A DNA stretch of 64,000 nucleotides, taken from Bacilli bacterium. Its GTDB lineage: Bacteria > Bacillota_I > Bacilli_A > RF39 > UBA660. Shown here piece after piece: positions 1 through 64,000 of this stretch. The notes beneath the pieces are model-generated. The model was not told the DNA's origin. It saw nothing but the letters and a program-made list of their open reading frames with translations, and ran no database searches. The first letter of the stretch is position 1; every line of letters starts with the position of its first letter. The stretch spans positions 1-64,000 of the forward strand of contig JAEENX010000013.1 in the NCBI GenBank assembly GCA_016283935.1, given 5' to 3'. The translations under genes were made by a program, and so were the position numbers.

Positions 1-103
1 CCTTTTTGATTAACTAATGATATAACTTTAGCCATATAAAATCACTGCCTTCATAATTTTGTCTACTAATAAAATTATACCATTATATTACATAAAAATA
101 AAC

Positions 104-129
104 GAAAAAAAGAGTATAAATACTCTTTT
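104..129 (-). terminator. intrinsic terminator after the 128-862 gene
   Basis: AAGAGTAT and ATACTCTT form the stem, followed by a run of T on the minus strand. It begins directly at the stop codon. Confidence 0.75.
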
Positions 130-862
130 AATAACACGAAACATCAGCCATAATATCATCGCTTATAATGTTGAAATCATTAGTGAAATCAACGACAATT
201 TGATGTACAGCATTTTTATCGCATTGGTATAATGCTATTTTATCTTTATCATATGCAGGATACTGCATATTAATAATACGATCATTACTTAAATATCCTG
301 AAATATAGTTCTTAATATCTCTAAGATTTTTACCCTTTTTATTATAAACTTTCATAACTCCAGGTTCTATACCAGCTTTATTCATAGCTATAATTATATA
401 ACTATCATTTACAATAATATAGTAATCATTTGGTCTTAATGAATAATCATAATTTGCAGATGCAAATGTATATAAATTAATAGTAATATCATCTTCAACA
501 ATCATAGAAGCAGAACCAGCTTCGCATGTTTTATCAGCTTCATTATAAGTTGCACATTTAAATATAAATTTAGCATCTTCATATCCAACTTCAGTATTAT
601 ATTTTCCTACTAATTCAGTATCACTTAATATTCTTGCTAAAGAAGCATCAAATTCAATTGGTTGTTGTTCTTTAGTAGTTGTTGTAATAGTTTCAGTTGT
701 TATTTTTGATGTTGATACAATATTAGTATTATCATTTTCTTCCATGTTCTTTTTCATTGATAAGAAATGTAAGAATACAAGCATGAAAAGAATAGATGCT
801 AATAAGAATATAAATAGCAATATAAATGATGATGTTGAATTATTAGCTTTAATTCTTTTCAT
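128..862 (-). CDS. membrane-anchored hypothetical protein
   Basis: I do not recognise this family. The 244-residue product has a short basic N-terminus, one hydrophobic segment at about residues 12-34, a Thr-rich linker (TTETITTTTK) and then a polar domain of about 180 residues. Four cysteines (FKCA, KTCEA, YQCDK, VSCY) could form disulfides outside the cell. The ATG at 862 is chosen because AGAGGTG lies 7 nt upstream; the reading frame continues 7 codons further up, but those codons are the Shine-Dalgarno region itself. A TGATATAAT extended -10 lies at 883-891 and a terminator follows the stop. It appears monocistronic. Confidence 0.7.
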   Translation of the reverse strand: MKRIKANNSTSSFILLFIFLLASILFMLVFLHFLSMKKNMEENDNTNIVSTSKITTETITTTTKEQQPIEFDASLARILSDTELVGKYNTEVGYEDAKFIFKCATYNEADKTCEAGSASMIVEDDITINLYTFASANYDYSLRPNDYYIIVNDSYIIIAMNKAGIEPGVMKVYNKKGKNLRDIKNYISGYLSNDRIINMQYPAYDKDKIALYQCDKNAVHQIVVDFTNDFNIISDDIMADVSCY

Positions 863-882
863 CCTATATTCACCTCTAAACA

Positions 883-891
883 ATTATATCA
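883..891 (-). promoter_or_regulatory. extended -10 promoter of the 128-862 gene
   Basis: TGATATAAT on the minus strand, 21 nt upstream of the ATG. I see no good -35 box. The predicted transcript start falls next to the Shine-Dalgarno. Confidence 0.5.
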
Positions 892-923
892 AAAAGAAAA
901 GGAAGATTCTACTAATCTTCCTT
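891..923 (-). terminator. intrinsic terminator of tilS-ftsH
   Basis: GGAAGATT pairs with AATCTTCC, then TTTTCTTTTT. The 5' arm is made from the last three ftsH codons and the stop codon. Confidence 0.75.
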
Positions 924-2879
924 ATTTTCTGATTCACCTTTTAAAACTTTTTCAAGTTCTTCTTTAGTCATTTTAGTGTATCCTTTAACACCAGCTTCTT
1001 TAGCTAAATCTCTAAGTTTTTTTAATGTATCTTCTTCTTTATCAGCGATATGTCCAGTTTCAACTAATTCTTCAATTTCCTCTTTAGTAATAGTTTCTCT
1101 TTCCATTAATGCATCTGATATAGCCCATACTAATTTTTCATTTTTCTTTAAGATTTTCTTAGTTTCAGCTAAGCTTGTATTAATAATTTTTCTAACTTCA
1201 TTATCGATTTCTAATGCAACAGCATCTGAGAAATCTCTATTCTTATTGTAATCTCTACCTAAGAATACACCTTCACTCTTTTCTTCTAATTGGATAGGTC
1301 CTAAATCAGACATACCATATTGAGTAACCATATTACGTGCAATCTTAGTAGCTTTACTAAAGTCATCAGATGCTCCTGTAGTTATTGCATTTAAGAATAA
1401 TTCTTCTGCACATCTACCACCTAATAAACCAGTAATTTGATCTAATAATTCTTGTTTAGTTCTTACAGCCATCTTTTCTTCTTTTGGCATCATCATAGTG
1501 TATCCACCAGCAACACCACGAGGAATAACTGTAATCTTATGAACATCTTCTGCATTTTCTAATTTTAATCCAATAACAGCGTGACCAGCTTCGTGAATAG
1601 AAACTAATCTCTTTTCTTTATCAGAATATTTTCTAGAAGTTTTAGCAGGTCCCATTAGTACTCTATCAGTAGCTTCATCTACTTCCATCATAGTAATAGC
1701 TTCTTTATTACGTCTAACAGCTAATAATGCTGCTTCATTAAGCAAGTTTTCAAGATCAGCACCAGAGAATCCTGGAGTTCTCTTAGATAAGTTTTCTAAG
1801 TTAACTGAAGGTCCTAAAATTTTACCTTTAGCATGTACTCCTAAAATAGCTAATCTTTCTTTTTGATCAGGTAATGATACAGTAACTTGTCTATCGAATC
1901 TACCTGGTCTTAATAAAGCTGGGTCTAATACATCAGGTCTATTAGTTGCAGCAATTACAATAATACCTTCATTAGCTCCGAAACCATCCATTTCAGTTAA
2001 TAATTGGTTAAGTGTTTGTTCACGTTCATCGTGTCCACCACCTAAACCAGTACCTCTTTGTCTACCTACAGCATCGATTTCATCGATGAATATTAAACAA
2101 GGAGCATTATGCTTAGCTTGTTTAAACATATCTCTAACTCTTGATGCACCAACACCAACGAATAATTCAACGAAATCAGATCCACTTATAAAGTAGAATG
2201 GTACATTAGCTTCACCAGCAACTGCTTTAGCAAGTAAAGTTTTACCAGTTCCTGGAGGACCTACAAGTAATACACCTTTTGGTATTCTTGCACCCATTTT
2301 TTGGAATTTCTTAGGGTTCTTTAAGAAATCAATAAGTTCTGCAACTTCTTGTTTTTCTTCTTCTAATCCAGCAACATCTTTAAATCTAACTTTTCCACCA
2401 TCTTCAGATAATTTAGCTCTTGATTTACCAAAATCCATAGAGCTTGAATTACCTTTAGACATAGATTTAAATAAATAAACAGTAGCTCCAACAATAATAA
2501 CAATTGGAACAACATTAACTAATACAGAAATCCAAGCAGAATTTCCTGGGTCTTTTTCAACTTCCCATTTAAATTCATTAGTTTGTTGATATTTAGCTAT
2601 TGTTTCACTTGTTACTTCAGTGTTAGGAACATTAACTTTAAAATATTCATTACTTTGATAATCACTTAATTTACCAGTAATGTATAAAACACCATCACTT
2701 TTTCTTTCAGAAGTAGTAATTTCAGTAACTTTATTTTCACTTAAGTATTGTAATAATTCATTGTATGTTATTTCATGTGATTGGTTATTTCCTAAACCAA
2801 ATACTAGAAGGATAACTGCAATAATTACTATTAATACAATATAAGGAACAAATTGCTTATAATTATTCTTTCTTTTCAT
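912..2879 (-). CDS. ftsH: ATP-dependent zinc metalloprotease FtsH
   Basis: Membrane AAA+ protease that extracts and degrades membrane and regulatory proteins. Numbered from the chosen start, there are membrane segments at about 10-28 and 116-137 flanking an extracytoplasmic region, Walker A GPPGTGKT near 207-214, Walker B LIFIDE near 262, an arginine-finger region (RPGRFDR) and the zinc site HEAGH near 429-433. The start at 2879 is preferred: AAGGAG is 9 nt upstream, whereas an ATG two codons earlier is only 3 nt from it. The gene overlaps the end of tilS, as expected for the tilS-ftsH pair; the hpt gene often found between them is absent. The last ~35 residues ([20 protein letters not shown]) resemble a Rho_N/SAP-like helix-extension-helix not typical of FtsH. 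Confidence 0.97.
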
Positions 2880-4200
2880 CGACATTCTCTCCTTTTTCGT
2901 ACTTAACTATTATATCATAATCCCCATTAATTGCTATATCTAAATTACTTTTTTTAAGACCAGGAATAAAAATAATAGTTCCATTGCTATCCATTATAAC
3001 AGGATAAATATCTCGTTTGTCGTTTTCTATTTTATTATCAATAAAAATGTCATTTACTTTTTTACTTCCATTCATATTTTTAACATGAATTCTATCTCCA
3101 TTTTCTCTAGTTCTAACAATAAGAGGTAGTTTAATATCATTACTATTTAGTCTAATAATATTATTAGATTTATCAACCTCATCTTTATCAATTATTTTAA
3201 TTAAACCTACAGGAGTTTTAACTTCATCTATTAATTCATATTTATATTCTTTATTAGATAATTTAATATTGTTAAACAATAATTTGTCGTATTTTTTAGT
3301 AATAGTTATATTTGGTAATACTAAATCAATATTAGGTTTATTGCTATTAATCATCTTTAATATTTCATTTATATGATTATCATCAATTAAATATAAATCA
3401 TCAGGATAATAAATTCTAATTATTTCTCTTAATAGCTTATCTTTAATAAAATCATCTAACTTATTAAATTTGTTAATATCTAATATGTTATCAACAAACA
3501 TATCTTCCATATATTCATATACTAATTTGTTAACAAAATCATAATAACCTTGTGCTTCTTTATGAAATTTTAGAAATTTAAGATGAACATTACTATATTC
3601 TTCTTTAAGGACAGGTAATACATTCTTTCTATATCTATTTCTTAAATGTTCATCACTCATATTAGTAGCATCAATATAATACTTAATATTGTTTTCTTTT
3701 AAATAAGATTCAATATCATCTTTAGTCATATAGACTAAAGGTCTAATAATCTTATAATCTTTTTTATCTGTAATAATATTAAAACCAGCATATCCATTTA
3801 ATGTTGATCCTCTTACTAATCTTAATAAAATAGTTTCAATTAAATCATCACCATGATGAGCAGTAAATACATATTTAGCATTATATTTTTTTACTAATTC
3901 TTTAAAGAAATCATATCTCTTTTCTCTAGCTTTTAATTCTGTATTTACCTTAGGCAAGTCATGTAATTCTCTACCTTCAAATATAATATTATTATCTTTA
4001 CAATACTTTTCAACATACTCATATTCTTCTTTAGATTCTTCTCTTAAATTATGATTAACATGAGCACATACACATTTATAATTTAAGGAATTTAATACAT
4101 GTAAAAGAAGCATGCTATCAGGTCCTCCTGAACACGCTACAATGATATAATCATTATCACTTATATTTAACGACTTAATTAACTCAATGCTTTCTTTCAT
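2863..4200 (-). CDS. tilS: tRNA(Ile)-lysidine synthetase TilS
   Basis: Modifies C34 of the tRNA-Ile CAU anticodon to lysidine, using lysine and ATP, so that it reads AUA. The N-type ATP-pyrophosphatase P-loop SGGPDS is at residues 24-29, followed by the AHVNHNLREES segment and the HHGDDLIET motif that define the catalytic domain. The C-terminal part (about 360-435) fits the TilS C-terminal substrate-binding domain. Length (445) is normal for Bacilli. GAGGGATAAAT precedes the ATG. It is first in a two-gene operon with ftsH, whose start lies inside the tilS 3' end. Confidence 0.96.
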   Translation of the reverse strand: MKESIELIKSLNISDNDYIIVACSGGPDSMLLLHVLNSLNYKCVCAHVNHNLREESKEEYEYVEKYCKDNNIIFEGRELHDLPKVNTELKAREKRYDFFKELVKKYNAKYVFTAHHGDDLIETILLRLVRGSTLNGYAGFNIITDKKDYKIIRPLVYMTKDDIESYLKENNIKYYIDATNMSDEHLRNRYRKNVLPVLKEEYSNVHLKFLKFHKEAQGYYDFVNKLVYEYMEDMFVDNILDINKFNKLDDFIKDKLLREIIRIYYPDDLYLIDDNHINEILKMINSNKPNIDLVLPNITITKKYDKLLFNNIKLSNKEYKYELIDEVKTPVGLIKIIDKDEVDKSNNIIRLNSNDIKLPLIVRTRENGDRIHVKNMNGSKKVNDIFIDNKIENDKRDIYPVIMDSNGTIIFIPGLKKSNLDIAINGDYDIIVKYEKGENVDEKKE

Positions 4201-4222
4201 ATTTATCCCTCAAATTAAAGAT

Positions 4223-4251
4223 AGTATACTTTAAAATAATGAAAATAACAA
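4223..4251 (-). promoter_or_regulatory. promoter of tilS-ftsH
   Basis: Minus strand TTGTTA, 17 nt, TATACT. It overlaps the terminator of the upstream 4265-4576 gene. Confidence 0.5.
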
Positions 4252-4252
4252 G

Positions 4253-4279
4253 AAAAAGACCCTATTATAAGGTCTTTTT
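4253..4279 (-). terminator. intrinsic terminator after the lipoprotein operon
   Basis: AAAGACC pairs with GGTCTTT followed by T-rich sequence on the minus strand; the 5' arm overlaps the last codons of the 4265-4576 gene. Confidence 0.75.
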
Positions 4280-4576
4280 AACTTCTGTATCTTGTTCTTG
4301 ATTAATAACACTTTCTGTATCTTTTATTCTTCTATCAGATTCCGAATACTTATTAAAAGTATATAAACTTTCTAAATAAGATCCTAAATATAATCCCATC
4401 ATTGGATAATTACTTACTAAATCATCAAATCCTTTAGATTTCATAAATCCATATAAAGCAATACCAACTAAAGATGCTCCAGTAAAAATTACTTTTTCTC
4501 TTGCATCAAAATGTTCTAATTTTTTACTATTTCTTTTATCCACTCTGTAAGAATTCTTGTTGTTATAAATTTTCAT
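4265..4576 (-). CDS. small hypothetical protein, possibly membrane-associated
   Basis: A 103-residue protein I do not recognise. The N-terminal third is basic and polar; a moderately hydrophobic stretch (about 29-46, VIFTGASLVGIALYGF) and a second weaker one (about 58-72) could contact the membrane. The C-terminus is charged. GAGGAGATAAT before the ATG supports the start. It begins 14 nt after the stop of the upstream lipoprotein gene, so the two are probably cotranscribed, and its last codons (KKT) form one arm of the terminator. Confidence 0.65.
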   Translation of the reverse strand: MKIYNNKNSYRVDKRNSKKLEHFDAREKVIFTGASLVGIALYGFMKSKGFDDLVSNYPMMGLYLGSYLESLYTFNKYSESDRRIKDTESVINQEQDTEVKKTL

Positions 4577-4590
4577 ATTATCTCCTCAAA

Positions 4591-5340
4591 TTATTTAGTT
4601 AATTCTTTTCTTTTACCATTTTTATCATATTCATAAACAGTTCCATCTGATAATGTAATTTTATTATTTACTTCTACAATTAATGTAGATGAAACTGACA
4701 TAGTTCTAATTTCACCAGTTGTATTATCAACAACTATTAAATCAAAGATTGAATCGATTCTATTAGCCCATACTCCACAGCTAAGGAAATCTGATTCTAA
4801 ATATCTTTTTTGTTCTACACTTCCAGATGCACCACTTGAATATCCATAAAAGAACCCAGTAATAAAATCTTTATTTTCTCCTTCAATTTCATTAATTCCA
4901 TAATAAGAAACTGTATCGCTTATTGGGAATCCTAACATTTGAGAATTATGAATTCTATCATCCATAGTATCTTGTTCAATTCCATCAAAAACAGCTTTTG
5001 TAGAAATAATAGATGTATCAGTATGAACATTATCAATAAATACAGATAAATTAGATGGTAATCCAACTGTATATACTTCCATATTTAATTCTTTATCAGA
5101 AGTTATTCTCCATTCTTTTTCTCCTGAAGTATAAATAACTTTTAATTTAAAATCTTCATTATGAACATCTAATAATTGTTCAACTCCTGACATTACATTA
5201 TCAGTATTATTCCCATTAGTAGTACTTAATACATCATATTCAGATACATCTGAACCTAATTCAGAACCACATCCTGTTATTGTTAAAGTTCCTGCCATTA
5301 CTAATGGTAATACTGCTTTGTAAAATTTAATGTTCTTCAT
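4591..5340 (-). CDS. lipoprotein of unknown function
   Basis: A 249-residue predicted lipoprotein: short basic start, hydrophobic signal, and lipobox ITGC with Cys at 24. The rest is a polar extracytoplasmic domain I cannot place; a Gly/Ser-rich turn (GYSSGASGS) lies near 170. GAGGGGG upstream of the ATG gives a strong ribosome binding site. It leads a two-gene unit with 4265-4576 and has a recognisable promoter overlapped by an inverted repeat. No substrate or enzymatic motif is visible. Confidence 0.8.
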   Translation of the reverse strand: MKNIKFYKAVLPLVMAGTLTITGCGSELGSDVSEYDVLSTTNGNNTDNVMSGVEQLLDVHNEDFKLKVIYTSGEKEWRITSDKELNMEVYTVGLPSNLSVFIDNVHTDTSIISTKAVFDGIEQDTMDDRIHNSQMLGFPISDTVSYYGINEIEGENKDFITGFFYGYSSGASGSVEQKRYLESDFLSCGVWANRIDSIFDLIVVDNTTGEIRTMSVSSTLIVEVNNKITLSDGTVYEYDKNGKRKELTK

Positions 5341-5357
5341 TAAATTACCCCCTCTAA

Positions 5358-5395
5358 ATGTGTTTTATTCTAACACATATTAAATATTAGGACAA
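5358..5395 (-). promoter_or_regulatory. promoter of the lipoprotein gene with overlapping inverted repeat
   Basis: Minus strand TTGTCC (5390-5395), 17 nt, TAGAAT (5367-5372). The -10 box sits in the centre of ATGTGTT-N7-AACACAT (5358-5378), an operator-like inverted repeat. Confidence 0.5.
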
Positions 5396-5423
5396 GAAAA
5401 AAGGAACCAAATATTGGTTCCAT
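5396..5423 (-). terminator. intrinsic terminator of rplM-rpsI
   Basis: GGAACCAA and TTGGTTCC form a strong stem followed by TTTTTT on the minus strand, just after rpsI. Confidence 0.85.
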
Positions 5424-5433
5424 AGAAAACATA

Positions 5434-5847
5434 TTAACGTTTTGAGAATTGTGGTGCTCTACGAGCTTTTCTAAGACCATATTTCTTACGTTCTTTGATT
5501 CTTGGGTCTCTAGTAATTAAACCTTCAGCCTTTAAAATCTTTCTGTAAGAAGTTTCACTGTTAGGATCAGTGTTTTCATCGTATGCTAATAATGCTTTAG
5601 CAATTGCTAGTCTGATAGCTCCAGTTTGTCCAGAGTATCCTCCACCTCTAACTACTACTTCAATATCAAATGAATTTTCGTTATTAGTAACAACTAGTGG
5701 TTGCTTTAAATCCATAACTAATACTTCGAATGGTAAATATTCGTTTACATCAACACCATTAACAGTAATTTTACCAGTTCCTGGCATCATTTTAACTTGT
5801 GCAGTTGAAGCTTTTCTTCTTCCGCTTGCTGTTATAACTTTACTCAT
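5434..5847 (-). CDS. rpsI: 30S ribosomal protein S9
   Basis: Small-subunit protein whose C-terminal tail reaches the P-site tRNA. The sequence carries the family signature ([19 protein letters not shown]) and ends in the conserved basic tail [15 protein letters not shown]. Its 137 residues are slightly longer than the usual ~130. GGAGGG precedes the ATG, 14 nt downstream of rplM, giving the universal rplM-rpsI pair. A strong terminator follows. Confidence 0.98.
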
Positions 5848-5861
5848 ATTCTACCCTCCTA

Positions 5862-6293
5862 CTACATTTCAACCTTAACAGGTTTTTGAGCTTGTTGTTC
5901 ATGTTCAGGTCCAGCATATACGAATAATTTCTTACCCATAGCTCTTCCTAATCTTCCTTTTGGAAGCATTCCTTTAACAGCTCTTTCAATCATTTCTTCT
6001 GGATATTTTTCAACCATTTCTCCAGCAGTTCTAGTTCTTAATCCTCCTGGGAAATCTGAATGGTTGTAGTATTTCTTATCAGTTAATTTCTTTCCTGTAA
6101 GATTTACTTTATTAGCATTAACAACGATTACATAGTCTCCACAATCGATATGTGGTGTATAAGTAACTTTTCCCTTACCTGTAAGTAAGTTAGCTACTTT
6201 TGTACAAAGACGTCCTAATGTAACGTCTGTTGCATCGATAACATACCAATTACGTTTAACTGTTTCCTTTTTTTCCATGAATGTACTTTTCAT
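5862..6293 (-). CDS. rplM: 50S ribosomal protein L13
   Basis: Early-assembly large-subunit protein. The N-terminus ([19 protein letters not shown]) and the central GDYVIVVNA and [13 protein letters not shown] segments are diagnostic. Length 143 is normal. The gene has its own promoter and a ~78-nt structured leader, a plausible site for autogenous control. It is followed by rpsI and preceded by truA. Confidence 0.98.
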
Positions 6294-6371
6294 AATTTAT
6301 TTTCCCTTTCCAAATGTCCGTCTTCAGAAACTTCCCACATTTCATCAGATTTCAATTTAAAAAATGTACCA
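6294..6371 (-). promoter_or_regulatory. rplM leader with competing hairpins (L13-leader candidate)
   Basis: Minus strand between the predicted transcript start and the rplM ATG. The segment AAATGT encoded at 6337-6342 can pair with a downstream ACATTT (6312-6317) or, exclusively, with an upstream ACATTT (6362-6367). Firmicutes are known to carry an L13 leader; I have not compared this one with the published consensus. Confidence 0.45.
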
Positions 6372-6377
6372 TTTAAC

Positions 6378-6406
6378 ATTATATGTGAATAATGTCTTAA
6401 AGTCAA
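6378..6406 (-). promoter_or_regulatory. promoter of rplM-rpsI
   Basis: Minus strand TTGACT (6401-6406), 17 nt, TATAAT (6378-6383). One of the best sigma-A-type promoters in the window. Confidence 0.85.
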
Positions 6407-6431
6407 ACATTTTTATATATTTTGTTATATT

Positions 6432-7157
6432 TTACTTATAATTTACCTTTGTTAAATATAAACCACATGCAGGTGCTGTAACATACCCACATATATTCTT
6501 CTTAGCTTCTAATGTTTTCTTAACTTCTATAGGTTCTATCTTATTTCTACCTACATCAATCAATATACCAACTAAGTTTCTAACCATATATCTATAAAAG
6601 CTTTTACCATCAAATTTAAATTTAATAATATTATCTTTTTTAGATATAGATATCTTATATACTATACTATTATAATTTTCTCTTTCACCAGCAGTAAAAG
6701 CTTCATAAGAATGCATTCCGCATAAATACTTAGCAGCTTTTCTCATTTTACCTATATTAAGAGGTTTATTATAGTTATATATATAATCATTTTTAATAGG
6801 ATTATATTCTCCTACATTTAAATAATATTCATATGTTTTAGAAACGCAATCAAATCTAGCATGAAATTTTTCATCTACTTCTTTAACATAATTAATATAT
6901 ATATAATCATCTAATAAACTATTCATTGCATCTCTTAATCCATCACATGGTATATCATGGCTTAATTCAAAATGAGCTTTTTGATCTAACGCATGAACAC
7001 CTCTATCAGTTCTTCCTGCACCTTTAATAGTAATATCTTCTTTAGATACTTTCTTTAATACTCTTTCAATTTCGCCTTGTACTGTATTTAACTTAGGTTG
7101 TCTTTCAAATCCATAATATTTGGATCCATCATAACTAATACTTACTAAGTATTTCAC
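6432..7157 (-). CDS. truA: tRNA pseudouridine(38-40) synthase TruA
   Basis: Isomerises uridines 38-40 in the anticodon stem of tRNAs. The catalytic motif GAGRTDRGVHA with its Asp is near residues 46-56; SYDGSKYYGFERQP at the N-terminus and the FYRYMVRNLVG motif near the C-terminus complete the fold. The start is GTG with AGGAG 9 nt upstream; the GTGA overlaps the TGA stop of the previous gene, so translation is probably coupled. It is the last gene of a three-gene unit with the two ABC-ATPase-like genes. Confidence 0.97.
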   Translation of the reverse strand: MKYLVSISYDGSKYYGFERQPKLNTVQGEIERVLKKVSKEDITIKGAGRTDRGVHALDQKAHFELSHDIPCDGLRDAMNSLLDDYIYINYVKEVDEKFHARFDCVSKTYEYYLNVGEYNPIKNDYIYNYNKPLNIGKMRKAAKYLCGMHSYEAFTAGERENYNSIVYKISISKKDNIIKFKFDGKSFYRYMVRNLVGILIDVGRNKIEPIEVKKTLEAKKNICGYVTAPACGLYLTKVNYK

Positions 7158-7795
7158 TTTCCAACACTCCTATATATATCCTTTAATAATTCTTTATTAT
7201 CTAATGTAACTTTTAAATCCGCACCTTTTCTATTAGCCATATTAATAAATCTAATAATCTTAGGTTCATCTATTTTAACCGGTTCATCAAACACATCTTT
7301 TAAGAATCCACGATAAACTTCTTTTTTATTGTTAATAACTATTAATTCATCAACTAAACCATCTAAGAATAATAAATCTTTAGTTATAACAATTATATTT
7401 TTATCACTTTTACATAATTCTTTAATTATTTGTTTAATATGTCTTACTTCTTTATAAGACATTCCTACTTCTATATGATCAAATATAATATTATCAATAT
7501 TATTTAATAACACATATGTTAATAATACATATTTAAATGTTACTTTACTAATATCTTTAATCTTATAATTTAATACATTTTTATCTAAATCTAAGAAAGC
7601 AAATATATCATATATTCTTTTATTCATTCTTAAATGTCCACCATTTAAGAATTTAGATACTTTCCATTCATCATCATAATTAATACCATATGTATCAATA
7701 TCATATAAATTTAAATCTAATAAGTCTCCATAAAAACCTACTATCTTTCCATTTCTAAAATCAGCAGGTATCTCTTTTGAATATACTATTTCCAT
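7154..7795 (-). CDS. degenerate ECF-type ABC ATPase (EcfA2-like), no P-loop
   Basis: 213 residues in the place normally held by ecfA2. The C-terminus (IIRFINMANRKGADLKVT...LLKDIYRSV) resembles the EcfA C-terminal domain. The nucleotide-binding motifs are lost: GKIVGFYGDLLDLN stands where the Walker A loop should be, with no GK[ST], and NIIFDHIEV replaces Walker B Asp-Glu. I see no LSGGQ signature. It probably cannot hydrolyse ATP. It overlaps the upstream ATPase gene by 10 nt and truA by 4 nt, and its stop codon is TGA. The uninterrupted frame suggests selection for some retained role. The assignment rests on position plus C-terminal resemblance. Confidence 0.6.
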   Translation of the reverse strand: MEIVYSKEIPADFRNGKIVGFYGDLLDLNLYDIDTYGINYDDEWKVSKFLNGGHLRMNKRIYDIFAFLDLDKNVLNYKIKDISKVTFKYVLLTYVLLNNIDNIIFDHIEVGMSYKEVRHIKQIIKELCKSDKNIIVITKDLLFLDGLVDELIVINNKKEVYRGFLKDVFDEPVKIDEPKIIRFINMANRKGADLKVTLDNKELLKDIYRSVGK

Positions 7796-8535
7796 ATTTT
7801 AGACACCAACTTTCCTTCATCAGTCATTACTTTATCAAGTAAATCATATAATATTAAGTTTTGACTTAAATCAACAACAAATGGTAATTTTAATCCAATA
7901 TATGGCATAATACTATTTCCATTTAAAACAGATTGTACATTCGAATTCATAATTGACTTAAAATTATTCATTACAACTACATTGTCAGCTCTAAGTAAGA
8001 ATTCAGTATTAGTAGTAACATATATTAAACTCATACCTTTTTCTTTTATATAGTCTAATAATTTATCTATTCTTTTATCATCTAAATAACTCATTAAATC
8101 ATCTATAGCTATTATTTTAGGATTAATTATTAAATACGAAAGAATTTTAATCATCATTCTATCTTCCATATATAAACTATCTAAATATTCATGTTCAATC
8201 TTTTCTAATTTAAAGTATTTTAATATATCTTTAATCTTAGTAGTTATTTCAGATGGACTATATCCTAATTCATTTAAATGATAAAATAATTCATCTGTAA
8301 CGGTATCAGTATAATGAATATCATCATCTAATACACATACTAGATTATTTCTTAGGAAATCAATATCATATTCATTAATATTAATATCATCTATATATAA
8401 ATCAGAATTATCTATTTTATTACATAATTTTTTTAATAAAGTTGTTTTACCAGAGTTAGTTGGACCAATAACGGCAGTTATTAATCCATTCAATTCTATA
8501 TCAACATCCATTTTCTTAACTACTAACTTATCCAT
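7786..8535 (-). CDS. divergent ECF-type ABC ATPase (EcfA1-like)
   Basis: 249 residues with an intact Walker A (GPTNSGKTT, 24-32), but a Walker B ending Asp-Asp (IIAIDD) instead of Asp-Glu, and no LSGGQ signature; LYMEDRMMIKIL stands at that position. The tail IGLKLPFVVDLSQNL resembles the EcfA1 C-terminal region. In Firmicutes ecfA1-ecfA2-ecfT precede truA-rplM-rpsI; here the two ATPases are present in degenerate form and EcfT is missing. It may bind ATP, but normal transport cycling is doubtful. GGGGATAAT precedes the ATG. It is first in the operon. Confidence 0.7.
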   Translation of the reverse strand: MDKLVVKKMDVDIELNGLITAVIGPTNSGKTTLLKKLCNKIDNSDLYIDDININEYDIDFLRNNLVCVLDDDIHYTDTVTDELFYHLNELGYSPSEITTKIKDILKYFKLEKIEHEYLDSLYMEDRMMIKILSYLIINPKIIAIDDLMSYLDDKRIDKLLDYIKEKGMSLIYVTTNTEFLLRADNVVVMNNFKSIMNSNVQSVLNGNSIMPYIGLKLPFVVDLSQNLILYDLLDKVMTDEGKLVSKIWK

Positions 8536-8583
8536 ATTATCCCCTGCCTAATAAATACGCTTTTTATTATATCATTAAATAGT

Positions 8584-8610
8584 AAAAAAAGAACCATAAA
8601 ATGGTTCTTT
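8584..8610 (-). terminator. intrinsic terminator after yihY
   Basis: AAGAACCAT and ATGGTTCTT form the stem, followed by TTTTT on the minus strand. Confidence 0.85.
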
Positions 8611-9475
8611 ATTTATTTTTTATAACTTTAATTATACCAGTTTCTGATTCCTTTTCATGAACTTCTTCACCATAGTTTAAAGCTAGCCCTAAGACGAACA
8701 TATAAGAAACAAAATATAACCATACCATCAGTAATGCTAAATTACTAAGTGATGAATATAGTAAGTTATATGTTGTCATATTTTGAGATGTATAATTATA
8801 AAACATTGTTATTATATACCATCCAACTGATGTAACAAATGCACCAGTTCCAATATTAGTTTTATCTCTTACTCTATCAGGAGCAAAATTATAAAAAACT
8901 CTTAAGAAAATATATATTACAACAATAGTAAATATAGGATAAGCAATTGTATATACATTTATTAACAATCCATATCCTGGTATTTCTTTTAACATCTCTA
9001 ATAAGTTTTGACTAAAGATTGGAAATATTAACATGAATATTATTAATAACACAACCATCATAGTCATGAATATAGCTTTAATTCTTCTTTTTAACCATGT
9101 AGATTGATTAATACCATATATTTGATTAGATATAAGTATTATTGTATTACATCCGTTAGTGGCGATATAAAACATCCATACAAACATTATAATAACACCA
9201 ATACCAATACCACCTTTAAATGTTGGTACTAATAATTCTACTGCACCAGGAATAAATCCTAACATATCTAAAACAGAATCTACTTTAATTTCAAATAAAC
9301 CAGCAATATAAGAAGCAAATGTTACAATTGGAACTAAAGATAAAAGTATAAAGAATGCTAATTGACCAGGAAGAATAGCCATCTCTGGTTTCTTAATAAT
9401 AGACCAAATAGCACTCGAATACTTTTTAAATCTGCTTTTAGCTTTATTAACAAATTTATTAGATTTGTTATTCAT
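8609..9475 (-). CDS. YihY/BrkB-family inner membrane protein
   Basis: Polytopic membrane protein of the YihY (formerly 'ribonuclease BN') family; the molecular function is not established. The 288 residues contain about six membrane segments and the typical LAFFILLSLVPIV and APDRVRDK segments with a hydrophobic C-terminal half. The ATG overlaps the last codons of the upstream GGDEF-like gene by 8 nt, so the two are coupled. Confidence 0.88.
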   Translation of the reverse strand: MNNKSNKFVNKAKSRFKKYSSAIWSIIKKPEMAILPGQLAFFILLSLVPIVTFASYIAGLFEIKVDSVLDMLGFIPGAVELLVPTFKGGIGIGVIIMFVWMFYIATNGCNTIILISNQIYGINQSTWLKRRIKAIFMTMMVVLLIIFMLIFPIFSQNLLEMLKEIPGYGLLINVYTIAYPIFTIVVIYIFLRVFYNFAPDRVRDKTNIGTGAFVTSVGWYIITMFYNYTSQNMTTYNLLYSSLSNLALLMVWLYFVSYMFVLGLALNYGEEVHEKESETGIIKVIKNK

Positions 9476-11501
9476 GTCTATCCTCTTCTAACCCTTTATT
9501 CTCTTTCATCTTAATGTAAGCTTCGTTATAGGCATCTTCAATTAATTTAGTATCATTTTCAATCATACTGAATCCCATAGCTACACCATAATCATGAGGT
9601 AATTTCTTAAATCCTTTAACTAATCTCTTCATGTAAGATAAAACTTGTTTTTCAGAATAACCTACCATATATACAAAGAACTCATTACCATCAGTTCTCA
9701 TTATTTCAGAGTTATCAACTTGAGTACGTATTAATACATTAGAAGCAGCTTGAATTTGTTTATCTCCTTCTTCATGTCCTAATAAGTCATTTAATTCTTT
9801 AACTCTATTACAATCTAAAACTATACAAGCTTGAGGATAAATTCTATTTTTATTCCATACTTTAATCTTTTCATTATAATAATTTCTATTCTTTAATGAA
9901 GTTAATAAATCAATATATTTGATTCTATCTTCTTTCTTAACTTTAGTATCAAGATTTAATCTTCTTCTCTTCTTGAATGTGAAGCCAGATATTACTATAA
10001 CAACAGCAAGTGATATTAAAATACCAAAAGCAATATTTGTAATAAATGTTCCACGTTTGCTTACTTTATTATAAGTAGTAACACCCATTCTAACTAAATC
10101 TGAAGGATCTATAGTTTTAGTATAAGCACTAAATAATCTATAGAATGGATCTTGATCATTTTCATATCTGAATGCATATGTATTATCAGTTAAATATCCT
10201 CTATATCTAACTGAGTAATTATTATTGTTTTTATAAACATAATAAGTAACAACATTTTCATCTAAGATGATAATATGTTCACCTCTTAATAATTTCTTTA
10301 AATCAGAAGTATTCTTATATGTTTTAATAGTAATACCTTCTATTTCTTTAATAGCTTCATATAAATATGAATTTTCTTGAACATATACTTCATGGTTAGA
10401 TAAACCAGATATATTTGTTAAAGATAAATCAATACTATTATCAGCAATTATTTCATAGTTAATTGTATTTAATGCACCAGCATCAATATAATTAGTTGTT
10501 AAATTATAGTAGTTATAATATAAATTAATTTTATTTTCGATAGCAGCTCTAGCTAATTCTTCAGGATTTTTATATTTTTTAAATGTGAATTCAACATTTG
10601 AAAAATTACTGAATGAATGTAAGTATTGAGCTGTAATACCACCATATTCACCACTTGCAAGTATTTCATATGGGGCATTTTCAGCAAATCCATATGTATA
10701 TGTTTTACTTGTCAATTGTGCTTCTTCTGCTTCTGTAATACCTAATTGTTTAACAAATAAATTATAGTTATTTTTATCATATGAAGTAGTAAAATTCTTA
10801 TCTTTCCATGAATTAAAAGTCTTAGTTAAAATACTATTATACATTTCATTATCAGATAATCTAAAATAGTAATATTTATTTAAATCACTTATATGATAAA
10901 TAATATTAACATTATTTGATACTAATTGATCTTTATATTCATTTAACGGAACAATTGCGTATGCAACTTCTCCGTTACCTAATGCTTCAGTAATCGCATT
11001 ATAAGATTCATAAGATTTAAATTGATCTTTAGATACTTCATAATAGTTAGCAACAATATCTAAACTAGTGTTTAATACACCAGCTTTTAATTCTTTAATT
11101 TTAGAACCGTCATTTATAATTCCATTTGTTTTACTAATTAATACATAATGATCTTTGTATAATAATAAACTTTTACTATCCCATGTATTAGAAACATAGA
11201 ATCCATATCCAAATGAATCAGATAAATATGAAATAGTATTTTTATTAATATCTACTTGTAATTCATCACTTAAATAATTAACAAAATCAAAGAATACACC
11301 AGCACCTGTATTACCAAATACTGGTAAATCATTCGGAATTGCTATAGATAATACTTTAGTTTTATTATTATCTAACCATTCTTTTTCTTTTATAGATAAT
11401 GAATTTTCATCTACTAATATATTAAATAATCCAATACCTATTCCTGTTATTACAGCGATAGCTATAATAACGATTATAACCACCTTTTGCCATCTTCTCA
11501 T
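9468..11501 (-). CDS. membrane sensor with tandem solute-binding-like domains and degenerate GGDEF domain
   Basis: 677 residues: an N-terminal membrane segment (about 5-28), two consecutive extracytoplasmic regions resembling bacterial solute-binding (SBP_bac_3/HisK-sensor) domains (about 37-250 and 265-460), a second membrane segment (about 488-508) and a C-terminal GGDEF-type domain (about 530-665). The domain keeps the Asp of VLDCNR and the NDLLGHEEGD motif, but the signature reads DGNEF near 604-608 instead of GGDEF, losing the first Gly and replacing the catalytic acidic residue with Asn. Diguanylate cyclase activity is therefore unlikely; a ligand-sensing or binding role is more plausible. 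AGGTG precedes the ATG. It lies between a one-TM hypothetical gene (20 nt upstream) and yihY. Confidence 0.8.
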   Translation of the reverse strand: MRRWQKVVIIVIIAIAVITGIGIGLFNILVDENSLSIKEKEWLDNNKTKVLSIAIPNDLPVFGNTGAGVFFDFVNYLSDELQVDINKNTISYLSDSFGYGFYVSNTWDSKSLLLYKDHYVLISKTNGIINDGSKIKELKAGVLNTSLDIVANYYEVSKDQFKSYESYNAITEALGNGEVAYAIVPLNEYKDQLVSNNVNIIYHISDLNKYYYFRLSDNEMYNSILTKTFNSWKDKNFTTSYDKNNYNLFVKQLGITEAEEAQLTSKTYTYGFAENAPYEILASGEYGGITAQYLHSFSNFSNVEFTFKKYKNPEELARAAIENKINLYYNYYNLTTNYIDAGALNTINYEIIADNSIDLSLTNISGLSNHEVYVQENSYLYEAIKEIEGITIKTYKNTSDLKKLLRGEHIIILDENVVTYYVYKNNNNYSVRYRGYLTDNTYAFRYENDQDPFYRLFSAYTKTIDPSDLVRMGVTTYNKVSKRGTFITNIAFGILISLAVVIVISGFTFKKRRRLNLDTKVKKEDRIKYIDLLTSLKNRNYYNEKIKVWNKNRIYPQACIVLDCNRVKELNDLLGHEEGDKQIQAASNVLIRTQVDNSEIMRTDGNEFFVYMVGYSEKQVLSYMKRLVKGFKKLPHDYGVAMGFSMIENDTKLIEDAYNEAYIKMKENKGLEEDRHE

Positions 11502-11521
11502 AGCTTTTCACCTATTTTCTT

Positions 11522-12010
11522 TTATTCCTCGGTTTTATCTTTATTTACATTGTAATTAGCCCAAGAAATAACTGTTTTTCCTCTTCCTTTAGATCCAAAA
11601 TATGAACCCATATCTTTTCTAGATACAATAAATTGAATATCACATGTTGATTTAGTATATTCACTAATTGCTTCAAGTGAACTAGTTGCAACACCTTGAA
11701 TAGTTTCATTTGTTACTGAAGGATCAACTTCGAATTCAATATAAATAATCTTACCTTGAGTTCTAACATTTGATTTAACAATTCCTTCTTTAGCAGAATA
11801 CCATTCTTTTATAGCATTAACATCTTTATCAATTTCATCTTGTTTAATTCCTTCTAATCTAACTCCATAAGAATCTCCAGAAGCTTGATGAATGAAGTAT
11901 ACAAGTACACTTCCGCCTAGAAGTAAAATACATACTAATGAAACCATCATTAAGATGCAATATATTCTATTATTCTTATAAAATTTTTTAATTGTTCCCT
12001 TTTTAACCAT
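11522..12010 (-). CDS. single-pass membrane hypothetical protein
   Basis: 162 residues, unrecognised. A basic N-terminus is followed by one membrane segment (about 18-40) and an extracytoplasmic domain of roughly 115 residues. It heads a three-gene unit with the degenerate GGDEF sensor and YihY, so it could be a partner of the sensor; that is inference from position only. GAGGTGAATTATA precedes the ATG and an extended -10 lies at 12040-12048. Confidence 0.65.
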   Translation of the reverse strand: MVKKGTIKKFYKNNRIYCILMMVSLVCILLLGGSVLVYFIHQASGDSYGVRLEGIKQDEIDKDVNAIKEWYSAKEGIVKSNVRTQGKIIYIEFEVDPSVTNETIQGVATSSLEAISEYTKSTCDIQFIVSRKDMGSYFGSKGRGKTVISWANYNVNKDKTEE

Positions 12011-12039
12011 TATAATTCACCTCGAAATTAGTTATTTAA

Positions 12040-12048
12040 ATTATAACA
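12040..12048 (-). promoter_or_regulatory. extended -10 promoter of the 8609-12010 operon
   Basis: TGTTATAAT on the minus strand, 30 nt upstream of the ATG at 12010. Confidence 0.5.
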
Positions 12049-12071
12049 TATTCTCATAATTTAATACATAC

Positions 12072-12101
12072 AAAAAGAAGAACTATTATATTCTTCTTTT
12101 T
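12072..12101 (-). terminator. intrinsic terminator downstream of ligA
   Basis: AAAAGAAGAA pairs with TTCTTCTTTT, lying about 110 nt beyond the ligA stop. The stretch between ligA and this hairpin is almost pure A/T and holds no gene that I can see. Confidence 0.6.
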
Positions 12102-12209
12102 CTTTTTTTCTTTTGTTCTTTATTAATTAAATATATACTTTTTTAATACTTAATTTTGTATTACCAATAATATTTAATATAAATTATTTAAACAATAACA
12201 AATAATAAA

Positions 12210-14204
<1,995 letters not shown>

Positions 14205-14212
14205 CTATATAT

Positions 14213-14221
14213 ATTATACCA
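14213..14221 (-). promoter_or_regulatory. extended -10 promoter of ligA
   Basis: TGGTATAAT on the minus strand, 18 nt upstream of the ATG. The predicted 5' leader would be only about 10-12 nt. Confidence 0.55.
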
Positions 14222-14242
14222 AATTATAAGTTTTTATTCATT

Positions 14243-14268
14243 AAAAAAGGAAGAATTATCTTCCTCTT
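14243..14268 (-). terminator. intrinsic terminator of the coiled-coil gene
   Basis: GAGGAAGA pairs with TTCTTCC, then TTTTTT. The 5' arm is the final Arg-Gly-Arg codons. Confidence 0.75.
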
Positions 14269-14879
14269 TTTTGTCCATTTTGTTTAGCAATTTTAGCACG
14301 TTGTTGTTCTACTTTCATCATTAATAAAATTTGTGCTCTCTTAAGTTCAATTTTAACCATTTTATTTCTGATTTGTCTTAAAGCAGCTCTTGTTGAATCA
14401 TATGTAGTCATTACTTTTTCAACATACTTTTGATATTCATCTAATTCTTTTTCAGCTTTAGCTAATTCAGCTTTTAATGTAGTAATCTTAGTTTTGTATT
14501 TAGCTTCTTCTTCTTGACTTATTTGGAAATCAGAAGATTGCTTCTTTGGTGAATCGCCAAATAAAGCTGTTTCATAACTACCAATTTCAGATTGAATACC
14601 TAAAGGAGTAGCAAAATATTTATAATATTCTCCTCTTCCTGCTTCAGCAGCTAAAATTTTATCATATTCTGGTCTTAATTGTTTTACTTGTCTAGTTAAT
14701 ACATTTTTACTAGATCTTAAACTAGCACTTTCAGTATTTATATTTTTTAATTTAGCTTCATTAGATAATGTTTCATCATTATTTTTTGCTTCAACATTAG
14801 TATGTAACATATCTAAATCATTAGATATTTCATTTGTTGTTTTTTGCATTTCATCTAATTTTTCATTAGTAAACCCCAT
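14256..14879 (-). CDS. coiled-coil hypothetical protein
   Basis: 207 residues, mostly charged heptad-like sequence with two long predicted coiled coils (about 1-75 and 118-200) separated by a less regular segment containing TPLGIQSEIGSYE. It has no signal or membrane segment, so it is probably cytosolic. I do not recognise a family. The ATG at 14879 is chosen because AGAGGTG is 6 nt upstream; the frame extends 13 hydrophobic codons further without a ribosome site. The C-terminus is strongly basic and its last codons form half of the terminator. Confidence 0.7.
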   Translation of the reverse strand: MGFTNEKLDEMQKTTNEISNDLDMLHTNVEAKNNDETLSNEAKLKNINTESASLRSSKNVLTRQVKQLRPEYDKILAAEAGRGEYYKYFATPLGIQSEIGSYETALFGDSPKKQSSDFQISQEEEAKYKTKITTLKAELAKAEKELDEYQKYVEKVMTTYDSTRAALRQIRNKMVKIELKRAQILLMMKVEQQRAKIAKQNGQKRGR

Positions 14880-14908
14880 GTCTTTCACCTCTAATAATAT
14901 AATAACAT

Positions 14909-14936
14909 AAAAAAACAATAATATTAAATTATTGCC
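14909..14936 (-). terminator. intrinsic terminator of the nucleotidyltransferase gene
   Basis: CAATAAT pairs with ATTATTG followed by TTTTTTT on the minus strand. Confidence 0.75.
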
Positions 14937-14946
14937 TTTTTAAAGT

Positions 14947-14960
14947 GTAAAGCGCTTTAC
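14947..14960. promoter_or_regulatory. perfect 14-bp palindrome GTAAAGCGCTTTAC
   Basis: A perfect dyad with a central CG, spanning the stop codon of the nucleotidyltransferase gene. Such palindromes are typical LacI/CcpA-family operators, but the outer positions do not match the cre consensus. It lies upstream of the promoter region of the coiled-coil gene. Confidence 0.35.
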
Positions 14961-15844
14961 CATAAATTTGCAGGATAAACGCCATTTTCTATTTCTTTTT
15001 CAATATATTCTTTAAGATATTCAGCATCTTCTTTATAAGTCATTCCTACCCATATAGAATCGGTTGGAATATCTAAAATAGTTTTACCTTCTTTAATACT
15101 ATCATCCATAATGTCTGGTAATAACATTTCGTAATCCATTAAATTGTCTCTATGTTTTTCAAAATCTTCTTTCATAACATTACCAATTTTAGTAATCATA
15201 TCCATTGTAAAACCATTCATTAACATAGAACATGAATTATTTTTTTCAACAACGAACTCTTGTTTATTTTTATCTAAAGGAGTACATCTAACTTTATCAC
15301 CATCAAGAACACATGATGATTCAACGATTTCTTTTATAATACCATTTTCAGATTTAATAACTCCTCTTTTGACAGCACCATTTTCTGATAATGTATCAGC
15401 CAAATGATATCCAATTACAGAATAGTTATCTGAATCTAATGCTTTAGATAAATCTTCAAAAGCTTTATCTCCATAGAAATCATCTGCAGTTATTACTCCA
15501 AAGTTTCCTTCTATTTCATTTCTTGCACAATAAATTGCATGTGCTGTTCCCCAAGGTTTAACTCTTCCCTCTGGAACTTCAAAACCTTCAGGTATATCTT
15601 CTAATTTTTGGAAAGCATATCCAACTTTAACTTTCCCTTCTAATCTCTTTCCAATTGTACTTTTAAATAAGTCTAAATATTCCTCTCTTATAACAAATAC
15701 AACTTTTGTAAATCCATACTTGATTGCAGAATAAACAGAATAATCCATGATGAACTCATCATTTGGTCCAACCGGATAAGTTTGTTTCATACCTCCAAAT
15801 CTAGATCCCATTCCAGCAGCTAATACTACTAATGTCTTTTCCAT
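14957..15844 (-). CDS. NTP-transferase-fold sugar-nucleotidyltransferase-like protein
   Basis: 295 residues of the nucleotidyltransferase superfamily that activates sugar phosphates. The N-terminal signature LAAGMGSRFGGMKQTYPVG is the nucleotide-binding loop, and VITADDFYGDKAF supplies the metal-binding Asp. It matches a widespread but functionally unassigned group rather than GalU, RfbA or GlmU, so I give no symbol. The ATG at 15844 follows GGGTGAATTGAAA. It is monocistronic, with a terminator 20-50 nt downstream, and could feed the envelope glycan genes at 47901-55794, but nothing in the sequence proves this. Confidence 0.8.
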   Translation of the reverse strand: MEKTLVVLAAGMGSRFGGMKQTYPVGPNDEFIMDYSVYSAIKYGFTKVVFVIREEYLDLFKSTIGKRLEGKVKVGYAFQKLEDIPEGFEVPEGRVKPWGTAHAIYCARNEIEGNFGVITADDFYGDKAFEDLSKALDSDNYSVIGYHLADTLSENGAVKRGVIKSENGIIKEIVESSCVLDGDKVRCTPLDKNKQEFVVEKNNSCSMLMNGFTMDMITKIGNVMKEDFEKHRDNLMDYEMLLPDIMDDSIKEGKTILDIPTDSIWVGMTYKEDAEYLKEYIEKEIENGVYPANLW

Positions 15845-15900
15845 TTTCAATTCACCCAAATTCATTATATAACAAAAATAAAAAAATGATACATAAAATA

Positions 15901-16011
15901 TCATTTAATTATCATAGCTATATTTTGAACAAAAAAATCATTTGTTAATAATAAAAATAAATTTATTAAGCCAATTAAAATTGATATAAAAATAATTACT
16001 CTACTAAACAT
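15901..16011 (-). CDS. 36-residue single-pass membrane microprotein
   Basis: A short frame starting MFSRVIIFISILIGLINLFL and ending in TGA. AGGTG lies 6 nt before its ATG and overlaps the end of the preceding gene (16017-16325), so translation would be coupled. The peptide is almost entirely one hydrophobic helix with a polar tail. No family is recognised. The well-placed ribosome site and tight spacing are the evidence that it is real. Confidence 0.45.
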   Translation of the reverse strand: MFSRVIIFISILIGLINLFLLLTNDFFVQNIAMIIK

Positions 16012-16016
16012 ATAAA

Positions 16017-16325
16017 TCACCTTTTATTCCAATCTTGATTAGGACAAGAAATATTTTCAAAATGACTATAATCAAAATCATAAAGCTTGCAATTCATCTT
16101 ACTAGGATCAGAAGAATCAACAACACAATCAACAACCTCAGAACAAGCATATCTTCTTTTAGGATGGTCAACTTTATATTTCAAGTATAATACAATTCCA
16201 AAAAAGAATACTTGTATTATAAAAACAGTAACTATTAGAGTTTCATTCTTCTTGTTTCTAACAAAAGAAACACAGCTAATTATTAGTAAAACAATTTGAA
16301 TAATTATCAACAAAATCATACACAT
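16017..16325 (-). CDS. small two-pass membrane protein
   Basis: About 102 residues with two membrane segments (about 2-20 and 31-50) and a Cys-containing C-terminal tail (ACSEVVDCVV, KMNCKLY, ISCPN) probably outside the cell. Not recognised. The start is uncertain: GAGGCG lies 11 nt before the ATG at 16325, a second ATG is two codons later, and an upstream TTG would overlap the ribosome site. A TGTTATAAT promoter lies at 16351-16359. The 36-residue membrane peptide follows directly. Confidence 0.6.
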   Translation of the reverse strand: MCMILLIIIQIVLLIISCVSFVRNKKNETLIVTVFIIQVFFFGIVLYLKYKVDHPKRRYACSEVVDCVVDSSDPSKMNCKLYDFDYSHFENISCPNQDWNKR

Positions 16326-16350
16326 ATTTAAACACGCCTCTATCAATTAA

Positions 16351-16359
16351 ATTATAACA
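16351..16359 (-). promoter_or_regulatory. extended -10 promoter of the 16017-16325 gene
   Basis: TGTTATAAT on the minus strand, abutting the T-tract of the pcrA terminator. Confidence 0.45.
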
Positions 16360-16387
16360 AAAAAAGATTTATTTCTAAATCTTTTTA
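16359..16387 (-). terminator. intrinsic terminator of pcrA
   Basis: AAAAGATTTAG pairs with TAAATCTTTT followed by T-run; the last pcrA codons and the stop form the 5' arm. Confidence 0.7.
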
Positions 16388-18462
16388 ATACTCTTATGAT
16401 TTTTCATCAATTTCTTTACACCAGTTTTAAATGCAACATCTATTAATGATCCATCTACTTTTATAACTACACCTAAACCCAATGTTTCATGTTCAATAGT
16501 ATCACCTTGTTGAATATCTTCATTAGATCCTTCTTTATACATCTTACGAGTATCAATTCTTTCTTGATAAGATTCACCAGGAATATTATTAATAGATTCA
16601 ATATAATCTTTATCTATTTCATCTATAAATCTTGAAGGCATATTATTATTTTCTTTACCATATAACATTCTTCTTTTTGCATTTGTTAAATATAGAAGTT
16701 CTTTTGCTCTAGTTATACCAACATAGCAAAGTCTTCTTTCTTCTTCTAATCCATCTTCTTCAAGTAAAGCATTTGAATGTGGGAATATTCCTTCTTCCAT
16801 TCCTACTAAGAATACAACACCAAACTCTAAACCTTTAGAACCATGAAGAGTCATTAATGTTACTTCATCTCCATCTTCTCTATGTTGAGACATATCAGCA
16901 ACTAGTGATATTTCTTCAAGGAATTCTCCTAAGTCAACTGATCCTTCAACTGATTCAAAGTTTTCAGTAACAGATTTAAATTCCATTAAATTATCTAATC
17001 TTAATTCATCTTCTAATTTAGCATTTTGAGTTAAGTCTTTATCTATTTCAGCTTTAACAATAATATCATCAATTAAATCAGTTAAAGACATCTTAGTACT
17101 ATCTTCAATTAATTCACCAATTAAGTTTTTAAATTTAATTTCTTTAGGTGTTGATAATGCATCAAACATTGAACAACCATTTCCTTCAGCATAAGCTTCT
17201 AGTTTATCAACTGCTGCATCACCAATTCCTCTTTTAGGATAATTAATAATTCTTCTTAAAGATATATTATCATTTGGATTATATATTAATCTTAAATATG
17301 CAATTAAATCTTTAATTTCTTTTCTATTATAGAAGTAAATACTACCTACAACTTTATAAGGAATATTATTAGCAACTATCTCTTCTTCAAATACACGTGA
17401 TTGTCCATTTGTTCTATAAAGAATAGCTATATCACTTCTTTTATAACCATCTTTTAATAACTTCTTTATTTCATCTACTACTTGCTTAGCTTCATGTCTT
17501 TCATCATAGCTGCGCATGTATTTAACTTTAACACCTTCACCTTTTTCAGACCAAAGTTTTAAATCTTTTCTATTAACATTATTTTTAATAACACAGTTAG
17601 CTGCATTAAGAATATTATTTGTACTTCTATAGTTTTCTTCTAATTTAATAACATGACAGTTGGTATAATCATTTTCAAAGTTAATTATGTTTTTATAATC
17701 AGCTTGTCTAAATGCATATATACTTTGATTCATATCACCTACTACAAATATATTTTTATATTTATTAGCAAGTAATTTACTTAATTTATATTGAACAGGG
17801 TTAGTATCTTGATACTCATCAATTAATATATATTGATATCTATCTTGATACTTTTCTAATATATCAGCATGATCTCTAAATAGTTCAACAGGTTTAACTA
17901 ATAAATCATCAAAATCTAATACATTTGATTCAGCTAGTATTCTTTGATAAGTATGATAAATATCAACACACATCTTATCAAATTGAGTGTTCCATACTCT
18001 ATCCATTTCAGCATCGGACATCATTTCGTTTTTAATTAAAGATATTCTATTTCTTATAGCATATGGACTAAATTTTTTAGGATCTATATTATTATTTTTT
18101 AAAATCTTTTTTATAACAGATAAACAATCTTCTGAATCTATAATATTAAAATTATTTTGTAATCCACATAATTCATAATTTTCTCTTATTACTCTTAAAC
18201 CAAATGAGTGAAAAGTTCCAATGAAAGATCTTACATCACCAATCATATTAAATACTCTATCTCTCATTTCACCAGCTGCTTTATTAGTAAATGTAATAGC
18301 TAAGATATTATAACCTTTAACTCCACTTTCAATTAAATTAACAATTCTAGTAGTTAATACTTTAGTTTTACCTGAACCAGCTCCAGCCATTACTAGACAT
18401 GGTCCATCTATATGTTTAACCGCTTCCAATTGTTGTTCATTTAATCCATCAAAATTTACCAT
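16375..18462 (-). CDS. pcrA: ATP-dependent 3'-5' DNA helicase PcrA/UvrD
   Basis: Superfamily 1 helicase acting in nucleotide-excision repair and clearance of stalled complexes. The Walker A AGAGSGKT is at about 26-33; later motifs include TFTNKAA (Ia), LIDEYQDTN (II), GDMNQSIYAFR (III), LEENYRST (IV), TLHGSKGLEF (V) and YVGITRAKELLYL (VI). The short C-terminal GDTIEHETLGLGVV segment is typical of PcrA. 695 residues. The ATG at 18462 follows AAGGA; an upstream in-frame ATG at 18480 has no ribosome site and lies just below the -10 box. Confidence 0.97.
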   Translation of the reverse strand: MVNFDGLNEQQLEAVKHIDGPCLVMAGAGSGKTKVLTTRIVNLIESGVKGYNILAITFTNKAAGEMRDRVFNMIGDVRSFIGTFHSFGLRVIRENYELCGLQNNFNIIDSEDCLSVIKKILKNNNIDPKKFSPYAIRNRISLIKNEMMSDAEMDRVWNTQFDKMCVDIYHTYQRILAESNVLDFDDLLVKPVELFRDHADILEKYQDRYQYILIDEYQDTNPVQYKLSKLLANKYKNIFVVGDMNQSIYAFRQADYKNIINFENDYTNCHVIKLEENYRSTNNILNAANCVIKNNVNRKDLKLWSEKGEGVKVKYMRSYDERHEAKQVVDEIKKLLKDGYKRSDIAILYRTNGQSRVFEEEIVANNIPYKVVGSIYFYNRKEIKDLIAYLRLIYNPNDNISLRRIINYPKRGIGDAAVDKLEAYAEGNGCSMFDALSTPKEIKFKNLIGELIEDSTKMSLTDLIDDIIVKAEIDKDLTQNAKLEDELRLDNLMEFKSVTENFESVEGSVDLGEFLEEISLVADMSQHREDGDEVTLMTLHGSKGLEFGVVFLVGMEEGIFPHSNALLEEDGLEEERRLCYVGITRAKELLYLTNAKRRMLYGKENNNMPSRFIDEIDKDYIESINNIPGESYQERIDTRKMYKEGSNEDIQQGDTIEHETLGLGVVIKVDGSLIDVAFKTGVKKLMKNHKSIKKI

Positions 18463-18486
18463 GTCTTTTCCTTCTTCCATTTAAAT

Positions 18487-18495
18487 ATTATAGCA
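18487..18495 (-). promoter_or_regulatory. extended -10 promoter of pcrA
   Basis: TGCTATAAT on the minus strand, 25 nt upstream of the pcrA ATG. Confidence 0.5.
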
Positions 18496-18562
18496 AAAAA
18501 CAATTATATTTTTAACTAAGTTTACATATACAAAGTTTAAAACTTTTAAGTTATTAACATTA

Positions 18563-18593
18563 AAAATAAAAAGACAGTTATAACTGTCTTTTA
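18563..18593 (-). terminator. intrinsic terminator after the DUF898 gene
   Basis: AAAGACAGTTA and TAACTGTCTTT form a strong stem with TTATTTTT behind it on the minus strand. Confidence 0.85.
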
Positions 18594-18600
18594 TATTTTA

Positions 18601-18906
18601 TTAATTTGCAAAATGTGTATGTTTAGTTTTCCATTTTCTTAATGCAATGGATAACCAAAATGAATATATTCCTAATGTAATAATACATAGTAATAACCAC
18701 TTAATCCAATTACCAAATAATTGAACAGCAGATCCGTCGAAAGTTAATCTTTTGCCATTTATTACAGTATGTTTTGCTTCCCAACTATAAATCATTGTTA
18801 TAGCCCATGGAGTACATATACCTAATGTTAAAGTAATAATTAAACCTCCTAATATTCTCCAACCTATTAATTGTAATAGACCACCATCAAAATAAGATTC
18901 ACCCAA
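18601..18906 (-). CDS. DUF898-family (YjgN-like) membrane protein
   Basis: 101 residues with two halves of the DUF898 pattern, each carrying a membrane segment, T-L-G-I and an aromatic-rich W..K-H-T block (TLGICTPWAI...WEAKHT and TLGIYSFWL...WKTKHT). Function of the family is unknown. The start codon appears to be TTG, with AAGGATG about 9 nt upstream inside the end of the preceding gene. It forms a two-gene unit with 18909-19328. Confidence 0.75.
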   Translation of the reverse strand: MGESYFDGGLLQLIGWRILGGLIITLTLGICTPWAITMIYSWEAKHTVINGKRLTFDGSAVQLFGNWIKWLLLCIITLGIYSFWLSIALRKWKTKHTHFAN

Positions 18907-18908
18907 AA

Positions 18909-19328
18909 TTAATCATCCTTTCTATTTCTTTTTTCTACATTAAAGCTTATCACTAAAAACAAAGTGTTTCCAATAGCAATAAACCATAAGTAAGATATAA
19001 AGACTGTTTTATTAAAGAGATCCAAAGTTGTTATATAAGTCATAATACCAGCAGCATGCATAATATAAATTAATATAGAAAATAATATAACTTTTATAAA
19101 TGCATATACTTTTAAAACTGTATATTTATATATCTTGCCACTATCAAAAATGTGAATAACAGCAATAGTAATTAATAAAAATAATATTACACATATAATA
19201 AATAAATATACATAAACATGATTAAGAATTTGATCATTTAAATAAACCATTGTGAAAGTAAATAAAAGAACTATTTCAATCAATGGAAAATTATATAAAA
19301 ACAAATCTATTATCCTATTACCTCTCAT
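18909..19328 (-). CDS. four-pass membrane hypothetical protein
   Basis: 139 residues, almost entirely hydrophobic, with four predicted membrane segments (about 11-28, 38-60, 69-91, 107-128) and a short charged C-terminus (EKRNRKDD). AGGAGGG sits before the ATG. It is cotranscribed with the DUF898 gene, 2 nt away. I do not recognise a family. Confidence 0.65.
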   Translation of the reverse strand: MRGNRIIDLFLYNFPLIEIVLLFTFTMVYLNDQILNHVYVYLFIICVILFLLITIAVIHIFDSGKIYKYTVLKVYAFIKVILFSILIYIMHAAGIMTYITTLDLFNKTVFISYLWFIAIGNTLFLVISFNVEKRNRKDD

Positions 19329-19365
19329 ATAAACCCTCCTATGAGCATACTATAAATCAAGTCAA

Positions 19366-19396
19366 ACAAAAAAGCAACGAAAATCGTTGCTTTTTG
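19366..19396 (-). terminator. intrinsic terminator of pheST
   Basis: AAAAGCAACGA and TCGTTGCTTTT stem with TTTTTTG behind, directly after the pheT stop. Confidence 0.85.
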
Positions 19397-19397
19397 A

Positions 19398-21767
19398 TTA
19401 CCCTCTTAATTTAGCATCTAACTTAGATTCTACTTCTTTTATAACATTATTGAATACTTGCATTACTTCTTCATCAGATAATGTTCTAGTATCATCTTTA
19501 AATGTTAAGTTATATGCCATTGATTTTTTACCAGGTTCAACTTCTCTATAAATATCGAAAATATCAATATTATCAAGTAGTCTTCCACCAGCATGTTTAA
19601 TAACTGCTTCAATTTCAGCATTAGTTAATTCATTTGGAACTACAAATGCAACATCCTTCTTAATTTCAGGATATTTAGAAGCTTCTTTAAACTTAAGTGG
19701 TTTAATCTTTAAGTTATATAATGCAGTCATGCTAAATTCAGCTACAAATACATCATCTTTCATGATTGAAGGATGAACTCTACCAATTATACCAACAGGT
19801 TTTCTATCAACTAATATAGAAGCACTTACACCAGGATGTAATTCTTTAACTTCTACTTTTTGGAAATCATATCTATTCTTTAATCCTAAATATTTAAACA
19901 AATTTTCAATAATACCTTTTAATAAATAGAAATCAGCTTTAACATTTACTTGGTTAACTGCATTAGTCATGTAGTTACCTTTCATAAGAATAGCAACTTT
20001 AGTATCTTCATTATAATCTTTATCATATGTCTTAGCTATTTCATAAATATTAACATCAGATACTTTTCTAGCTTTGTTATATTCGTATACATTTAATAAA
20101 GAAGGTATTAAAGATAATCTTACTACTGATTTATCAGTACTCATAGGATTTGGTAATACTATGTTTTCTTTATCTTCATATTTGAACATAGAAGCCATAT
20201 TTGGACTTACTAAAGTATAATTCTTAGATTCATTTAATCCTAAACTTCTTAATCTTCTAGAAATTGTTTTTCTAATACCAACATCACCTTGATACATACC
20301 TCTTCTAGTAGGAATTCTTGGTAATGTAGAAACTAAGTTATGATATCCATATAATCTACCAATTTCTTCAGCCATATCAGCAACATTAGGATCAATATCT
20401 AATCTTCTATTAGGAATAGTAACAGTAAACTTATCTCCATCTAATTTATAATCGAATTGAAGTCTTCCTAATTCTACTTTCATATCATCAGTAGAAATTT
20501 CAATTCCTAATAATCTATTTATTTCTTCAGTAGTAAATTCAACTACTTTTTCTTTTTTATCAACTGTATCATGAACTACTTCACCATCAATTACAGTTCC
20601 ACCTGCATATTCTTGTAATAGAGATAAACATCTATCCATTGCAGCATAAGTATATTCATAGTTTAAACCTTTACCATATCTAGTAGAAGCTTCAGATTTT
20701 AAATTTAATCTAGCAGCAGTATTTCTAATTGCTACTGCATCAAATATAGCAGCTTCAATAAATATGTTTTTAGTATTTTCATCAACTTCAGTATTTTCTC
20801 CACCCATTACACCAGCAATACAAGTAGGTACTTTACCATCAGTTATAACTATATCTTTAGAAGTTAATACTCTTTCGTTTCCATCTAAAGTAACAATCTT
20901 TTCATCATCATTTGCATTTCTTACTAATACTTCATTACCTAATTTGTCAGCATCAAAGAAATGTGTAGGTTGTCCATACTCTAACATTACAAAGTTAGAA
21001 ATATCAACAACATTATTAATTGGTCTCATACCAGCTGCAGTAATTCTTTTCTTAATCCATTCTGGTGATTCACCAATCTTAACATCCTTTACCATCTTAC
21101 CAACATATAAAGGACATTCATTTGTTTCGACTTTTAATGTTACATGATTGTTAACATTATCAGAGTTATCAACATCATATTTTGCTTCTGGAAGTTTAAC
21201 AGGTTTATTAATAATAGTACCAACTTCATAAGCAAAACCAATATGATAATAACAATCATTATTTCTATGTTTATGTACATCTAATTCATATAATGTATCA
21301 TCACATCCAAGGTATTCCATTGCATCCATTCCAACTGGAGCATCTGCAGGTAATTCTTCAATACCTTTATTATATGTTTCTTCAGTCTTTTCTTCTAAAC
21401 CTAATTCAAATAAAGCACAGATCATACCATTAGATTCTTCACCACGAATCTTACCTGCTTTAATTTCAAAATCTCCAGGAAGAACAGCACCAGGTAAAGC
21501 TACAATAACTTTTAAACCTGCTCTAACATTTGGAGCTCCACATACTATTTGAGTAGTTTCATTTCCAACATTAACCTTACAAACATGTAAGTGATCTGAA
21601 TCAGGATGATCATTACATTCTAAAACTTCACCAATAACAAGATTATTAATATGATTAGATTCTACTTTTTCTACATTAACTCCAGCTTTAGTAACTTTAA
21701 CAGCTAATTCTTCTAAGTTTTCTCCTTCTAAATCAACATAATCTTTTACCCAATTCATTGATATCAT
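19398..21767 (-). CDS. pheT: phenylalanyl-tRNA synthetase beta subunit
   Basis: Large subunit of the alpha2-beta2 enzyme that charges tRNA-Phe. Domains in order are an EMAP/tRNA-binding domain near the N-terminus (VIGEVLECNDHPDSDHLHVCKV), B3/B4 editing region, B5 domain, the catalytic-like core and the C-terminal anticodon-binding ferredoxin fold (FKEASKYPEIKKDVAFVVP). 789 residues, as usual for bacteria. The ATG at 21767 is one base after the pheS stop and has GGAGG 9 nt upstream inside the pheS tail. Confidence 0.97.
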   Translation of the reverse strand: MISMNWVKDYVDLEGENLEELAVKVTKAGVNVEKVESNHINNLVIGEVLECNDHPDSDHLHVCKVNVGNETTQIVCGAPNVRAGLKVIVALPGAVLPGDFEIKAGKIRGEESNGMICALFELGLEEKTEETYNKGIEELPADAPVGMDAMEYLGCDDTLYELDVHKHRNNDCYYHIGFAYEVGTIINKPVKLPEAKYDVDNSDNVNNHVTLKVETNECPLYVGKMVKDVKIGESPEWIKKRITAAGMRPINNVVDISNFVMLEYGQPTHFFDADKLGNEVLVRNANDDEKIVTLDGNERVLTSKDIVITDGKVPTCIAGVMGGENTEVDENTKNIFIEAAIFDAVAIRNTAARLNLKSEASTRYGKGLNYEYTYAAMDRCLSLLQEYAGGTVIDGEVVHDTVDKKEKVVEFTTEEINRLLGIEISTDDMKVELGRLQFDYKLDGDKFTVTIPNRRLDIDPNVADMAEEIGRLYGYHNLVSTLPRIPTRRGMYQGDVGIRKTISRRLRSLGLNESKNYTLVSPNMASMFKYEDKENIVLPNPMSTDKSVVRLSLIPSLLNVYEYNKARKVSDVNIYEIAKTYDKDYNEDTKVAILMKGNYMTNAVNQVNVKADFYLLKGIIENLFKYLGLKNRYDFQKVEVKELHPGVSASILVDRKPVGIIGRVHPSIMKDDVFVAEFSMTALYNLKIKPLKFKEASKYPEIKKDVAFVVPNELTNAEIEAVIKHAGGRLLDNIDIFDIYREVEPGKKSMAYNLTFKDDTRTLSDEEVMQVFNNVIKEVESKLDAKLRG

Positions 21768-21768
21768 A

Positions 21769-22815
21769 TTATTCTTCCTCCCTTCTATCAAAAGTAGCAG
21801 ATTCTCTTAAATCTGTATTATAGAATGTTCTAATATCATTTATACCATATTTAAGCATTGCACATCTTTCAGCACCAAATCCAAATGCAAATCCATTCCA
21901 TTTATTAGAATCATATCCACACATATTTAATACATTAGGATGAACCATACCAGCACCAGCTACAGTAATCCATCCAGTATTCTTACAAATATTGCATCCT
22001 TTACCTTTGCAGTTAAAACATGAAATATCTAATTCTACAGAAGGTTCAGTAAATTGATAATATGAAGGTCTAAATCTTGTTTCAGTATCAGAACCAAATA
22101 ATTTTTTAGCAATCATATCACATGTTCCTTTTAAATCAGAAAGTGATATATCATGATCAACTAATAATCCTTCAATTTGCATGAATTGATGTGAATGAGT
22201 TGCATCATCATCATCTCTTCTATATGTTTTACCAGGACAAATCATTCTAATTGGTTCGTTACCACCTTTAGAAAGCATTACTCTTGCTTGTACAGGTGAT
22301 GTTTGAGATCTTAATAGTATTTCATCATCTTTAATATAGAATGTATCTTGAGCATCTCTTGCAGGATGTCCTTTAGGAATATTTAATAACTCGAAGTTAA
22401 ATCTATCTTCTTCTATTTCAGGTCCATCATATACATCATATCCCATAGACATGAATACTTCTTCAAAGTCTTCAACAACTTTTTCTAAGATATTAGGAGC
22501 ACCCGCTTTAATTTCAGTTGCAGGTAAAGTAATATCAATAGATTCTTTTTCTAACTTTTCATTAAGAATAGCATTATTAATTTCTTCTTCTTTTGTACCA
22601 ATTATTTCAGTTGCTTCATTTTTAGCAACATTTACTATTTGTCCAATTTCTTTTCTTTCTTCAGGACTATAATCTTTCATGTTTTTCATTAAATCTGTTA
22701 TTAAACCAGATTTACCAATATACTTAGCTTTGATATCAACAACATCTTGAGTAGTTTTAACATTCTTAATATCTTCAAGTAATTGTGCTTTAATTTGTTC
22801 TACTTTTTCTTTCAT
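21769..22815 (-). CDS. pheS: phenylalanyl-tRNA synthetase alpha subunit
   Basis: Catalytic class II subunit. N-terminal coiled-coil tRNA-binding arm (about 1-85), then motif 2 (MICPGKTYRRDDDDATHSHQF) and motif 3 (GFAFGFGAERCAML). Four cysteines in CFNCKGKGCNICK form a small knuckle seen in some PheS proteins. 348 residues. The ATG at 22815 has AAGGA upstream; the reading frame continues upstream through the T-box but has no ribosome site there. Expression is controlled by the T-box. Confidence 0.97.
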   Translation of the reverse strand: MKEKVEQIKAQLLEDIKNVKTTQDVVDIKAKYIGKSGLITDLMKNMKDYSPEERKEIGQIVNVAKNEATEIIGTKEEEINNAILNEKLEKESIDITLPATEIKAGAPNILEKVVEDFEEVFMSMGYDVYDGPEIEEDRFNFELLNIPKGHPARDAQDTFYIKDDEILLRSQTSPVQARVMLSKGGNEPIRMICPGKTYRRDDDDATHSHQFMQIEGLLVDHDISLSDLKGTCDMIAKKLFGSDTETRFRPSYYQFTEPSVELDISCFNCKGKGCNICKNTGWITVAGAGMVHPNVLNMCGYDSNKWNGFAFGFGAERCAMLKYGINDIRTFYNTDLRESATFDRREEE

Positions 22816-22835
22816 ATTAATCCTTCTTTCTATAA

Positions 22836-23049
22836 TAAAAAAAAGCCATAAATCTAAGGACGAGATATACCCGTGGTACCACCTTAGTTCATGACTTTCA
22901 TGCACTTATTATCTATAACGCTGATAAGCGATTAATACTCCTGTATTTGAAATTTCATTATATACGTTCTTAAGGTACTTCCACCCGATGATACCTTTTC
23001 TCTAGTAAGTTAAATATATAACTACTGTGAATACTATCTCCGCATTACT
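22836..23049 (-). promoter_or_regulatory. T-box riboswitch controlling pheST
   Basis: The T-box core AAGGTGGTACCACGG is at 22871-22885 (minus strand). Stem I is closed by CTAGTAA/TTACTAG and is short. A second stem (AAGGTA/TACCTT) follows. The terminator pairs AGTCATGAA plus CTAAGG with CCTTAG plus TTTATGGCT and ends in T8 (22836-22896); the antiterminator uses the T-box core. Uncharged tRNA-Phe should stabilise the antiterminator. Specifier candidates are TTC in GTATTCACAG or TTT in ATATTTAAC. The 303-nt gap between pheS and the carrier gene is filled by this element, its promoter and a terminator. Confidence 0.93.
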
Positions 23050-23055
23050 AGAACT

Positions 23056-23084
23056 ATTTTATAATTTTTTAATAATTTAGTCAA
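23056..23084 (-). promoter_or_regulatory. promoter of the pheST T-box transcript
   Basis: Minus strand TTGACT (23079-23084), 17 nt, TAAAAT (23056-23061). It starts directly after the terminator of the carrier gene. Confidence 0.75.
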
Positions 23085-23085
23085 T

Positions 23086-23111
23086 AAAAAAACTAGGTAG
23101 AACCTAGTTAA
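23086..23111 (-). terminator. intrinsic terminator of the carrier gene
   Basis: AACTAGGT and ACCTAGTT stem with TTTTT on the minus strand. Confidence 0.85.
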
Positions 23112-23118
23112 TTTACTA

Positions 23119-24516
23119 TTATACGTATGCAATTACAGCAAGTACAATTAGTACAACTACAAGTAATGCAAGTAAGAATTTCCAAATAAATTTGAAATAA
23201 TCTTTGAACTTAACATCTAACATAGATAATCCTACTACTAGGACTACACTTGTAGGAGAAATAAATTGAACTAAACCATATCCAGTTTGTAATGCTAAAG
23301 CTGCAACAGTATTATTACCAACAGTAGCTAAATATGAACCACCTAAAGTAATAACATATTGCATATCAACACCAAATATAGATACTAGAACTGATTCTAA
23401 GAACCAAGTAAATACATTTGATCCTAATTTAGCAATTCCACTTATAATATAAGGAATTGTAGGATATACAACTGAAACAATTAAAATTGCATATACAATT
23501 AATAATAATACAACTGTTTTATTAATCTTTTTGAATCCAGCAGCATATGAATCAATAACAGTATCTGCAGGTACTCTATAAACAATTTGTAATACTAATG
23601 TAGCAATGAATAATACACCAGAGATTGTAAATCCATCCCAAGCGCCAAATGGTTGAGCATTTTCACCTAATAATGCACCAAATAATTTAAATCCAAATAC
23701 TTGAGCATCTTTTAAGCTAGTCATCCATTCACTGAATAAAGTAACTTTAAATACATCAGACCATCCGATGAATGCTAATACAACCATTAATAATACTACT
23801 GCTAAAACAATAGCAACAGGTACAGCACTAGCTTTAGTATCTTTTACAGTTTTAGGAGCAAATACATCTTCTAATAAATTATCTTTATCAGTATTGTCAA
23901 TTTTCTTAACAGTATAGAATGATAATAATCCAAGAGCTACAACTGCAATTAATACAATTGGTAGAATCTCAAATACATAATCTAATGCAAATGCACTAAC
24001 AATCATTCCAGCAACTTGAGTACTATATGTAGAACATAATACACCAATTAACATACCACCAACAGTAGCAGCTAATCCAGTTACTTTATCAAACTTCAAT
24101 TTACTGAATACAGTAATTGAAAGTGGTAATAAAGCGATTACTGCCATGAAGTTTGTAGTAATACTTGTTAAAACTGCATAGATAACAATTGATAATACAG
24201 CTAAAACTTTTTCCTTTCCTTTAAATACAGTAGCAATTTTGTTAGTCATTACTTGATATCCAGGAATATTTCCTAAGAATTTGTAGAAACCAGCTACAAC
24301 AAACATAAATATAAAGAATGTTGTAAAATAGTATAATCCTAACATACTGTAAGTAGATAAATCAAAGAATCCAACTCTTGTAATTCCTTGAGTAGTTGAA
24401 TCAAATGCAGTACCAGTAAAATATGTGTAAGGCATGATCCAAGAGAATACTACAGCAAGTAATAAAACTATCATTGCCATTTTGAATAAATCATGTTTTT
24501 CAAAAAATTTCTTCAT
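23119..24516 (-). CDS. DcuC/YfcC-like secondary carrier, substrate unknown
   Basis: 465 residues with about 12 membrane segments arranged as two hydrophobic halves separated by a charged loop near 205-235 (KKIDNTDKDN). The repeated short hydrophobic re-entrant-like segments (LTSITTNFMAVIALLPL and VGNNTVAALALQTGYGLVQF) fit the anaerobic C4-dicarboxylate/YfcC group of the ion-transporter superfamily. The substrate could be a dicarboxylate, amino acid or peptide; the sequence does not decide. A strong ribosome site (AGGAGG) and a TGGTATAAT promoter precede it; it is monocistronic. Confidence 0.7.
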   Translation of the reverse strand: MKKFFEKHDLFKMAMIVLLLAVVFSWIMPYTYFTGTAFDSTTQGITRVGFFDLSTYSMLGLYYFTTFFIFMFVVAGFYKFLGNIPGYQVMTNKIATVFKGKEKVLAVLSIVIYAVLTSITTNFMAVIALLPLSITVFSKLKFDKVTGLAATVGGMLIGVLCSTYSTQVAGMIVSAFALDYVFEILPIVLIAVVALGLLSFYTVKKIDNTDKDNLLEDVFAPKTVKDTKASAVPVAIVLAVVLLMVVLAFIGWSDVFKVTLFSEWMTSLKDAQVFGFKLFGALLGENAQPFGAWDGFTISGVLFIATLVLQIVYRVPADTVIDSYAAGFKKINKTVVLLLIVYAILIVSVVYPTIPYIISGIAKLGSNVFTWFLESVLVSIFGVDMQYVITLGGSYLATVGNNTVAALALQTGYGLVQFISPTSVVLVVGLSMLDVKFKDYFKFIWKFLLALLVVVLIVLAVIAYV

Positions 24517-24536
24517 GTTAAACCTCCTATAACAAA

Positions 24537-24545
24537 ATTATACCA
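24537..24545 (-). promoter_or_regulatory. extended -10 promoter of the carrier gene
   Basis: TGGTATAAT on the minus strand, 21 nt before the ATG. Confidence 0.5.
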
Positions 24546-24564
24546 TAATAAATAAAAAGTGAAT

Positions 24565-24594
24565 AAAAAAATGAGGTAAAAACCTCATTTCTAA
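24565..24594 (-). terminator. intrinsic terminator of the 24591-25391 gene
   Basis: AAATGAGGT and ACCTCATTT form the stem, with TTTT tail on the minus strand, right after the stop. Confidence 0.8.
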
Positions 24595-25391
24595 TATAAT
24601 TTCATAATATTTTCATCGTATACTTTTGCTAAAACTTTCATATTATTTTCTACTTCATTTGTTTTAGTTAAAATAGTTCCAAGTGTTTTAGGAACACAAG
24701 AATTAAATCCATGTATTCTAACATTATATAATATTTCTTCTAATCCATATGACTTTCTTGAATCAGCAAATTCATATCCAAATATTTTTATAAACGGAAT
24801 AACATATTGACCTTCAAGATATTTATATTTTTCACATGTTCTATGGTTAATTACTTTGAATATTTTTCCATCACAGCCAAGTTCAATATTTCTAGGATAT
24901 TTTGTATCTATATATTTTATATATGACGAAACATTATTTTCATGTCCTTTTAAACTATATTCAATTTCACAATCTAATCCATTATCTTTATGTTTTTGTT
25001 TATATACTAAACAATCATTATTATCTGAATCTACTGTTCTAATTAAAAATTCTTCATCAGAATTAATCTTATTAGTCTTTAAAACAAAAGGATATTTTTC
25101 ATGATTAGATTGATCATTATAAATAGTTATACCATCAGTTAATTTAACGCATTCAGGATTCTTATCAGATACATCTAATCCAAATACTCTTATTCCATCT
25201 TCTTTCCTATATGAACATACATATAAATATCCTTCTTCATTTTTTACTCTAGTAAAAAAATATCTAGTACCATCGCAATCAATGAATGCTGGTTCACCAA
25301 GTTCACTAGTCAATCTTAAAACATGATCTAAATAAACTGAAACACTTTCATATGATTCTTCACTTATTTTTTTAAAACTAATATCAGCCAT
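24591..25391 (-). CDS. hypothetical soluble protein
   Basis: 266 residues with no signal or membrane segment. I do not recognise the family. The composition is that of an ordinary globular protein rich in Tyr, Asp and Lys, with several Cys (FIDCDGTRY, YVCSYRKED, LGCDGK, RTCEKY, NSCVPK). AAGGTGGAATT precedes the ATG at 25391. It lies 41 nt downstream of the metallo-beta-lactamase gene, which has its own terminator across the junction. Confidence 0.65.
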   Translation of the reverse strand: MADISFKKISEESYESVSVYLDHVLRLTSELGEPAFIDCDGTRYFFTRVKNEEGYLYVCSYRKEDGIRVFGLDVSDKNPECVKLTDGITIYNDQSNHEKYPFVLKTNKINSDEEFLIRTVDSDNNDCLVYKQKHKDNGLDCEIEYSLKGHENNVSSYIKYIDTKYPRNIELGCDGKIFKVINHRTCEKYKYLEGQYVIPFIKIFGYEFADSRKSYGLEEILYNVRIHGFNSCVPKTLGTILTKTNEVENNMKVLAKVYDENIMKLY

Positions 25392-25423
25392 AATTCCACC
25401 TTCATTAAAAAAATATACTAACA

Positions 25424-25447
25424 AAAAAGTTGCTAAATAGCAACTTT
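25424..25447 (-). terminator. intrinsic terminator of the metallo-beta-lactamase gene
   Basis: AAAGTTGCT and AGCAACTTT with TTTTGTT behind; the 5' arm is built from the last codons (Lys-Val-Ala). Confidence 0.75.
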
Positions 25448-25969
25448 AAAATACTCTAAATTAGCTCTTTCATTTCCTAATGTTGTCATAGGTCCATGTC
25501 CTGGACATAAAGTAATATCATCAGGATATGCAAGTATCTTTTCAATAGATAATTTCATATCTAATGGGGATGCATCTTCTAAATCAATTCTTCCAATTCC
25601 ATCTTTAAATATAAAATCACCACAGAACATTACTTTCTCTTGTTCAAAATATAATGTTATACAATCAGATTTATGTCCAGGTGTATAAATTATATTTATA
25701 TCAAAATTTTCAATTTTATTAATACCCTCTTTAAGATTACTTAAACTATAAATTGGAACAGTATTCTTAGCTAAAATATCTCTTACTGCACCAATATGAT
25801 CATCATGACTATGAGTAACAAATATTCCTACTAATTTTTTATTAGGATTTAAATTATTTAATATCACATTAGCTTCAGCACCAGGGTCAATTATAATACA
25901 AGAATTACCTTTTTCAATGATATAACAATTTGTTCTAAGTTGACCTACAATTAATGTTTTAAGATTCAT
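25433..25969 (-). CDS. metallo-beta-lactamase-fold hydrolase (glyoxalase II-like)
   Basis: 178 residues with the zinc motif THSHDDHIG near 55-62, a following YTPGHKSDC His, the bridging Asp in FCGDFIF and the last His in LCPGHGPMTT. This is the compact cytosolic form annotated as hydroxyacylglutathione hydrolase-like; glutathione use is not implied in such bacteria. The ATG at 25969 follows GAAGGGAATATAC. Its promoter region is shared with the divergent LemA-like gene 59 nt away. Confidence 0.88.
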   Translation of the reverse strand: MNLKTLIVGQLRTNCYIIEKGNSCIIIDPGAEANVILNNLNPNKKLVGIFVTHSHDDHIGAVRDILAKNTVPIYSLSNLKEGINKIENFDINIIYTPGHKSDCITLYFEQEKVMFCGDFIFKDGIGRIDLEDASPLDMKLSIEKILAYPDDITLCPGHGPMTTLGNERANLEYFKVAI

Positions 25970-26005
25970 GTATATTCCCTTCTTTTCTACTTTAAAGTTC
26001 CATGT

Positions 26006-26022
26006 TATAATTATACTAGGTG
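26006..26022 (+). promoter_or_regulatory. extended -10 promoter and Shine-Dalgarno of the LemA-like gene
   Basis: TGTTATAAT (-10 at 26006-26011) and AGGTG at 26018-26022. The predicted start of transcription coincides with the Shine-Dalgarno. The same block precedes the lipoprotein gene at 33405 and the operon headed at 47861. Confidence 0.6.
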
Positions 26023-26028
26023 AATAAT

Positions 26029-26577
26029 ATGAATGCAATACACATAGTTTTAATAACAATATTAATATTGACTACTATAATAGTTACACTATATATAAGA
26101 AAAAATAATAAATTAAAATTCTATAAAAGAAGAACAGAAGCAGCTGAAAAAGTTATAGAAGAAGAATTAGATATTAGATATGAATTAATAACATCATCAA
26201 AAGAAGTTGTTAAAAAAAATACTAAGATGGAATTAGATTTCTACAAAGATTTAGAAAAAACTAAAAGTGCTAATATAAATACAGTAGAATTTGAAAAACA
26301 ATTAACTACAGCATTAGCAACTCTACATTTAATATCAAATGATTATCCAAAATTAAAAGATAAAAAAGATTTTAAAGAAATAATGAGAAAGCTAGATGAA
26401 TCTGATACAAAGTTAGATGCGGCTAAATCATTTTATAATTCAAACAATAATAAATTAAATACATTACTAAAACAATTCCCAACAAACATAATTGGTAAAT
26501 TTAATAAATATAAAATAAGTCCAAATTATGAAGCAAAAGAAATATTTAATGCAATTGAAGAAGACATAAGATTTTAA
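26029..26577 (+). CDS. LemA-like membrane-anchored protein
   Basis: The only gene on the plus strand. 182 residues: one N-terminal membrane helix (about 4-25), a basic stretch (RKNNKLKFYKRR) and a helical cytoplasmic domain. The segment AKSFYNSNNNKLNTLLKQFP followed by TNIIGKFNKY matches the LemA pattern of paired helices and a Phe-Pro turn. LemA proteins have no firmly assigned activity. The ATG at 26029 has AGGTG 6 nt upstream; a GTG three codons earlier is part of that site. It converges with ung and shares a terminator with it. Confidence 0.72.
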   Translation: MNAIHIVLITILILTTIIVTLYIRKNNKLKFYKRRTEAAEKVIEEELDIRYELITSSKEVVKKNTKMELDFYKDLEKTKSANINTVEFEKQLTTALATLHLISNDYPKLKDKKDFKEIMRKLDESDTKLDAAKSFYNSNNNKLNTLLKQFPTNIIGKFNKYKISPNYEAKEIFNAIEEDIRF

Positions 26578-26594
26578 TCTTATGTCTTTTTAAT
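26560..26594. terminator. bidirectional terminator between the LemA-like gene and ung
   Basis: AAGACATAAGAT and ATCTTATGTCTT form a near-perfect dyad with A- and T-tracts on either side, usable in both directions. Its left arm is the last codons of the LemA-like gene. Confidence 0.85.
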
Positions 26595-27252
26595 TTAAAT
26601 TCCAATCAATTTCTTTTATATTATTTTTCTTTAAAAATTCATTAGTTTTACTAAATGGTTTAGAACCAAAGAATCCATTGCGTGCACTAAAAGGAGATGG
26701 ATGAGCACTTTCAATTACTAAATGTTTTTTATTAGTAATTAGTTCTTTTTTGCTTCTTGCAAAATTACCCCAAAGAATAAATACGACAGGTTCATCTTTT
26801 TCATTTAATACTCTTATAACATAATCAGTAAACTTATCCCATCCTAATTTAGCATGGCTATTAGGTGTATCTTTAATAACAGTTAATGTAGCATTTAATA
26901 ATAATACCCCTTCTTTAGTCCATTTAGTTAAATCACCTGAAGTAACTGGTTTAAAACCAAGATCATCTTCTAATTCTTTATATATATTTTTTAAAGATGG
27001 AGGAAGCTTAATACCATCATGAACAGAAAAAGATAAGCCCATTGCTTCACCTTCTCCATGATATGGATCTTGTCCAACAATTACTACTTTAGTATCTTTG
27101 AAAGGTGTATTTTTTAAAGCTGCAAATATATCTTCTTTAGGAGGATAAATTGTTTTAGTGTTATATTCATTATCTATAATAGACATGAACTTTTTAAATC
27201 CTTCTGAATTCCAAATAACACTTAATTTATTGTCCCAATCATTACCTATCAT
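26590..27252 (-). CDS. ung: uracil-DNA glycosylase (family 1)
   Basis: Removes uracil from DNA. Motif A GQDPYHG at about 60-66 with catalytic Asp62, LPPSLKNIYKEL, LLLNATLTV, and motif B HPSPFSARNGFFG with the catalytic His. 220 residues. The ATG at 27252 is chosen because AGGTGATATAT precedes it; the next upstream start codon is part of that ribosome site. Monocistronic with its own TGTTATAAT promoter. Confidence 0.97.
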   Translation of the reverse strand: MIGNDWDNKLSVIWNSEGFKKFMSIIDNEYNTKTIYPPKEDIFAALKNTPFKDTKVVIVGQDPYHGEGEAMGLSFSVHDGIKLPPSLKNIYKELEDDLGFKPVTSGDLTKWTKEGVLLLNATLTVIKDTPNSHAKLGWDKFTDYVIRVLNEKDEPVVFILWGNFARSKKELITNKKHLVIESAHPSPFSARNGFFGSKPFSKTNEFLKKNNIKEIDWNLN

Positions 27253-27269
27253 ATATATCACCTATAAAC

Positions 27270-27278
27270 ATTATAACA
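27270..27278 (-). promoter_or_regulatory. extended -10 promoter of ung
   Basis: TGTTATAAT on the minus strand, 18 nt upstream of the ATG. Confidence 0.5.
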
Positions 27279-27280
27279 TA

Positions 27281-27308
27281 ATAAAAGAGAGTTAATTAAC
27301 TCTCTTTA
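27281..27308 (-). terminator. intrinsic terminator of pyk
   Basis: AAAGAGAGTTAA and TTAACTCTCTTT dyad followed by T-rich sequence on the minus strand, immediately after the pyk stop. Confidence 0.8.
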
Positions 27309-28715
27309 TTAGATAGTTTCGATCTTCATTAAATTTGTGAATCCAATTTTACCAGCAACTAAACCACCAGTAATAACAATATTGTCTCCTTCATTTAATG
27401 AAGTGAATTCTTTAGCTTCTTTAATGCATAAATCCATAAGTTCATTTAAGTCACTAGCAACATCAACAACTTTTGAATATACACCATAATTTAATGCTAA
27501 TTTATTTGCAACATCATCGTTACCAACTAAAGCTAAAATTGGACATTTAGGTTCAAGATTAGAAATTAATCTTGCTGATGTACCAGATATAGTTGGAACA
27601 ACAATTAATTTGGCATCTAAACTGTTCGCAGCTGTTGCAACTGATTTTATAACAGCATCAGTTGCATTTTCTACTTTCTTATCTGCAAAGATGTTTTTAT
27701 AATCGATTGATTCTTCAATATGTTCACAGATGTCAGCCATTGCTTTTACTGTTTCAACAACATATTCTCCTGTTGTTGTTTCTCCTGATAACATTACTGC
27801 ATCAGTTCCGTTATAAACAGCATTAGCAACGTCTGTAACTTCTGCTCTAGTAGGTCTAGGATTGTGTTTCATTGATTCTAACATTTCTGTTGCAACAATA
27901 CACATTTTCTTATATTGTCTACATAATTTAACAATTTTCTTTTGACAAATTGGTAAGTCTGACATAGGAACTTCAACACCTAAGTCACCTCTTGCAACCA
28001 TACATCCATCAGAAACTTTAACTATTTCTTCTAAGTTATCCATTCCCATTTGAGATTCAATTTTAGAGATAATTTTCATATCTTCTCTATTTTCACTCTT
28101 AAGAATTTCTCTAATAGCTAAAACATCTTCAGGTGTTTGTACAAAACTAGCTGCTAAGAAATCACCATCATGTCTACATGCATATATAATGTCTTCTCTA
28201 TCTACATCTGAGATGAAAGGAATATTTAAGTTAACTCCAGGTGCAGATAAACTTTTTCTTGAGAACAATTTTCCACCATTAATAACTTCACATACTAAGT
28301 AATCAGAATACTTTTCAACAACTTTAATTTCCATCAAGCCATTTTCTAAAAGAATTATGTTACCAATTTCTAATGCATCAATTGCATTAGGATGGTTAAG
28401 GGAGAATTGAGAATTATCACCAATGACATTATTTTTAACAATCTTAATAGTGTTGCCTTGGATTAAATCTATACCTTCAGGAATTACTTCGCCATTTCTG
28501 AATTCTGGTCCTTTAGTATCGTACAAAATTCCAATATGAGTATTAAGGTTCTTTCTAACTGTTTTAACAGTATTTACAACTTGTTCTCTTTCTTCTATAG
28601 TTGCATGCGAGAAATTAATTCTAGCAATATTCGCTCCTGCTTCAACCATTTTAGTAAATACTTCAACGCTTGAAGATGCAGGTCCTATACTTGTTACAAT
28701 TTTTGTTTTCTTCAT
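27309..28715 (-). CDS. pyk: pyruvate kinase
   Basis: Last step of glycolysis, PEP plus ADP to pyruvate plus ATP. N-terminal KKTKIVTSIGPASSS, B-domain insertion (about 70-165), the signature IISKIESQMGMDNLEEI with the catalytic Lys, MVARGDLGVEVP and the ATEMLESM loop. 468 residues, so the extra PEP-utiliser-like C-terminal domain of Bacillus pyruvate kinase is absent. The start at 28715 follows AGGAG at 11 nt, a slightly long spacing. No pfk is adjacent, unlike in many Bacilli. Confidence 0.97.
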   Translation of the reverse strand: MKKTKIVTSIGPASSSVEVFTKMVEAGANIARINFSHATIEEREQVVNTVKTVRKNLNTHIGILYDTKGPEFRNGEVIPEGIDLIQGNTIKIVKNNVIGDNSQFSLNHPNAIDALEIGNIILLENGLMEIKVVEKYSDYLVCEVINGGKLFSRKSLSAPGVNLNIPFISDVDREDIIYACRHDGDFLAASFVQTPEDVLAIREILKSENREDMKIISKIESQMGMDNLEEIVKVSDGCMVARGDLGVEVPMSDLPICQKKIVKLCRQYKKMCIVATEMLESMKHNPRPTRAEVTDVANAVYNGTDAVMLSGETTTGEYVVETVKAMADICEHIEESIDYKNIFADKKVENATDAVIKSVATAANSLDAKLIVVPTISGTSARLISNLEPKCPILALVGNDDVANKLALNYGVYSKVVDVASDLNELMDLCIKEAKEFTSLNEGDNIVITGGLVAGKIGFTNLMKIETI

Positions 28716-28753
28716 CTTAAAACACACTCCTTTTTTAGACGCGAACAGAAGAC

Positions 28754-28783
28754 ATTATACCAAATTTAAAATTAGAATGTCAA
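28754..28783 (-). promoter_or_regulatory. promoter of pyk
   Basis: Minus strand TTGACA (28778-28783), 18 nt, TATAAT (28754-28759) preceded by TGG. The only consensus -35 joined to an extended -10 that I found, consistent with high expression. Confidence 0.85.
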
Positions 28784-28787
28784 GCAT

Positions 28788-28818
28788 AAAAAAAGAACTA
28801 TCATTTATGATAGCTCTC
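28788..28818 (-). terminator. intrinsic terminator of the rplI-dnaB-M23-walJ-rlmH operon
   Basis: AGAGCTATCA and TGATAGTTCT stem with TTTTTTT tail. The rlmH stop codon TGA lies in the loop and 3' arm. Confidence 0.85.
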
Positions 28819-29235
28819 ATTGTTTAAAATCTTAAATGATCTATATATTTGTTCTAATAACAAACATCTAAATACACCATGAGGATACGTATTTTTTCCA
28901 AAAGATAATCTATAATTTGATTTTTCTAAAACTCTAGGATCTATACCATCAGACCCTCCAATAATAAAAGTAATTGTAGGATAACTAATAAATGTTTTAT
29001 CAATTAAATCTGATAATTCTATAGAAGTTAAATTTTTTCCATTTATCTCCATTGTTACCACAAAATCTTTATTATTTAAATGTTTTAAAATTAAATCTCC
29101 TTCTTCGTTAATATTACTATCTTTTAATTCAATAATATTAACTTTATGATATTTAGTTAATCTAGTTAAATAATCATTACTCATATCAACTAAATACTTA
29201 TCTTTTAATTTACCTACACATATTATATTTATCAT
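28801..29235 (-). CDS. rlmH: 23S rRNA (pseudouridine1915-N3)-methyltransferase RlmH
   Basis: SPOUT methyltransferase acting on mature 70S ribosomes. MINIICVGKLKDKYL, the SAM-binding FIIGGSDGID loop and the ending LLLEQIYRSFKILNNESYHK are typical, although 'YPHGVFR' replaces the more usual FPHQLAR. 144 residues, ending in TGA. The ATG overlaps the stop of walJ by one base. Confidence 0.95.
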   Translation of the reverse strand: MINIICVGKLKDKYLVDMSNDYLTRLTKYHKVNIIELKDSNINEEGDLILKHLNNKDFVVTMEINGKNLTSIELSDLIDKTFISYPTITFIIGGSDGIDPRVLEKSNYRLSFGKNTYPHGVFRCLLLEQIYRSFKILNNESYHK

Positions 29236-30002
29236 TAAATTTCTATATCCAATCTTTCTCTTTGTTTAGCAACATCAATATTTTTGAATTTAACATCGTT
29301 TTCTTTTAATTCATTTAATACATCCTCTAAAGCTATATCTGGACTATTATTTTCTTTAGATATATGTGCAAGAATTACTTTTTTAGTATCTTCACCTATT
29401 ATCTTACTCAAATAAAAACCTGCTTGATGATTAGACAAGTGGCCTGTATCAGATGCTACTCTCTTTTTTAACCATGATGGATATCTTCCATGCATTAACA
29501 TTTCAATATCATGATTACTTTCAAAAATATATAATGTTTTATTGCTTAATTTATCAAATAATTTGTGATTTATATATCCAGTATCAGTACAATATACAAC
29601 TGACTTATTATCATTTGTAATAATATAACCTCTTGAACCAGGAGCATCATGACTTGTTTTATATATTTCAACATTGATATCATCTAATTCAAATGGTCCT
29701 TTACTGAATTCTAAATTATCATATTCTTTTAAGAAATCCATTGCTGGATCTTCAAACATTTTTTCATCAACATATACACGAGGATGATTTTTGTTTAGGA
29801 ATACTTTTAATGCACCAATATGATCTGAATGTGAATGAGTAATAAATATAGAATCTATTTCACTTTCTTCAATACCAAGCTCATTTAGATTATCTTTAAT
29901 ATATTTATTATTCATTCCACAATCAATTAATAATTTATGTTTTTCAGTTTTTACTAAAACTGAATTTCCCTCAGACCCACTACAAAGTATAGATACTAAC
30001 AT
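29235..30002 (-). CDS. walJ: WalJ/YycJ-type metallo-beta-lactamase hydrolase
   Basis: 255 residues with the N-terminal LCSGSEGNSVLV strand, zinc motif THSHSDHIG near 55-63 and a later SDTGHLSNHQAG segment characteristic of the YycJ/WalJ group, proposed to act in coordinating DNA replication with division. In Bacilli the gene is linked to walRK and rlmH; here rlmH follows, but walR, walK, walH and walI are not in the window. It overlaps the M23 peptidase gene by 7 nt. Confidence 0.9.
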   Translation of the reverse strand: MLVSILCSGSEGNSVLVKTEKHKLLIDCGMNNKYIKDNLNELGIEESEIDSIFITHSHSDHIGALKVFLNKNHPRVYVDEKMFEDPAMDFLKEYDNLEFSKGPFELDDINVEIYKTSHDAPGSRGYIITNDNKSVVYCTDTGYINHKLFDKLSNKTLYIFESNHDIEMLMHGRYPSWLKKRVASDTGHLSNHQAGFYLSKIIGEDTKKVILAHISKENNSPDIALEDVLNELKENDVKFKNIDVAKQRERLDIEI

Positions 30003-31516
30003 CTAAACACACTTCTACATGGATCTACTACTGAAGAACCAGGTTGATATGGAGGTGCATTTAACCAAATACCTAAGTGTAAGTGTGTACCTGTTGAGAA
30101 TCCTGTACTACCCATAGATCCAATTCTTTGTCCTTTTGTTACATGTTGTCCAACAGAACATTGAATCTTAGATAAGTGCATGTATTGGCTATATAATGTA
30201 TCACTATGTTTAATAACTATATAGTTACCTTCGTTTGAACCATATCCAGTTTTATAAACTTCACCATCAGCAATTGATAAAATTGGAGAACCATAACCTG
30301 TACCAGAAATATCGATACCTTTATGGAAAGTACCCCAACGATACTCAAATCTAGAAGTAATAATGAATGGTGATAATGTTGGCCATGCATAACTACCATC
30401 AGCAGTATATGTAGGATTGTAATCAATCCAACTACCAATCTTCTTAGTACCTTTAGTAACTACTTCATTAACTGGAGCTTTTAAAACATCTGATTGTATG
30501 ATTTTAAGGTCTTGAATAACACCATTAACATACTTAATGTCTTGAGTAACTCTAGTTATACCATTTTCACCTTTAGTAGTAACTTCGCTATAATCAACAT
30601 ATTTACTACTATCAGTAACTACATCTTGTTTATAAGCAACTTCAATATCACTTACTGCTTCTTTTCTATATGTAACATCCAACAATGGATTAATTAAGTC
30701 TACATTAACTTTAGCTCCTGCAGTTAATAACACATCTTTTGTTTTATAATTTGGATTTGCTATTAATAATTCTTCAATATTTAAACTATTCTTATCAGCT
30801 ATACTTTGTAAGTTTTCACCTTCAGATATAGTATAAGTATTATGTTGATTAATAGAGCCATATAATAAATATTGGCTTAATTCTTCTACATTTTCTAATA
30901 TTGTTTTATCAGTAGATATTAATGCTTTTTTAATTGTAATAGTTTCAGCAAAATATACAGAAGTGATGATATCACCTGTATCTGTGATTTCTGCTTGTGT
31001 ATTATTTTCAAAATTCTTCAAATTTTCAGTTCCAATAAATGCTGCTGCAGTATTATATAAAGCAGGCTCTAATATATCTCTATTTAAAATATAAATATGT
31101 TGAGCTTCACGATCTTCAGCTTTAATAGTTTCACCATCGTTAATGACTTTATCTTCATTATATGTGATAGTAACATCATAACCTTCAACAGTAAATTTTT
31201 CTGAATCTTTAATATTATTATATATTTCATTAACGTTAGATAAATTAGTGTTATAAGTATATATTTTTTCAATATCTAATCCATTTGGAGGATATACTTT
31301 ATCAACACCATATTCTTCTTTAATAGAGCTTTGTTCTTTATCGATTAAGTTTAATAATTCATCTTTGGAAGCAATTAATCCCATCTTTTTACCATCTAGA
31401 TATACTTGATAAACTTCTAAAGGAGTTCCTGATACTTTTTTACTTAATCCAACAATGATTAACAATGCTGCAACAACAAATGTTAAAACCGCCCCTATTA
31501 TTTTCTTTTTATCCAT
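29996..31516 (-). CDS. membrane-anchored M23 peptidase with LysM and G5-like domains
   Basis: 506 residues. One membrane anchor (about 6-25), a long variable region (about 30-220), a LysM domain (YTISEGENLQSIADKNSLNIEELL, about 225-270) for glycan binding, a G5-like domain (about 285-360, with a GTKKIG end) and a C-terminal LytM/M23 domain: HKGID, then HLHLG, keeping the zinc ligands. Predicted to cleave peptidoglycan cross-bridges or stems outside the cell. It sits between dnaB (10 nt upstream) and walJ (overlap), linking wall cutting with replication-associated genes. Confidence 0.92.
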   Translation of the reverse strand: MDKKKIIGAVLTFVVAALLIIVGLSKKVSGTPLEVYQVYLDGKKMGLIASKDELLNLIDKEQSSIKEEYGVDKVYPPNGLDIEKIYTYNTNLSNVNEIYNNIKDSEKFTVEGYDVTITYNEDKVINDGETIKAEDREAQHIYILNRDILEPALYNTAAAFIGTENLKNFENNTQAEITDTGDIITSVYFAETITIKKALISTDKTILENVEELSQYLLYGSINQHNTYTISEGENLQSIADKNSLNIEELLIANPNYKTKDVLLTAGAKVNVDLINPLLDVTYRKEAVSDIEVAYKQDVVTDSSKYVDYSEVTTKGENGITRVTQDIKYVNGVIQDLKIIQSDVLKAPVNEVVTKGTKKIGSWIDYNPTYTADGSYAWPTLSPFIITSRFEYRWGTFHKGIDISGTGYGSPILSIADGEVYKTGYGSNEGNYIVIKHSDTLYSQYMHLSKIQCSVGQHVTKGQRIGSMGSTGFSTGTHLHLGIWLNAPPYQPGSSVVDPCRSVFRC

Positions 31517-31526
31517 TTATAATCAC

Positions 31527-32885
31527 CTAATCTTCTGGATTTTCATTTCCAGCATCAATATAATTACAGAAATTACTATAAATTCTTTCAAATGTTAAGA
31601 ATATAGTTTTAGTAGCACCATTACGGTTCTTACCAATAATAAATTCTGATTTAGAAATACCGACATCAGTAGCTTGTTTATTATAATAATCATCACGATA
31701 TAGGAATCCAATGATATCGGCATCTTGTTCTATTTGTCCAGACTCTCTTAAGTCTGACATCATAGGTCTCTTATCTTCTCTACCTTCAACTTGTCTACTT
31801 AATTGCGCTAAGGCAATAACTGGAATTCCTAATTCCATAGCCAACATTTTTAATTTTCTTGATACATCAGATATTTCTTGTACTCTGTTATTACCATATC
31901 CTGATCCACCAGAAATTAATTGTAAGTAGTCGATGATAATTAAACCTAAATTTTCTTTTTCAGCTAATCTTCTACACTTAGTAGTTAATTCACCAATTGT
32001 TACACCTGGTGTATCTTCAAAGAATAATGGAAGCCCATCCAATTCAGACATTGCTTCATTAACTTTCTTCCAATCTTCTTGATTTAATTTACCAGTCATT
32101 AATTTTCCACCTTCAATTGCACCTCTTGAAGAAATCATTCTCATGATTAATTGTTCGGCACTCATTTCAAGGTTGAATATAGCAACTGCTTTTCCTGATT
32201 GGATAGCAGCATTAGCAGCTACATTTAATGCAAATGCAGTTTTACCCATACCTGGACGAGCAGCAATGATAATTAATTGATTTGGATGTAATCCGGCAGT
32301 TAATTTATCAAAGTCTACAAAGCCTGTAGGTAAACCTGTAACATCGCTTGCTTGTTTAGATAATGCTTCAAGATTTTCTCTTGCTGATTTTAAAACACCA
32401 CCAACAGTTTTAAATTCTCCAGATTTCTTTTGTTTAGTAATTTGGAAAATATCTTTTTCAGCACTATCAATCATTTCATTAGTGTCATTTATTTCATCTC
32501 TAGCAGTTCTTTCAATAGATTCACATGCATTAATAAGTTTTCTTCTTAATGCCTTATCTCTAACAATATTGATATATGATTCAACATTTGAAGCAGATAC
32601 TACAGAATCAATAACTTCACTTAAATATGCTAAACCACCTATTTTATTAATTGAACCATTCTTTTCAATTTCATTAACTAAAATAGTTGTATCAATATTT
32701 TCATTTCTATTATGTAATGATTTCATGGCTGCAAATATTAATGAATTTCTTTCATCATAAAACATGTCAGGTGTTAAATCATCACATAGTTTAGTCAATG
32801 CTGTTTTAGATAAAAAGCCACAACCTAAAGCATTCATTTCTGCTTCTAAGTTAGCTGGTTCTTTTCTTTCAACTACTTGAGCCAT
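31527..32885 (-). CDS. dnaB: replicative DNA helicase DnaB
   Basis: Hexameric 5'-3' helicase of the replication fork (called DnaC in B. subtilis). N-terminal helical domain (EAEMNALGCGFLSK...), linker, then RecA-like core with AARPGMGKTAFALN Walker A, IIIDYLQLISG Walker B and the DNA-binding SRQVEGREDKRPMMSDLRESG region. 452 residues. It follows rplI by 11 nt, the usual Bacilli arrangement. No inteins. Confidence 0.98.
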   Translation of the reverse strand: MAQVVERKEPANLEAEMNALGCGFLSKTALTKLCDDLTPDMFYDERNSLIFAAMKSLHNRNENIDTTILVNEIEKNGSINKIGGLAYLSEVIDSVVSASNVESYINIVRDKALRRKLINACESIERTARDEINDTNEMIDSAEKDIFQITKQKKSGEFKTVGGVLKSARENLEALSKQASDVTGLPTGFVDFDKLTAGLHPNQLIIIAARPGMGKTAFALNVAANAAIQSGKAVAIFNLEMSAEQLIMRMISSRGAIEGGKLMTGKLNQEDWKKVNEAMSELDGLPLFFEDTPGVTIGELTTKCRRLAEKENLGLIIIDYLQLISGGSGYGNNRVQEISDVSRKLKMLAMELGIPVIALAQLSRQVEGREDKRPMMSDLRESGQIEQDADIIGFLYRDDYYNKQATDVGISKSEFIIGKNRNGATKTIFLTFERIYSNFCNYIDAGNENPED

Positions 32886-32896
32886 ATAATCATCTC

Positions 32897-33334
32897 CTAT
32901 TCTGCTATTATTTTTATTTCTGCTACAACTTTCTTATGTAAGTTAAGTTTAACAATATGCGTTCCTAATGAATTAATGTCATGATCTAATTCAACAATCT
33001 TTTTATCGATATCATAACCATTCTTTTTTAATTCATCAGCAATTTGTTTAGTGCTTATTGTACCAAACATCTTACCATCTTTACCACTCTTTGTTTTAAA
33101 CTTAAAGCTTTTCTTTTCAAGTTCTTTTTTTAATTCTTCACATTTTTTTATTAATGCTTCTTCTGCATCAGCTCTATCTTTTAATTTGTGATCTAATTGT
33201 TTCTTGTTACCTTCATTATAAGGAACAGCTAAACCTTTATTAATTAAAAAGTTTTGAGCATAACCATCTGAAACATTTATAATGTCATCTTTTTTTCCTT
33301 GTTTTTTAACATCTTGAAGTAATATTACTTTCAT
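32897..33334 (-). CDS. rplI: 50S ribosomal protein L9
   Basis: N-terminal globular domain MKVILLQDVKKQGKKDDIINVSDGYAQNFLI followed by the long connecting helix and a C-terminal RNA-binding domain. 145 residues. The ATG at 33334 has AAGGAG upstream; the frame extends six codons further but these include the ribosome site. It is first in the rplI-dnaB-M23-walJ-rlmH operon; the gdpP (DHH phosphodiesterase) gene that commonly precedes rplI is missing. Confidence 0.97.
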   Translation of the reverse strand: MKVILLQDVKKQGKKDDIINVSDGYAQNFLINKGLAVPYNEGNKKQLDHKLKDRADAEEALIKKCEELKKELEKKSFKFKTKSGKDGKMFGTISTKQIADELKKNGYDIDKKIVELDHDINSLGTHIVKLNLHKKVVAEIKIIAE

Positions 33335-33360
33335 TGTAAACACTCCTTCCATGTGCTTAT

Positions 33361-33369
33361 ATTATACCA
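33361..33369 (-). promoter_or_regulatory. extended -10 promoter of the rplI operon
   Basis: TGGTATAAT on the minus strand, 27 nt upstream of the rplI ATG. Confidence 0.5.
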
Positions 33370-33389
33370 AATATAGTAAATATATTAAA

Positions 33390-33418
33390 TAAAAAAGATA
33401 GTAATTAATTACTATCTT
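33390..33418 (-). terminator. intrinsic terminator of the 33405 lipoprotein gene
   Basis: AAGATAGTAATTAATTACTATCTT dyad with TTTT tail; the last codons (Asp-Ser-Asn) and the stop form the 5' arm. Confidence 0.8.
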
Positions 33419-33914
33419 CTTTTATTTCTTTAATACTCCATGAGTATCTAGTAAAAATTAATATCTTTTTCTTAGTTTTTGTTAATTCATATTTTTTAGT
33501 AGTATCAACATCTACTATATATTTGTTATTTTTAAATAACTTTCCATCAATATATTTATATCTAGCTGTAAATGAATCTTTTTCACTTGCGGGTATTTCA
33601 ACTAAGTCTTCTGTTGTTGCAATCTTTGAATATTCAATTTTATATGTAGTTGAATTATCCTCAGATTTCTTATCGTTATAAATTCTTAATAAATAATCAC
33701 CATCATTAGTTTTATAAACATAATCATATGCCCAAGTATGTAATGTCCAACCACCTGATATATTTTCAACAATATCAATTAAGTCTCCTTTGATTTTAAT
33801 ATTTGCTTTCTTTTGAAAATTATCAATTACTTCTTCTCTTTCATTTTGAGATGTACAACCTACTAATAAAAAAACTGAGCAAATTGTTAATAAAATATAT
33901 AAAGCTTTTTTCAT
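33405..33914 (-). CDS. lipoprotein of unknown function
   Basis: 169 residues with signal and lipobox LVGC (Cys at 20). The mature part carries Trp-rich GGWTLHTWAYDY near 55-66 and otherwise looks like a small beta-rich extracytoplasmic domain. Not recognised. The ATG at 33914 follows AGGTGAGAAT and the TGTTATAAT promoter; this whole block is nearly identical to that before 47861. It lies downstream of, but is separated by a terminator from, rpsR. Confidence 0.75.
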   Translation of the reverse strand: MKKALYILLTICSVFLLVGCTSQNEREEVIDNFQKKANIKIKGDLIDIVENISGGWTLHTWAYDYVYKTNDGDYLLRIYNDKKSEDNSTTYKIEYSKIATTEDLVEIPASEKDSFTARYKYIDGKLFKNNKYIVDVDTTKKYELTKTKKKILIFTRYSWSIKEIKEDSN

Positions 33915-33930
33915 ATTCTCACCTAGAATA

Positions 33931-33939
33931 ATTATAACA
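33931..33939 (-). promoter_or_regulatory. extended -10 promoter of the 33405 lipoprotein gene
   Basis: TGTTATAAT on the minus strand, 17 nt upstream of the ATG; predicted start of transcription at the Shine-Dalgarno. Confidence 0.55.
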
Positions 33940-33944
33940 TACAA

Positions 33945-33972
33945 TAAAAAAAGATAGTTTAAAAACTATCTT
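33945..33972 (-). terminator. intrinsic terminator of rpsF-ssb-rpsR
   Basis: AAGATAGTTT and AAACTATCTT stem with TTTTT tail, overlapping the rpsR stop codon. Confidence 0.85.
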
Positions 33973-34186
33973 ACTTAACGTCAGCAATAATTGCCATAAA
34001 ACGTGCTCTTTTAACTTGTTGAGCAATGTGTTTTTGATGTTTAGCACAAGCTCCAGTCATTCTTCTTGGCATTATTTTGCCTTTTTCATTTATATATTTA
34101 GTAATAACGTTAGCATCTTTGTAGTCAACGTCTTTACCAGCACACATTTGACAAATTTTTTTCTTTTTTCTATAAAATTCTGCCAT
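33971..34186 (-). CDS. rpsR: 30S ribosomal protein S18
   Basis: 71 residues with the CQMCAGKDVDYKDANVITKYI start and the conserved RRMTGACAKHQKHIAQQVKRARFMAI core (split here into motifs). The Cys pairs suggest the zinc-binding (C+) form. Third gene of the rpsF-ssb-rpsR operon; its product pairs with S6. Confidence 0.97.
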   Translation of the reverse strand: MAEFYRKKKKICQMCAGKDVDYKDANVITKYINEKGKIMPRRMTGACAKHQKHIAQQVKRARFMAIIADVK

Positions 34187-34205
34187 TATTATTTACCTTT
34201 CCTTT

Positions 34206-34664
34206 CTAGAATGGAAGGTCATCGTCACTTAAAGTTACCTCACTACCGAAATCTTTATAAGGATCTTCAGCTAAATCCATAGGTTCAACTTCAGATGATG
34301 AAGACATACCATAATCTGTTCCACTTTCTTCAGATGATGGTGTGGAATCATTTTTACCACCAACAAAAGTAACATTATTAGCAACAACCTCAGTAACATA
34401 TCTCTTAGTTCCATCTTGAGCATCATATGATCTTGATGAAATTCTACCATTTACAGCAACTTGAGTTCCCTTTTTGCAATATTTGCAAACATTATCAGCA
34501 GTATTTCTCCATGCTACGATTTGAATAAAATCAGCTTCATTTTGATTAGTACTACTATTCCAATGATCTACAGCAATTGTAAAAGTACAAGTTGATAATC
34601 CACTAGTAGTTGTTCTTAATTCTGGGTCTTTTGTAAGTCTTCCGACTAAACATGCTATATTCAT
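34206..34664 (-). CDS. ssb: single-stranded DNA-binding protein
   Basis: 152 residues: N-terminal OB fold (MNIACLVGRLTKDPELRTT, WRNTADNVCKYCKKGTQVAVNGRI) and a Ser/Glu-rich flexible tail ending in the acidic tip DDDLPF that recruits partner proteins. Located between rpsF and rpsR as in most Firmicutes. Confidence 0.97.
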   Translation of the reverse strand: MNIACLVGRLTKDPELRTTTSGLSTCTFTIAVDHWNSSTNQNEADFIQIVAWRNTADNVCKYCKKGTQVAVNGRISSRSYDAQDGTKRYVTEVVANNVTFVGGKNDSTPSSEESGTDYGMSSSSEVEPMDLAEDPYKDFGSEVTLSDDDLPF

Positions 34665-34671
34665 ATATTAA

Positions 34672-34962
34672 TTACTCCTCATCTAATCTGATAATCATGT
34701 GTCTTAAAACACTTTCATCGATTCTAGCTTTACGATCTACTTCAGCAACGATTTCTGGAGTAGCTTCAAAGTTAAATACATAGTAATAACCAGTAGCTTC
34801 CTTTTTGATTGGGTAAGCTAATTTTTTGTTTCCTAAATTTTTAGAATCAGTTAATTTTCCCTTCATAGAAGAAATAATATCTTCATATGCTTTAGAAACT
34901 TTGTTAGCTGCTTCTTCATCTAGTGTTGTTTTTACTATGAACATCATTTCATATTTGTTCAT
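34672..34962 (-). CDS. rpsF: 30S ribosomal protein S6
   Basis: 96 residues beginning MNKYEMMFIVKTTLDEEAA, with LAYPIKKEATGYYYVFNFEA and the C-terminal ESVLRHMIIRLDEE. The ATG at 34962 has AAGGAGG upstream; the open frame extends 16 codons into the leader but has no ribosome site there. First gene of the operon. Confidence 0.97.
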   Translation of the reverse strand: MNKYEMMFIVKTTLDEEAANKVSKAYEDIISSMKGKLTDSKNLGNKKLAYPIKKEATGYYYVFNFEATPEIVAEVDRKARIDESVLRHMIIRLDEE

Positions 34963-35028
34963 TCTTACACCTCCTTGTGGTCTATTTGGCTTATATCTAC
35001 ATATAAGCAAGGAGCTTTTCGCTCGAAA
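34963..35028 (-). promoter_or_regulatory. rpsF leader sequestering its own Shine-Dalgarno (S6:S18-type candidate)
   Basis: On the minus strand CTCCTTG (35008-35014) pairs with CAAGGAG (34971-34977), which contains the Shine-Dalgarno; an inner stem CTTATAT/ATATAAG (34990-35007) stacks on it. An alternative hairpin GAGC-GAAAA-GCTC competes for the same GCTC. S6:S18 leaders are known in many bacteria; I could not confirm the CCG-type protein-binding motif. Confidence 0.55.
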
Positions 35029-35030
35029 GT

Positions 35031-35059
35031 ATTATAGCAAAGATACAATTGTTTGTAAA
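35031..35059 (-). promoter_or_regulatory. promoter of rpsF-ssb-rpsR
   Basis: Minus strand TTTACA (35054-35059), 17 nt, TATAAT (35031-35036), with TGC before the -10. Confidence 0.75.
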
Positions 35060-35083
35060 CAACTAAAATAATTTAATTGTAAA

Positions 35084-35109
35084 TAAAAAAAGCAACCTAG
35101 TTGCTTTTA
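35084..35109 (-). terminator. intrinsic terminator of the 35107-35655 gene
   Basis: AAGCAACTAGGTTGCTT dyad followed by TTTTT on the minus strand. Confidence 0.8.
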
Positions 35110-35655
35110 TTTATATACTACATTTCCTTGTGAATTAATAACTAAAGAATATGTATCTCCACTTTGATTTACAAGGTTAGCTACAACAAATGTATTTCCA
35201 CCGAATTTCTTAGCTTCAAAAGTATCAAATTCATATCCAGCAGTTGCATTAACAACGCTTCCGTTTACTGTTAAAGTAGATGCAATATTTGATTTATGTT
35301 CTCCGCTTAAATTATAAGTTTCAGTTACTAATAAAGTATATCCTTTAATAATTGATGAATCACTAACATTTTTTACGCATTTAACATTTCCATTTGAGTT
35401 AGTACAAACTTTATCTTCTAAAGTAGCATCAATAAATCTAATTTCTTTTGAAATTCCACCATCAAGCTTTGATGCAAGTTTTGAAGAAACTTTTCCTAAT
35501 CTAGCTTCTACAAATCCTTTTTCAGTAAATGCATATGCACTTACGCCAATAGCAGCAATTCCTAAGATATAAATTAATATAATAGAAATAACACTTATCT
35601 CTCTAACTCTCTTATTTTTAGCAACTTCTTCTTTTTTTGTTTTCTTTTCAGCCAT
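35107..35655 (-). CDS. single-pass membrane hypothetical protein
   Basis: 182 residues. A Lys-rich cytoplasmic N-terminus (about 1-20), one membrane segment (about 22-43) and an extracytoplasmic domain with one Cys pair (DKVCTN and VKCVKN). The C-terminal half has a regular beta-strand-like pattern. I do not recognise a family. It lies between ychF and rpsF, apparently monocistronic. Confidence 0.65.
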   Translation of the reverse strand: MAEKKTKKEEVAKNKRVREISVISIILIYILGIAAIGVSAYAFTEKGFVEARLGKVSSKLASKLDGGISKEIRFIDATLEDKVCTNSNGNVKCVKNVSDSSIIKGYTLLVTETYNLSGEHKSNIASTLTVNGSVVNATAGYEFDTFEAKKFGGNTFVVANLVNQSGDTYSLVINSQGNVVYK

Positions 35656-35689
35656 ACCACACTTCTCCTATTCTAAATACATTATAATA

Positions 35690-35716
35690 TAAAAAAACAG
35701 ACTTTTAAAGTCTATT
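35690..35716 (-). terminator. intrinsic terminator of ychF
   Basis: AATAGACTTT and AAAGTCTGTT stem (one G-T pair) then TTTTT on the minus strand. Confidence 0.8.
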
Positions 35717-36817
35717 TTATACATTAAATCTAAAGTATACAATATCTCCGTCTTGCATTAGATATTCTTTACCTTCAAGTCTAACTTTTCCAGCTTCTTT
35801 AACCTTTAATTCAGTTCCATATGTAACTAAATCATCATAGCTCATTACTTCAGCTCTAATAAATCCTTTTTCGAAATCGGTATGAATAATACCAGCACAT
35901 TTAGGAGCTTTCATACCTTTTTTAAATGTCCAAGCTCTACATTCATCAGTTCCAGCAGTAAAGAATGTTGCTAAACCTAATAAATCATATGTTTCAAATA
36001 TTAATTTATCTAAGCCTGAGTTAGTTATACCTAAATCAGTCATGAATAATTCTCTGTCTTCGTTTGAAAGTGATGCAAGTTCTTCTTCGATTCTAGCACA
36101 CATTACTATTACGCCTGCGCCTTCTTCATCAGCATATTTAGAAACTCTATCAGTATATTCATTTCTTCCAACAGCAATATCTTCTTCAGATACATTAGTA
36201 ACATATATAATTGGTTTAGAAGTAATAAATTGGAAACCTCTCATAACTGATAATTCATCTTCATTAAAATCTATTCTTCTTAAAGGAATATTATTTTCTA
36301 ATGCTTCCTTACACTTATTTAATGTTCCAATTTCTAATAGTTCTTGTTTATCTTTAGTCATTTGAGCTTTCTTACCCATTCTAGCAATTCTATTTTCAAC
36401 AATTTCTAAATCGGATAAGATTAATTCAGTATTAATAATCTCAATATCTCTTATAGGATCTACTCCACCTTCAACGTGAGTAATATCACTATTTTCAAAA
36501 CATCTAACTACTTCTACAACAGCATCTACTTCTCTAATATGAGATAAGAATTTATTTCCTAAACCTTCACCTGTTGAAGCACCTTTAACTAAACCAGCAA
36601 TATCAATAAATTCGTATGCTGTAGGAACTAAACTTTTTGGTTTATACATTTCATTTAAGAAATCTAATCTTTTATCAGGAACAGTAACTACTCCTACATT
36701 TGGTTCAATAGTAGCAAATGGATAATTTGCTGCTAATGCTTGTTGTTTTGTAATAGCGTTGAAAAGTGTAGACTTACCAACATTAGGAAGTCCAACTATA
36801 CCAGCTTTTAATGACAT
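35717..36817 (-). CDS. ychF: redox-regulated ATPase YchF (OBG family)
   Basis: Universal P-loop protein binding ATP and ribosomes. GLPNVGKST (G1), FIDIAGLVKGAS (G3), a coiled-coil insertion (about 130-200) and the C-terminal TGS domain (FFTAGTDECRAWTFKKGMKA...DGDIVYFRFNV). 366 residues. The ATG at 36817 is preferred: GAGG lies 8 nt upstream, and an ATG two codons earlier almost touches that site. TGCTATAAT promoter upstream. Confidence 0.96.
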   Translation of the reverse strand: MSLKAGIVGLPNVGKSTLFNAITKQQALAANYPFATIEPNVGVVTVPDKRLDFLNEMYKPKSLVPTAYEFIDIAGLVKGASTGEGLGNKFLSHIREVDAVVEVVRCFENSDITHVEGGVDPIRDIEIINTELILSDLEIVENRIARMGKKAQMTKDKQELLEIGTLNKCKEALENNIPLRRIDFNEDELSVMRGFQFITSKPIIYVTNVSEEDIAVGRNEYTDRVSKYADEEGAGVIVMCARIEEELASLSNEDRELFMTDLGITNSGLDKLIFETYDLLGLATFFTAGTDECRAWTFKKGMKAPKCAGIIHTDFEKGFIRAEVMSYDDLVTYGTELKVKEAGKVRLEGKEYLMQDGDIVYFRFNV

Positions 36818-36843
36818 AATCATTCCTCATTTCTTCTTGAGAT

Positions 36844-36852
36844 ATTATAGCA
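36844..36852 (-). promoter_or_regulatory. extended -10 promoter of ychF
   Basis: TGCTATAAT on the minus strand, abutting the terminator of the htrA gene. Confidence 0.5.
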
Positions 36853-36882
36853 TAAAAAAAGCTAGTTTTTAACTAACTTTTT
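36853..36882 (-). terminator. intrinsic terminator of the abi-htrA operon
   Basis: AAAAGTTAGTT and AACTAGCTTTT stem with TTT tail; the last htrA codons form the 5' arm. Confidence 0.75.
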
Positions 36883-38006
36883 AAGGTAACATCAATAGTT
36901 TTTTCTTTTCCATCTCTGATATAAGTAATTGATACTTTATCTCCTACTGAATATCTATATAAATAATATCTAAAGTATTTATAGTTTTTAACTTCATAGT
37001 CACCTATCTTAGTAACTATATCACCTTTCTTTAATCCAGCAGATGCAGCAGTCGAATCATTTTCTACAGAAGTAATTAAAGCACCACTTGTAACAGATTT
37101 ATCAACAGTAATATTATATCTTTCAGCAGAATCAATATCACTTACTGATACACCAAAGAATGGTCTAGTAACTTTACCATCTTCTCTTAATTGTCTTGCA
37201 ACATTTAAAGCATCTTCAATTGGAATAGCAAATCCCATATTTTCAATAGAAACAGAACTATAAGAACTTGATAATTTACTATTATTAATTCCTACTAATT
37301 GACCATTTGAATTGGCAAGAGGTCCACCTGAATTACCAGAGTTAATTGTTGCATCAATTTGTAATAAGCTCATGTACCAAGAATTACCTTGTGAAAATCC
37401 ATAAGAATTACTATTTGAACTTCTCATTTGGCACATTCTATCTTTACCAGATAATATACCTCTTGTAACTGTAAATTTATAACTTAAACTTACTGGAGTA
37501 CCAATTGCAAAAACAGTATCTCCTAATTCTAAATCATTAGAACTACCAATTTCAGCTTTAGCTTTAATTGTTTCAACTGGAACTTTAACAACTGCTATAT
37601 CTTGAATTTCATCTGAACCAACAAGTTCTCCTTGTACTTCAGAATCATCAGTATAAACAATTAAAATATATTTTCCACCATCTACAACATGGTGATTAGT
37701 TAAAATATATGCATACTCATCATCAGTATCATATACAACTCCAGATCCCCATCCAGTTAAATCATCTTTTGAATTACCAACTTCAACTATAACTGTAGCA
37801 TCATATAATTTAGAAACAGCATCGGCAATCCCTTCATCAGTTACAGTAACTTCTTTTTCAGTTTTAGTAATATTTATTGTTTCATTCTTAAAAATCTTTT
37901 TTAAATCAACTTGAGATAAAACTCCAACCCCAAGTAATAAAACAAATACTACAATTGCTATAGCAATAACAACCTTAACACCCTTATCGTTATTATTTGT
38001 ATTCAT
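36873..38006 (-). CDS. HtrA/DegP-like membrane-anchored serine protease
   Basis: 377 residues: one membrane segment (about 11-28), a trypsin-like protease domain with the triad His (LTNHHVVDG), Asp (EIQDIAVVKV) and Ser (TINSGNSGGPL), and a C-terminal PDZ domain (about 285-370, TAASAGLKKGDIVTKIGD). Predicted to degrade misfolded proteins outside the membrane. It follows the Abi-like gene by 10 nt. In Bacilli an htrA is often next to walJ-rlmH; here it is about 7 kb away. Confidence 0.93.
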   Translation of the reverse strand: MNTNNNDKGVKVVIAIAIVVFVLLLGVGVLSQVDLKKIFKNETINITKTEKEVTVTDEGIADAVSKLYDATVIVEVGNSKDDLTGWGSGVVYDTDDEYAYILTNHHVVDGGKYILIVYTDDSEVQGELVGSDEIQDIAVVKVPVETIKAKAEIGSSNDLELGDTVFAIGTPVSLSYKFTVTRGILSGKDRMCQMRSSNSNSYGFSQGNSWYMSLLQIDATINSGNSGGPLANSNGQLVGINNSKLSSSYSSVSIENMGFAIPIEDALNVARQLREDGKVTRPFFGVSVSDIDSAERYNITVDKSVTSGALITSVENDSTAASAGLKKGDIVTKIGDYEVKNYKYFRYYLYRYSVGDKVSITYIRDGKEKTIDVTLKS

Positions 38007-38016
38007 AATACACTTC

Positions 38017-38946
38017 CTATTCCATATCTAATAATTCTAAATAATTAGTTGGGAATCCCATATGATCTAATACATAATAAACAGGAATTGAATTTAACTT
38101 ACCTGCTAATCTATCTAGTTCATATGAAACTTCATTTAGAAATAATCTAAAGTCATCTTTAGATAATAAATATTTGAATATAATAACTACAGCAAATACA
38201 TCACCTTTACCATACATATATTCATCTTCCATTTTGCTTATATGTAATGCTTCATGATATTTATTATCAGGAATAACTTTTTGTGTGTGATGTTCAAACA
38301 ATATATCTTCGTGAGCACATAAATTTCTATAATTAGACAATATTGGTAAGAATGTTAATAGATTTTCAGGATCTACATGGAACTCTTTAGCAATATCTTT
38401 TTGATCCATATCTTTCATAATTGTATATAACTCAGATGTAATACCAAAAGATAATACTTTAACTACAACCCATAAAGGAATATATCCATAATTATTAATG
38501 TAGTGTTTAGTAGCATCATGTTGTCCACCATTAATTCTTATTTGTCTTTTCATTTTTCTTAATAAATCATTTACTTGTCTTTGTTTTTCATGACTTTGGA
38601 CATAATTTTGTGGTCTTAAATAATCGTTTTCTTTATATCCATACTTATGAGATAAAACATAGGAAAAAATACTCTTACAGTTATTTTCAATAATTAATAC
38701 ATTTTTAAAAATTATATTTCTAAGTTGTCTATCAAATGTGAATAGAGCATATAATTCTCTAAAATTAGTACCTTCCCTAAATGTTTTACTTCCATCTGAT
38801 TTATAAAATAAATGACGATACCCCATTAAAAAGAAATAATTCTCACGTAAGATGATATTTCTAGCATATTCGATATCATCTATAACTAAGCCTTTCCCTT
38901 TTAATATTTCTATTTGTTCGTCAAGAGTCTTAAATACTTTTTCCAT
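38017..38946 (-). CDS. Abi_2-family (AbiD/AbiF-like) protein with HEPN-type motif
   Basis: 309 residues. The N-terminal KTLDEQIEILKGKGLVIDD and ENYFFLMGYRHLF and the RNLCAH motif (Arg207-His212, R-x4-H) match the AbiD/AbiF group, whose fold is related to HEPN ribonucleases. Members are linked to abortive infection in lactococci. Here there is no phage context or visible antitoxin partner; it heads a two-gene operon with an HtrA protease. The ATG at 38946 follows AGGTGAGAGT. Whether it is a defence gene or a domesticated RNase is undecided. Confidence 0.82.
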   Translation of the reverse strand: MEKVFKTLDEQIEILKGKGLVIDDIEYARNIILRENYFFLMGYRHLFYKSDGSKTFREGTNFRELYALFTFDRQLRNIIFKNVLIIENNCKSIFSYVLSHKYGYKENDYLRPQNYVQSHEKQRQVNDLLRKMKRQIRINGGQHDATKHYINNYGYIPLWVVVKVLSFGITSELYTIMKDMDQKDIAKEFHVDPENLLTFLPILSNYRNLCAHEDILFEHHTQKVIPDNKYHEALHISKMEDEYMYGKGDVFAVVIIFKYLLSKDDFRLFLNEVSYELDRLAGKLNSIPVYYVLDHMGFPTNYLELLDME

Positions 38947-39015
38947 ACTCTCACCTATTATAAATAATATCACATCTCACAATAAAAATATACAAAAGTT
39001 ATATGAATTTAATAT

Positions 39016-39043
39016 GAAAAAAAGAAATGCATAAGCATTTCTT
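39016..39043 (-). terminator. intrinsic terminator of the 39045-39539 gene
   Basis: AAGAAATGC and GCATTTCTT stem, TTTTT tail on the minus strand, just after the stop. Confidence 0.85.
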
Positions 39044-39044
39044 A

Positions 39045-39539
39045 TTAAGCAGCGTTTGGCATAACAAACGGATTTGAATTCTTTGGCAAATTTGGATTAG
39101 TTAAAGTTAATGATTTAACATTTTGATTTGATAATGATTGAGTTTCACCAGCTAAATCATTAACTCCGTTTGTAGGTTCGTTACTAATATCAGAAGTATT
39201 TTCAGAAACTGGAGTTTCATTAACTACTTCATGTGATTCAGAAGCCACCTCTTCTGCAAGCATATTTGATACATTCTTATCTTCAGCTTCTTCAGGTGTG
39301 TCGAATTTTTTTCTATAGTCAGATAAATCAACAGCAAGATTTCTTAAAGATTTTAAAATTGTAATAAGTTCTTTCTTTGCATCAACAGGAACTACAGTTG
39401 CTACAAGAGAAATATCAGCTAAAGACTTATTTAATTCAACACAAATATCATCAAATGCTTTAGCATCCAATTTATCTTTTATTCCATCAAATACTGTTTG
39501 TTGTTCATTAATTACATTTCTAAATCTACTGAAATCCAT
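39045..39539 (-). CDS. hypothetical protein with low-complexity C-terminus
   Basis: 164 residues, no signal or membrane segment. The first ~85 residues look like a helical bundle (DGIKDKLDAKAFDDIC...ELITILKSLRNLAVDL); the rest is acidic and Ser/Thr/Asn-rich, probably disordered, ending PNLPKNSNPFVMPNAA. AAGGTG precedes the ATG at 39539. I do not recognise a family. Confidence 0.6.
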   Translation of the reverse strand: MDFSRFRNVINEQQTVFDGIKDKLDAKAFDDICVELNKSLADISLVATVVPVDAKKELITILKSLRNLAVDLSDYRKKFDTPEEAEDKNVSNMLAEEVASESHEVVNETPVSENTSDISNEPTNGVNDLAGETQSLSNQNVKSLTLTNPNLPKNSNPFVMPNAA

Positions 39540-39622
39540 ATTACACACCTTCTTAATATTATTATATATCAGCATATGTCAACTCAAGTAAAGAAAGTGT
39601 ATGATTTACAAATATATTTACA

Positions 39623-39653
39623 ATAAAAAATGTGGATTAATATCCACATTTTT
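39623..39653 (-). terminator. intrinsic terminator of prfB-yitT-lipoprotein operon
   Basis: AAAAATGTGGAT and ATCCACATTTTT dyad; its 5' arm is the last Lys-Cys-Gly-Tyr codons of the lipoprotein. Confidence 0.85.
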
Positions 39654-40083
39654 CAAATATATCATCAGCTCTAGCTTTATAGTCAGATATAGCTTTAACA
39701 TATAATAAAGTATTATCAACATAAGCTATTCTATAATATGATTCATCATTCCACATTTTTATTGATGAATAATTTTCGCCTTTATCAATTTCATCTTCTT
39801 TATTAAACATATTATTAGCAACATTATTAACTTCATCTATATAAATATTACCCATATCAAACATTCTATTTCCTTCGTAGAAGTAGAAAGTAATACCTTC
39901 ACTGTCATAATAATATGCCTTTTTTACATAATCTAATTTATTAGAAATATCAACTAAACTATAATTAGGACCTATTTTATTATAAAAATCATCAGCTGAT
40001 ATTTTTTCCTTTTTATTAGAACATCCAGTTAATAAACCTAAAGTTAAAACTGAAACTACTAATAATAAAATACTTTTTTTCAT
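39637..40083 (-). CDS. small lipoprotein
   Basis: 148 residues with a Lys-Lys start, hydrophobic signal and lipobox LLTGC (Cys21). The mature domain is acidic and Tyr-rich; no family recognised. It lies 9 nt after yitT and is the last gene of an operon that begins with prfB. Confidence 0.75.
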   Translation of the reverse strand: MKKSILLLVVSVLTLGLLTGCSNKKEKISADDFYNKIGPNYSLVDISNKLDYVKKAYYYDSEGITFYFYEGNRMFDMGNIYIDEVNNVANNMFNKEDEIDKGENYSSIKMWNDESYYRIAYVDNTLLYVKAISDYKARADDIFEKCGY

Positions 40084-40092
40084 AAAACCCTC

Positions 40093-40926
40093 CTAGAATG
40101 TTTTTATATTCATAGATTCATATGTATCAGTTATAGCAATAAATGCATCAGGATCAATAGTCTTTATTCCTTCTTTTAATTTAAAATAATCTTTACTATT
40201 AATTACTGCTAATAATATTTGATTTTTCTTTTGACTATATCCGCCTTTAACATCTAATACAGTTAATTCGTATTTCATATGTCTAATAATAAAATCTTTA
40301 ACTTCTTTTTCTTTAGAAGTTATAACATAGAATATTTTACTATCATTTATACCAAATCTGGCTTTAGTAATTAAATACTTACTAGCAAATATAATTATAA
40401 GTGAATAAATAACTGACATATATCCATTTGTAATAAATAAAACTATTAGAATTAAAATATCTAAAATCCATGAATAAGCTTTAGATCTAAATTTAGTAAC
40501 TTCTCCAATAGTTTCTTCTATTAAAAATATATTACCTGCTCCATGTCCATTTTTATATATAAGACTATATCCAAAACCTATTAAAAAACTTGATACTAAT
40601 ATAGATACTACTAATTCAGGTAATTCTATTACTACATTTTTTAATAGAATCATATTAACCATGATTAATACTGGTATTAATAAGGATGGTAATATATATT
40701 TTTTTACTTCATCAATATCTAACACCAATAAAGATATTAAAATAAATACAGCATTTAAAACTAATATATTAATACCTGGATTAACACCATTTGTGTAATA
40801 TAACAAAGCACCTACACCATCAATACCAAATGATAATACTTTATTAGGTAATATTAATAATACAAAACTTAATGCTATAAGTTCGCATCCTATTATTACC
40901 GCTAAATAATTTAATACCTTCCTCAT
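40093..40926 (-). CDS. YitT-family membrane protein (YitT + DUF2179)
   Basis: 277 residues: five or six membrane segments in the first ~200 residues with the family's GVGALLYY and GHGAGNIF loops, and a cytoplasmic C-terminal DUF2179 domain (about 200-275, IFYVITSKEKEVKDFI). The family is widespread in Firmicutes and has no proven substrate. It follows prfB by 5 nt. Confidence 0.9.
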   Translation of the reverse strand: MRKVLNYLAVIIGCELIALSFVLLILPNKVLSFGIDGVGALLYYTNGVNPGINILVLNAVFILISLLVLDIDEVKKYILPSLLIPVLIMVNMILLKNVVIELPELVVSILVSSFLIGFGYSLIYKNGHGAGNIFLIEETIGEVTKFRSKAYSWILDILILIVLFITNGYMSVIYSLIIIFASKYLITKARFGINDSKIFYVITSKEKEVKDFIIRHMKYELTVLDVKGGYSQKKNQILLAVINSKDYFKLKEGIKTIDPDAFIAITDTYESMNIKTF

Positions 40927-40931
40927 ATTCT

Positions 40932-42030
40932 TTACCTCTTTATTCTTAAATAAGCATCAATGAATTGATATAAATCACCATCTAATACTTTATAAGCTTG
41001 TGATGTTTCATATCCGCTTCTTTGATCTTTAACTAATGTATAAGGCTCTAATACATAATTTCTTATTTGACTACCAAAATCAATATTAGAATTACCTTTT
41101 AAATCATTAATTTCTTTATTCTGTTTTTCAACTTCTAATTGATATAGTTTACTCTTCAAAATATTCATAGCTGTTTCTTTATTTCTTAATTGGCTTCTTT
41201 CATTTTGACAAGTAACAACTATACCTGATGGTATATGACTTATTCTAACAGCTGAATCAGTAGTATTAACTCCTTGTCCACCATTTCCTGAAGATCTATA
41301 CACATCTATTCTTATATCTTCATCTTTAATATCAATATCTTTAGATACTTCACTAAATTCAGGTGTAACATTAACTGCTGCAAATGATGTTTGTCTTTTA
41401 CCTGCTGCATTAAAAGGACTAATTCTAACTAATCTATGAACACCAATTTCAGATTTTAAATATCCATATGCATACATTCCTTCAACATATATCATGACTG
41501 ATTTAATACCAGCTTCTTCGCCAGGTTGTTGATCTAATATGCTATATTTAAAACCAAACTTATCAAAAAACATTGTATACATACGAAGTAACATAGAAGC
41601 CCAATCACATGATTCAGTACCTCCAGCTCCTGGATGTATTTCTAAATAACAATTACCAGCATCATATTCACCATTTAACAATGACTTTGTTTGAAATTCA
41701 TCTACTAAAGATTTTATATTAACTAATTCATCTTCAATATTCTTTAATTCATTTTCATCTGGTTCTAATTCTAATAATTGTAGAAGTTCTAAATTATTAT
41801 CGATATTTGATAATAGATTATCATATTCTGATATATCTTTTTTTAATCCAGCTAAGTTTTGATTTAATTTATTAGCTTCATCCGGATTATTCCAAATATC
41901 AGGATTACTTAATTTTGATTCTAATTCACTTATCTTAGATTTTTTATCTTCTAAGTCAAAGTGACCTCCCAATATCAATAATATTTGTTTTAAGATTTAA
42001 TAATTCATTTTTTATTTCATTAATATTCAT
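40932..42030 (-). CDS. prfB: peptide chain release factor 2, with programmed +1 frameshift
   Basis: Recognises UGA and UAA and releases the peptide. The gene starts at 42030 with 24 codons (MNINEIKNEL...GRSL), then reaches CTT TGA C at 41955-41961, preceded by the internal Shine-Dalgarno GGGAGG (41965-41970). A +1 shift on CTT continues into DLEDKKSK... and the main frame ends at 40932. Total 365 residues. SPF (tripeptide anticodon) and GGQ (GNGGQGVNTTDS) are present. The CDS is the join of 41959-42030 and 40932-41957. Intact RF2 autoregulation shows that TGA is a stop codon in this organism. Confidence 0.96.
41955..41970 (-). promoter_or_regulatory. prfB programmed frameshift site
   Basis: GGGAGG-TCA-CTT-TGA-C on the minus strand: internal Shine-Dalgarno, slippery CTT and the in-frame TGA. 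Confidence 0.93.
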
Positions 42031-42051
42031 CTTTAAACACCTTCTATTGAA

Positions 42052-42060
42052 ATTATACCA
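42052..42060 (-). promoter_or_regulatory. extended -10 promoter of the prfB operon
   Basis: TGGTATAAT on the minus strand, 22 nt upstream of the prfB ATG. Confidence 0.5.
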
Positions 42061-42072
42061 TTTAATAGGCAA

Positions 42073-42099
42073 AATAAAAAGATGATAAATCATCTCTTT
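42073..42099 (-). terminator. intrinsic terminator of the radical SAM operon
   Basis: AAAGATGAT-like stem (AGATGAT with ATCATCT) then TTTTTATTTT on the minus strand; the last codons of the second radical SAM gene and its TGA stop lie in the 5' arm. Confidence 0.75.
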
Positions 42100-42890
42100 A
42101 ATTCATAAAAATTACAATGTCTACACATAGGATGTATCTTTTTATTATTTAAGAATCCTTCTTTTATAGATTTGAATGTTTTTCCATTTATAATCTCATC
42201 TAATGAAGATTCATACATATTTCCTAAGTTAATACAACCATTTGAATCTAAACAACATGGTACAACAGTACCATCTACAAGTATTCCTATATGAGATCTA
42301 GTTCCCATACAAGAACCTTTTTCTTCGTAGTAATCATTTTCTAATGAAGGCCATATAAATTCTTGTTCAACTTGATAAAACACATTTTTATCTAAAGTAA
42401 TATGATCAATATCACCAATATATATATTATATTTTTCTTCTAATTTGTTAATAATTTTATCTTTATTAACATTATCTACTCACATTCTATATTCAATATA
42501 AGTATTCTTGCTTAATTTATCAACTGAATCAAATATATTATTCATATACTCATCTAGTGTTGTTTTATATTTATCATCAAAAGAATGTAATGATATATTT
42601 ATTTGTCTTATATTTTTGTTATCTTTAATTCTATTAATTAAATAACCATTTGTAGTAATATTAATCTTAAATTTTTTAGATGCAATATTAATTAAATCAT
42701 TTATTTTAGGATGTAATAACGGTTCACCCATTACATGAAAATATAAATAATCAGTATATCCATCTAACTTATTTAATAATAATTTAAAATTTTCAATATC
42801 AATAAACTTTTTCTCTCTTTTATTACCAATACAAAAATCACACTTTAAATTACAATTATTAGTTATTTCTACATAAATCTTTTTAAACAT
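42090..42890 (-). pseudogene. radical SAM/SPASM enzyme interrupted by one in-frame TGA
   Basis: A 266-codon frame, uninterrupted except for TGA at 42480-42482 (codon 137). The upstream half carries the radical SAM cluster motif CNLKCDFC (Cys13, 17, 20), VMGEPLLHP and TTNGYL. The downstream half carries the auxiliary Cys cluster region (CMGTRSHIGILVDGTVVPCC, HPMCRHC). From memory the family has a Trp in an 'RLW' motif at this spot (here EYRM-TGA-VDN), so one G-to-A change of TGG would explain it. Reading frame, motifs and operon position are otherwise intact. Either a recent nonsense mutation, a sequence error, or read-through. Its own true stop is also TGA. Weak ribosome site; the start overlaps the zinc-ribbon gene by 8 nt. 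Confidence 0.8.
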
Positions 42891-43896
42891 TATCTAATAT
42901 CCATTCTTGTAAATATTTTATTTCAGAATCACAGTATTCACATTTACTCTTAGTAACATCTATAGAAGCACCACAGTTATGGCACATCATAACATTAGTA
43001 TCATTACTTAATTCAGTTGTTCCATTTTTATTTTGTTTAAATCTAAATATTTTCTTTATATATCTAGAATGAAAATCACCATCGAAATTAACAACTCTTA
43101 TATATGCTTCAACCTCAATGTATCTATTATCTTTAATAACATAATCTTTAAACGAATCAAAATCTATTACATCATAATCAATAACATCTTTTTTATTATA
43201 ATAATATTTTCTTACTTCATAATTAAAATTATTAAAGAATGTAACTTTATCTAAACCACTCTTTTTCCAAAATAATCTTTGTTTATTATTTAATTTATCT
43301 TTATATCTTTTAATAGGTCCTAAAATAATATATGCATCTAATGTATAAAAGACATAATAGAATAATAATGATGCTATCATGCCAAATATAAAAATCTTAT
43401 ATATATCATTAATATTAAATGTTCTAGATGTATTTTTAATAATCAAATATGTTATTAAAAAACATATTAAGAAATCTATTATAGCCGAAATAATTCTATA
43501 AGATTTATTTCTAAGAACTCTATCATAATATTTCTTACTTCCTAAATCCTTTTCTTGATAATCTAAATTATAATATGTACCACAATAAGGACAACCACCA
43601 TTAAAATCTTTTAATTTAGCAGTCATTCCACAATTTGGACATGTATAATTTTTATCACTATTTTTATTTTCAACAAAACTATATTCTATTCTTGTATCAA
43701 ATTCATGTTCAGTATGTTTTAATTCATTATTTAAGTAGTATTCTTTTTTTACTCTAATACCATTATTTATATTATCATCTCTAGATCCATCAGTATTTCT
43801 TTCATATCTAATACCATCAACTAAATATATAGTTTTAATATTAATCTTTTTACTATCTAATTTCTTTTTATGAAATACATCAGATACATATACCAT
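42883..43896 (-). CDS. zinc-ribbon membrane protein of the radical SAM operon
   Basis: 337 residues. An N-terminal cytoplasmic region, a first zinc ribbon (CPNCG at 86-90, CPYCG at 102-106), two membrane segments (about 135-155 and 165-190), a soluble domain of ~130 residues and a second zinc ribbon at the C-terminus (CHNCGASIDVTKSKCEYCD). The soluble domain is unassigned. The ATG at 43896 follows AGGATTGGTATAT. It lies 11 nt after the Asn-tail gene and overlaps the second radical SAM gene, so a shared role is likely. Confidence 0.75.
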   Translation of the reverse strand: MVYVSDVFHKKKLDSKKINIKTIYLVDGIRYERNTDGSRDDNINNGIRVKKEYYLNNELKHTEHEFDTRIEYSFVENKNSDKNYTCPNCGMTAKLKDFNGGCPYCGTYYNLDYQEKDLGSKKYYDRVLRNKSYRIISAIIDFLICFLITYLIIKNTSRTFNINDIYKIFIFGMIASLLFYYVFYTLDAYIILGPIKRYKDKLNNKQRLFWKKSGLDKVTFFNNFNYEVRKYYYNKKDVIDYDVIDFDSFKDYVIKDNRYIEVEAYIRVVNFDGDFHSRYIKKIFRFKQNKNGTTELSNDTNVMMCHNCGASIDVTKSKCEYCDSEIKYLQEWILDNV

Positions 43897-43907
43897 ATAT
43901 ACCAATC

Positions 43908-44285
43908 CTATCTATTATTGTTGTTATTGTTATTATTGTTATTATTATTATTGTTAGATGATCCTCCACCACTAGAAGACCAACTACTACCACCGCTATA
44001 GGAAGAAGCAACATAATGTTCAATTAATTTAAACTTATCTCCATCCCATATTATTCCATCATAAGAAGCAGATTTTATAGGAGCATCTATATATTGAATA
44101 ATTTCATTATCTTTAATAAGAGTAATATATTTAGCTCCGCATCTTACTTGGCCATCTGGATTTTCAGTCTTAAAGTTTAATATTAAATCATATACATTTT
44201 GAGATATATCATAAGCTTTAACTATTTCATACATTCTCTTTTTATTAATTATTCCTTGATATGATTTTGGTTCATTTGCTTTCAT
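43908..44285 (-). CDS. hypothetical protein with Gly/Ser stretch and poly-Asn tail, candidate radical SAM substrate
   Basis: 125 residues. Residues 1-90 look like a small folded domain (YEIVKAYDISQNVYDLILNF...CGAKYITLIKDNEIIQYIDA). The tail reads SSYSGGSSWSSSGGGSS, then 14 Asn and one Arg. It is sandwiched between radical SAM genes: its ATG overlaps the stop of the first radical SAM gene (TAATG) and GGGAG lies 9 nt upstream. A leader-like folded part followed by a low-complexity tail resembles the layout of a modified peptide precursor, but no known precursor motif or cleavage site is visible, so the role is inference. The tail could equally be a flexible anchor. Confidence 0.7.
   Translation of the reverse strand: MKANEPKSYQGIINKKRMYEIVKAYDISQNVYDLILNFKTENPDGQVRCGAKYITLIKDNEIIQYIDAPIKSASYDGIIWDGDKFKLIEHYVASSYSGGSSWSSSGGGSSNNNNNNNNNNNNNNR
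43914..43955 (-). repeat. AAT/AAC trinucleotide tract encoding 14 Asn
   Basis: Fourteen consecutive Asn codons mixing AAT and AAC (42 nt). Changes in copy number would keep the frame. Confidence 0.9.
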
Positions 44286-46021
44286 TAATCATTACTCCCT
44301 TCTACATAATAAAATTCAATATTTTGAAATGGTAAATTAATTGCTTGTATATGATAATAAGCATTATTTTTTTGTTTATTATAATGATAATCTCTTAAAC
44401 TACTTGTAGTAAAAAATATATTATTAGGATTTTCATCTGAATAATAATCTTTATATTCTTTAATATAATTACTTATATCATATTTATAATAATCTTTTTT
44501 ATCACTTTTAATATTATCTAATACACCTTTATAAATTTGATTTGTATTTATATGTCTTTGTTTAGTTCTACCTTCATCTCCATATGTAACTAAATTACCT
44601 GATAATAACATAATATATAATGAATTATTTTCAGGATAATCACATACTTCTTCAATTAAATGTTTTTTCATATAAATAAACACTTTAGATTCAGGTGTAA
44701 CATAAATGATATCTCTATTATTTTTTAATATTTGAGATTCTAATTTATATTCTTCACCATCTATATTTAATATAAATGAATCAGGATCATATATATATTT
44801 AAGATTCTTGTCTTCATTTATAATATCTTTTATATCTGGATATAAATTATTTTTATTTTCAGGATAATACTTACTATTATCTCCTAATCTCATATTACTT
44901 AAATAAACTGGAACAAATTCATTGTTAATATCTTGTTCATAGTTTCTATCTTTATACATTCTTTGTTGTAATAAACAAGTATAACTTTTATTTGTTTTAT
45001 ATGTATTTTTTACAAATGGACAACCTGTCTTACATAAATATAAATATCCACATTTAGAACAATCTTCATTAAATTCCATTTTGTTATGATTTCTAAAAAT
45101 TTTACCTAATGCTGTTTCTAATATATCTTCTACAGTATTATCATATATATTACCATAATAATAATCTTTATTCTTTTGTCCTCTTACACATGAATAAATA
45201 TCTCCATTTTTTTCAAGTAAGAAAAACTTAGAACCACAGTTATCACAATTAGAGCAATAACCAGGTCCAAATTCATCAAACCAAGGTCCATTTACTCCTG
45301 CATCTAAATCAGTATTATCAAATTCTTCATGCATTCTTTCATATAATTTAATTTGTTCTTCTTCTGTTATATGATGTAGTATTCCATTTGAATTATAATC
45401 AAATCCAATCATAAAATTAAAATCATTCATATCTAAACTTGTATTTTTATTTAACCATTTTATATCTTCAACAATATCATCTAAATATTCAAAATGTTCT
45501 TTAAAAATAGTTGCAGATACTTTCTTTTTATTAGGAATATCTTTCATCAATTCAAGATTAGATAAAATCTTATCTAATGTTGTTTTATCACCTTTAGTTA
45601 CACGATATTTATCATGTAATTTTAAAGGTAAATCTAAACTTCCAGATATTGATACGTTAAATTCTTTTATAGTATCTATATGTTTATCTAAAGCATACAT
45701 ATTAGTTTTAATATGTGGATTACCAACATTAAATCCTCCAGCTTTAATAATATCTTTATTTTCATTATAATAATCACTTATTAATTTAATAATATCATGG
45801 AATGATTCTTTACTTAATGTTGTAACTTCTCCTCCATGAAGTGAAATATTAAATGGTATAACATTACTCTTTTTAAACTTTTCTATAGCATATTTTAAAG
45901 TGTCTACTTCATTATATTTAGTATTAATATCTTTAGTATTATCTTCTAAGTAACAATACTTACATTGCATATTACAAGCCATAGTTGGAACATACAATAA
46001 ATGTATAAATTTATAATCCAT
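44285..46021 (-). CDS. radical SAM/SPASM protein with large C-terminal extension
   Basis: 578 residues. The cluster motif CNMQCKYC (Cys16, 20, 23) heads a radical SAM barrel with HGGEVT and later SPASM-type cysteines (CSNCDNCG, SCVRG, CSKCGYLYLCKTGCPF, YTC) for auxiliary FeS clusters, ending near 380. The remaining ~200 residues (from about NNEFVPVYLSNMRLGDN) form an unassigned domain. The layout resembles peptide-modifying SPASM enzymes such as sactisynthases and anSMEs. The ATG at 46021 follows GGAGATGACATC, 4 nt after the LRR gene's TGA stop. Substrate unknown; the adjacent Gly/Ser/Asn-tailed protein is the obvious candidate. Confidence 0.85.
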   Translation of the reverse strand: MDYKFIHLLYVPTMACNMQCKYCYLEDNTKDINTKYNEVDTLKYAIEKFKKSNVIPFNISLHGGEVTTLSKESFHDIIKLISDYYNENKDIIKAGGFNVGNPHIKTNMYALDKHIDTIKEFNVSISGSLDLPLKLHDKYRVTKGDKTTLDKILSNLELMKDIPNKKKVSATIFKEHFEYLDDIVEDIKWLNKNTSLDMNDFNFMIGFDYNSNGILHHITEEEQIKLYERMHEEFDNTDLDAGVNGPWFDEFGPGYCSNCDNCGSKFFLLEKNGDIYSCVRGQKNKDYYYGNIYDNTVEDILETALGKIFRNHNKMEFNEDCSKCGYLYLCKTGCPFVKNTYKTNKSYTCLLQQRMYKDRNYEQDINNEFVPVYLSNMRLGDNSKYYPENKNNLYPDIKDIINEDKNLKYIYDPDSFILNIDGEEYKLESQILKNNRDIIYVTPESKVFIYMKKHLIEEVCDYPENNSLYIMLLSGNLVTYGDEGRTKQRHINTNQIYKGVLDNIKSDKKDYYKYDISNYIKEYKDYYSDENPNNIFFTTSSLRDYHYNKQKNNAYYHIQAINLPFQNIEFYYVEGSND

Positions 46022-46025
46022 GATG

Positions 46026-47861
46026 TCATCTCCAAACTTTGTAAAAATATACAACTATTTCAGAAGTGTCTGTTGATTCAAATTCAATATAATTAGTATC
46101 ATTTATATAATATTTATAATTTTCTATAAATAAAATATCTTTATTAACTGATCCATATATTACTATCTTATGAAGACCTTTAGCAGCATTATAAGAATAG
46201 TAATCTAAACTAATTGTTCCATATTCAGGTAAAGTATATGATTTAACATCATTTAATTCTAAATTCATAGTTCCTGATAAATAATCTTTATCTGAACCGT
46301 ATTTAGATATTTTAGTATATGAACCTTTAAATGAATTAGATTCATATATTGTATATATAGGTAAAATTATTTCTTTTAATGATGTACATTCTCTAAATGC
46401 AGATGATCCAATTTGAGTTAAAGAACTATGTTCAGATATACTAACTTCACTTAATGAATCATCACCATGGAACGCATGTCCACCTATTCTAGTAACTGAA
46501 TCAGGTATAACAATTTTCTTTAATGATGTACATCCTTCAAAAGTATTTCCTTTAATTTCTTCAAGTGGCATTTCATATGTGAAATTAACTTCTTCTAACT
46601 TAATACAATGATAGAATGATTCACCACCTAAATACTTAAGATTAGCAGGTAAATGAACTTTCTTTAACAAGAAATCATTTTTAAACGCTTCTCCTCTAAT
46701 TTCATATATACTATCAGGCAAATAAACTTCATTTAATAAAGGCATATTTGAAAAAGCATTACCTCTTAAAGAAATAACTTTTTTACCATTATGTTCATCA
46801 GGAATTGTAGCATGAGTTAAACTACTCCAGCCAGTAAAGTAAAATCTTACAGCATATCCATCTTCCAATGGTTCATATAATATAATTGGATCTTTAAATA
46901 CAATTAAACTAATTAATACTACCAAGATAGGTAATATTATTCTAGTAACAATCTTTTCTTTAGGAACTAAATTTTCTTTTAAAGCACCTATAATATTATC
47001 TATATTTTCATTTGGTCTAGCTTTAACTTCTTTATATAAGAAATTATATAAGTCAAATTTATTCTTTTTAATAAAGAATAAAACTAATATTAATAATCCT
47101 ATTGCATATATTCCAATTGATACATGATAGAATATTAAACCAATAAATAAGAATAATAGAATACAAAAAATAATATCTAAAACAATATATCTAACTTTTT
47201 CACTTCTAGGTATTAATTTACTTTTAGGATCTAATCCTAAACTATTACATTCATTTAAAATTATAAGTCTAATAAGTTCTTGTTCTGATTTAGCATACAT
47301 ATTATCAAAAGATTTTAATTGCATTGCTAATTCAGGAGCATCTTTCTTTTCTACTTTAACATTATTACCTTGTACATCAGCACCACATGCTCCACAATAT
47401 TTATTATTAACAGTAATTCTATTACCACATTTTAAGCATTTAATAATTAAACCTTTTTCAGTATCACATCCTTCAATTACTTTTGAAGGATCAACATTGA
47501 TAGGATCATTTACTTTTCCACCAAATCCAACTGATGACATAAAAAACATAGCTGGAAAGCCAATGATAAATATTGAAAAGAAACCAATAGCCATACCTAC
47601 TACACCAAAAGCATCACATATAATAGCATTTAATCCAACTAAAATAAAATAGTATTTAATTGTATCTTTACTAGCAAATTTAAACATACTATTTCTAGAA
47701 GACATTATAGGCATAAGAATAAAAACAAGATGAAAAATACTAATAAATAATGCATATCCAAAAGCAGGAATTTCATCTAAATCATTTGAACTTGACTTTG
47801 CAAAAACAATAGTAGGTATTAATAAACAAATAAGTAAATATAATAGATATCTTTTTTTCAT
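46026..47861 (-). CDS. membrane protein with zinc ribbon and BspA-like leucine-rich repeats
   Basis: 611 residues. Possible signal or first membrane segment (about 4-20), further segments to about 110, a zinc ribbon (KCLKCG...YCGACG, ~140-160), more membrane segments (about 225-270 and 310-325), then an extracytoplasmic LRR_5/BspA-type region (about 345-510) with repeats such as FEGCTSLKKIVIPDSVTRIG. Such repeats usually bind proteins or surfaces. The gene ends in TGA and heads the five-gene radical SAM operon; the ATG follows AGGTGAGAAT. The combination of a cytosolic-type zinc ribbon with external LRRs is unusual. Confidence 0.8.
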   Translation of the reverse strand: MKKRYLLYLLICLLIPTIVFAKSSSNDLDEIPAFGYALFISIFHLVFILMPIMSSRNSMFKFASKDTIKYYFILVGLNAIICDAFGVVGMAIGFFSIFIIGFPAMFFMSSVGFGGKVNDPINVDPSKVIEGCDTEKGLIIKCLKCGNRITVNNKYCGACGADVQGNNVKVEKKDAPELAMQLKSFDNMYAKSEQELIRLIILNECNSLGLDPKSKLIPRSEKVRYIVLDIIFCILLFLFIGLIFYHVSIGIYAIGLLILVLFFIKKNKFDLYNFLYKEVKARPNENIDNIIGALKENLVPKEKIVTRIILPILVVLISLIVFKDPIILYEPLEDGYAVRFYFTGWSSLTHATIPDEHNGKKVISLRGNAFSNMPLLNEVYLPDSIYEIRGEAFKNDFLLKKVHLPANLKYLGGESFYHCIKLEEVNFTYEMPLEEIKGNTFEGCTSLKKIVIPDSVTRIGGHAFHGDDSLSEVSISEHSSLTQIGSSAFRECTSLKEIILPIYTIYESNSFKGSYTKISKYGSDKDYLSGTMNLELNDVKSYTLPEYGTISLDYYSYNAAKGLHKIVIYGSVNKDILFIENYKYYINDTNYIEFESTDTSEIVVYFYKVWR

Positions 47862-47877
47862 ATTCTCACCTAGTATA

Positions 47878-47886
47878 ATTATAACA
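47878..47886 (-). promoter_or_regulatory. extended -10 promoter of the radical SAM operon
   Basis: TGTTATAAT on the minus strand, 17 nt from the ATG, within the T-tract of the preceding terminator. Same block as before 33914 and 26029. Confidence 0.55.
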
Positions 47887-47917
47887 TAAAAAAGAAGAGA
47901 TTAATTATCAATCTCTT
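47887..47917 (-). terminator. intrinsic terminator of the glycosyltransferase gene
   Basis: GAAGAGATT and AATCTCTTC stem then TTTTTT on the minus strand; the 5' arm is the last Glu-Glu-Ile codons. Confidence 0.8.
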
Positions 47918-49130
47918 CAATATTAATACTTCTAGTATGTTTAATTTCTTTCCATTTAGAATCTCTTTTAATTAAACACTTAATATTAATTGGTACCCAA
48001 GTTAATAAGAATAATGGGAAGAATAAAATACCCCAAATTAAACTCATAACTTTATTATTTCTATTATATTTAACAATAAATACATTTAATACAATATTAC
48101 CAATATATCCTAAAATAAAGAATAATACACCAAATGCAAAGAAATATGAGAATATATCTACTAACTCTATACCAAATGTTCTAAATAGAATTAAAACAAT
48201 CATAAGAGCAAATCCTAATATTTGGAACATAGGAGCAAAGAATAATAAAGCCATATCTAATGCAGCTATATTATGATTTTTAAAGAATGCTTTGATTAAT
48301 CTTAAATCATATCTAGCAAAGCATTGTAAGTTACCAGTTGTCCATCTACTTCTTTGAATCCAAGATGCACCAAATTGTAATGGTTGTTCATCATAAGTAA
48401 TAGCATCTTCTACGAATGCAATTCTTCTATTCTTTATTGCACATTGTGCAGTAAATTCAACATCTTCAGTTAATGTATAAGTTTGGAATCCTTCAGCTTC
48501 AATAACTGATTTCTTAATCATGAAACCAGTACCATTAATAGAAGCAGAACCATTTATATGCATTCTTGCTCTATTAAAGAAGAAGTTTTGAATCCAATAG
48601 AATATAGAATAAGATCCAGTAATCCAGTTATCTCCTGCATTCTTAGAATCTCTATATCCTTGAGCAACTTCATAACCATCACATAATGTATCATTCATTC
48701 TTCTAACAAAGTTTTTATCAACAATGTTATCTGAATCGAAAATAATATATGCATCATAATCTTTATCTTTTAACTTATCAAAAGTAAATTTTAATACTTC
48801 ACCTTTACTCTTAACTGGAATAGTTACATTTATAATTTTAGCTCCTGCCTTTTTAGCAGCACCTTCAGTATCATCAGTACAGTTATTAGGAATAACATAT
48901 ACATCGAATAATTCTTTAGGATAATCTTGTCTTAATAAAGATTTAACTAATGAAGGAACAACTTGTTCTTCATTACGAGCTGCAATTAAGCATGCAATTT
49001 TATATTTTTCCTTATGTTTCTTTATTATTGATTTATGCATTCCTTTAAATCCCCATAGAGATGTAATAAGGAAATACATTGAATATAATAAACAAAATAT
49101 AAATAGTACATAATAACAAATTACTACCAT
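47901..49130 (-). CDS. membrane-embedded GT2-family glycosyltransferase
   Basis: 409 residues. One N-terminal membrane segment (about 4-26), a GT-A catalytic domain with IAARNEEQ, DSDN (132-135), the acceptor motif TED (near 222) and QRSRW (near 260), then three or four membrane segments. This D,D,D,QxxRW pattern belongs to processive or semi-processive synthases of the cellulose/hyaluronan/PNAG type, but the family also includes single-sugar enzymes. GAGGTG sits 8 nt before the ATG. It lies downstream of GH13 without a clear terminator between them. Confidence 0.88.
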   Translation of the reverse strand: MVVICYYVLFIFCLLYSMYFLITSLWGFKGMHKSIIKKHKEKYKIACLIAARNEEQVVPSLVKSLLRQDYPKELFDVYVIPNNCTDDTEGAAKKAGAKIINVTIPVKSKGEVLKFTFDKLKDKDYDAYIIFDSDNIVDKNFVRRMNDTLCDGYEVAQGYRDSKNAGDNWITGSYSIFYWIQNFFFNRARMHINGSASINGTGFMIKKSVIEAEGFQTYTLTEDVEFTAQCAIKNRRIAFVEDAITYDEQPLQFGASWIQRSRWTTGNLQCFARYDLRLIKAFFKNHNIAALDMALLFFAPMFQILGFALMIVLILFRTFGIELVDIFSYFFAFGVLFFILGYIGNIVLNVFIVKYNRNNKVMSLIWGILFFPLFLLTWVPINIKCLIKRDSKWKEIKHTRSINIEEIDN

Positions 49131-49203
49131 GAATATTTCACCTCATTTATGTCTTATACAATTATATAACAATTTACTCAAATAATATACACTAAATTGA
49201 TAA

Positions 49204-51057
49204 TTATTGTTTTATAATTGCATTTCCTCCATATGGAGTAAGTACATCTTTTGTACTTTTTCTTAGTTGGTAAACCTTATTACTATCCTCATATTTAAAC
49301 GGAATATTAATGATTTTATCTTCATCAGTTCTATTAATTGATATTAAAGCATCTCCATCAGAACTTGTTCTTTCAAACATAAAATAATCTTTAGTTATAT
49401 CAACAATATTCATATCAGCTTTCTTTAAAAATTGTTCTTCTTTTCTTATATCACCCATAGATTTAACAAATTCAACTAAATCTTGATCTTCTCTACCCCA
49501 TGGGAATGGTTGTCTATTAAGTAAATTACCTAATCCTACAACACCAGCTTCATCTCCATAGAAAATTGATAATATTCCAGGCATGAAGTTCATACAAAAT
49601 AAATATGTTTTAAATAATTCTTTACCTTTTTGGTATTCTTCTTCACTTAATTTATAATTATTTAAATAGTCATAATTACTATTTCTACAATTCCAAGCCC
49701 ATTCAGAATATTCTTCAAATTCATTACTACCAAATATATTTATAGGTCTAGATATATCATGAGTTGAAGTAAAATTCATTAAAGTTTCAATAGAACCTTT
49801 TGGATATTCATTTAATATATCTTGAATTGTATATCTTAATTTAGAAACATCACAATATTTAATATATCTAATTAAAGCATCTACTAATGGATAATCCATA
49901 TGAGAATCCATACCTTTACCTGAAGAAATATAACCACGATTCATTTTCATAGCATTCTTCCATACTTCTCCTAGAATAAATCCATCTTCTTTATTTCTTT
50001 TAACTGCTCTTCTAATTCCTTCAATAAATTCATCAGATAATTCATCGGCAACATCTAGTCTAAGCCCATCTATTCCTAAATCAAACCATTTATCTATTAC
50101 ACCATTTTCACCATAAATGTAATTTTGCCAATTCTTAGAATTTCCATCACATACAGGTAAATTAGGCATTCCCCACCAATGATCAAAATAGATTTTTCCA
50201 TTAGTAGGATCTTCATGTTTTCTATAGAAAGTTCCATAATAAGAATTCTTTGGATCTTGATATGCACCCACATTATCATATGTTCCTAATTCATTAAAAT
50301 ATTTTGAATCATTTCCTGTATGATTAAATACAGCATCAAGTACTATCTTCATTCCTAATTTATGTGCTTCATCACATAATTGTTTCAAATCATCATTTGT
50401 TCCAGCATAAGGATCAACATGTTCATAATCTCCTGCATCATATCTATGATTAGATTGGCTTCTAACAACAGGACTTAAATAAATAATATCAGTTCCTAAA
50501 GATTTTATATAATCAAGTTTTTGAATAATACCTTGAATATCTCCACCATAAAAATCTGTATTCCATTCACCTTGTTCATTAGGCCCACTTACAAGTTTAT
50601 CATTCCATGAATTATGAATTGATCTATTTTCCATAGGTTGCATCTTTTTACGAGATCCTCTTTTGAATCTATCAACAAAAATATGATACATCATAGCACC
50701 CTTAGCCCATTCAGGTGCATCATAATTAACAGATATTTTATCTAAAGTATTATTGTCTAAGAAATCAACAGTTTCTTTAAATCTATTTAAATACATTCTT
50801 CTATGATTAACATTGAATGTAAAAAAGAATCTATAAATAGCTTTGGTTTCAAGGAAAACATCGCCTTTAAAATATACACAGTTTCCATCATGATAATAGA
50901 AAGGAATCTTATAACTACTATTTCCACTATCACTACAAGTAACTAAATACAAATCATCATACCATCCTAAACTCATAGGTAAAGTAACTTGTACTCTATA
51001 ATTACACCCTAATTCATTCTTTTCAAGTTCTTTAATAGTATAATCTCGTTGTTCCAT
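49204..51057 (-). CDS. GH13 alpha-glucosidase/neopullulanase-like enzyme
   Basis: 617 residues. An N-terminal beta-rich domain (about 1-105) typical of GH13 maltogenic amylases and neopullulanases, then the TIM barrel with DAVFNHTG, GLRLDVADE (nucleophile Asp335), ILGEVW (acid/base Glu364) and STHDISR (transition-state His-Asp), and a C-terminal beta domain. There is no signal peptide, so it should act on cytoplasmic maltodextrin, cyclodextrin or glycogen. AGGTGGGGAC precedes the ATG. No other glycogen or maltose genes are in the window. Confidence 0.9.
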   Translation of the reverse strand: MEQRDYTIKELEKNELGCNYRVQVTLPMSLGWYDDLYLVTCSDSGNSSYKIPFYYHDGNCVYFKGDVFLETKAIYRFFFTFNVNHRRMYLNRFKETVDFLDNNTLDKISVNYDAPEWAKGAMMYHIFVDRFKRGSRKKMQPMENRSIHNSWNDKLVSGPNEQGEWNTDFYGGDIQGIIQKLDYIKSLGTDIIYLSPVVRSQSNHRYDAGDYEHVDPYAGTNDDLKQLCDEAHKLGMKIVLDAVFNHTGNDSKYFNELGTYDNVGAYQDPKNSYYGTFYRKHEDPTNGKIYFDHWWGMPNLPVCDGNSKNWQNYIYGENGVIDKWFDLGIDGLRLDVADELSDEFIEGIRRAVKRNKEDGFILGEVWKNAMKMNRGYISSGKGMDSHMDYPLVDALIRYIKYCDVSKLRYTIQDILNEYPKGSIETLMNFTSTHDISRPINIFGSNEFEEYSEWAWNCRNSNYDYLNNYKLSEEEYQKGKELFKTYLFCMNFMPGILSIFYGDEAGVVGLGNLLNRQPFPWGREDQDLVEFVKSMGDIRKEEQFLKKADMNIVDITKDYFMFERTSSDGDALISINRTDEDKIINIPFKYEDSNKVYQLRKSTKDVLTPYGGNAIIKQ

Positions 51058-51094
51058 GTCCCCACCTACAATAATTATACACCTAATAAAGGAT

Positions 51095-51124
51095 AAAAAA
51101 AAGAGACTAAGTAGTCTCTTTTTT
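51095..51124 (-). terminator. intrinsic terminator of the vanW-dltA-dltC-like operon
   Basis: AAAAGAGACTACTTAGTCTCTTTT dyad with TTT tail; its 5' arm is the last Lys-Glu-Thr codons. Confidence 0.8.
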
Positions 51125-51331
51125 GATTAATTCTTCAATACCTTTTATTGTTCTAAGTTTATTACGATCTATTCTTGTAGGATAAATAGTAATTCCTTCA
51201 TCTTCCAATCTTGATAGTAATTCTATAAACACATAGGAATCTATAACACCAGATTCAATCAAATCAATATTTTTATCTTTTACTCTTTCATCTTCAGTAA
51301 TTTCTAATAATAGTTTTTCAACATCTATCAT
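51107..51331 (-). CDS. DltC-like acyl/aminoacyl carrier protein
   Basis: 74 residues with the carrier-protein helix II motif ESGVIDSYVFIELL, whose Ser32 should receive 4'-phosphopantetheine. The spacing resembles DltC, but the protein is divergent and basic near the C-terminus (RIDRNKLRTIKGIEEL). Its ATG overlaps the stop of the adenylating enzyme (ATGA), so the two are coupled. It would carry the amino acid or acyl group activated by the neighbouring ligase. Confidence 0.75.
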   Translation of the reverse strand: MIDVEKLLLEITEDERVKDKNIDLIESGVIDSYVFIELLSRLEDEGITIYPTRIDRNKLRTIKGIEELIKKETT

Positions 51332-52665
51332 AAATTCATCATAGCCTTTCTATCAATTTTTCCATTTTCATTAACTGGAAAATGATCTACTATTTCAATA
51401 CTATTAGGCATCATATAACTCGGTATTAATTTATTTAATTCTTCATAAATATAATCTAATGATTTACTTGTAATAACGAATAACTTAATTGATTTAACTG
51501 TATTATTATTCATTTTAGCTATAGCAATAGAATCTTTTACTCCATCAATCTTATTAGCATTATTTTGTATATCGTCTAATTCAATTCTATATCCTTTAAA
51601 CTTTATTTGATTATCTTTTCTGCCCTTACAATATAGAAGATTATTATCTATATAACCAAGATCACCAGTATAGTATTTATCAATGCTATTACCATTAATA
51701 TATCCATTAAATACACTAGGACCAGATAATACTATTTCATCATCTACTATTTCTATTTTAGTAGCTGATGTATTTATATCACCACATGGTAATAAATCAT
51801 AATCTAACATTGATTCATCAATTAAAATTGCAGAAACTGCTGATGTAGCTTCTGTAGGCCCATAGGCATTTATAATATTTATATTTGGAAACTTATTATA
51901 TATTTTTTTGACTAAATTAACATCTAATTGTTCTCCACAAAAATAAACACATTTAAATTTAGGATAATTACTTTCATTAAAATCAGGATTCAATAAACAC
52001 ATTTTCATAAAGGTCGGAGTCATAACTGCAACATCAACATTTTCTAATATGTCATATATTTCAGAATAATTATCAAAACTTATATCAGTTCCATATAACG
52101 TATGACCATTAGTAATTGAATAATATATATCAACATCGCTTAAATCAAAACTAAATGCAGCAGTATTTAAAACATTAATATTTTTATAATCATTTAATGG
52201 ATTAAGACTATTAATCCAATTAATGAAATTATTAAGATTATCATAAGAAATAGGAACTCCCTTAGGTTCACCTGTACTACCAGAAGTAAAAATAATATAA
52301 GCTATATTATTATCATTACTTATGATATCTAAATCTTTATATTTATCTAAAACTTTTAAATCATCTGCAATGATAATAGAAGAATTTGTTAATTCTTTTA
52401 TTTTATTAAGTCTATCAATAGGTATACATTTACCAATTGGTACATATGCTCTTTTAGCATATAAACAAGAAAAAATCATAATAAAAGAATCTATTGATTT
52501 ATCAGAATATATAATTACAGGACTATTGCCTTCTCTTTTTAATAAGTTACCATAATATAAAATCTTTTCATATAATTCTTTATAAGTGATTTTTTTATCA
52601 TTAATAATAAAAGCTATATTATTTGGATACTTTTGTGCGTTTTCTTGTAGTTTTTTTATTATCAT
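51328..52665 (-). CDS. DltA-like adenylating ligase
   Basis: 445 residues of the ANL superfamily: A3 FTSGSTGEPKG (126-136), A5 NAYGPTEATSA, A7 YYTGDLGYI, A8 GRKDNQIKFKGYRIEL and A10 NENGKIDRKA with the catalytic Lys. Closest in layout to D-alanine:carrier ligase DltA, but about 55 residues shorter than usual. The ATG at 52665 has AAGGA 9 nt upstream; an ATG three codons earlier touches that site. It overlaps the 3' end of vanW by about 47 nt. No dltB (MBOAT) or dltD is nearby, so the final acceptor is unknown. D-alanine versus another amino acid cannot be decided by eye. Confidence 0.8.
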   Translation of the reverse strand: MIIKKLQENAQKYPNNIAFIINDKKITYKELYEKILYYGNLLKREGNSPVIIYSDKSIDSFIMIFSCLYAKRAYVPIGKCIPIDRLNKIKELTNSSIIIADDLKVLDKYKDLDIISNDNNIAYIIFTSGSTGEPKGVPISYDNLNNFINWINSLNPLNDYKNINVLNTAAFSFDLSDVDIYYSITNGHTLYGTDISFDNYSEIYDILENVDVAVMTPTFMKMCLLNPDFNESNYPKFKCVYFCGEQLDVNLVKKIYNKFPNINIINAYGPTEATSAVSAILIDESMLDYDLLPCGDINTSATKIEIVDDEIVLSGPSVFNGYINGNSIDKYYTGDLGYIDNNLLYCKGRKDNQIKFKGYRIELDDIQNNANKIDGVKDSIAIAKMNNNTVKSIKLFVITSKSLDYIYEELNKLIPSYMMPNSIEIVDHFPVNENGKIDRKAMMNL

Positions 52666-53494
52666 CTGAATCATTCCTTATTTGATCCTTAGGAATTAAT
52701 TTGTAATCATACATTACCTTCGAATGATTATCTAATATTAATTCTTTGTTTATTTCTTTCTTAGTCTTTTTATCTATAGTAATTCTATATACTTGAGAAA
52801 TCCTATAATAAAAATCTCCTTCTTTTCTAAAATGATGATTTTCTTCAACTAACTTATATCTATAAGGTAATTCTTTTTCACTTCTAAGTTCACCACATAA
52901 ATCGCCATTTTCTACCCATACTAGAATTTGAACATCTTGATCTAAGTTATTAACAAATCTATAGTCAACACTATTAAAACTAACGGATGTTCCAGTTCCA
53001 AATGGAACTCTTCTTCTTTCATCTGGGAATAGAGCATCACTATGATGATGTAACTCTGTAACTTCAAGTGAACTATTTAAAACTAACCAGTGAATCATAT
53101 TACCCATTTGGCATAATCCACCACCAACACCAGACTTAAATCCATGTCTAGTAATTATAAGTCCATCTTTATATCCTTTTTTATAAGTAGGATTACCAAC
53201 TAATTTCCAAAAAGAAAAAGTTTCACCAGGATGAATAATAATCCCATTTATTCTTTTACAAGCTAATTCAATATTAGTAACTTTATTTTCTTGTAATTTA
53301 ATATCTACTCCATGTAATTTTCTAACAATTATACTACTATGGCTTTTTATAATATTTGGTAATTCTTCATTAGATTTAACCTTAGCAAATCTTTCAGAAC
53401 TATAAAAGTCTTTTATATTTCTTAATAATTTTTCCTTGAATAGAGATATTCTATAACAAGTAGGATTTATTTCACAAAATAGTTTACGTGCCAT
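52619..53494 (-). CDS. VanW-family protein
   Basis: 291 residues carrying the VanW core: KITNIELACKRINGIIIHPGE-like region, FSFWKLVGNPTYKKGYKDG, GVGGGLCQMGNMIHW and HHHSDALFPDERRRVPFGTG (with residues PFGTG...SVDYRF). VanW occurs with vancomycin-resistance operons and more widely in Firmicutes, with no proven activity. No signal peptide is evident. The basic tail (KKTTRKRTKVSK) overlaps the ligase start. It heads a three-gene operon with DltA- and DltC-like proteins; no vanH, vanA or vanX is present. GGGGAGG precedes the ATG. Confidence 0.88.
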   Translation of the reverse strand: MARKLFCEINPTCYRISLFKEKLLRNIKDFYSSERFAKVKSNEELPNIIKSHSSIIVRKLHGVDIKLQENKVTNIELACKRINGIIIHPGETFSFWKLVGNPTYKKGYKDGLIITRHGFKSGVGGGLCQMGNMIHWLVLNSSLEVTELHHHSDALFPDERRRVPFGTGTSVSFNSVDYRFVNNLDQDVQILVWVENGDLCGELRSEKELPYRYKLVEENHHFRKEGDFYYRISQVYRITIDKKTKKEINKELILDNHSKVMYDYKLIPKDQIRNDSDDNKKTTRKRTKVSK

Positions 53495-53527
53495 ATAATA
53501 CCTCCCCTGACTTTATTAGTATATCAT

Positions 53528-53555
53528 AAAAAAAGAGTTTGGATTTCAAACTCTT
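53528..53555 (-). terminator. intrinsic terminator of the repeat-protein gene
   Basis: AAGAGTTTG and CAAACTCTT stem with TTTTT on the minus strand, right after the stop. Confidence 0.85.
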
Positions 53556-54237
53556 ACAAATTATTGTTTATATTTGATTGGTTATCAACATTATTTTGAG
53601 TATCAGTTTGATTTTGATTATCCCAAGCAAATGGTTCGACATTTTGTACTGTAGTTTGAGTAGAATCTAATGGTTGAACATTTACAGCTGTATCTAGTGC
53701 TTTTTTGTGATTTTTTGTTACTATAATAATTACTACTGCTAAGACTGCTACGAAAGCACCACCAGCAATTAATATAGCATAAATTCCACCACTCTTTTGG
53801 AAATCAACTATACCATTATTCTTTTTACCATTCATAGATGAACTATCTTTATTAACAACATTCTTAGTAGTTGTACTAGTACTACTTGTTGTAGTTGTTT
53901 CAGTAGTTGTTGTTATTACGCTTGTTGTAGTTGTTGTAGTAACAGGCATTGTAGTTGTAGGAATATAAACATCATGTTGTTCTGGTACATTTGAATCTGT
54001 TGCATTTGCGTCTGTCGCATTTGCGTCAGTTGCATTAGCATCTGTTGCGTTTGAATCAGTTGCATTTGAATCTGTCGCATTTGAATCTGTTGCATCATCA
54101 TATCCACTTCCATATAAATATCCTTGAATAGCTTTTAAAGATACTGAATCTACATGATATCCAACAACGATACCAAGTGCAAATATTGCAATACCTCCAA
54201 ATACTATTGCCATAATACTATTTCTTAAATTATTCAT
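53554..54237 (-). CDS. two-pass membrane protein with ATDSN repeats and Thr-rich stalk
   Basis: 227 residues: membrane segment (about 8-27), seven tandem five-residue repeats (ATDSN or ATDAN, about 49-83), a Thr-rich stretch (about 93-125, many TTTT runs), a second membrane segment (about 152-175) and an Asn/Gln-rich tail (about 195-227). The repeats and Thr stalk lie between the two membrane segments, so they would be displayed outside and may be glycosylated. Function unknown. GGAGTG precedes the ATG. It sits between the polymerase and VanW genes. Confidence 0.7.
   Translation of the reverse strand: MNNLRNSIMAIVFGGIAIFALGIVVGYHVDSVSLKAIQGYLYGSGYDDATDSNATDSNATDSNATDANATDANATDANATDSNVPEQHDVYIPTTTMPVTTTTTTSVITTTTETTTTSSTSTTTKNVVNKDSSSMNGKKNNGIVDFQKSGGIYAILIAGGAFVAVLAVVIIIVTKNHKKALDTAVNVQPLDSTQTTVQNVEPFAWDNQNQTDTQNNVDNQSNINNNL
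53989..54093 (-). repeat. seven 15-bp tandem repeats (ATDSN/ATDAN coding)
   Basis: 105 bp of 15-bp units based on GCAACAGATTCAAAT (minus strand) with synonymous and Ser/Ala variation. Confidence 0.92.
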
Positions 54238-54270
54238 CTATCATCACTCCATATAATAAAATTATATTAT

Positions 54271-55794
54271 TTATTTAGTTCCATTACAATAACAATTATA
54301 AAATAATGCTAATAAAATCCAAAATAATGGTGTTACAATTACTAGCCATAAGTTAAAGAAGTCTTGAATTAAGAAACAAACAATGCCTAACAATAAAACA
54401 AAAGAATAAATATTCATATTTTTTAAACTTGTTTTAATTAAAACAAATAAGAATAATATATATGACCATAAGCCAATAATACCAATGTTAACAAGCATTG
54501 TTAAATAAACATTAGCTGCTGTATCGTTTATTGTATATGCACCTAATGATCTAACATCATTTGCATATACACTCATAAATCTAACAGCAAATGTATCTGG
54601 TCCACTACCTATCAAAGGATAATCAGGTATTAATTTAATAGTTCTCTTCCATAAGAAAACTCTATATGTACCATATTCATCAAGAAAATGTCCATGAAGC
54701 ATTTCGTGTATTTCATGTAAGAATCCTAAATGAATATCAACTAATCCTAAAAATAATAATCCAATAAAAGCACATGCAAATATTCCTATATAATATAATT
54801 TAAATAGTTTAATATTATTAATATCATATTTAAGTTCATCTATTCTTTTTGCTAATGCAATTAGAATAATAATAACAAATATAAACGCTACTACATATTT
54901 ATTAAATTGAAAATAGAATCCCAACCTTTGAACATCATAATGATATTCAGGATTAATAATTATATTAAAACAATATCCGAATAGTATAGCAGCTATTCCT
55001 ATCATGAATTTTGATAATCTTTTGTTGTTTTTCAATATAAATGGAAAGAATAATACTAACGTGCCAAAGAAAGCAACCTTTCCACTTTGAACACTTATAA
55101 TTCCTATAATGAAGAAACCAAACAATATAGATATGAGTTCAAGAATCTTTTTCCAATTTTCTTCTTTTTCTATAAAAACAAATGCAGCAAAAGATATAGT
55201 TAAAACAATACAATAATAAGCAGATATAAAATCTACATTTCCAATTGTTCCCATAAAACTAACATTATGAGTACCAATACTTCCTTGATACATATTAAAA
55301 GGATTAAATCCAATATATTGTAATATACATATGCTACTATGTATTATCGAAGAAATAATAATATATAATATATGTTTCTTATCAAACTTAGTAAATAAAG
55401 ATACATATAAGAAAGATAAGACATATAAAGATGTTACTAATAAACCTTCTCCTCTTCCAATACCTACATATAAATTATATCTAGAAAAATAAGGTGAAGT
55501 AAAAGTAGAGATTACATTTACTAATAAAAACGCTAAAGCTAAATATTGAACTAAGCTTAATTTATATATTTTAAATAACTTAAGTTTAAAGAATAATTTA
55601 TAAATTAACAATATAAATGTACTTATAACTATATAAGATATACTAATAATTAAAAAGGAATGCCATTTTATTTCCATAATGTGGAAAAATCCAGTTTTAT
55701 CAACAATAAATGGAAATATTAAAAACATAATAAATATATATGCATCAGTAATAGTATTAAGTATAAATTTTAAATTTTCATTATGTTCTTTCAT
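54271..55794 (-). CDS. O-antigen ligase/polymerase (WaaL/Wzy-like) membrane protein
   Basis: 507 residues, about 11-12 membrane segments, with the large external loop near the C-terminus carrying IPDYPLIGSGPDTFAVRF, the typical Wzy_C/O-antigen ligase motif. Predicted to polymerise or transfer a lipid-linked glycan outside the membrane. The ATG at 55794 follows AAAGGATGATAAAT and lies just downstream of a TGGTATAAT promoter. Together with GT2 and the nucleotidyltransferase it suggests a surface polysaccharide or glycoprotein, but flippase and further transferase genes are not in the window. Confidence 0.82.
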   Translation of the reverse strand: MKEHNENLKFILNTITDAYIFIMFLIFPFIVDKTGFFHIMEIKWHSFLIISISYIVISTFILLIYKLFFKLKLFKIYKLSLVQYLALAFLLVNVISTFTSPYFSRYNLYVGIGRGEGLLVTSLYVLSFLYVSLFTKFDKKHILYIIISSIIHSSICILQYIGFNPFNMYQGSIGTHNVSFMGTIGNVDFISAYYCIVLTISFAAFVFIEKEENWKKILELISILFGFFIIGIISVQSGKVAFFGTLVLFFPFILKNNKRLSKFMIGIAAILFGYCFNIIINPEYHYDVQRLGFYFQFNKYVVAFIFVIIILIALAKRIDELKYDINNIKLFKLYYIGIFACAFIGLLFLGLVDIHLGFLHEIHEMLHGHFLDEYGTYRVFLWKRTIKLIPDYPLIGSGPDTFAVRFMSVYANDVRSLGAYTINDTAANVYLTMLVNIGIIGLWSYILFLFVLIKTSLKNMNIYSFVLLLGIVCFLIQDFFNLWLVIVTPLFWILLALFYNCYCNGTK

Positions 55795-55823
55795 ATTTAT
55801 CATCCTTTATTATAAACATAATA

Positions 55824-55832
55824 ATTATACCA
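55824..55832 (-). promoter_or_regulatory. extended -10 promoter of the O-antigen-ligase-like gene
   Basis: TGGTATAAT on the minus strand, 29 nt before the ATG. Confidence 0.5.
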
Positions 55833-55834
55833 AA

Positions 55835-55860
55835 TAAAAAAGAGACTTTATAGTCTCTTT
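55835..55860 (-). terminator. intrinsic terminator of the LRR surface-protein gene
   Basis: AAAGAGACT and AGTCTCTTT stem with TTTATT behind on the minus strand. Confidence 0.85.
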
Positions 55861-55863
55861 TAT

Positions 55864-57543
55864 TTAAGCATCCAAACCTTCAGATCCCAACCATTTAATA
55901 CATCCGTTTTCAACGTTTTGTTCATTATTTTTAACACATGTTACATCATCAGCCCACTCAAATGGATATACGTAATTATCATCATATGGTGAAGATTTAG
56001 TTTTAAACACTTCAAAATCACTAGAAGATAATTTTCCTTCAATATAAACTTTTCTTAGAGGATTCTGATGGAAAGCACCTCTAAAAACAAATTCTCCCAC
56101 AGCATATGGTAATAATTTTTTTACCTTAGCTGGAATAGTGACTTCGGTAATTTGATTATGATAAAAAGCTTCTGTATCTATTCTTTCAACATTTTGTCCT
56201 AAATGAAGACTACTAATATTATTATATCTAAATGCACATCCACCTATTTCAGTTACACTATCTGGAACATTAACTGTAGTAATCTTATTGAATGAGAAAG
56301 CTTCACATCCAATAACTTCTAAGCCCTCAGGAAATTCTATATGAGTTAAATTATTATTAGAAAAAGCGCCTTCATCATCAGCACAATGATTTATCTCTTT
56401 AAGAGTATCAGGTAAAACCACAGAATTTATACCTTTGTTCATAAAAGCCCACGAACCAATATTAGTAACTGGTTTATTATTTAAATATGTAGGTATAATT
56501 GGATCTAAACCAACATTAGAACCCTTATTAGTTAATTTAACATTTGTTATTCCAGCTTGCTCTCTATCACTTTCAGGAATTAATTCAAATACATAATTTT
56601 CTAGAGTTCTATAAACATGATCAGATGCCCCAGAACATACAGACGCTGCATAATATTGAGCTTTATCAGCATCTCTCAATTCAACGCTATCATAATCATC
56701 ATTTCCATAATTTTCATTTAATAAATAATTCTTAATATAATTAGTACATTTATTTTTATCGCTTACTTTATATTCTACTAAAGTTTGAGCTAAATTAACC
56801 TTATAATCAGTTATAGTAATTTTGTCATCATAAATATAATACTTATATAAGAATGGTTCTCGCTTTGATATTTGAATGTTAGAATTAATATTTAATTCAC
56901 ACTTACAATATGCATTAGCAATAATTGGAATAGCAATAACACCTAATGTAATAACCATCATAAATTTACTATATTTTTTCTTCTTTATTAAAATAACAGC
57001 AATAACACCAATTATTATTATAAAAATTAATAATCCGAGATAAGAAGTTACTCCAGTCTTTGGATTTTCTACTATTTTTTGTATGACTGTTTTACTATCA
57101 GCAGATAAATTTATTTTCATATTACCTATATCATTATATACAGGAGTTTGAAATAAATTATCTTGTACCTTATTAGTATATTCAACGGTTAAATATAAAT
57201 CTTTATTAGAATTTGCTTTTATAACATAAGAATCATCTGTAGATTCAAAAGTATATTTCATATGATCAGTATTAATGACAAGTCCATCTTTTTCCATCAT
57301 ATAATCTTCATTTGATTTATTTTCTAATTTAACTAAATATTTAATATTATCTCCTACTTGGAACATAGTTAAATTCAAATCAACATTTTTATTATTAGCA
57401 TTTGCATCTACTATTTCTTCAGTATATTCTGTTTTATTAACAACAGATATATTATTAATAGATATATTACTCATATCACAAGTATCTGCATAAACAATAC
57501 CAGGTATAAATATAATTAATAACAACATTAAAACTTTTTTCAT
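55864..57543 (-). CDS. LRR_5 (BspA-like) surface protein with internal NPKTG-TM-KKKK module
   Basis: 559 residues. Signal peptide (about 1-19), an external domain (about 20-155), then NPKTG at 160-164, a membrane helix (168-186) and KKKK (187-190), the layout of a sortase signal, but followed by a second hydrophobic segment (193-212, ending IANAYC) and a C-terminal LRR region (about 330-540, with motifs like VTEIGGCAFRYNNISSLHLG). This looks like a fusion of a sortase-type surface protein with a second secreted LRR protein. The ATG at 57543 follows GGAGTTGTTT. No sortase gene is in the window. Confidence 0.78.
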   Translation of the reverse strand: MKKVLMLLLIIFIPGIVYADTCDMSNISINNISVVNKTEYTEEIVDANANNKNVDLNLTMFQVGDNIKYLVKLENKSNEDYMMEKDGLVINTDHMKYTFESTDDSYVIKANSNKDLYLTVEYTNKVQDNLFQTPVYNDIGNMKINLSADSKTVIQKIVENPKTGVTSYLGLLIFIIIIGVIAVILIKKKKYSKFMMVITLGVIAIPIIANAYCKCELNINSNIQISKREPFLYKYYIYDDKITITDYKVNLAQTLVEYKVSDKNKCTNYIKNYLLNENYGNDDYDSVELRDADKAQYYAASVCSGASDHVYRTLENYVFELIPESDREQAGITNVKLTNKGSNVGLDPIIPTYLNNKPVTNIGSWAFMNKGINSVVLPDTLKEINHCADDEGAFSNNNLTHIEFPEGLEVIGCEAFSFNKITTVNVPDSVTEIGGCAFRYNNISSLHLGQNVERIDTEAFYHNQITEVTIPAKVKKLLPYAVGEFVFRGAFHQNPLRKVYIEGKLSSSDFEVFKTKSSPYDDNYVYPFEWADDVTCVKNNEQNVENGCIKWLGSEGLDA

Positions 57544-57571
57544 AAACAACTCCATATATTTTTCTTATATA

Positions 57572-57580
57572 ATTATATCA
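57572..57580 (-). promoter_or_regulatory. extended -10 promoter of the LRR surface-protein gene
   Basis: TGATATAAT on the minus strand, 28 nt before the ATG. Confidence 0.5.
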
Positions 57581-57643
57581 AATTATTAATAAAACATATC
57601 AAAAATAAATAAGTAAATGTAAAAAAAGTAAAGTCATACAAAT

Positions 57644-57669
57644 AAAAAACTCACAATAATGTGAGTTTA
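57644..57669 (-). terminator. intrinsic terminator of the 57676-58143 gene
   Basis: AAACTCACATTATTGTGAGTTT dyad followed by TTTATT on the minus strand. Confidence 0.85.
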
Positions 57670-57675
57670 TTAATA

Positions 57676-58143
57676 TTAATATTTAAATCTAACTGGTCCT
57701 TCTAATTCTTCTTGACGAACATATCCCTTTGGATTTAAAAACATAACACAAACACGTCTAAAATGTAATTTTTCTATATCATTAGTAGCAGGTGCAATTG
57801 AAAAACTACTATCTTTATCGTTTAATTTATTACTAGCTTTTACTTCAACTATTCCAGTTTCTTCATCATATGTTAAATTAATATGAGGAACAAACTTTCC
57901 ATCTTCAACCCATACTCCATTTTTATATTTTGTATAGTAATATTTAGCCATTAAATTTAAACCATCAGTATATGGTTCAAATTCCATATCAATTCTTTGA
58001 ATTGCAAATTCTAAGAATTTCAATAATTCAGCTAAAGTAATACTAGAGTCATAATCATTATCAACTCTATATAACATGTATTCAGTTATAACATCATCTA
58101 TATTAATTTTTCTTTTATTTAACCATGGATCATATATAAACAT
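57676..58143 (-). CDS. hypothetical soluble protein
   Basis: 155 residues, no signal or membrane segment, rich in Tyr, Asp and Glu. MFIYDPWLNKRKINIDDVI at the start; a GYVRQEELEGPVRFKY ending. I do not recognise a family. AAGGGG lies 8 nt before the ATG at 58143. It lies between secA and the LRR surface gene; each gene has its own terminator. Confidence 0.65.
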   Translation of the reverse strand: MFIYDPWLNKRKINIDDVITEYMLYRVDNDYDSSITLAELLKFLEFAIQRIDMEFEPYTDGLNLMAKYYYTKYKNGVWVEDGKFVPHINLTYDEETGIVEVKASNKLNDKDSSFSIAPATNDIEKLHFRRVCVMFLNPKGYVRQEELEGPVRFKY

Positions 58144-58200
58144 TTCAATTTCCCCTTTAATTGAGAAATATCCTAACAAAAAATAAAAATACTGTCAAAT

Positions 58201-58228
58201 AAAAAAGAATGCATTACGCATTCTTTCC
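58201..58228 (-). terminator. intrinsic terminator of secA
   Basis: AAAGAATGCGTAATGCATTCTTT hairpin then TTTATT; the last secA codons (Lys-Asn-Ala) and stop form the 5' arm. Confidence 0.85.
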
Positions 58229-60727
58229 ACAACATTGTTTATATTTCTTACCAGATCCACAAGGACATGGGTCATTACGTTTAATCTTGTTTCCTTTAAC
58301 TGTAGGTTTCTTCTTAGCAGCTTCTTTACCATCAGTTTGTCCTTCGGCTTTAGTAACAGGTCTTGCAGCAAAGTTTTGTTTAACTTCCATTCTTGCACAG
58401 AATACTGCAACAGATCTATCAATGTTATCTTGCATTTCTTCAAAAGTCTTATGACCTTCTAATGCATAAGCTTGAAGTGGATCAGATTGAGAATATCCTC
58501 TTAATCCAATACCTTCTCTTAACATATCCATATCTGAAATATGTTTAACCCAAGCTTCATCCATTACTCTTAAAGTAATATGTCTTTCAAAATCATCAAC
58601 TAATTCCTTTGGAGCAATAGCAATCTTTTCTTCATATTCTTCAATTACTTTTTCAGAAATTACATCAAATACTTCAGATTCTTTCTTTCCTGATAATTCT
58701 TCTAAATGAATTTTAGATTTTCTTAATAATTGATGATTAGTTACATCTAAAATATCATCTAAATCAGCATCAGTTAAATATCCTTCTGGTGCAATATGTT
58801 CTTCAATTAAGATATCAATATAATTCTTAATCATATCAATGATCATTGGATGAACATCTTCAGCGTCTAATATTTTATTTCTACGTTCATATATAGTCTT
58901 TCTTTGTTCAGAAACGATATTATCATAATCAAGTAAGTTCTTACGCATATCATAGTTGTTTCCTTCAACTTTCTTTTGAGCTGATTCAACTGATTTTGAG
59001 AACATCTTTGATCTAACTTGTTCCATATCATCTAAACCAAGAGCAGCAACTGTATTTTTAATTCTATCAGCACCAAAACGTTTCATTAATTCATCTTCAA
59101 ATGAAATGAAGAATTGTGAATAACCAGGGTCACCTTGTCTACCAGCACGACCACGTAATTGGTTATCAATACGTCTTGATTCATGTCTTTCAGTACCGAT
59201 TACACATAAACCACCTAAATCAGCAACGCCAGGTCCAAGCTTAATATCTGTACCACGACCAGCCATGTTAGTTGCAATAGTGATTGCACCTTTTTGACCA
59301 GCTTTAGCAATTATTTCAGCTTCTCTAGCATGATTCTTAGCATTTAATACTTCATGCTTTAAGTTAGCTTTTGTTAACATCTTTGATAATCTTTCGTTGT
59401 TTTCAACTGAAATTGTACCAACTAGAATAGGTTGTCCAGTAGCATGAATTTGTTTAATAAATTCAACGATTGCTCTAAACTTACCATCTTCTGTAGCATA
59501 CATGATATCTGCCATATCTTTTCTGATACAAGGTTTATTTGTAGGTATTTGAATAACATACATGTTATAAATATCTCTAAATTCTTCTTCTTCAGTTTTA
59601 GCAGTACCAGTCATACCTGAAATCTTATTATACATTCTGAATAAGTTTTGGTATGTAATAGTAGCCATTGTTCTAGTTTCTTCATTGATTTCTACACCTT
59701 CTTTAGCTTCAAGAGCTTGATGTAATCCATCACTAAATTGTCTACCTTCCATTAAACGTCCAGTAAATTGGTCAACTATAACAACTTTACCATCTTGAGA
59801 TACTACATAATCAACATCTACTGCCATACCATAGTTAGCTTTTAAAGCTTGATTGATATGGTGAATTAAGATTGTATTATCAGCATCATATAAGTTCTTT
59901 AATTTGAAGTATTTTTCCATCTTCTTAGAACCTTCTTCAGTTAAAATAACTGATTTAGTTTTTAAGTCAACAGTATAATCCACTTCAGCTTCTAATGTTT
60001 TAACAGCTTTATCTGCATCTTTATAAAGGTTAGCAGAATTAAATTTTCCACCACTAATAATTAATGGAGTTCTTGCTTCATCAATTAAGATTGAGTCTAC
60101 TTCGTCTAAGATAATATAATTTAATCCTCTTTGAACTCTATCTTCTTTATTAACTACCATGTTATCTCTTAAGTAGTCAAAACCTAATTCAGAGTTTGTA
60201 GAATAAGTTATATCACAGTTATAAACTTCTCTTTTTTGTTCTGGTGATAATTCTCTTAAGTTAACACCTACAGTTAATCCTAAGAATTTATAAATAGGTC
60301 CCATCCATTCAGCATTACGATCAGTTAAGTATTCGTTTACTGTAACAACATGTACACCGTTACCAGCTAATGCATTTAAATAAGCAGGAAGAATAGTAGT
60401 TAATGTTTTACCTTCACCTGTTTTCATTTCAGCAATATTACCATAATGTAATGCTAAACCACCAAGTAATTGAACATAATATGGTTTTTCACCAATTTGT
60501 CTATAAGCAACTTCTCTGATAGTTGCAAATGCTCTAACTATAATATCTTCATCATTAATAGTTTTTCCATTAGCTATTTCTTCTTTTAAAATATCTGTCA
60601 TAGCAGCTAATTCTTTATCAGATTTCTTTTGGAATTCTTCATCTAAAGCTTCGATTTTGTCTGCTATTTTTTTAAATTTTTTAAGTTCTTTATATTCGCT
60701 GTCAAATAAACTTTTTATTATTCCCAT
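58214..60727 (-). CDS. secA: protein translocase ATPase SecA
   Basis: Motor of Sec-dependent export. 837 residues: Walker A MKTGEGKTLT near 101, ILDEVDSILIDEART (II), preprotein cross-linking domain, ATNMAGRGTDI and RIDNQLRGRAGRQGDPG (helicase motifs V and VI), helical scaffold and the C-terminal SEC-C zinc motif NDPCPCGSGKKYKQCCG. GGAGG precedes the ATG. The internal frame of prfB downstream of secA, seen in many Firmicutes (secA-prfB), is not conserved here: prfB is elsewhere in the window. Confidence 0.98.
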   Translation of the reverse strand: MGIIKSLFDSEYKELKKFKKIADKIEALDEEFQKKSDKELAAMTDILKEEIANGKTINDEDIIVRAFATIREVAYRQIGEKPYYVQLLGGLALHYGNIAEMKTGEGKTLTTILPAYLNALAGNGVHVVTVNEYLTDRNAEWMGPIYKFLGLTVGVNLRELSPEQKREVYNCDITYSTNSELGFDYLRDNMVVNKEDRVQRGLNYIILDEVDSILIDEARTPLIISGGKFNSANLYKDADKAVKTLEAEVDYTVDLKTKSVILTEEGSKKMEKYFKLKNLYDADNTILIHHINQALKANYGMAVDVDYVVSQDGKVVIVDQFTGRLMEGRQFSDGLHQALEAKEGVEINEETRTMATITYQNLFRMYNKISGMTGTAKTEEEEFRDIYNMYVIQIPTNKPCIRKDMADIMYATEDGKFRAIVEFIKQIHATGQPILVGTISVENNERLSKMLTKANLKHEVLNAKNHAREAEIIAKAGQKGAITIATNMAGRGTDIKLGPGVADLGGLCVIGTERHESRRIDNQLRGRAGRQGDPGYSQFFISFEDELMKRFGADRIKNTVAALGLDDMEQVRSKMFSKSVESAQKKVEGNNYDMRKNLLDYDNIVSEQRKTIYERRNKILDAEDVHPMIIDMIKNYIDILIEEHIAPEGYLTDADLDDILDVTNHQLLRKSKIHLEELSGKKESEVFDVISEKVIEEYEEKIAIAPKELVDDFERHITLRVMDEAWVKHISDMDMLREGIGLRGYSQSDPLQAYALEGHKTFEEMQDNIDRSVAVFCARMEVKQNFAARPVTKAEGQTDGKEAAKKKPTVKGNKIKRNDPCPCGSGKKYKQCCGKNA

Positions 60728-60753
60728 CTATAAAACCTCCAAATGTATATATT

Positions 60754-60762
60754 ATTCTACCA
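60754..60762 (-). promoter_or_regulatory. extended -10 promoter of secA
   Basis: TGGTAGAAT on the minus strand, 27 nt upstream of the ATG. Confidence 0.4.
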
Positions 60763-60816
60763 TATATATCGATAAATAAGATAGAAAAACCATACATACT
60801 AGTTAAATTATAACAT

Positions 60817-60845
60817 AAAAAAAGAGATTTTTTATCTCTTTTTTA
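60817..60845 (-). terminator. intrinsic terminator of hpf
   Basis: AAAAGAGAT and ATCTCTTTT stem with TTTATG behind on the minus strand. Confidence 0.8.
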
Positions 60846-61376
60846 TTACTTAGAATAAATAATTCCGTAATTTCCATCTTTTCTCTTATATATAACAGCA
60901 AAACATCCTTGATCTACGTCATTATATAAGAAGAAGTCATGGTCTAATAATTCCATTTGAAGAATAGCTTCTTCTTCATTCATTGGTTTATTTTCAACAT
61001 TTTTTCTTTTAACTATTTGATTAGTTTCAACATATTCTTCATCTTCCTCAGGAATAAAACTAAATACTACATCAGCAGCATCTCTTCTCTTATTTAATCT
61101 TGTTTTATTCTTTCTGATTTGTCTTTCTAATACATCAACAACTAAATCAATAGCAGCATATAAATCGCTATGTTTTTCTTCAGCTCTTAATGTATATCTA
61201 GAAGTAGGAACAGTTACTTCAATTATTTGTTCTCCGTTTCTTGCTCTTATAATAATATGAGCATCAACCTTGCTAGCATCTTCGAAATACTTATTAAGTC
61301 TTTCTAGCTTCTCTCCCACATATTTCTTGATTGAATCAGTAACTTCAATCTTGTCGCCACGAATATTAATATTCAT
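60846..61376 (-). CDS. hpf: ribosome hibernation-promoting factor, long form
   Basis: 176 residues: N-terminal S30AE/YfiA domain (MNINIRGDKIEVTDSIKKYV, about 1-100) that occupies the mRNA channel, a linker, and the C-terminal dimerisation domain (about 118-176, KPMNEEEAILQMELLDHDFF...YKRKDGNYGIIY) that makes 100S ribosomes. Adjacent to secA as in many Firmicutes. AGGAGTGTGATGTT precedes the ATG. Confidence 0.96.
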   Translation of the reverse strand: MNINIRGDKIEVTDSIKKYVGEKLERLNKYFEDASKVDAHIIIRARNGEQIIEVTVPTSRYTLRAEEKHSDLYAAIDLVVDVLERQIRKNKTRLNKRRDAADVVFSFIPEEDEEYVETNQIVKRKNVENKPMNEEEAILQMELLDHDFFLYNDVDQGCFAVIYKRKDGNYGIIYSK

Positions 61377-61396
61377 AACATCACACTCCTACTTGT

Positions 61397-61424
61397 ACTA
61401 TATCACAAAACAATTATTTTGCAA
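61397..61424 (-). promoter_or_regulatory. promoter of hpf
   Basis: Minus strand TTGCAA (61419-61424), 16 nt, TATAGT (61397-61402) preceded by TGA. Confidence 0.55.
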
Positions 61425-61429
61425 TACAA

Positions 61430-61636
61430 TTATGCACTTGCAGGAATTATTTTAACTGATTTAGCTTGAAAGCCTTTTGTAGTATCTAGAAGTTCAAATT
61501 TAACTTCTGACCCAGGTATTAAAGTTTTAAAACCGGTATCAACTATTTGAGAATAATGAACAAACACTTCTTTATCATCAAAACTAATAAATCCATAACC
61601 CTTATCATTGTTAAACCATTTTACTATTCCAGTCAT
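61430..61636 (-). CDS. cold-shock protein (CspA/CspB family)
   Basis: 68 residues forming one OB fold with RNP1 KGYGFI and RNP2 VFVHY, binding single-stranded RNA and DNA. Slightly longer and less acidic than typical 66-residue CspB. AAAGGAGG precedes the ATG. The 198-nt upstream region carries a near-perfect palindrome beside the ribosome site. There is no convincing terminator after it; transcription may continue into hpf. Confidence 0.95.
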   Translation of the reverse strand: MTGIVKWFNNDKGYGFISFDDKEVFVHYSQIVDTGFKTLIPGSEVKFELLDTTKGFQAKSVKIIPASA

Positions 61637-61654
61637 AAATAACCTCCTTTCCTT

Positions 61655-61676
61655 AGAATATGTTTCAACATATTCT
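61655..61676 (-). promoter_or_regulatory. palindromic hairpin in the csp leader
   Basis: AGAATATGTT and AACATATTCT separated by 2 nt, ending a few bases before the Shine-Dalgarno. Could be an RNA thermometer-like element or an operator; a weak TTGATG-16-TATTAT promoter lies just upstream. Confidence 0.4.
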
Positions 61677-61775
61677 GTAATTCATAATATTTAAATAAGT
61701 GAACACATCAACTAATAGTTTTCCAAAATTCCTAATTATTAACATATAGTTATTGCATTCGAGAAATAAGCTAAC

Positions 61776-61815
61776 ATATGAAAAAGTACAAAAAAGTACA
61801 TTTTAGTATATTTTT
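61776..61815. repeat. three short direct repeats around AAAAAGTAC
   Basis: AAAAAGTAC, AAAAAAGTAC and TTTTAGTAT follow each other at about 12-nt intervals between the csp leader and smpB. I see nothing else in this gap. Confidence 0.35.
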
Positions 61816-61819
61816 TAAT

Positions 61820-61851
61820 AAAAAAAGAGATTTTTTAATAAAAATCTCTCT
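61820..61851 (-). terminator. intrinsic terminator of rnr-smpB
   Basis: AGAGATTTTT and AAAAATCTCT stem then TTTTTT on the minus strand; the last smpB codons form the 5' arm. Confidence 0.85.
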
Positions 61852-62266
61852 TTTCTCTAGCTAAATCTCTTTCTTTAATAGATTCTCTTTTGTCATATAA
61901 CTTTTTACCAGTACATACTCCAACTAGAATCTTAACTTTATCATCTTTAAAATACAACTTTAAAGGAACTAAAGTTTTACCAGTTTGTTTAACTATATCA
62001 AATAATTTATTTATTTCTTTTTTATGAAGTAATAGTTTTCTTTCTCTTCTTTCATCATGATTAAATCTATTACCTTCATCATATTTAGCGATATACATGT
62101 TTATAACATACATTTCACCATTTTTAATTCTTGCAAAAGTATCTTTTAAATCAACGCTACCCTTTCTGATAGATTTTATTTCTGTACCTTTAAGTACGAT
62201 TCCACATTCATATTCTTCTTCTATAAAATAATCAAAATATGCTTTTTTATTTTTTACTTCTACCAT
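61835..62266 (-). CDS. smpB: SsrA-binding protein SmpB
   Basis: 143 residues with [32 protein letters not shown] and the C-terminal [20 protein letters not shown] tail that enters the mRNA channel. Partner of tmRNA in ribosome rescue. The ATG lies 20 nt inside the end of rnr and has no clear Shine-Dalgarno, so it probably depends on translational coupling. The tmRNA gene itself is not in the window; the 198-nt gap downstream is too short for it. Confidence 0.96.
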
Positions 62267-64000
62267 TATTTAATGTTAATTTTTTAGCGTTATCTTTATC
62301 TTCTACTTCTTCTTTATCGTATCTTAAATCTTTTACTATTTCAAAATCAATCTCTTTAGTTTCTTTAGATGCTCTAGTACATATTACATATAATCTATCA
62401 CCAATTGTATAAGTTCTTTTAGTATTCTTACCAATTATACACATATTTTGTTCGTCATATTCAAAATAATCACCTTTAATAGATTCAAGAGTAACAAATC
62501 CTTCAATACCATTATCTATAGCACAATACATTCCTTTTTTACTTAAATCAGTGACCATAACTTCAAATTCAGCTGCTGGATTTTCTACAAGATAGTTTTC
62601 CATATATTCAGCCATCTTCATCTTATTTACTTCTCTTTCGGCTTTATCAGATGCTTGTTCTCTTTCAGAACAATGACGACACCATTCATCCATATGATTT
62701 TCATAGTATTCAATAGTCTTTTTATCTAATTTATGAGCAATAATAAAATCCTTTACTAATCTATGAAGAATATCATCCGGATATCTTCTGATTGGTGAAG
62801 TGAAATGAGCATAATTATCACTAGCTAAACCAAAGTGTCCAATATTATCTGGAGAATATACTGCTTTAGACATTGTTCTTATTAATTTAGCTCTTAATAT
62901 TTGAGCAAATTGTGGATCATCATTTGGAATTTCATTTAACATTTTTTGGAATTCACGTGCAGTCATTTCTTTTGGCATTTTTAAATGTACGCCATGTAAT
63001 TCACAAAAATGAATAAACTCAGATAATTTATCTTCTAGAGGTATATCATGTATACGATAAATACATACTAATTGAAGAACAGCAATCATATAACATACTG
63101 TTTCATTAGCAGCAACCATGAAATCTTCAATAAGTTTTTCTCCTTCTCCTCTTGATCTTTTATCAATTTTTACTGGTTTTCCTTCATCATCACAAACAAC
63201 TTTAACTTCATCAACTTCAAAGTCACATGCTCCTCTTAAAGTTCTTTCATTTCTAATTATATGAGCTAAAGTTTGCATGTTATTTAATGTTTCAGCAAAC
63301 TCTTCATATCCTTCAGGAATAACATTATCTTCTATTATTTGATTAACTGCATCATAAGTCATTTTCTTTCTTGATTTAATTACAGAATTATATACTTCAT
63401 AATCAACAACTTTACCTTTTGAATTGATTTTCATCATACAAGTAACAGCAAGTCTATCTTGATTATCCCATAAAGAACAAATACCGCTTGATAATTCGTG
63501 AGGATACATTGGTATAACATAACTTGCAGGATATGTAGATGTTCCTCTTCTATATGCTTCTTTATCCAATGGACTTCCTGCAGGTACATAATGAGTAACA
63601 TCAGCAATATGAACACCTAAATAATAGAATCCATCTTTATAATCTAATGAAATAGCATCATCGATATCTTTAGTATCGGCGCCATCGATTGTAAATATCA
63701 TTTTATCTCTTAAATCTACTCTGCCTTCTAAATCTTCAGGTCTTACTTCAGTAGGTAATGCTTTTACTTGTTGAATACAATCTTCAGGAAATTGATCAAA
63801 TATATCATATTTAGCAACTTCTTCTAAAACATCCACTAAAGCATCATCTTTATGAGCTATATGAACAATTTTATCAGCAACTAATCTTTTGAAATTTGTA
63901 GCAAGTTTAACACATACAATTTCACCAGCTACACACTTTTTTAATTCTTCTGGTGGAATTTCTATAAATCCCACTTTCTTATCATTTGGTTCAAAATATA
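62247..64000 (-). CDS. rnr: ribonuclease R, 5' part beyond the window
   Basis: 3'-5' exoribonuclease that degrades structured RNA and works with SmpB-tmRNA. The visible ~583 residues start inside the second cold-shock domain ([18 protein letters not shown]), continue through the RNB catalytic domain with [14 protein letters not shown] (metal-binding Asp residues), [23 protein letters not shown], and end with S1 (EGFVTLESI) and a short basic tail. The frame is open to the window edge, so the N-terminal helix-turn-helix and first cold-shock domain are missing here. The pairing rnr-smpB is typical of Firmicutes. Confidence 0.96.

Follow-up and report, generated by a model that had tools for sequence, protein, structure and literature searches.

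An EcfA1-EcfA2 pair without EcfT is maintained by selection beside truA in a family of Bacilli, probably for a non-transport role

Results

A degenerate EcfA pair runs directly into truA

The window, by which we mean the whole 64,000-nt stretch of contig JAEENX010000013.1 that was analysed, carries on its minus strand the gene order A1, A2, truA, rplM, rpsI, as read from its open reading frames. A1 and A2 are degenerate relatives of the ECF ATPases EcfA1 and EcfA2. The features of the locus are as follows (T-less pairs are defined below):

7786-8535, minus strand: A1, degenerate EcfA1 relative, 249 aa, which retains Walker A and the C-terminal domain, has Asp in place of the catalytic Glu and has lost the signature (TIGR04520 match, AlphaFold model, matches to solved folds, dN/dS 0.113)
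8440-8466, minus strand: A1 Walker A, GPTNSGKTT, residues 24-32, in the sequence; its Lys is present in 53/58 T-less pairs
8098-8118, minus strand: A1 Walker B, IIAIDD region, in the sequence; Asp145, followed by Asp146 in place of the catalytic Glu
7789-7896, minus strand: end of the A1 C-terminal domain, residues 214-249, GLKLPFVVDLSQNL...LVSKIWK, the best-conserved stretch
7786-7795, minus strand: A1/A2 overlap of 10 nt, ATGGAAATAG, with A1 Trp-Lys-stop and the A2 start on common bases
7154-7795, minus strand: A2, degenerate EcfA2 relative, 213 aa, which has lost Walker A and is shortened in its N-terminal part but retains the C-terminal domain (TIGR04521 match, AlphaFold model, match to a solved fold, dN/dS 0.117)
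7157-7264, minus strand: C-terminal end of A2, residues 178-213, PKIIRFINMANRKGADL...KELLKDIYRSV
7154-7157, minus strand: overlap of the A2 stop and the truA start, 4 nt, from the ORF coordinates
6432-7157, minus strand: truA, tRNA pseudouridine synthase, the downstream anchor gene (Pfam PF01416, 3.7e-32)

Both frames are uninterrupted, and the 4-nt overlap leaves no room for EcfT between A2 and truA. The place of the pair by truA derives from the published ecf operon of Bacilli (PMC8046335). An initial annotation of this DNA had described an EcfA-like pair lying directly before truA-rplM-rpsI without EcfT, in open frames that overlap on to truA; the reading frames, the NCBIfam matches and the EcfT searches reported below bear this out.

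The upstream neighbour of the pair in the window is BrkB. Between rpsI and tilS (4265-5340) lie a 103-aa ORF and a putative 249-aa lipoprotein, the latter without a match in the syntenic locus of the nearest relative, L203. Further away (9468-11501) is a 677-aa membrane protein resembling a periplasmic binding domain in its N-terminal part and a GGDEF (diguanylate cyclase) domain at its C-terminal end, both judged from sequence only.

A1 and A2 are ECF ATPases by descent

The best NCBIfam match of A1 was ECF_ATPase_1 (TIGR04520, 89.6 bits, over the whole length) and that of A2 was ECF_ATPase_2 (TIGR04521, 36.7 bits, residues 57-203 only), both far under the curated equivalog cut-offs of 315 and 330, respectively. 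AlphaFold2, given 15-row alignments of related loci, produced confident models of the ABC-ATPase fold (pLDDT 93 for A1 and 91 for A2), each with a RecA-like core and a helical domain. When these were compared with the PDB using Foldseek, the top matches of A1 were CbiO, EcfA2 and EcfA1 (TMq about 0.83) and that of A2 was the EcfA2 chain of ECF-FolT2 (TMq 0.72). ABCE1/RLI and PhnK were only more distant matches. The ancestors of A1 and A2 were thus the ECF vitamin-transporter ATPases encoded in the Bacilli ecf operon, and the EcfA assignment made initially stands, with no unrelated P-loop family as a better one.

The motifs of the two proteins are also as first described. A1 is the frame that keeps Walker A and has Asp-Asp (145-146) in Walker B. 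In A2 the sequence GKIVGFYGD, which is not a Walker A, stands where that motif is expected, and Walker B reads Asp-His, the His replacing the catalytic Glu. LSGGQ is absent from both; the A2 signature, ISKVT, retains the Ser alone. The EcfA-like C-termini, by contrast with these motifs, are kept and are the best-conserved parts, and the A2 end KELLKDIYRS is invariant across the five closest T-less loci. The window pair therefore does not have the two ATP sites, with Walker A, signature and catalytic Glu, that belong to an ECF module. It is unmistakably built from ECF ATPases, yet it lacks what defines an ECF transporter, namely EcfT and competent ATP sites.

Pairs without EcfT are widespread in the family

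We sampled the DNA upstream of truA in 131 genomes of one family, almost every one from a genus of its own. HMMs derived from 35 intact modules served to classify the ORFs. An A2 relative was present at 121 of the 131 loci and both A1 and A2 at 119. EcfT accompanies 55 of these 119 pairs and a short, eroded EcfT-like membrane ORF another 6; the 58 pairs with neither are referred to here as T-less. A1 and A2 are open frames at all 58 T-less loci. The genomes are metagenome assemblies, and assembly error is unlikely because the same architecture recurs in 58 of them. In nine genomes truA has no recognisable pair beside it (G027, G034, G061, G066, G081, G100, G102, G134 and G144; one further locus is a contig end), so the pair can be lost, although pairs relocated away from truA would be missed by sampling at that gene. 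Within the window's genus, A2 was found in all 8 other re-searched genomes with a truA match, and the pair is retained in many species of genera g88, g45 and g97.

The length of EcfT falls in a series from about 250 aa to 212-228 aa and then to 187-216 aa. At six loci (L102, L113, L158, L185, L187 and L192) EcfT-like membrane ORFs of 187-228 aa lie between A2 and truA; they have lost the middle part with the Ala-Ser-Arg-Gly motif and keep a common C-terminal segment. On a tree of TruA, RplM and RpsI, itself only partly supported, the presence of EcfT changes at least 15-17 times and one large, mostly T-less group includes the window.

The 10-nt A1/A2 overlap is identical in 52/58 T-less pairs and in 58/61 of the others. 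A2 overlaps or abuts truA at 22 of the 58 T-less loci and does neither at 36. Upstream neighbours elsewhere in the family include a short-chain dehydrogenase-like ORF, YvcK-like and WhiA-like ORFs, or runs of small ORFs (names again judged from sequence). A new conserved membrane partner adjoining the pair was considered and rejected, since these neighbours vary.

EcfT has been lost from the genome

EcfT is lost from the window's genome (1.29 Mb, 96.5% complete), which gave no match either to PF02361 or to a family-specific EcfT profile. The latter profile, based on 21 EcfTs from this family with eroded forms among them, does pick up the eroded EcfTs of the controls G092, G008 and G057. It found no match in 24 of the 25 T-less genomes searched, the window's among them, and none of the 58 T-less genomes has a PF02361 match elsewhere. 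The idea of a hidden EcfT elsewhere was rejected on these searches, and so the genome holds no intact ecfAAT module. The one exception to the family-profile result, G126, has an EcfT-like ORF near an S-component match (contig C13, ~23081-24931), away from its T-less truA locus.

The S-component families PF12822 and PF07155 were likewise not found in the window's genome, which is weak evidence because both models are also rare in EcfT-bearing relatives. Even genomes with the full EcfA1-A2-EcfT module rarely match either, and the family may therefore use unrecognised S components or none. We dropped S components as a diagnostic, as these two models are too insensitive in this bacterial family.

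The C-terminal domains and, in most T-less pairs, one composite ATP site outlast the rest

The two proteins of the T-less pairs have eroded differently. A1 retains the Walker A Lys and the Walker B Asp in 53/58 pairs each, the catalytic Glu in only 3/58 and the H-loop His in 1/58. A2 retains the Walker A Lys in 22/58 by alignment column (12/58 by strict motif), the signature Ser/Thr in 55/58, the signature Glu/Asp/Gln in 52/58 and the catalytic Glu in 16/58. The composite site formed by A1 Walker A/B and the A2 signature Ser is present in 43/58 pairs and the opposite site in 8/58, an asymmetry that counts genomes rather than independent events and includes shared ancestry. A test of Walker A and Glu loss against EcfT loss by independent pairs on the TruA/RplM/RpsI tree yielded only 7 supported pairs, too few to separate selection from ancestry. 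Only 2 of the 43 pairs with the A1 Walker A/B plus A2 signature site have the catalytic Glu. Walker A is absent from both proteins in 11/58 T-less pairs, so ATP binding is not universal.

An acidic residue of the Q-loop is found in 24/35 intact modules vs 6/58 T-less pairs for A1, and in 29/35 vs 15/58 for A2. In ECF modules, aspartates of EcfA and EcfA' contact arginines of EcfT (PMC4820897). Since the text of that paper does not give the positions of these aspartates, we infer, rather than locate, an eroded EcfT docking surface in the Q-loop segment.

Near-invariant columns lie mostly in the C-terminal domains: Pro, Phe, Leu, Ser, Leu, Tyr and Trp in A1, and Pro, Phe, Lys, Ile and Tyr in A2. 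In profile numbering, the A1 end of the T-less pairs has Pro in 98%, Phe in 93%, Leu243 in 93%, Ser in 91%, and Leu247 and Tyr in 100%; in A2 the Lys is present in 100% of the 58 and the Tyr in 95%. A1 Trp-Lys and A2 Met-Glu are encoded on common bases of the overlap, ATGGAAATA(A/G), so their conservation is not independent evidence and may reflect start-codon constraint. The smallest pairs (G007, G045 and G088) consist of an A1 of about 150 aa and an A2 of about 185 aa, neither with Walker A. Lengths in genus g88 are 145-151 aa for A1 and 185-187 aa for A2, and in g45 157-158 and 181-186 aa. Despite the loss of Walker A, length, frame and C-terminal motifs are stable over many g88 and g45 species.

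The pair is under purifying selection

We estimated dN/dS by the Nei-Gojobori method, with 95% bootstrap intervals, for four close species pairs; distant comparisons were left out, as their dN/dS was higher for truA too and dS was near saturation. Between the window and L203 the values were 0.113 (0.060-0.189) for A1, 0.117 (0.059-0.224) for A2 and 0.061 for truA. G150 vs G148 gave 0.092, 0.113 and 0.125 for A1, A2 and truA, respectively. Two comparisons involve pairs with no Walker A in either protein: G275 vs G274 (0.124, 0.148 and 0.075) and G160 vs G168 (0.153, 0.143 and 0.176). All upper bounds were below 0.35, and the constraint on A1 and A2 is about the same as that on their working neighbour genes. 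The pair is thus held by selection at the protein level, in the window and in relatives across dozens of genera. The initial annotation had left open whether the pair keeps a non-transport role or began to decay very recently. The frames are not evolving neutrally, and neutral or very recent decay is rejected by dN/dS of 0.09-0.15, including in the two species pairs without Walker A; the retained role is supported by this purifying selection, the 58 T-less pairs and their conserved residues.

Discussion

Judged by the motifs, catalysis in the window pair is crippled and one of its two ATP sites is gone. ECF ATPases are motors for vitamin and metal uptake, and the EcfT-less A1/A2 pair probably serves a different, non-transport job.

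That the pair is a remnant of an ECF module being lost from a reduced genome, under relaxed or no selection, might be suggested by the way EcfT, the Walker motifs and length erode step by step across the family, by the small genomes (about 0.5-1.7 Mb) and by those without the pair beside truA. For the window's lineage, however, dN/dS well below 1 already refutes it, and throughout the T-less loci frames stay open, lengths hold steady within genera and residues are near-invariant across highly divergent copies, all of which makes decay very improbable. Still less credible, to the point of being almost negligible, is that the frames stay open merely to deliver translating ribosomes to truA, with their protein products irrelevant. 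The conserved A1/A2 overlap and the 22 T-less loci at which A2 overlaps or abuts truA would suit such a leader role, whereas at the other 36 A2 does neither; moreover, coupling requires open frames and not conserved amino acids, whereas dN/dS is near 0.11 and internal residues (A1 Lys30, Asp145 and Pro218-Phe219; A2 LLKxIYR) are conserved, pointing to selection on the protein.

Two other explanations grant the proteins a function. The pair could still be a transporter motor, driving an unrecognised membrane subunit encoded elsewhere in the genome, such as another permease or an EcfT that is replaced or extremely diverged. In 6 genera, similar pairs do adjoin eroded EcfT-like ORFs of 187-228 aa, and the ABC-ATPase folds appear intact in the models. 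We nevertheless consider this unlikely: a profile that includes eroded EcfTs finds none in 24 of 25 T-less genomes including the window's, the Q-loop segment is eroded, one ATP site is missing, there is no constant membrane neighbour, and A1 has lost its catalytic Glu in 55/58 pairs, when in a real ECF module the mutation of a single Glu is enough to stop both hydrolysis and transport (PMC10368641). Alternatively, the heterodimer might bind TruA or ribosomal components, possibly co-translationally. The pair lies by truA at 58/58 T-less loci while upstream genes change freely, which is partly by design because loci were sampled at truA. That position goes back to the ancestral ecf operon (PMC8046335), so the linkage is not independent evidence and proves nothing about the target of the pair, and the nine genomes that keep truA with no pair beside it also count against an accessory of this kind. 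We regard it as quite improbable.

The explanation we favour, with somewhat better than even confidence, is that the pair has been repurposed: an EcfA1-A2 heterodimer incapable of transport, which probably works as a scaffold or regulator clamped by ATP without hydrolysing it. By homology, A1 and A2 would still pair through their C-terminal domains as an obligate heterodimer, and their 10-nt translational coupling, which is conserved, would keep their synthesis in step. In most members, including the window, the single composite site of A1 Walker A/B facing the A2 signature would bind ATP and hardly hydrolyse it, ATP serving as a clamp or sensor and not as a power stroke. In an ECF module, Glu-to-Gln in either ATPase abolishes hydrolysis and transport, and the double mutant still closes around ATP (PMC10368641); by analogy, the natural state here may resemble an ATP-closable, non-cycling dimer. 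Such a heterodimer could act as a nucleotide-gated scaffold or regulator on a putative partner. Because the smallest pairs have lost ATP binding, this cannot be the whole function, and in the most reduced members a constitutive heterodimer core alone would be left.

Taken further, and more tentatively, with less than even confidence, these pairs may form a new class of soluble ABC-derived heterodimer running through a whole bacterial family, in which ECF motor subunits became, in several lineages, a scaffold that is gated by ATP without hydrolysing it and in the end does without ATP, and whose cellular role has nothing to do with vitamin uptake. The family, of well over 100 genera, ranges from intact modules, by way of an eroded EcfT, to bare pairs without an ATP site, and the retention of the two soluble subunits by selection along this series implies a second function of the ECF motor pair. 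It offers a natural experiment on the conversion of an ATPase pair into a pseudo-ATPase scaffold, with a bearing on how uncultured Bacilli acquire vitamins.

Comparison with known systems

We found no published report of EcfT-less EcfA pairs in the open-licence literature. Deletion of ecfA1A2T as a block has been described in an Alicyclobacillaceae species in a published survey (PMC8046335), and is a more expected route of module loss than retention of a T-less pair.

With the group II ECF module EcfA1-EcfA2-EcfT, the window pair shares operon position, gene order, the A1/A2 overlap, ABC-ATPase folds, ECF-type C-terminal domains and its best sequence and structure matches. It differs in having no EcfT in the genome, an eroded Q-loop segment, one ATP site lost together with the catalytic Glu and LSGGQ, and no recognisable S component among PF12822 and PF07155. 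Asymmetric sites are also a feature of TM287/288, BmrCD and TAP, heterodimeric ABC proteins with one degenerate ATP site (PMC7756269), and a missing Walker B catalytic Glu has been described as the hallmark of such sites (PMC7544095). Those proteins, however, are transporters, and besides transmembrane domains they have a second site that hydrolyses ATP, whereas the other site of the window pair has lost Walker A and no transmembrane part is present.

Soluble ABC-ATPase dimers that work without a membrane domain are known in ABCE1, SufC and PhnK/PhnL. Unlike the window pair, these keep their full ATPase motifs, and the overall structure matches and best NCBIfam profiles of A1 and A2 lie with the ECF ATPases and not with them.
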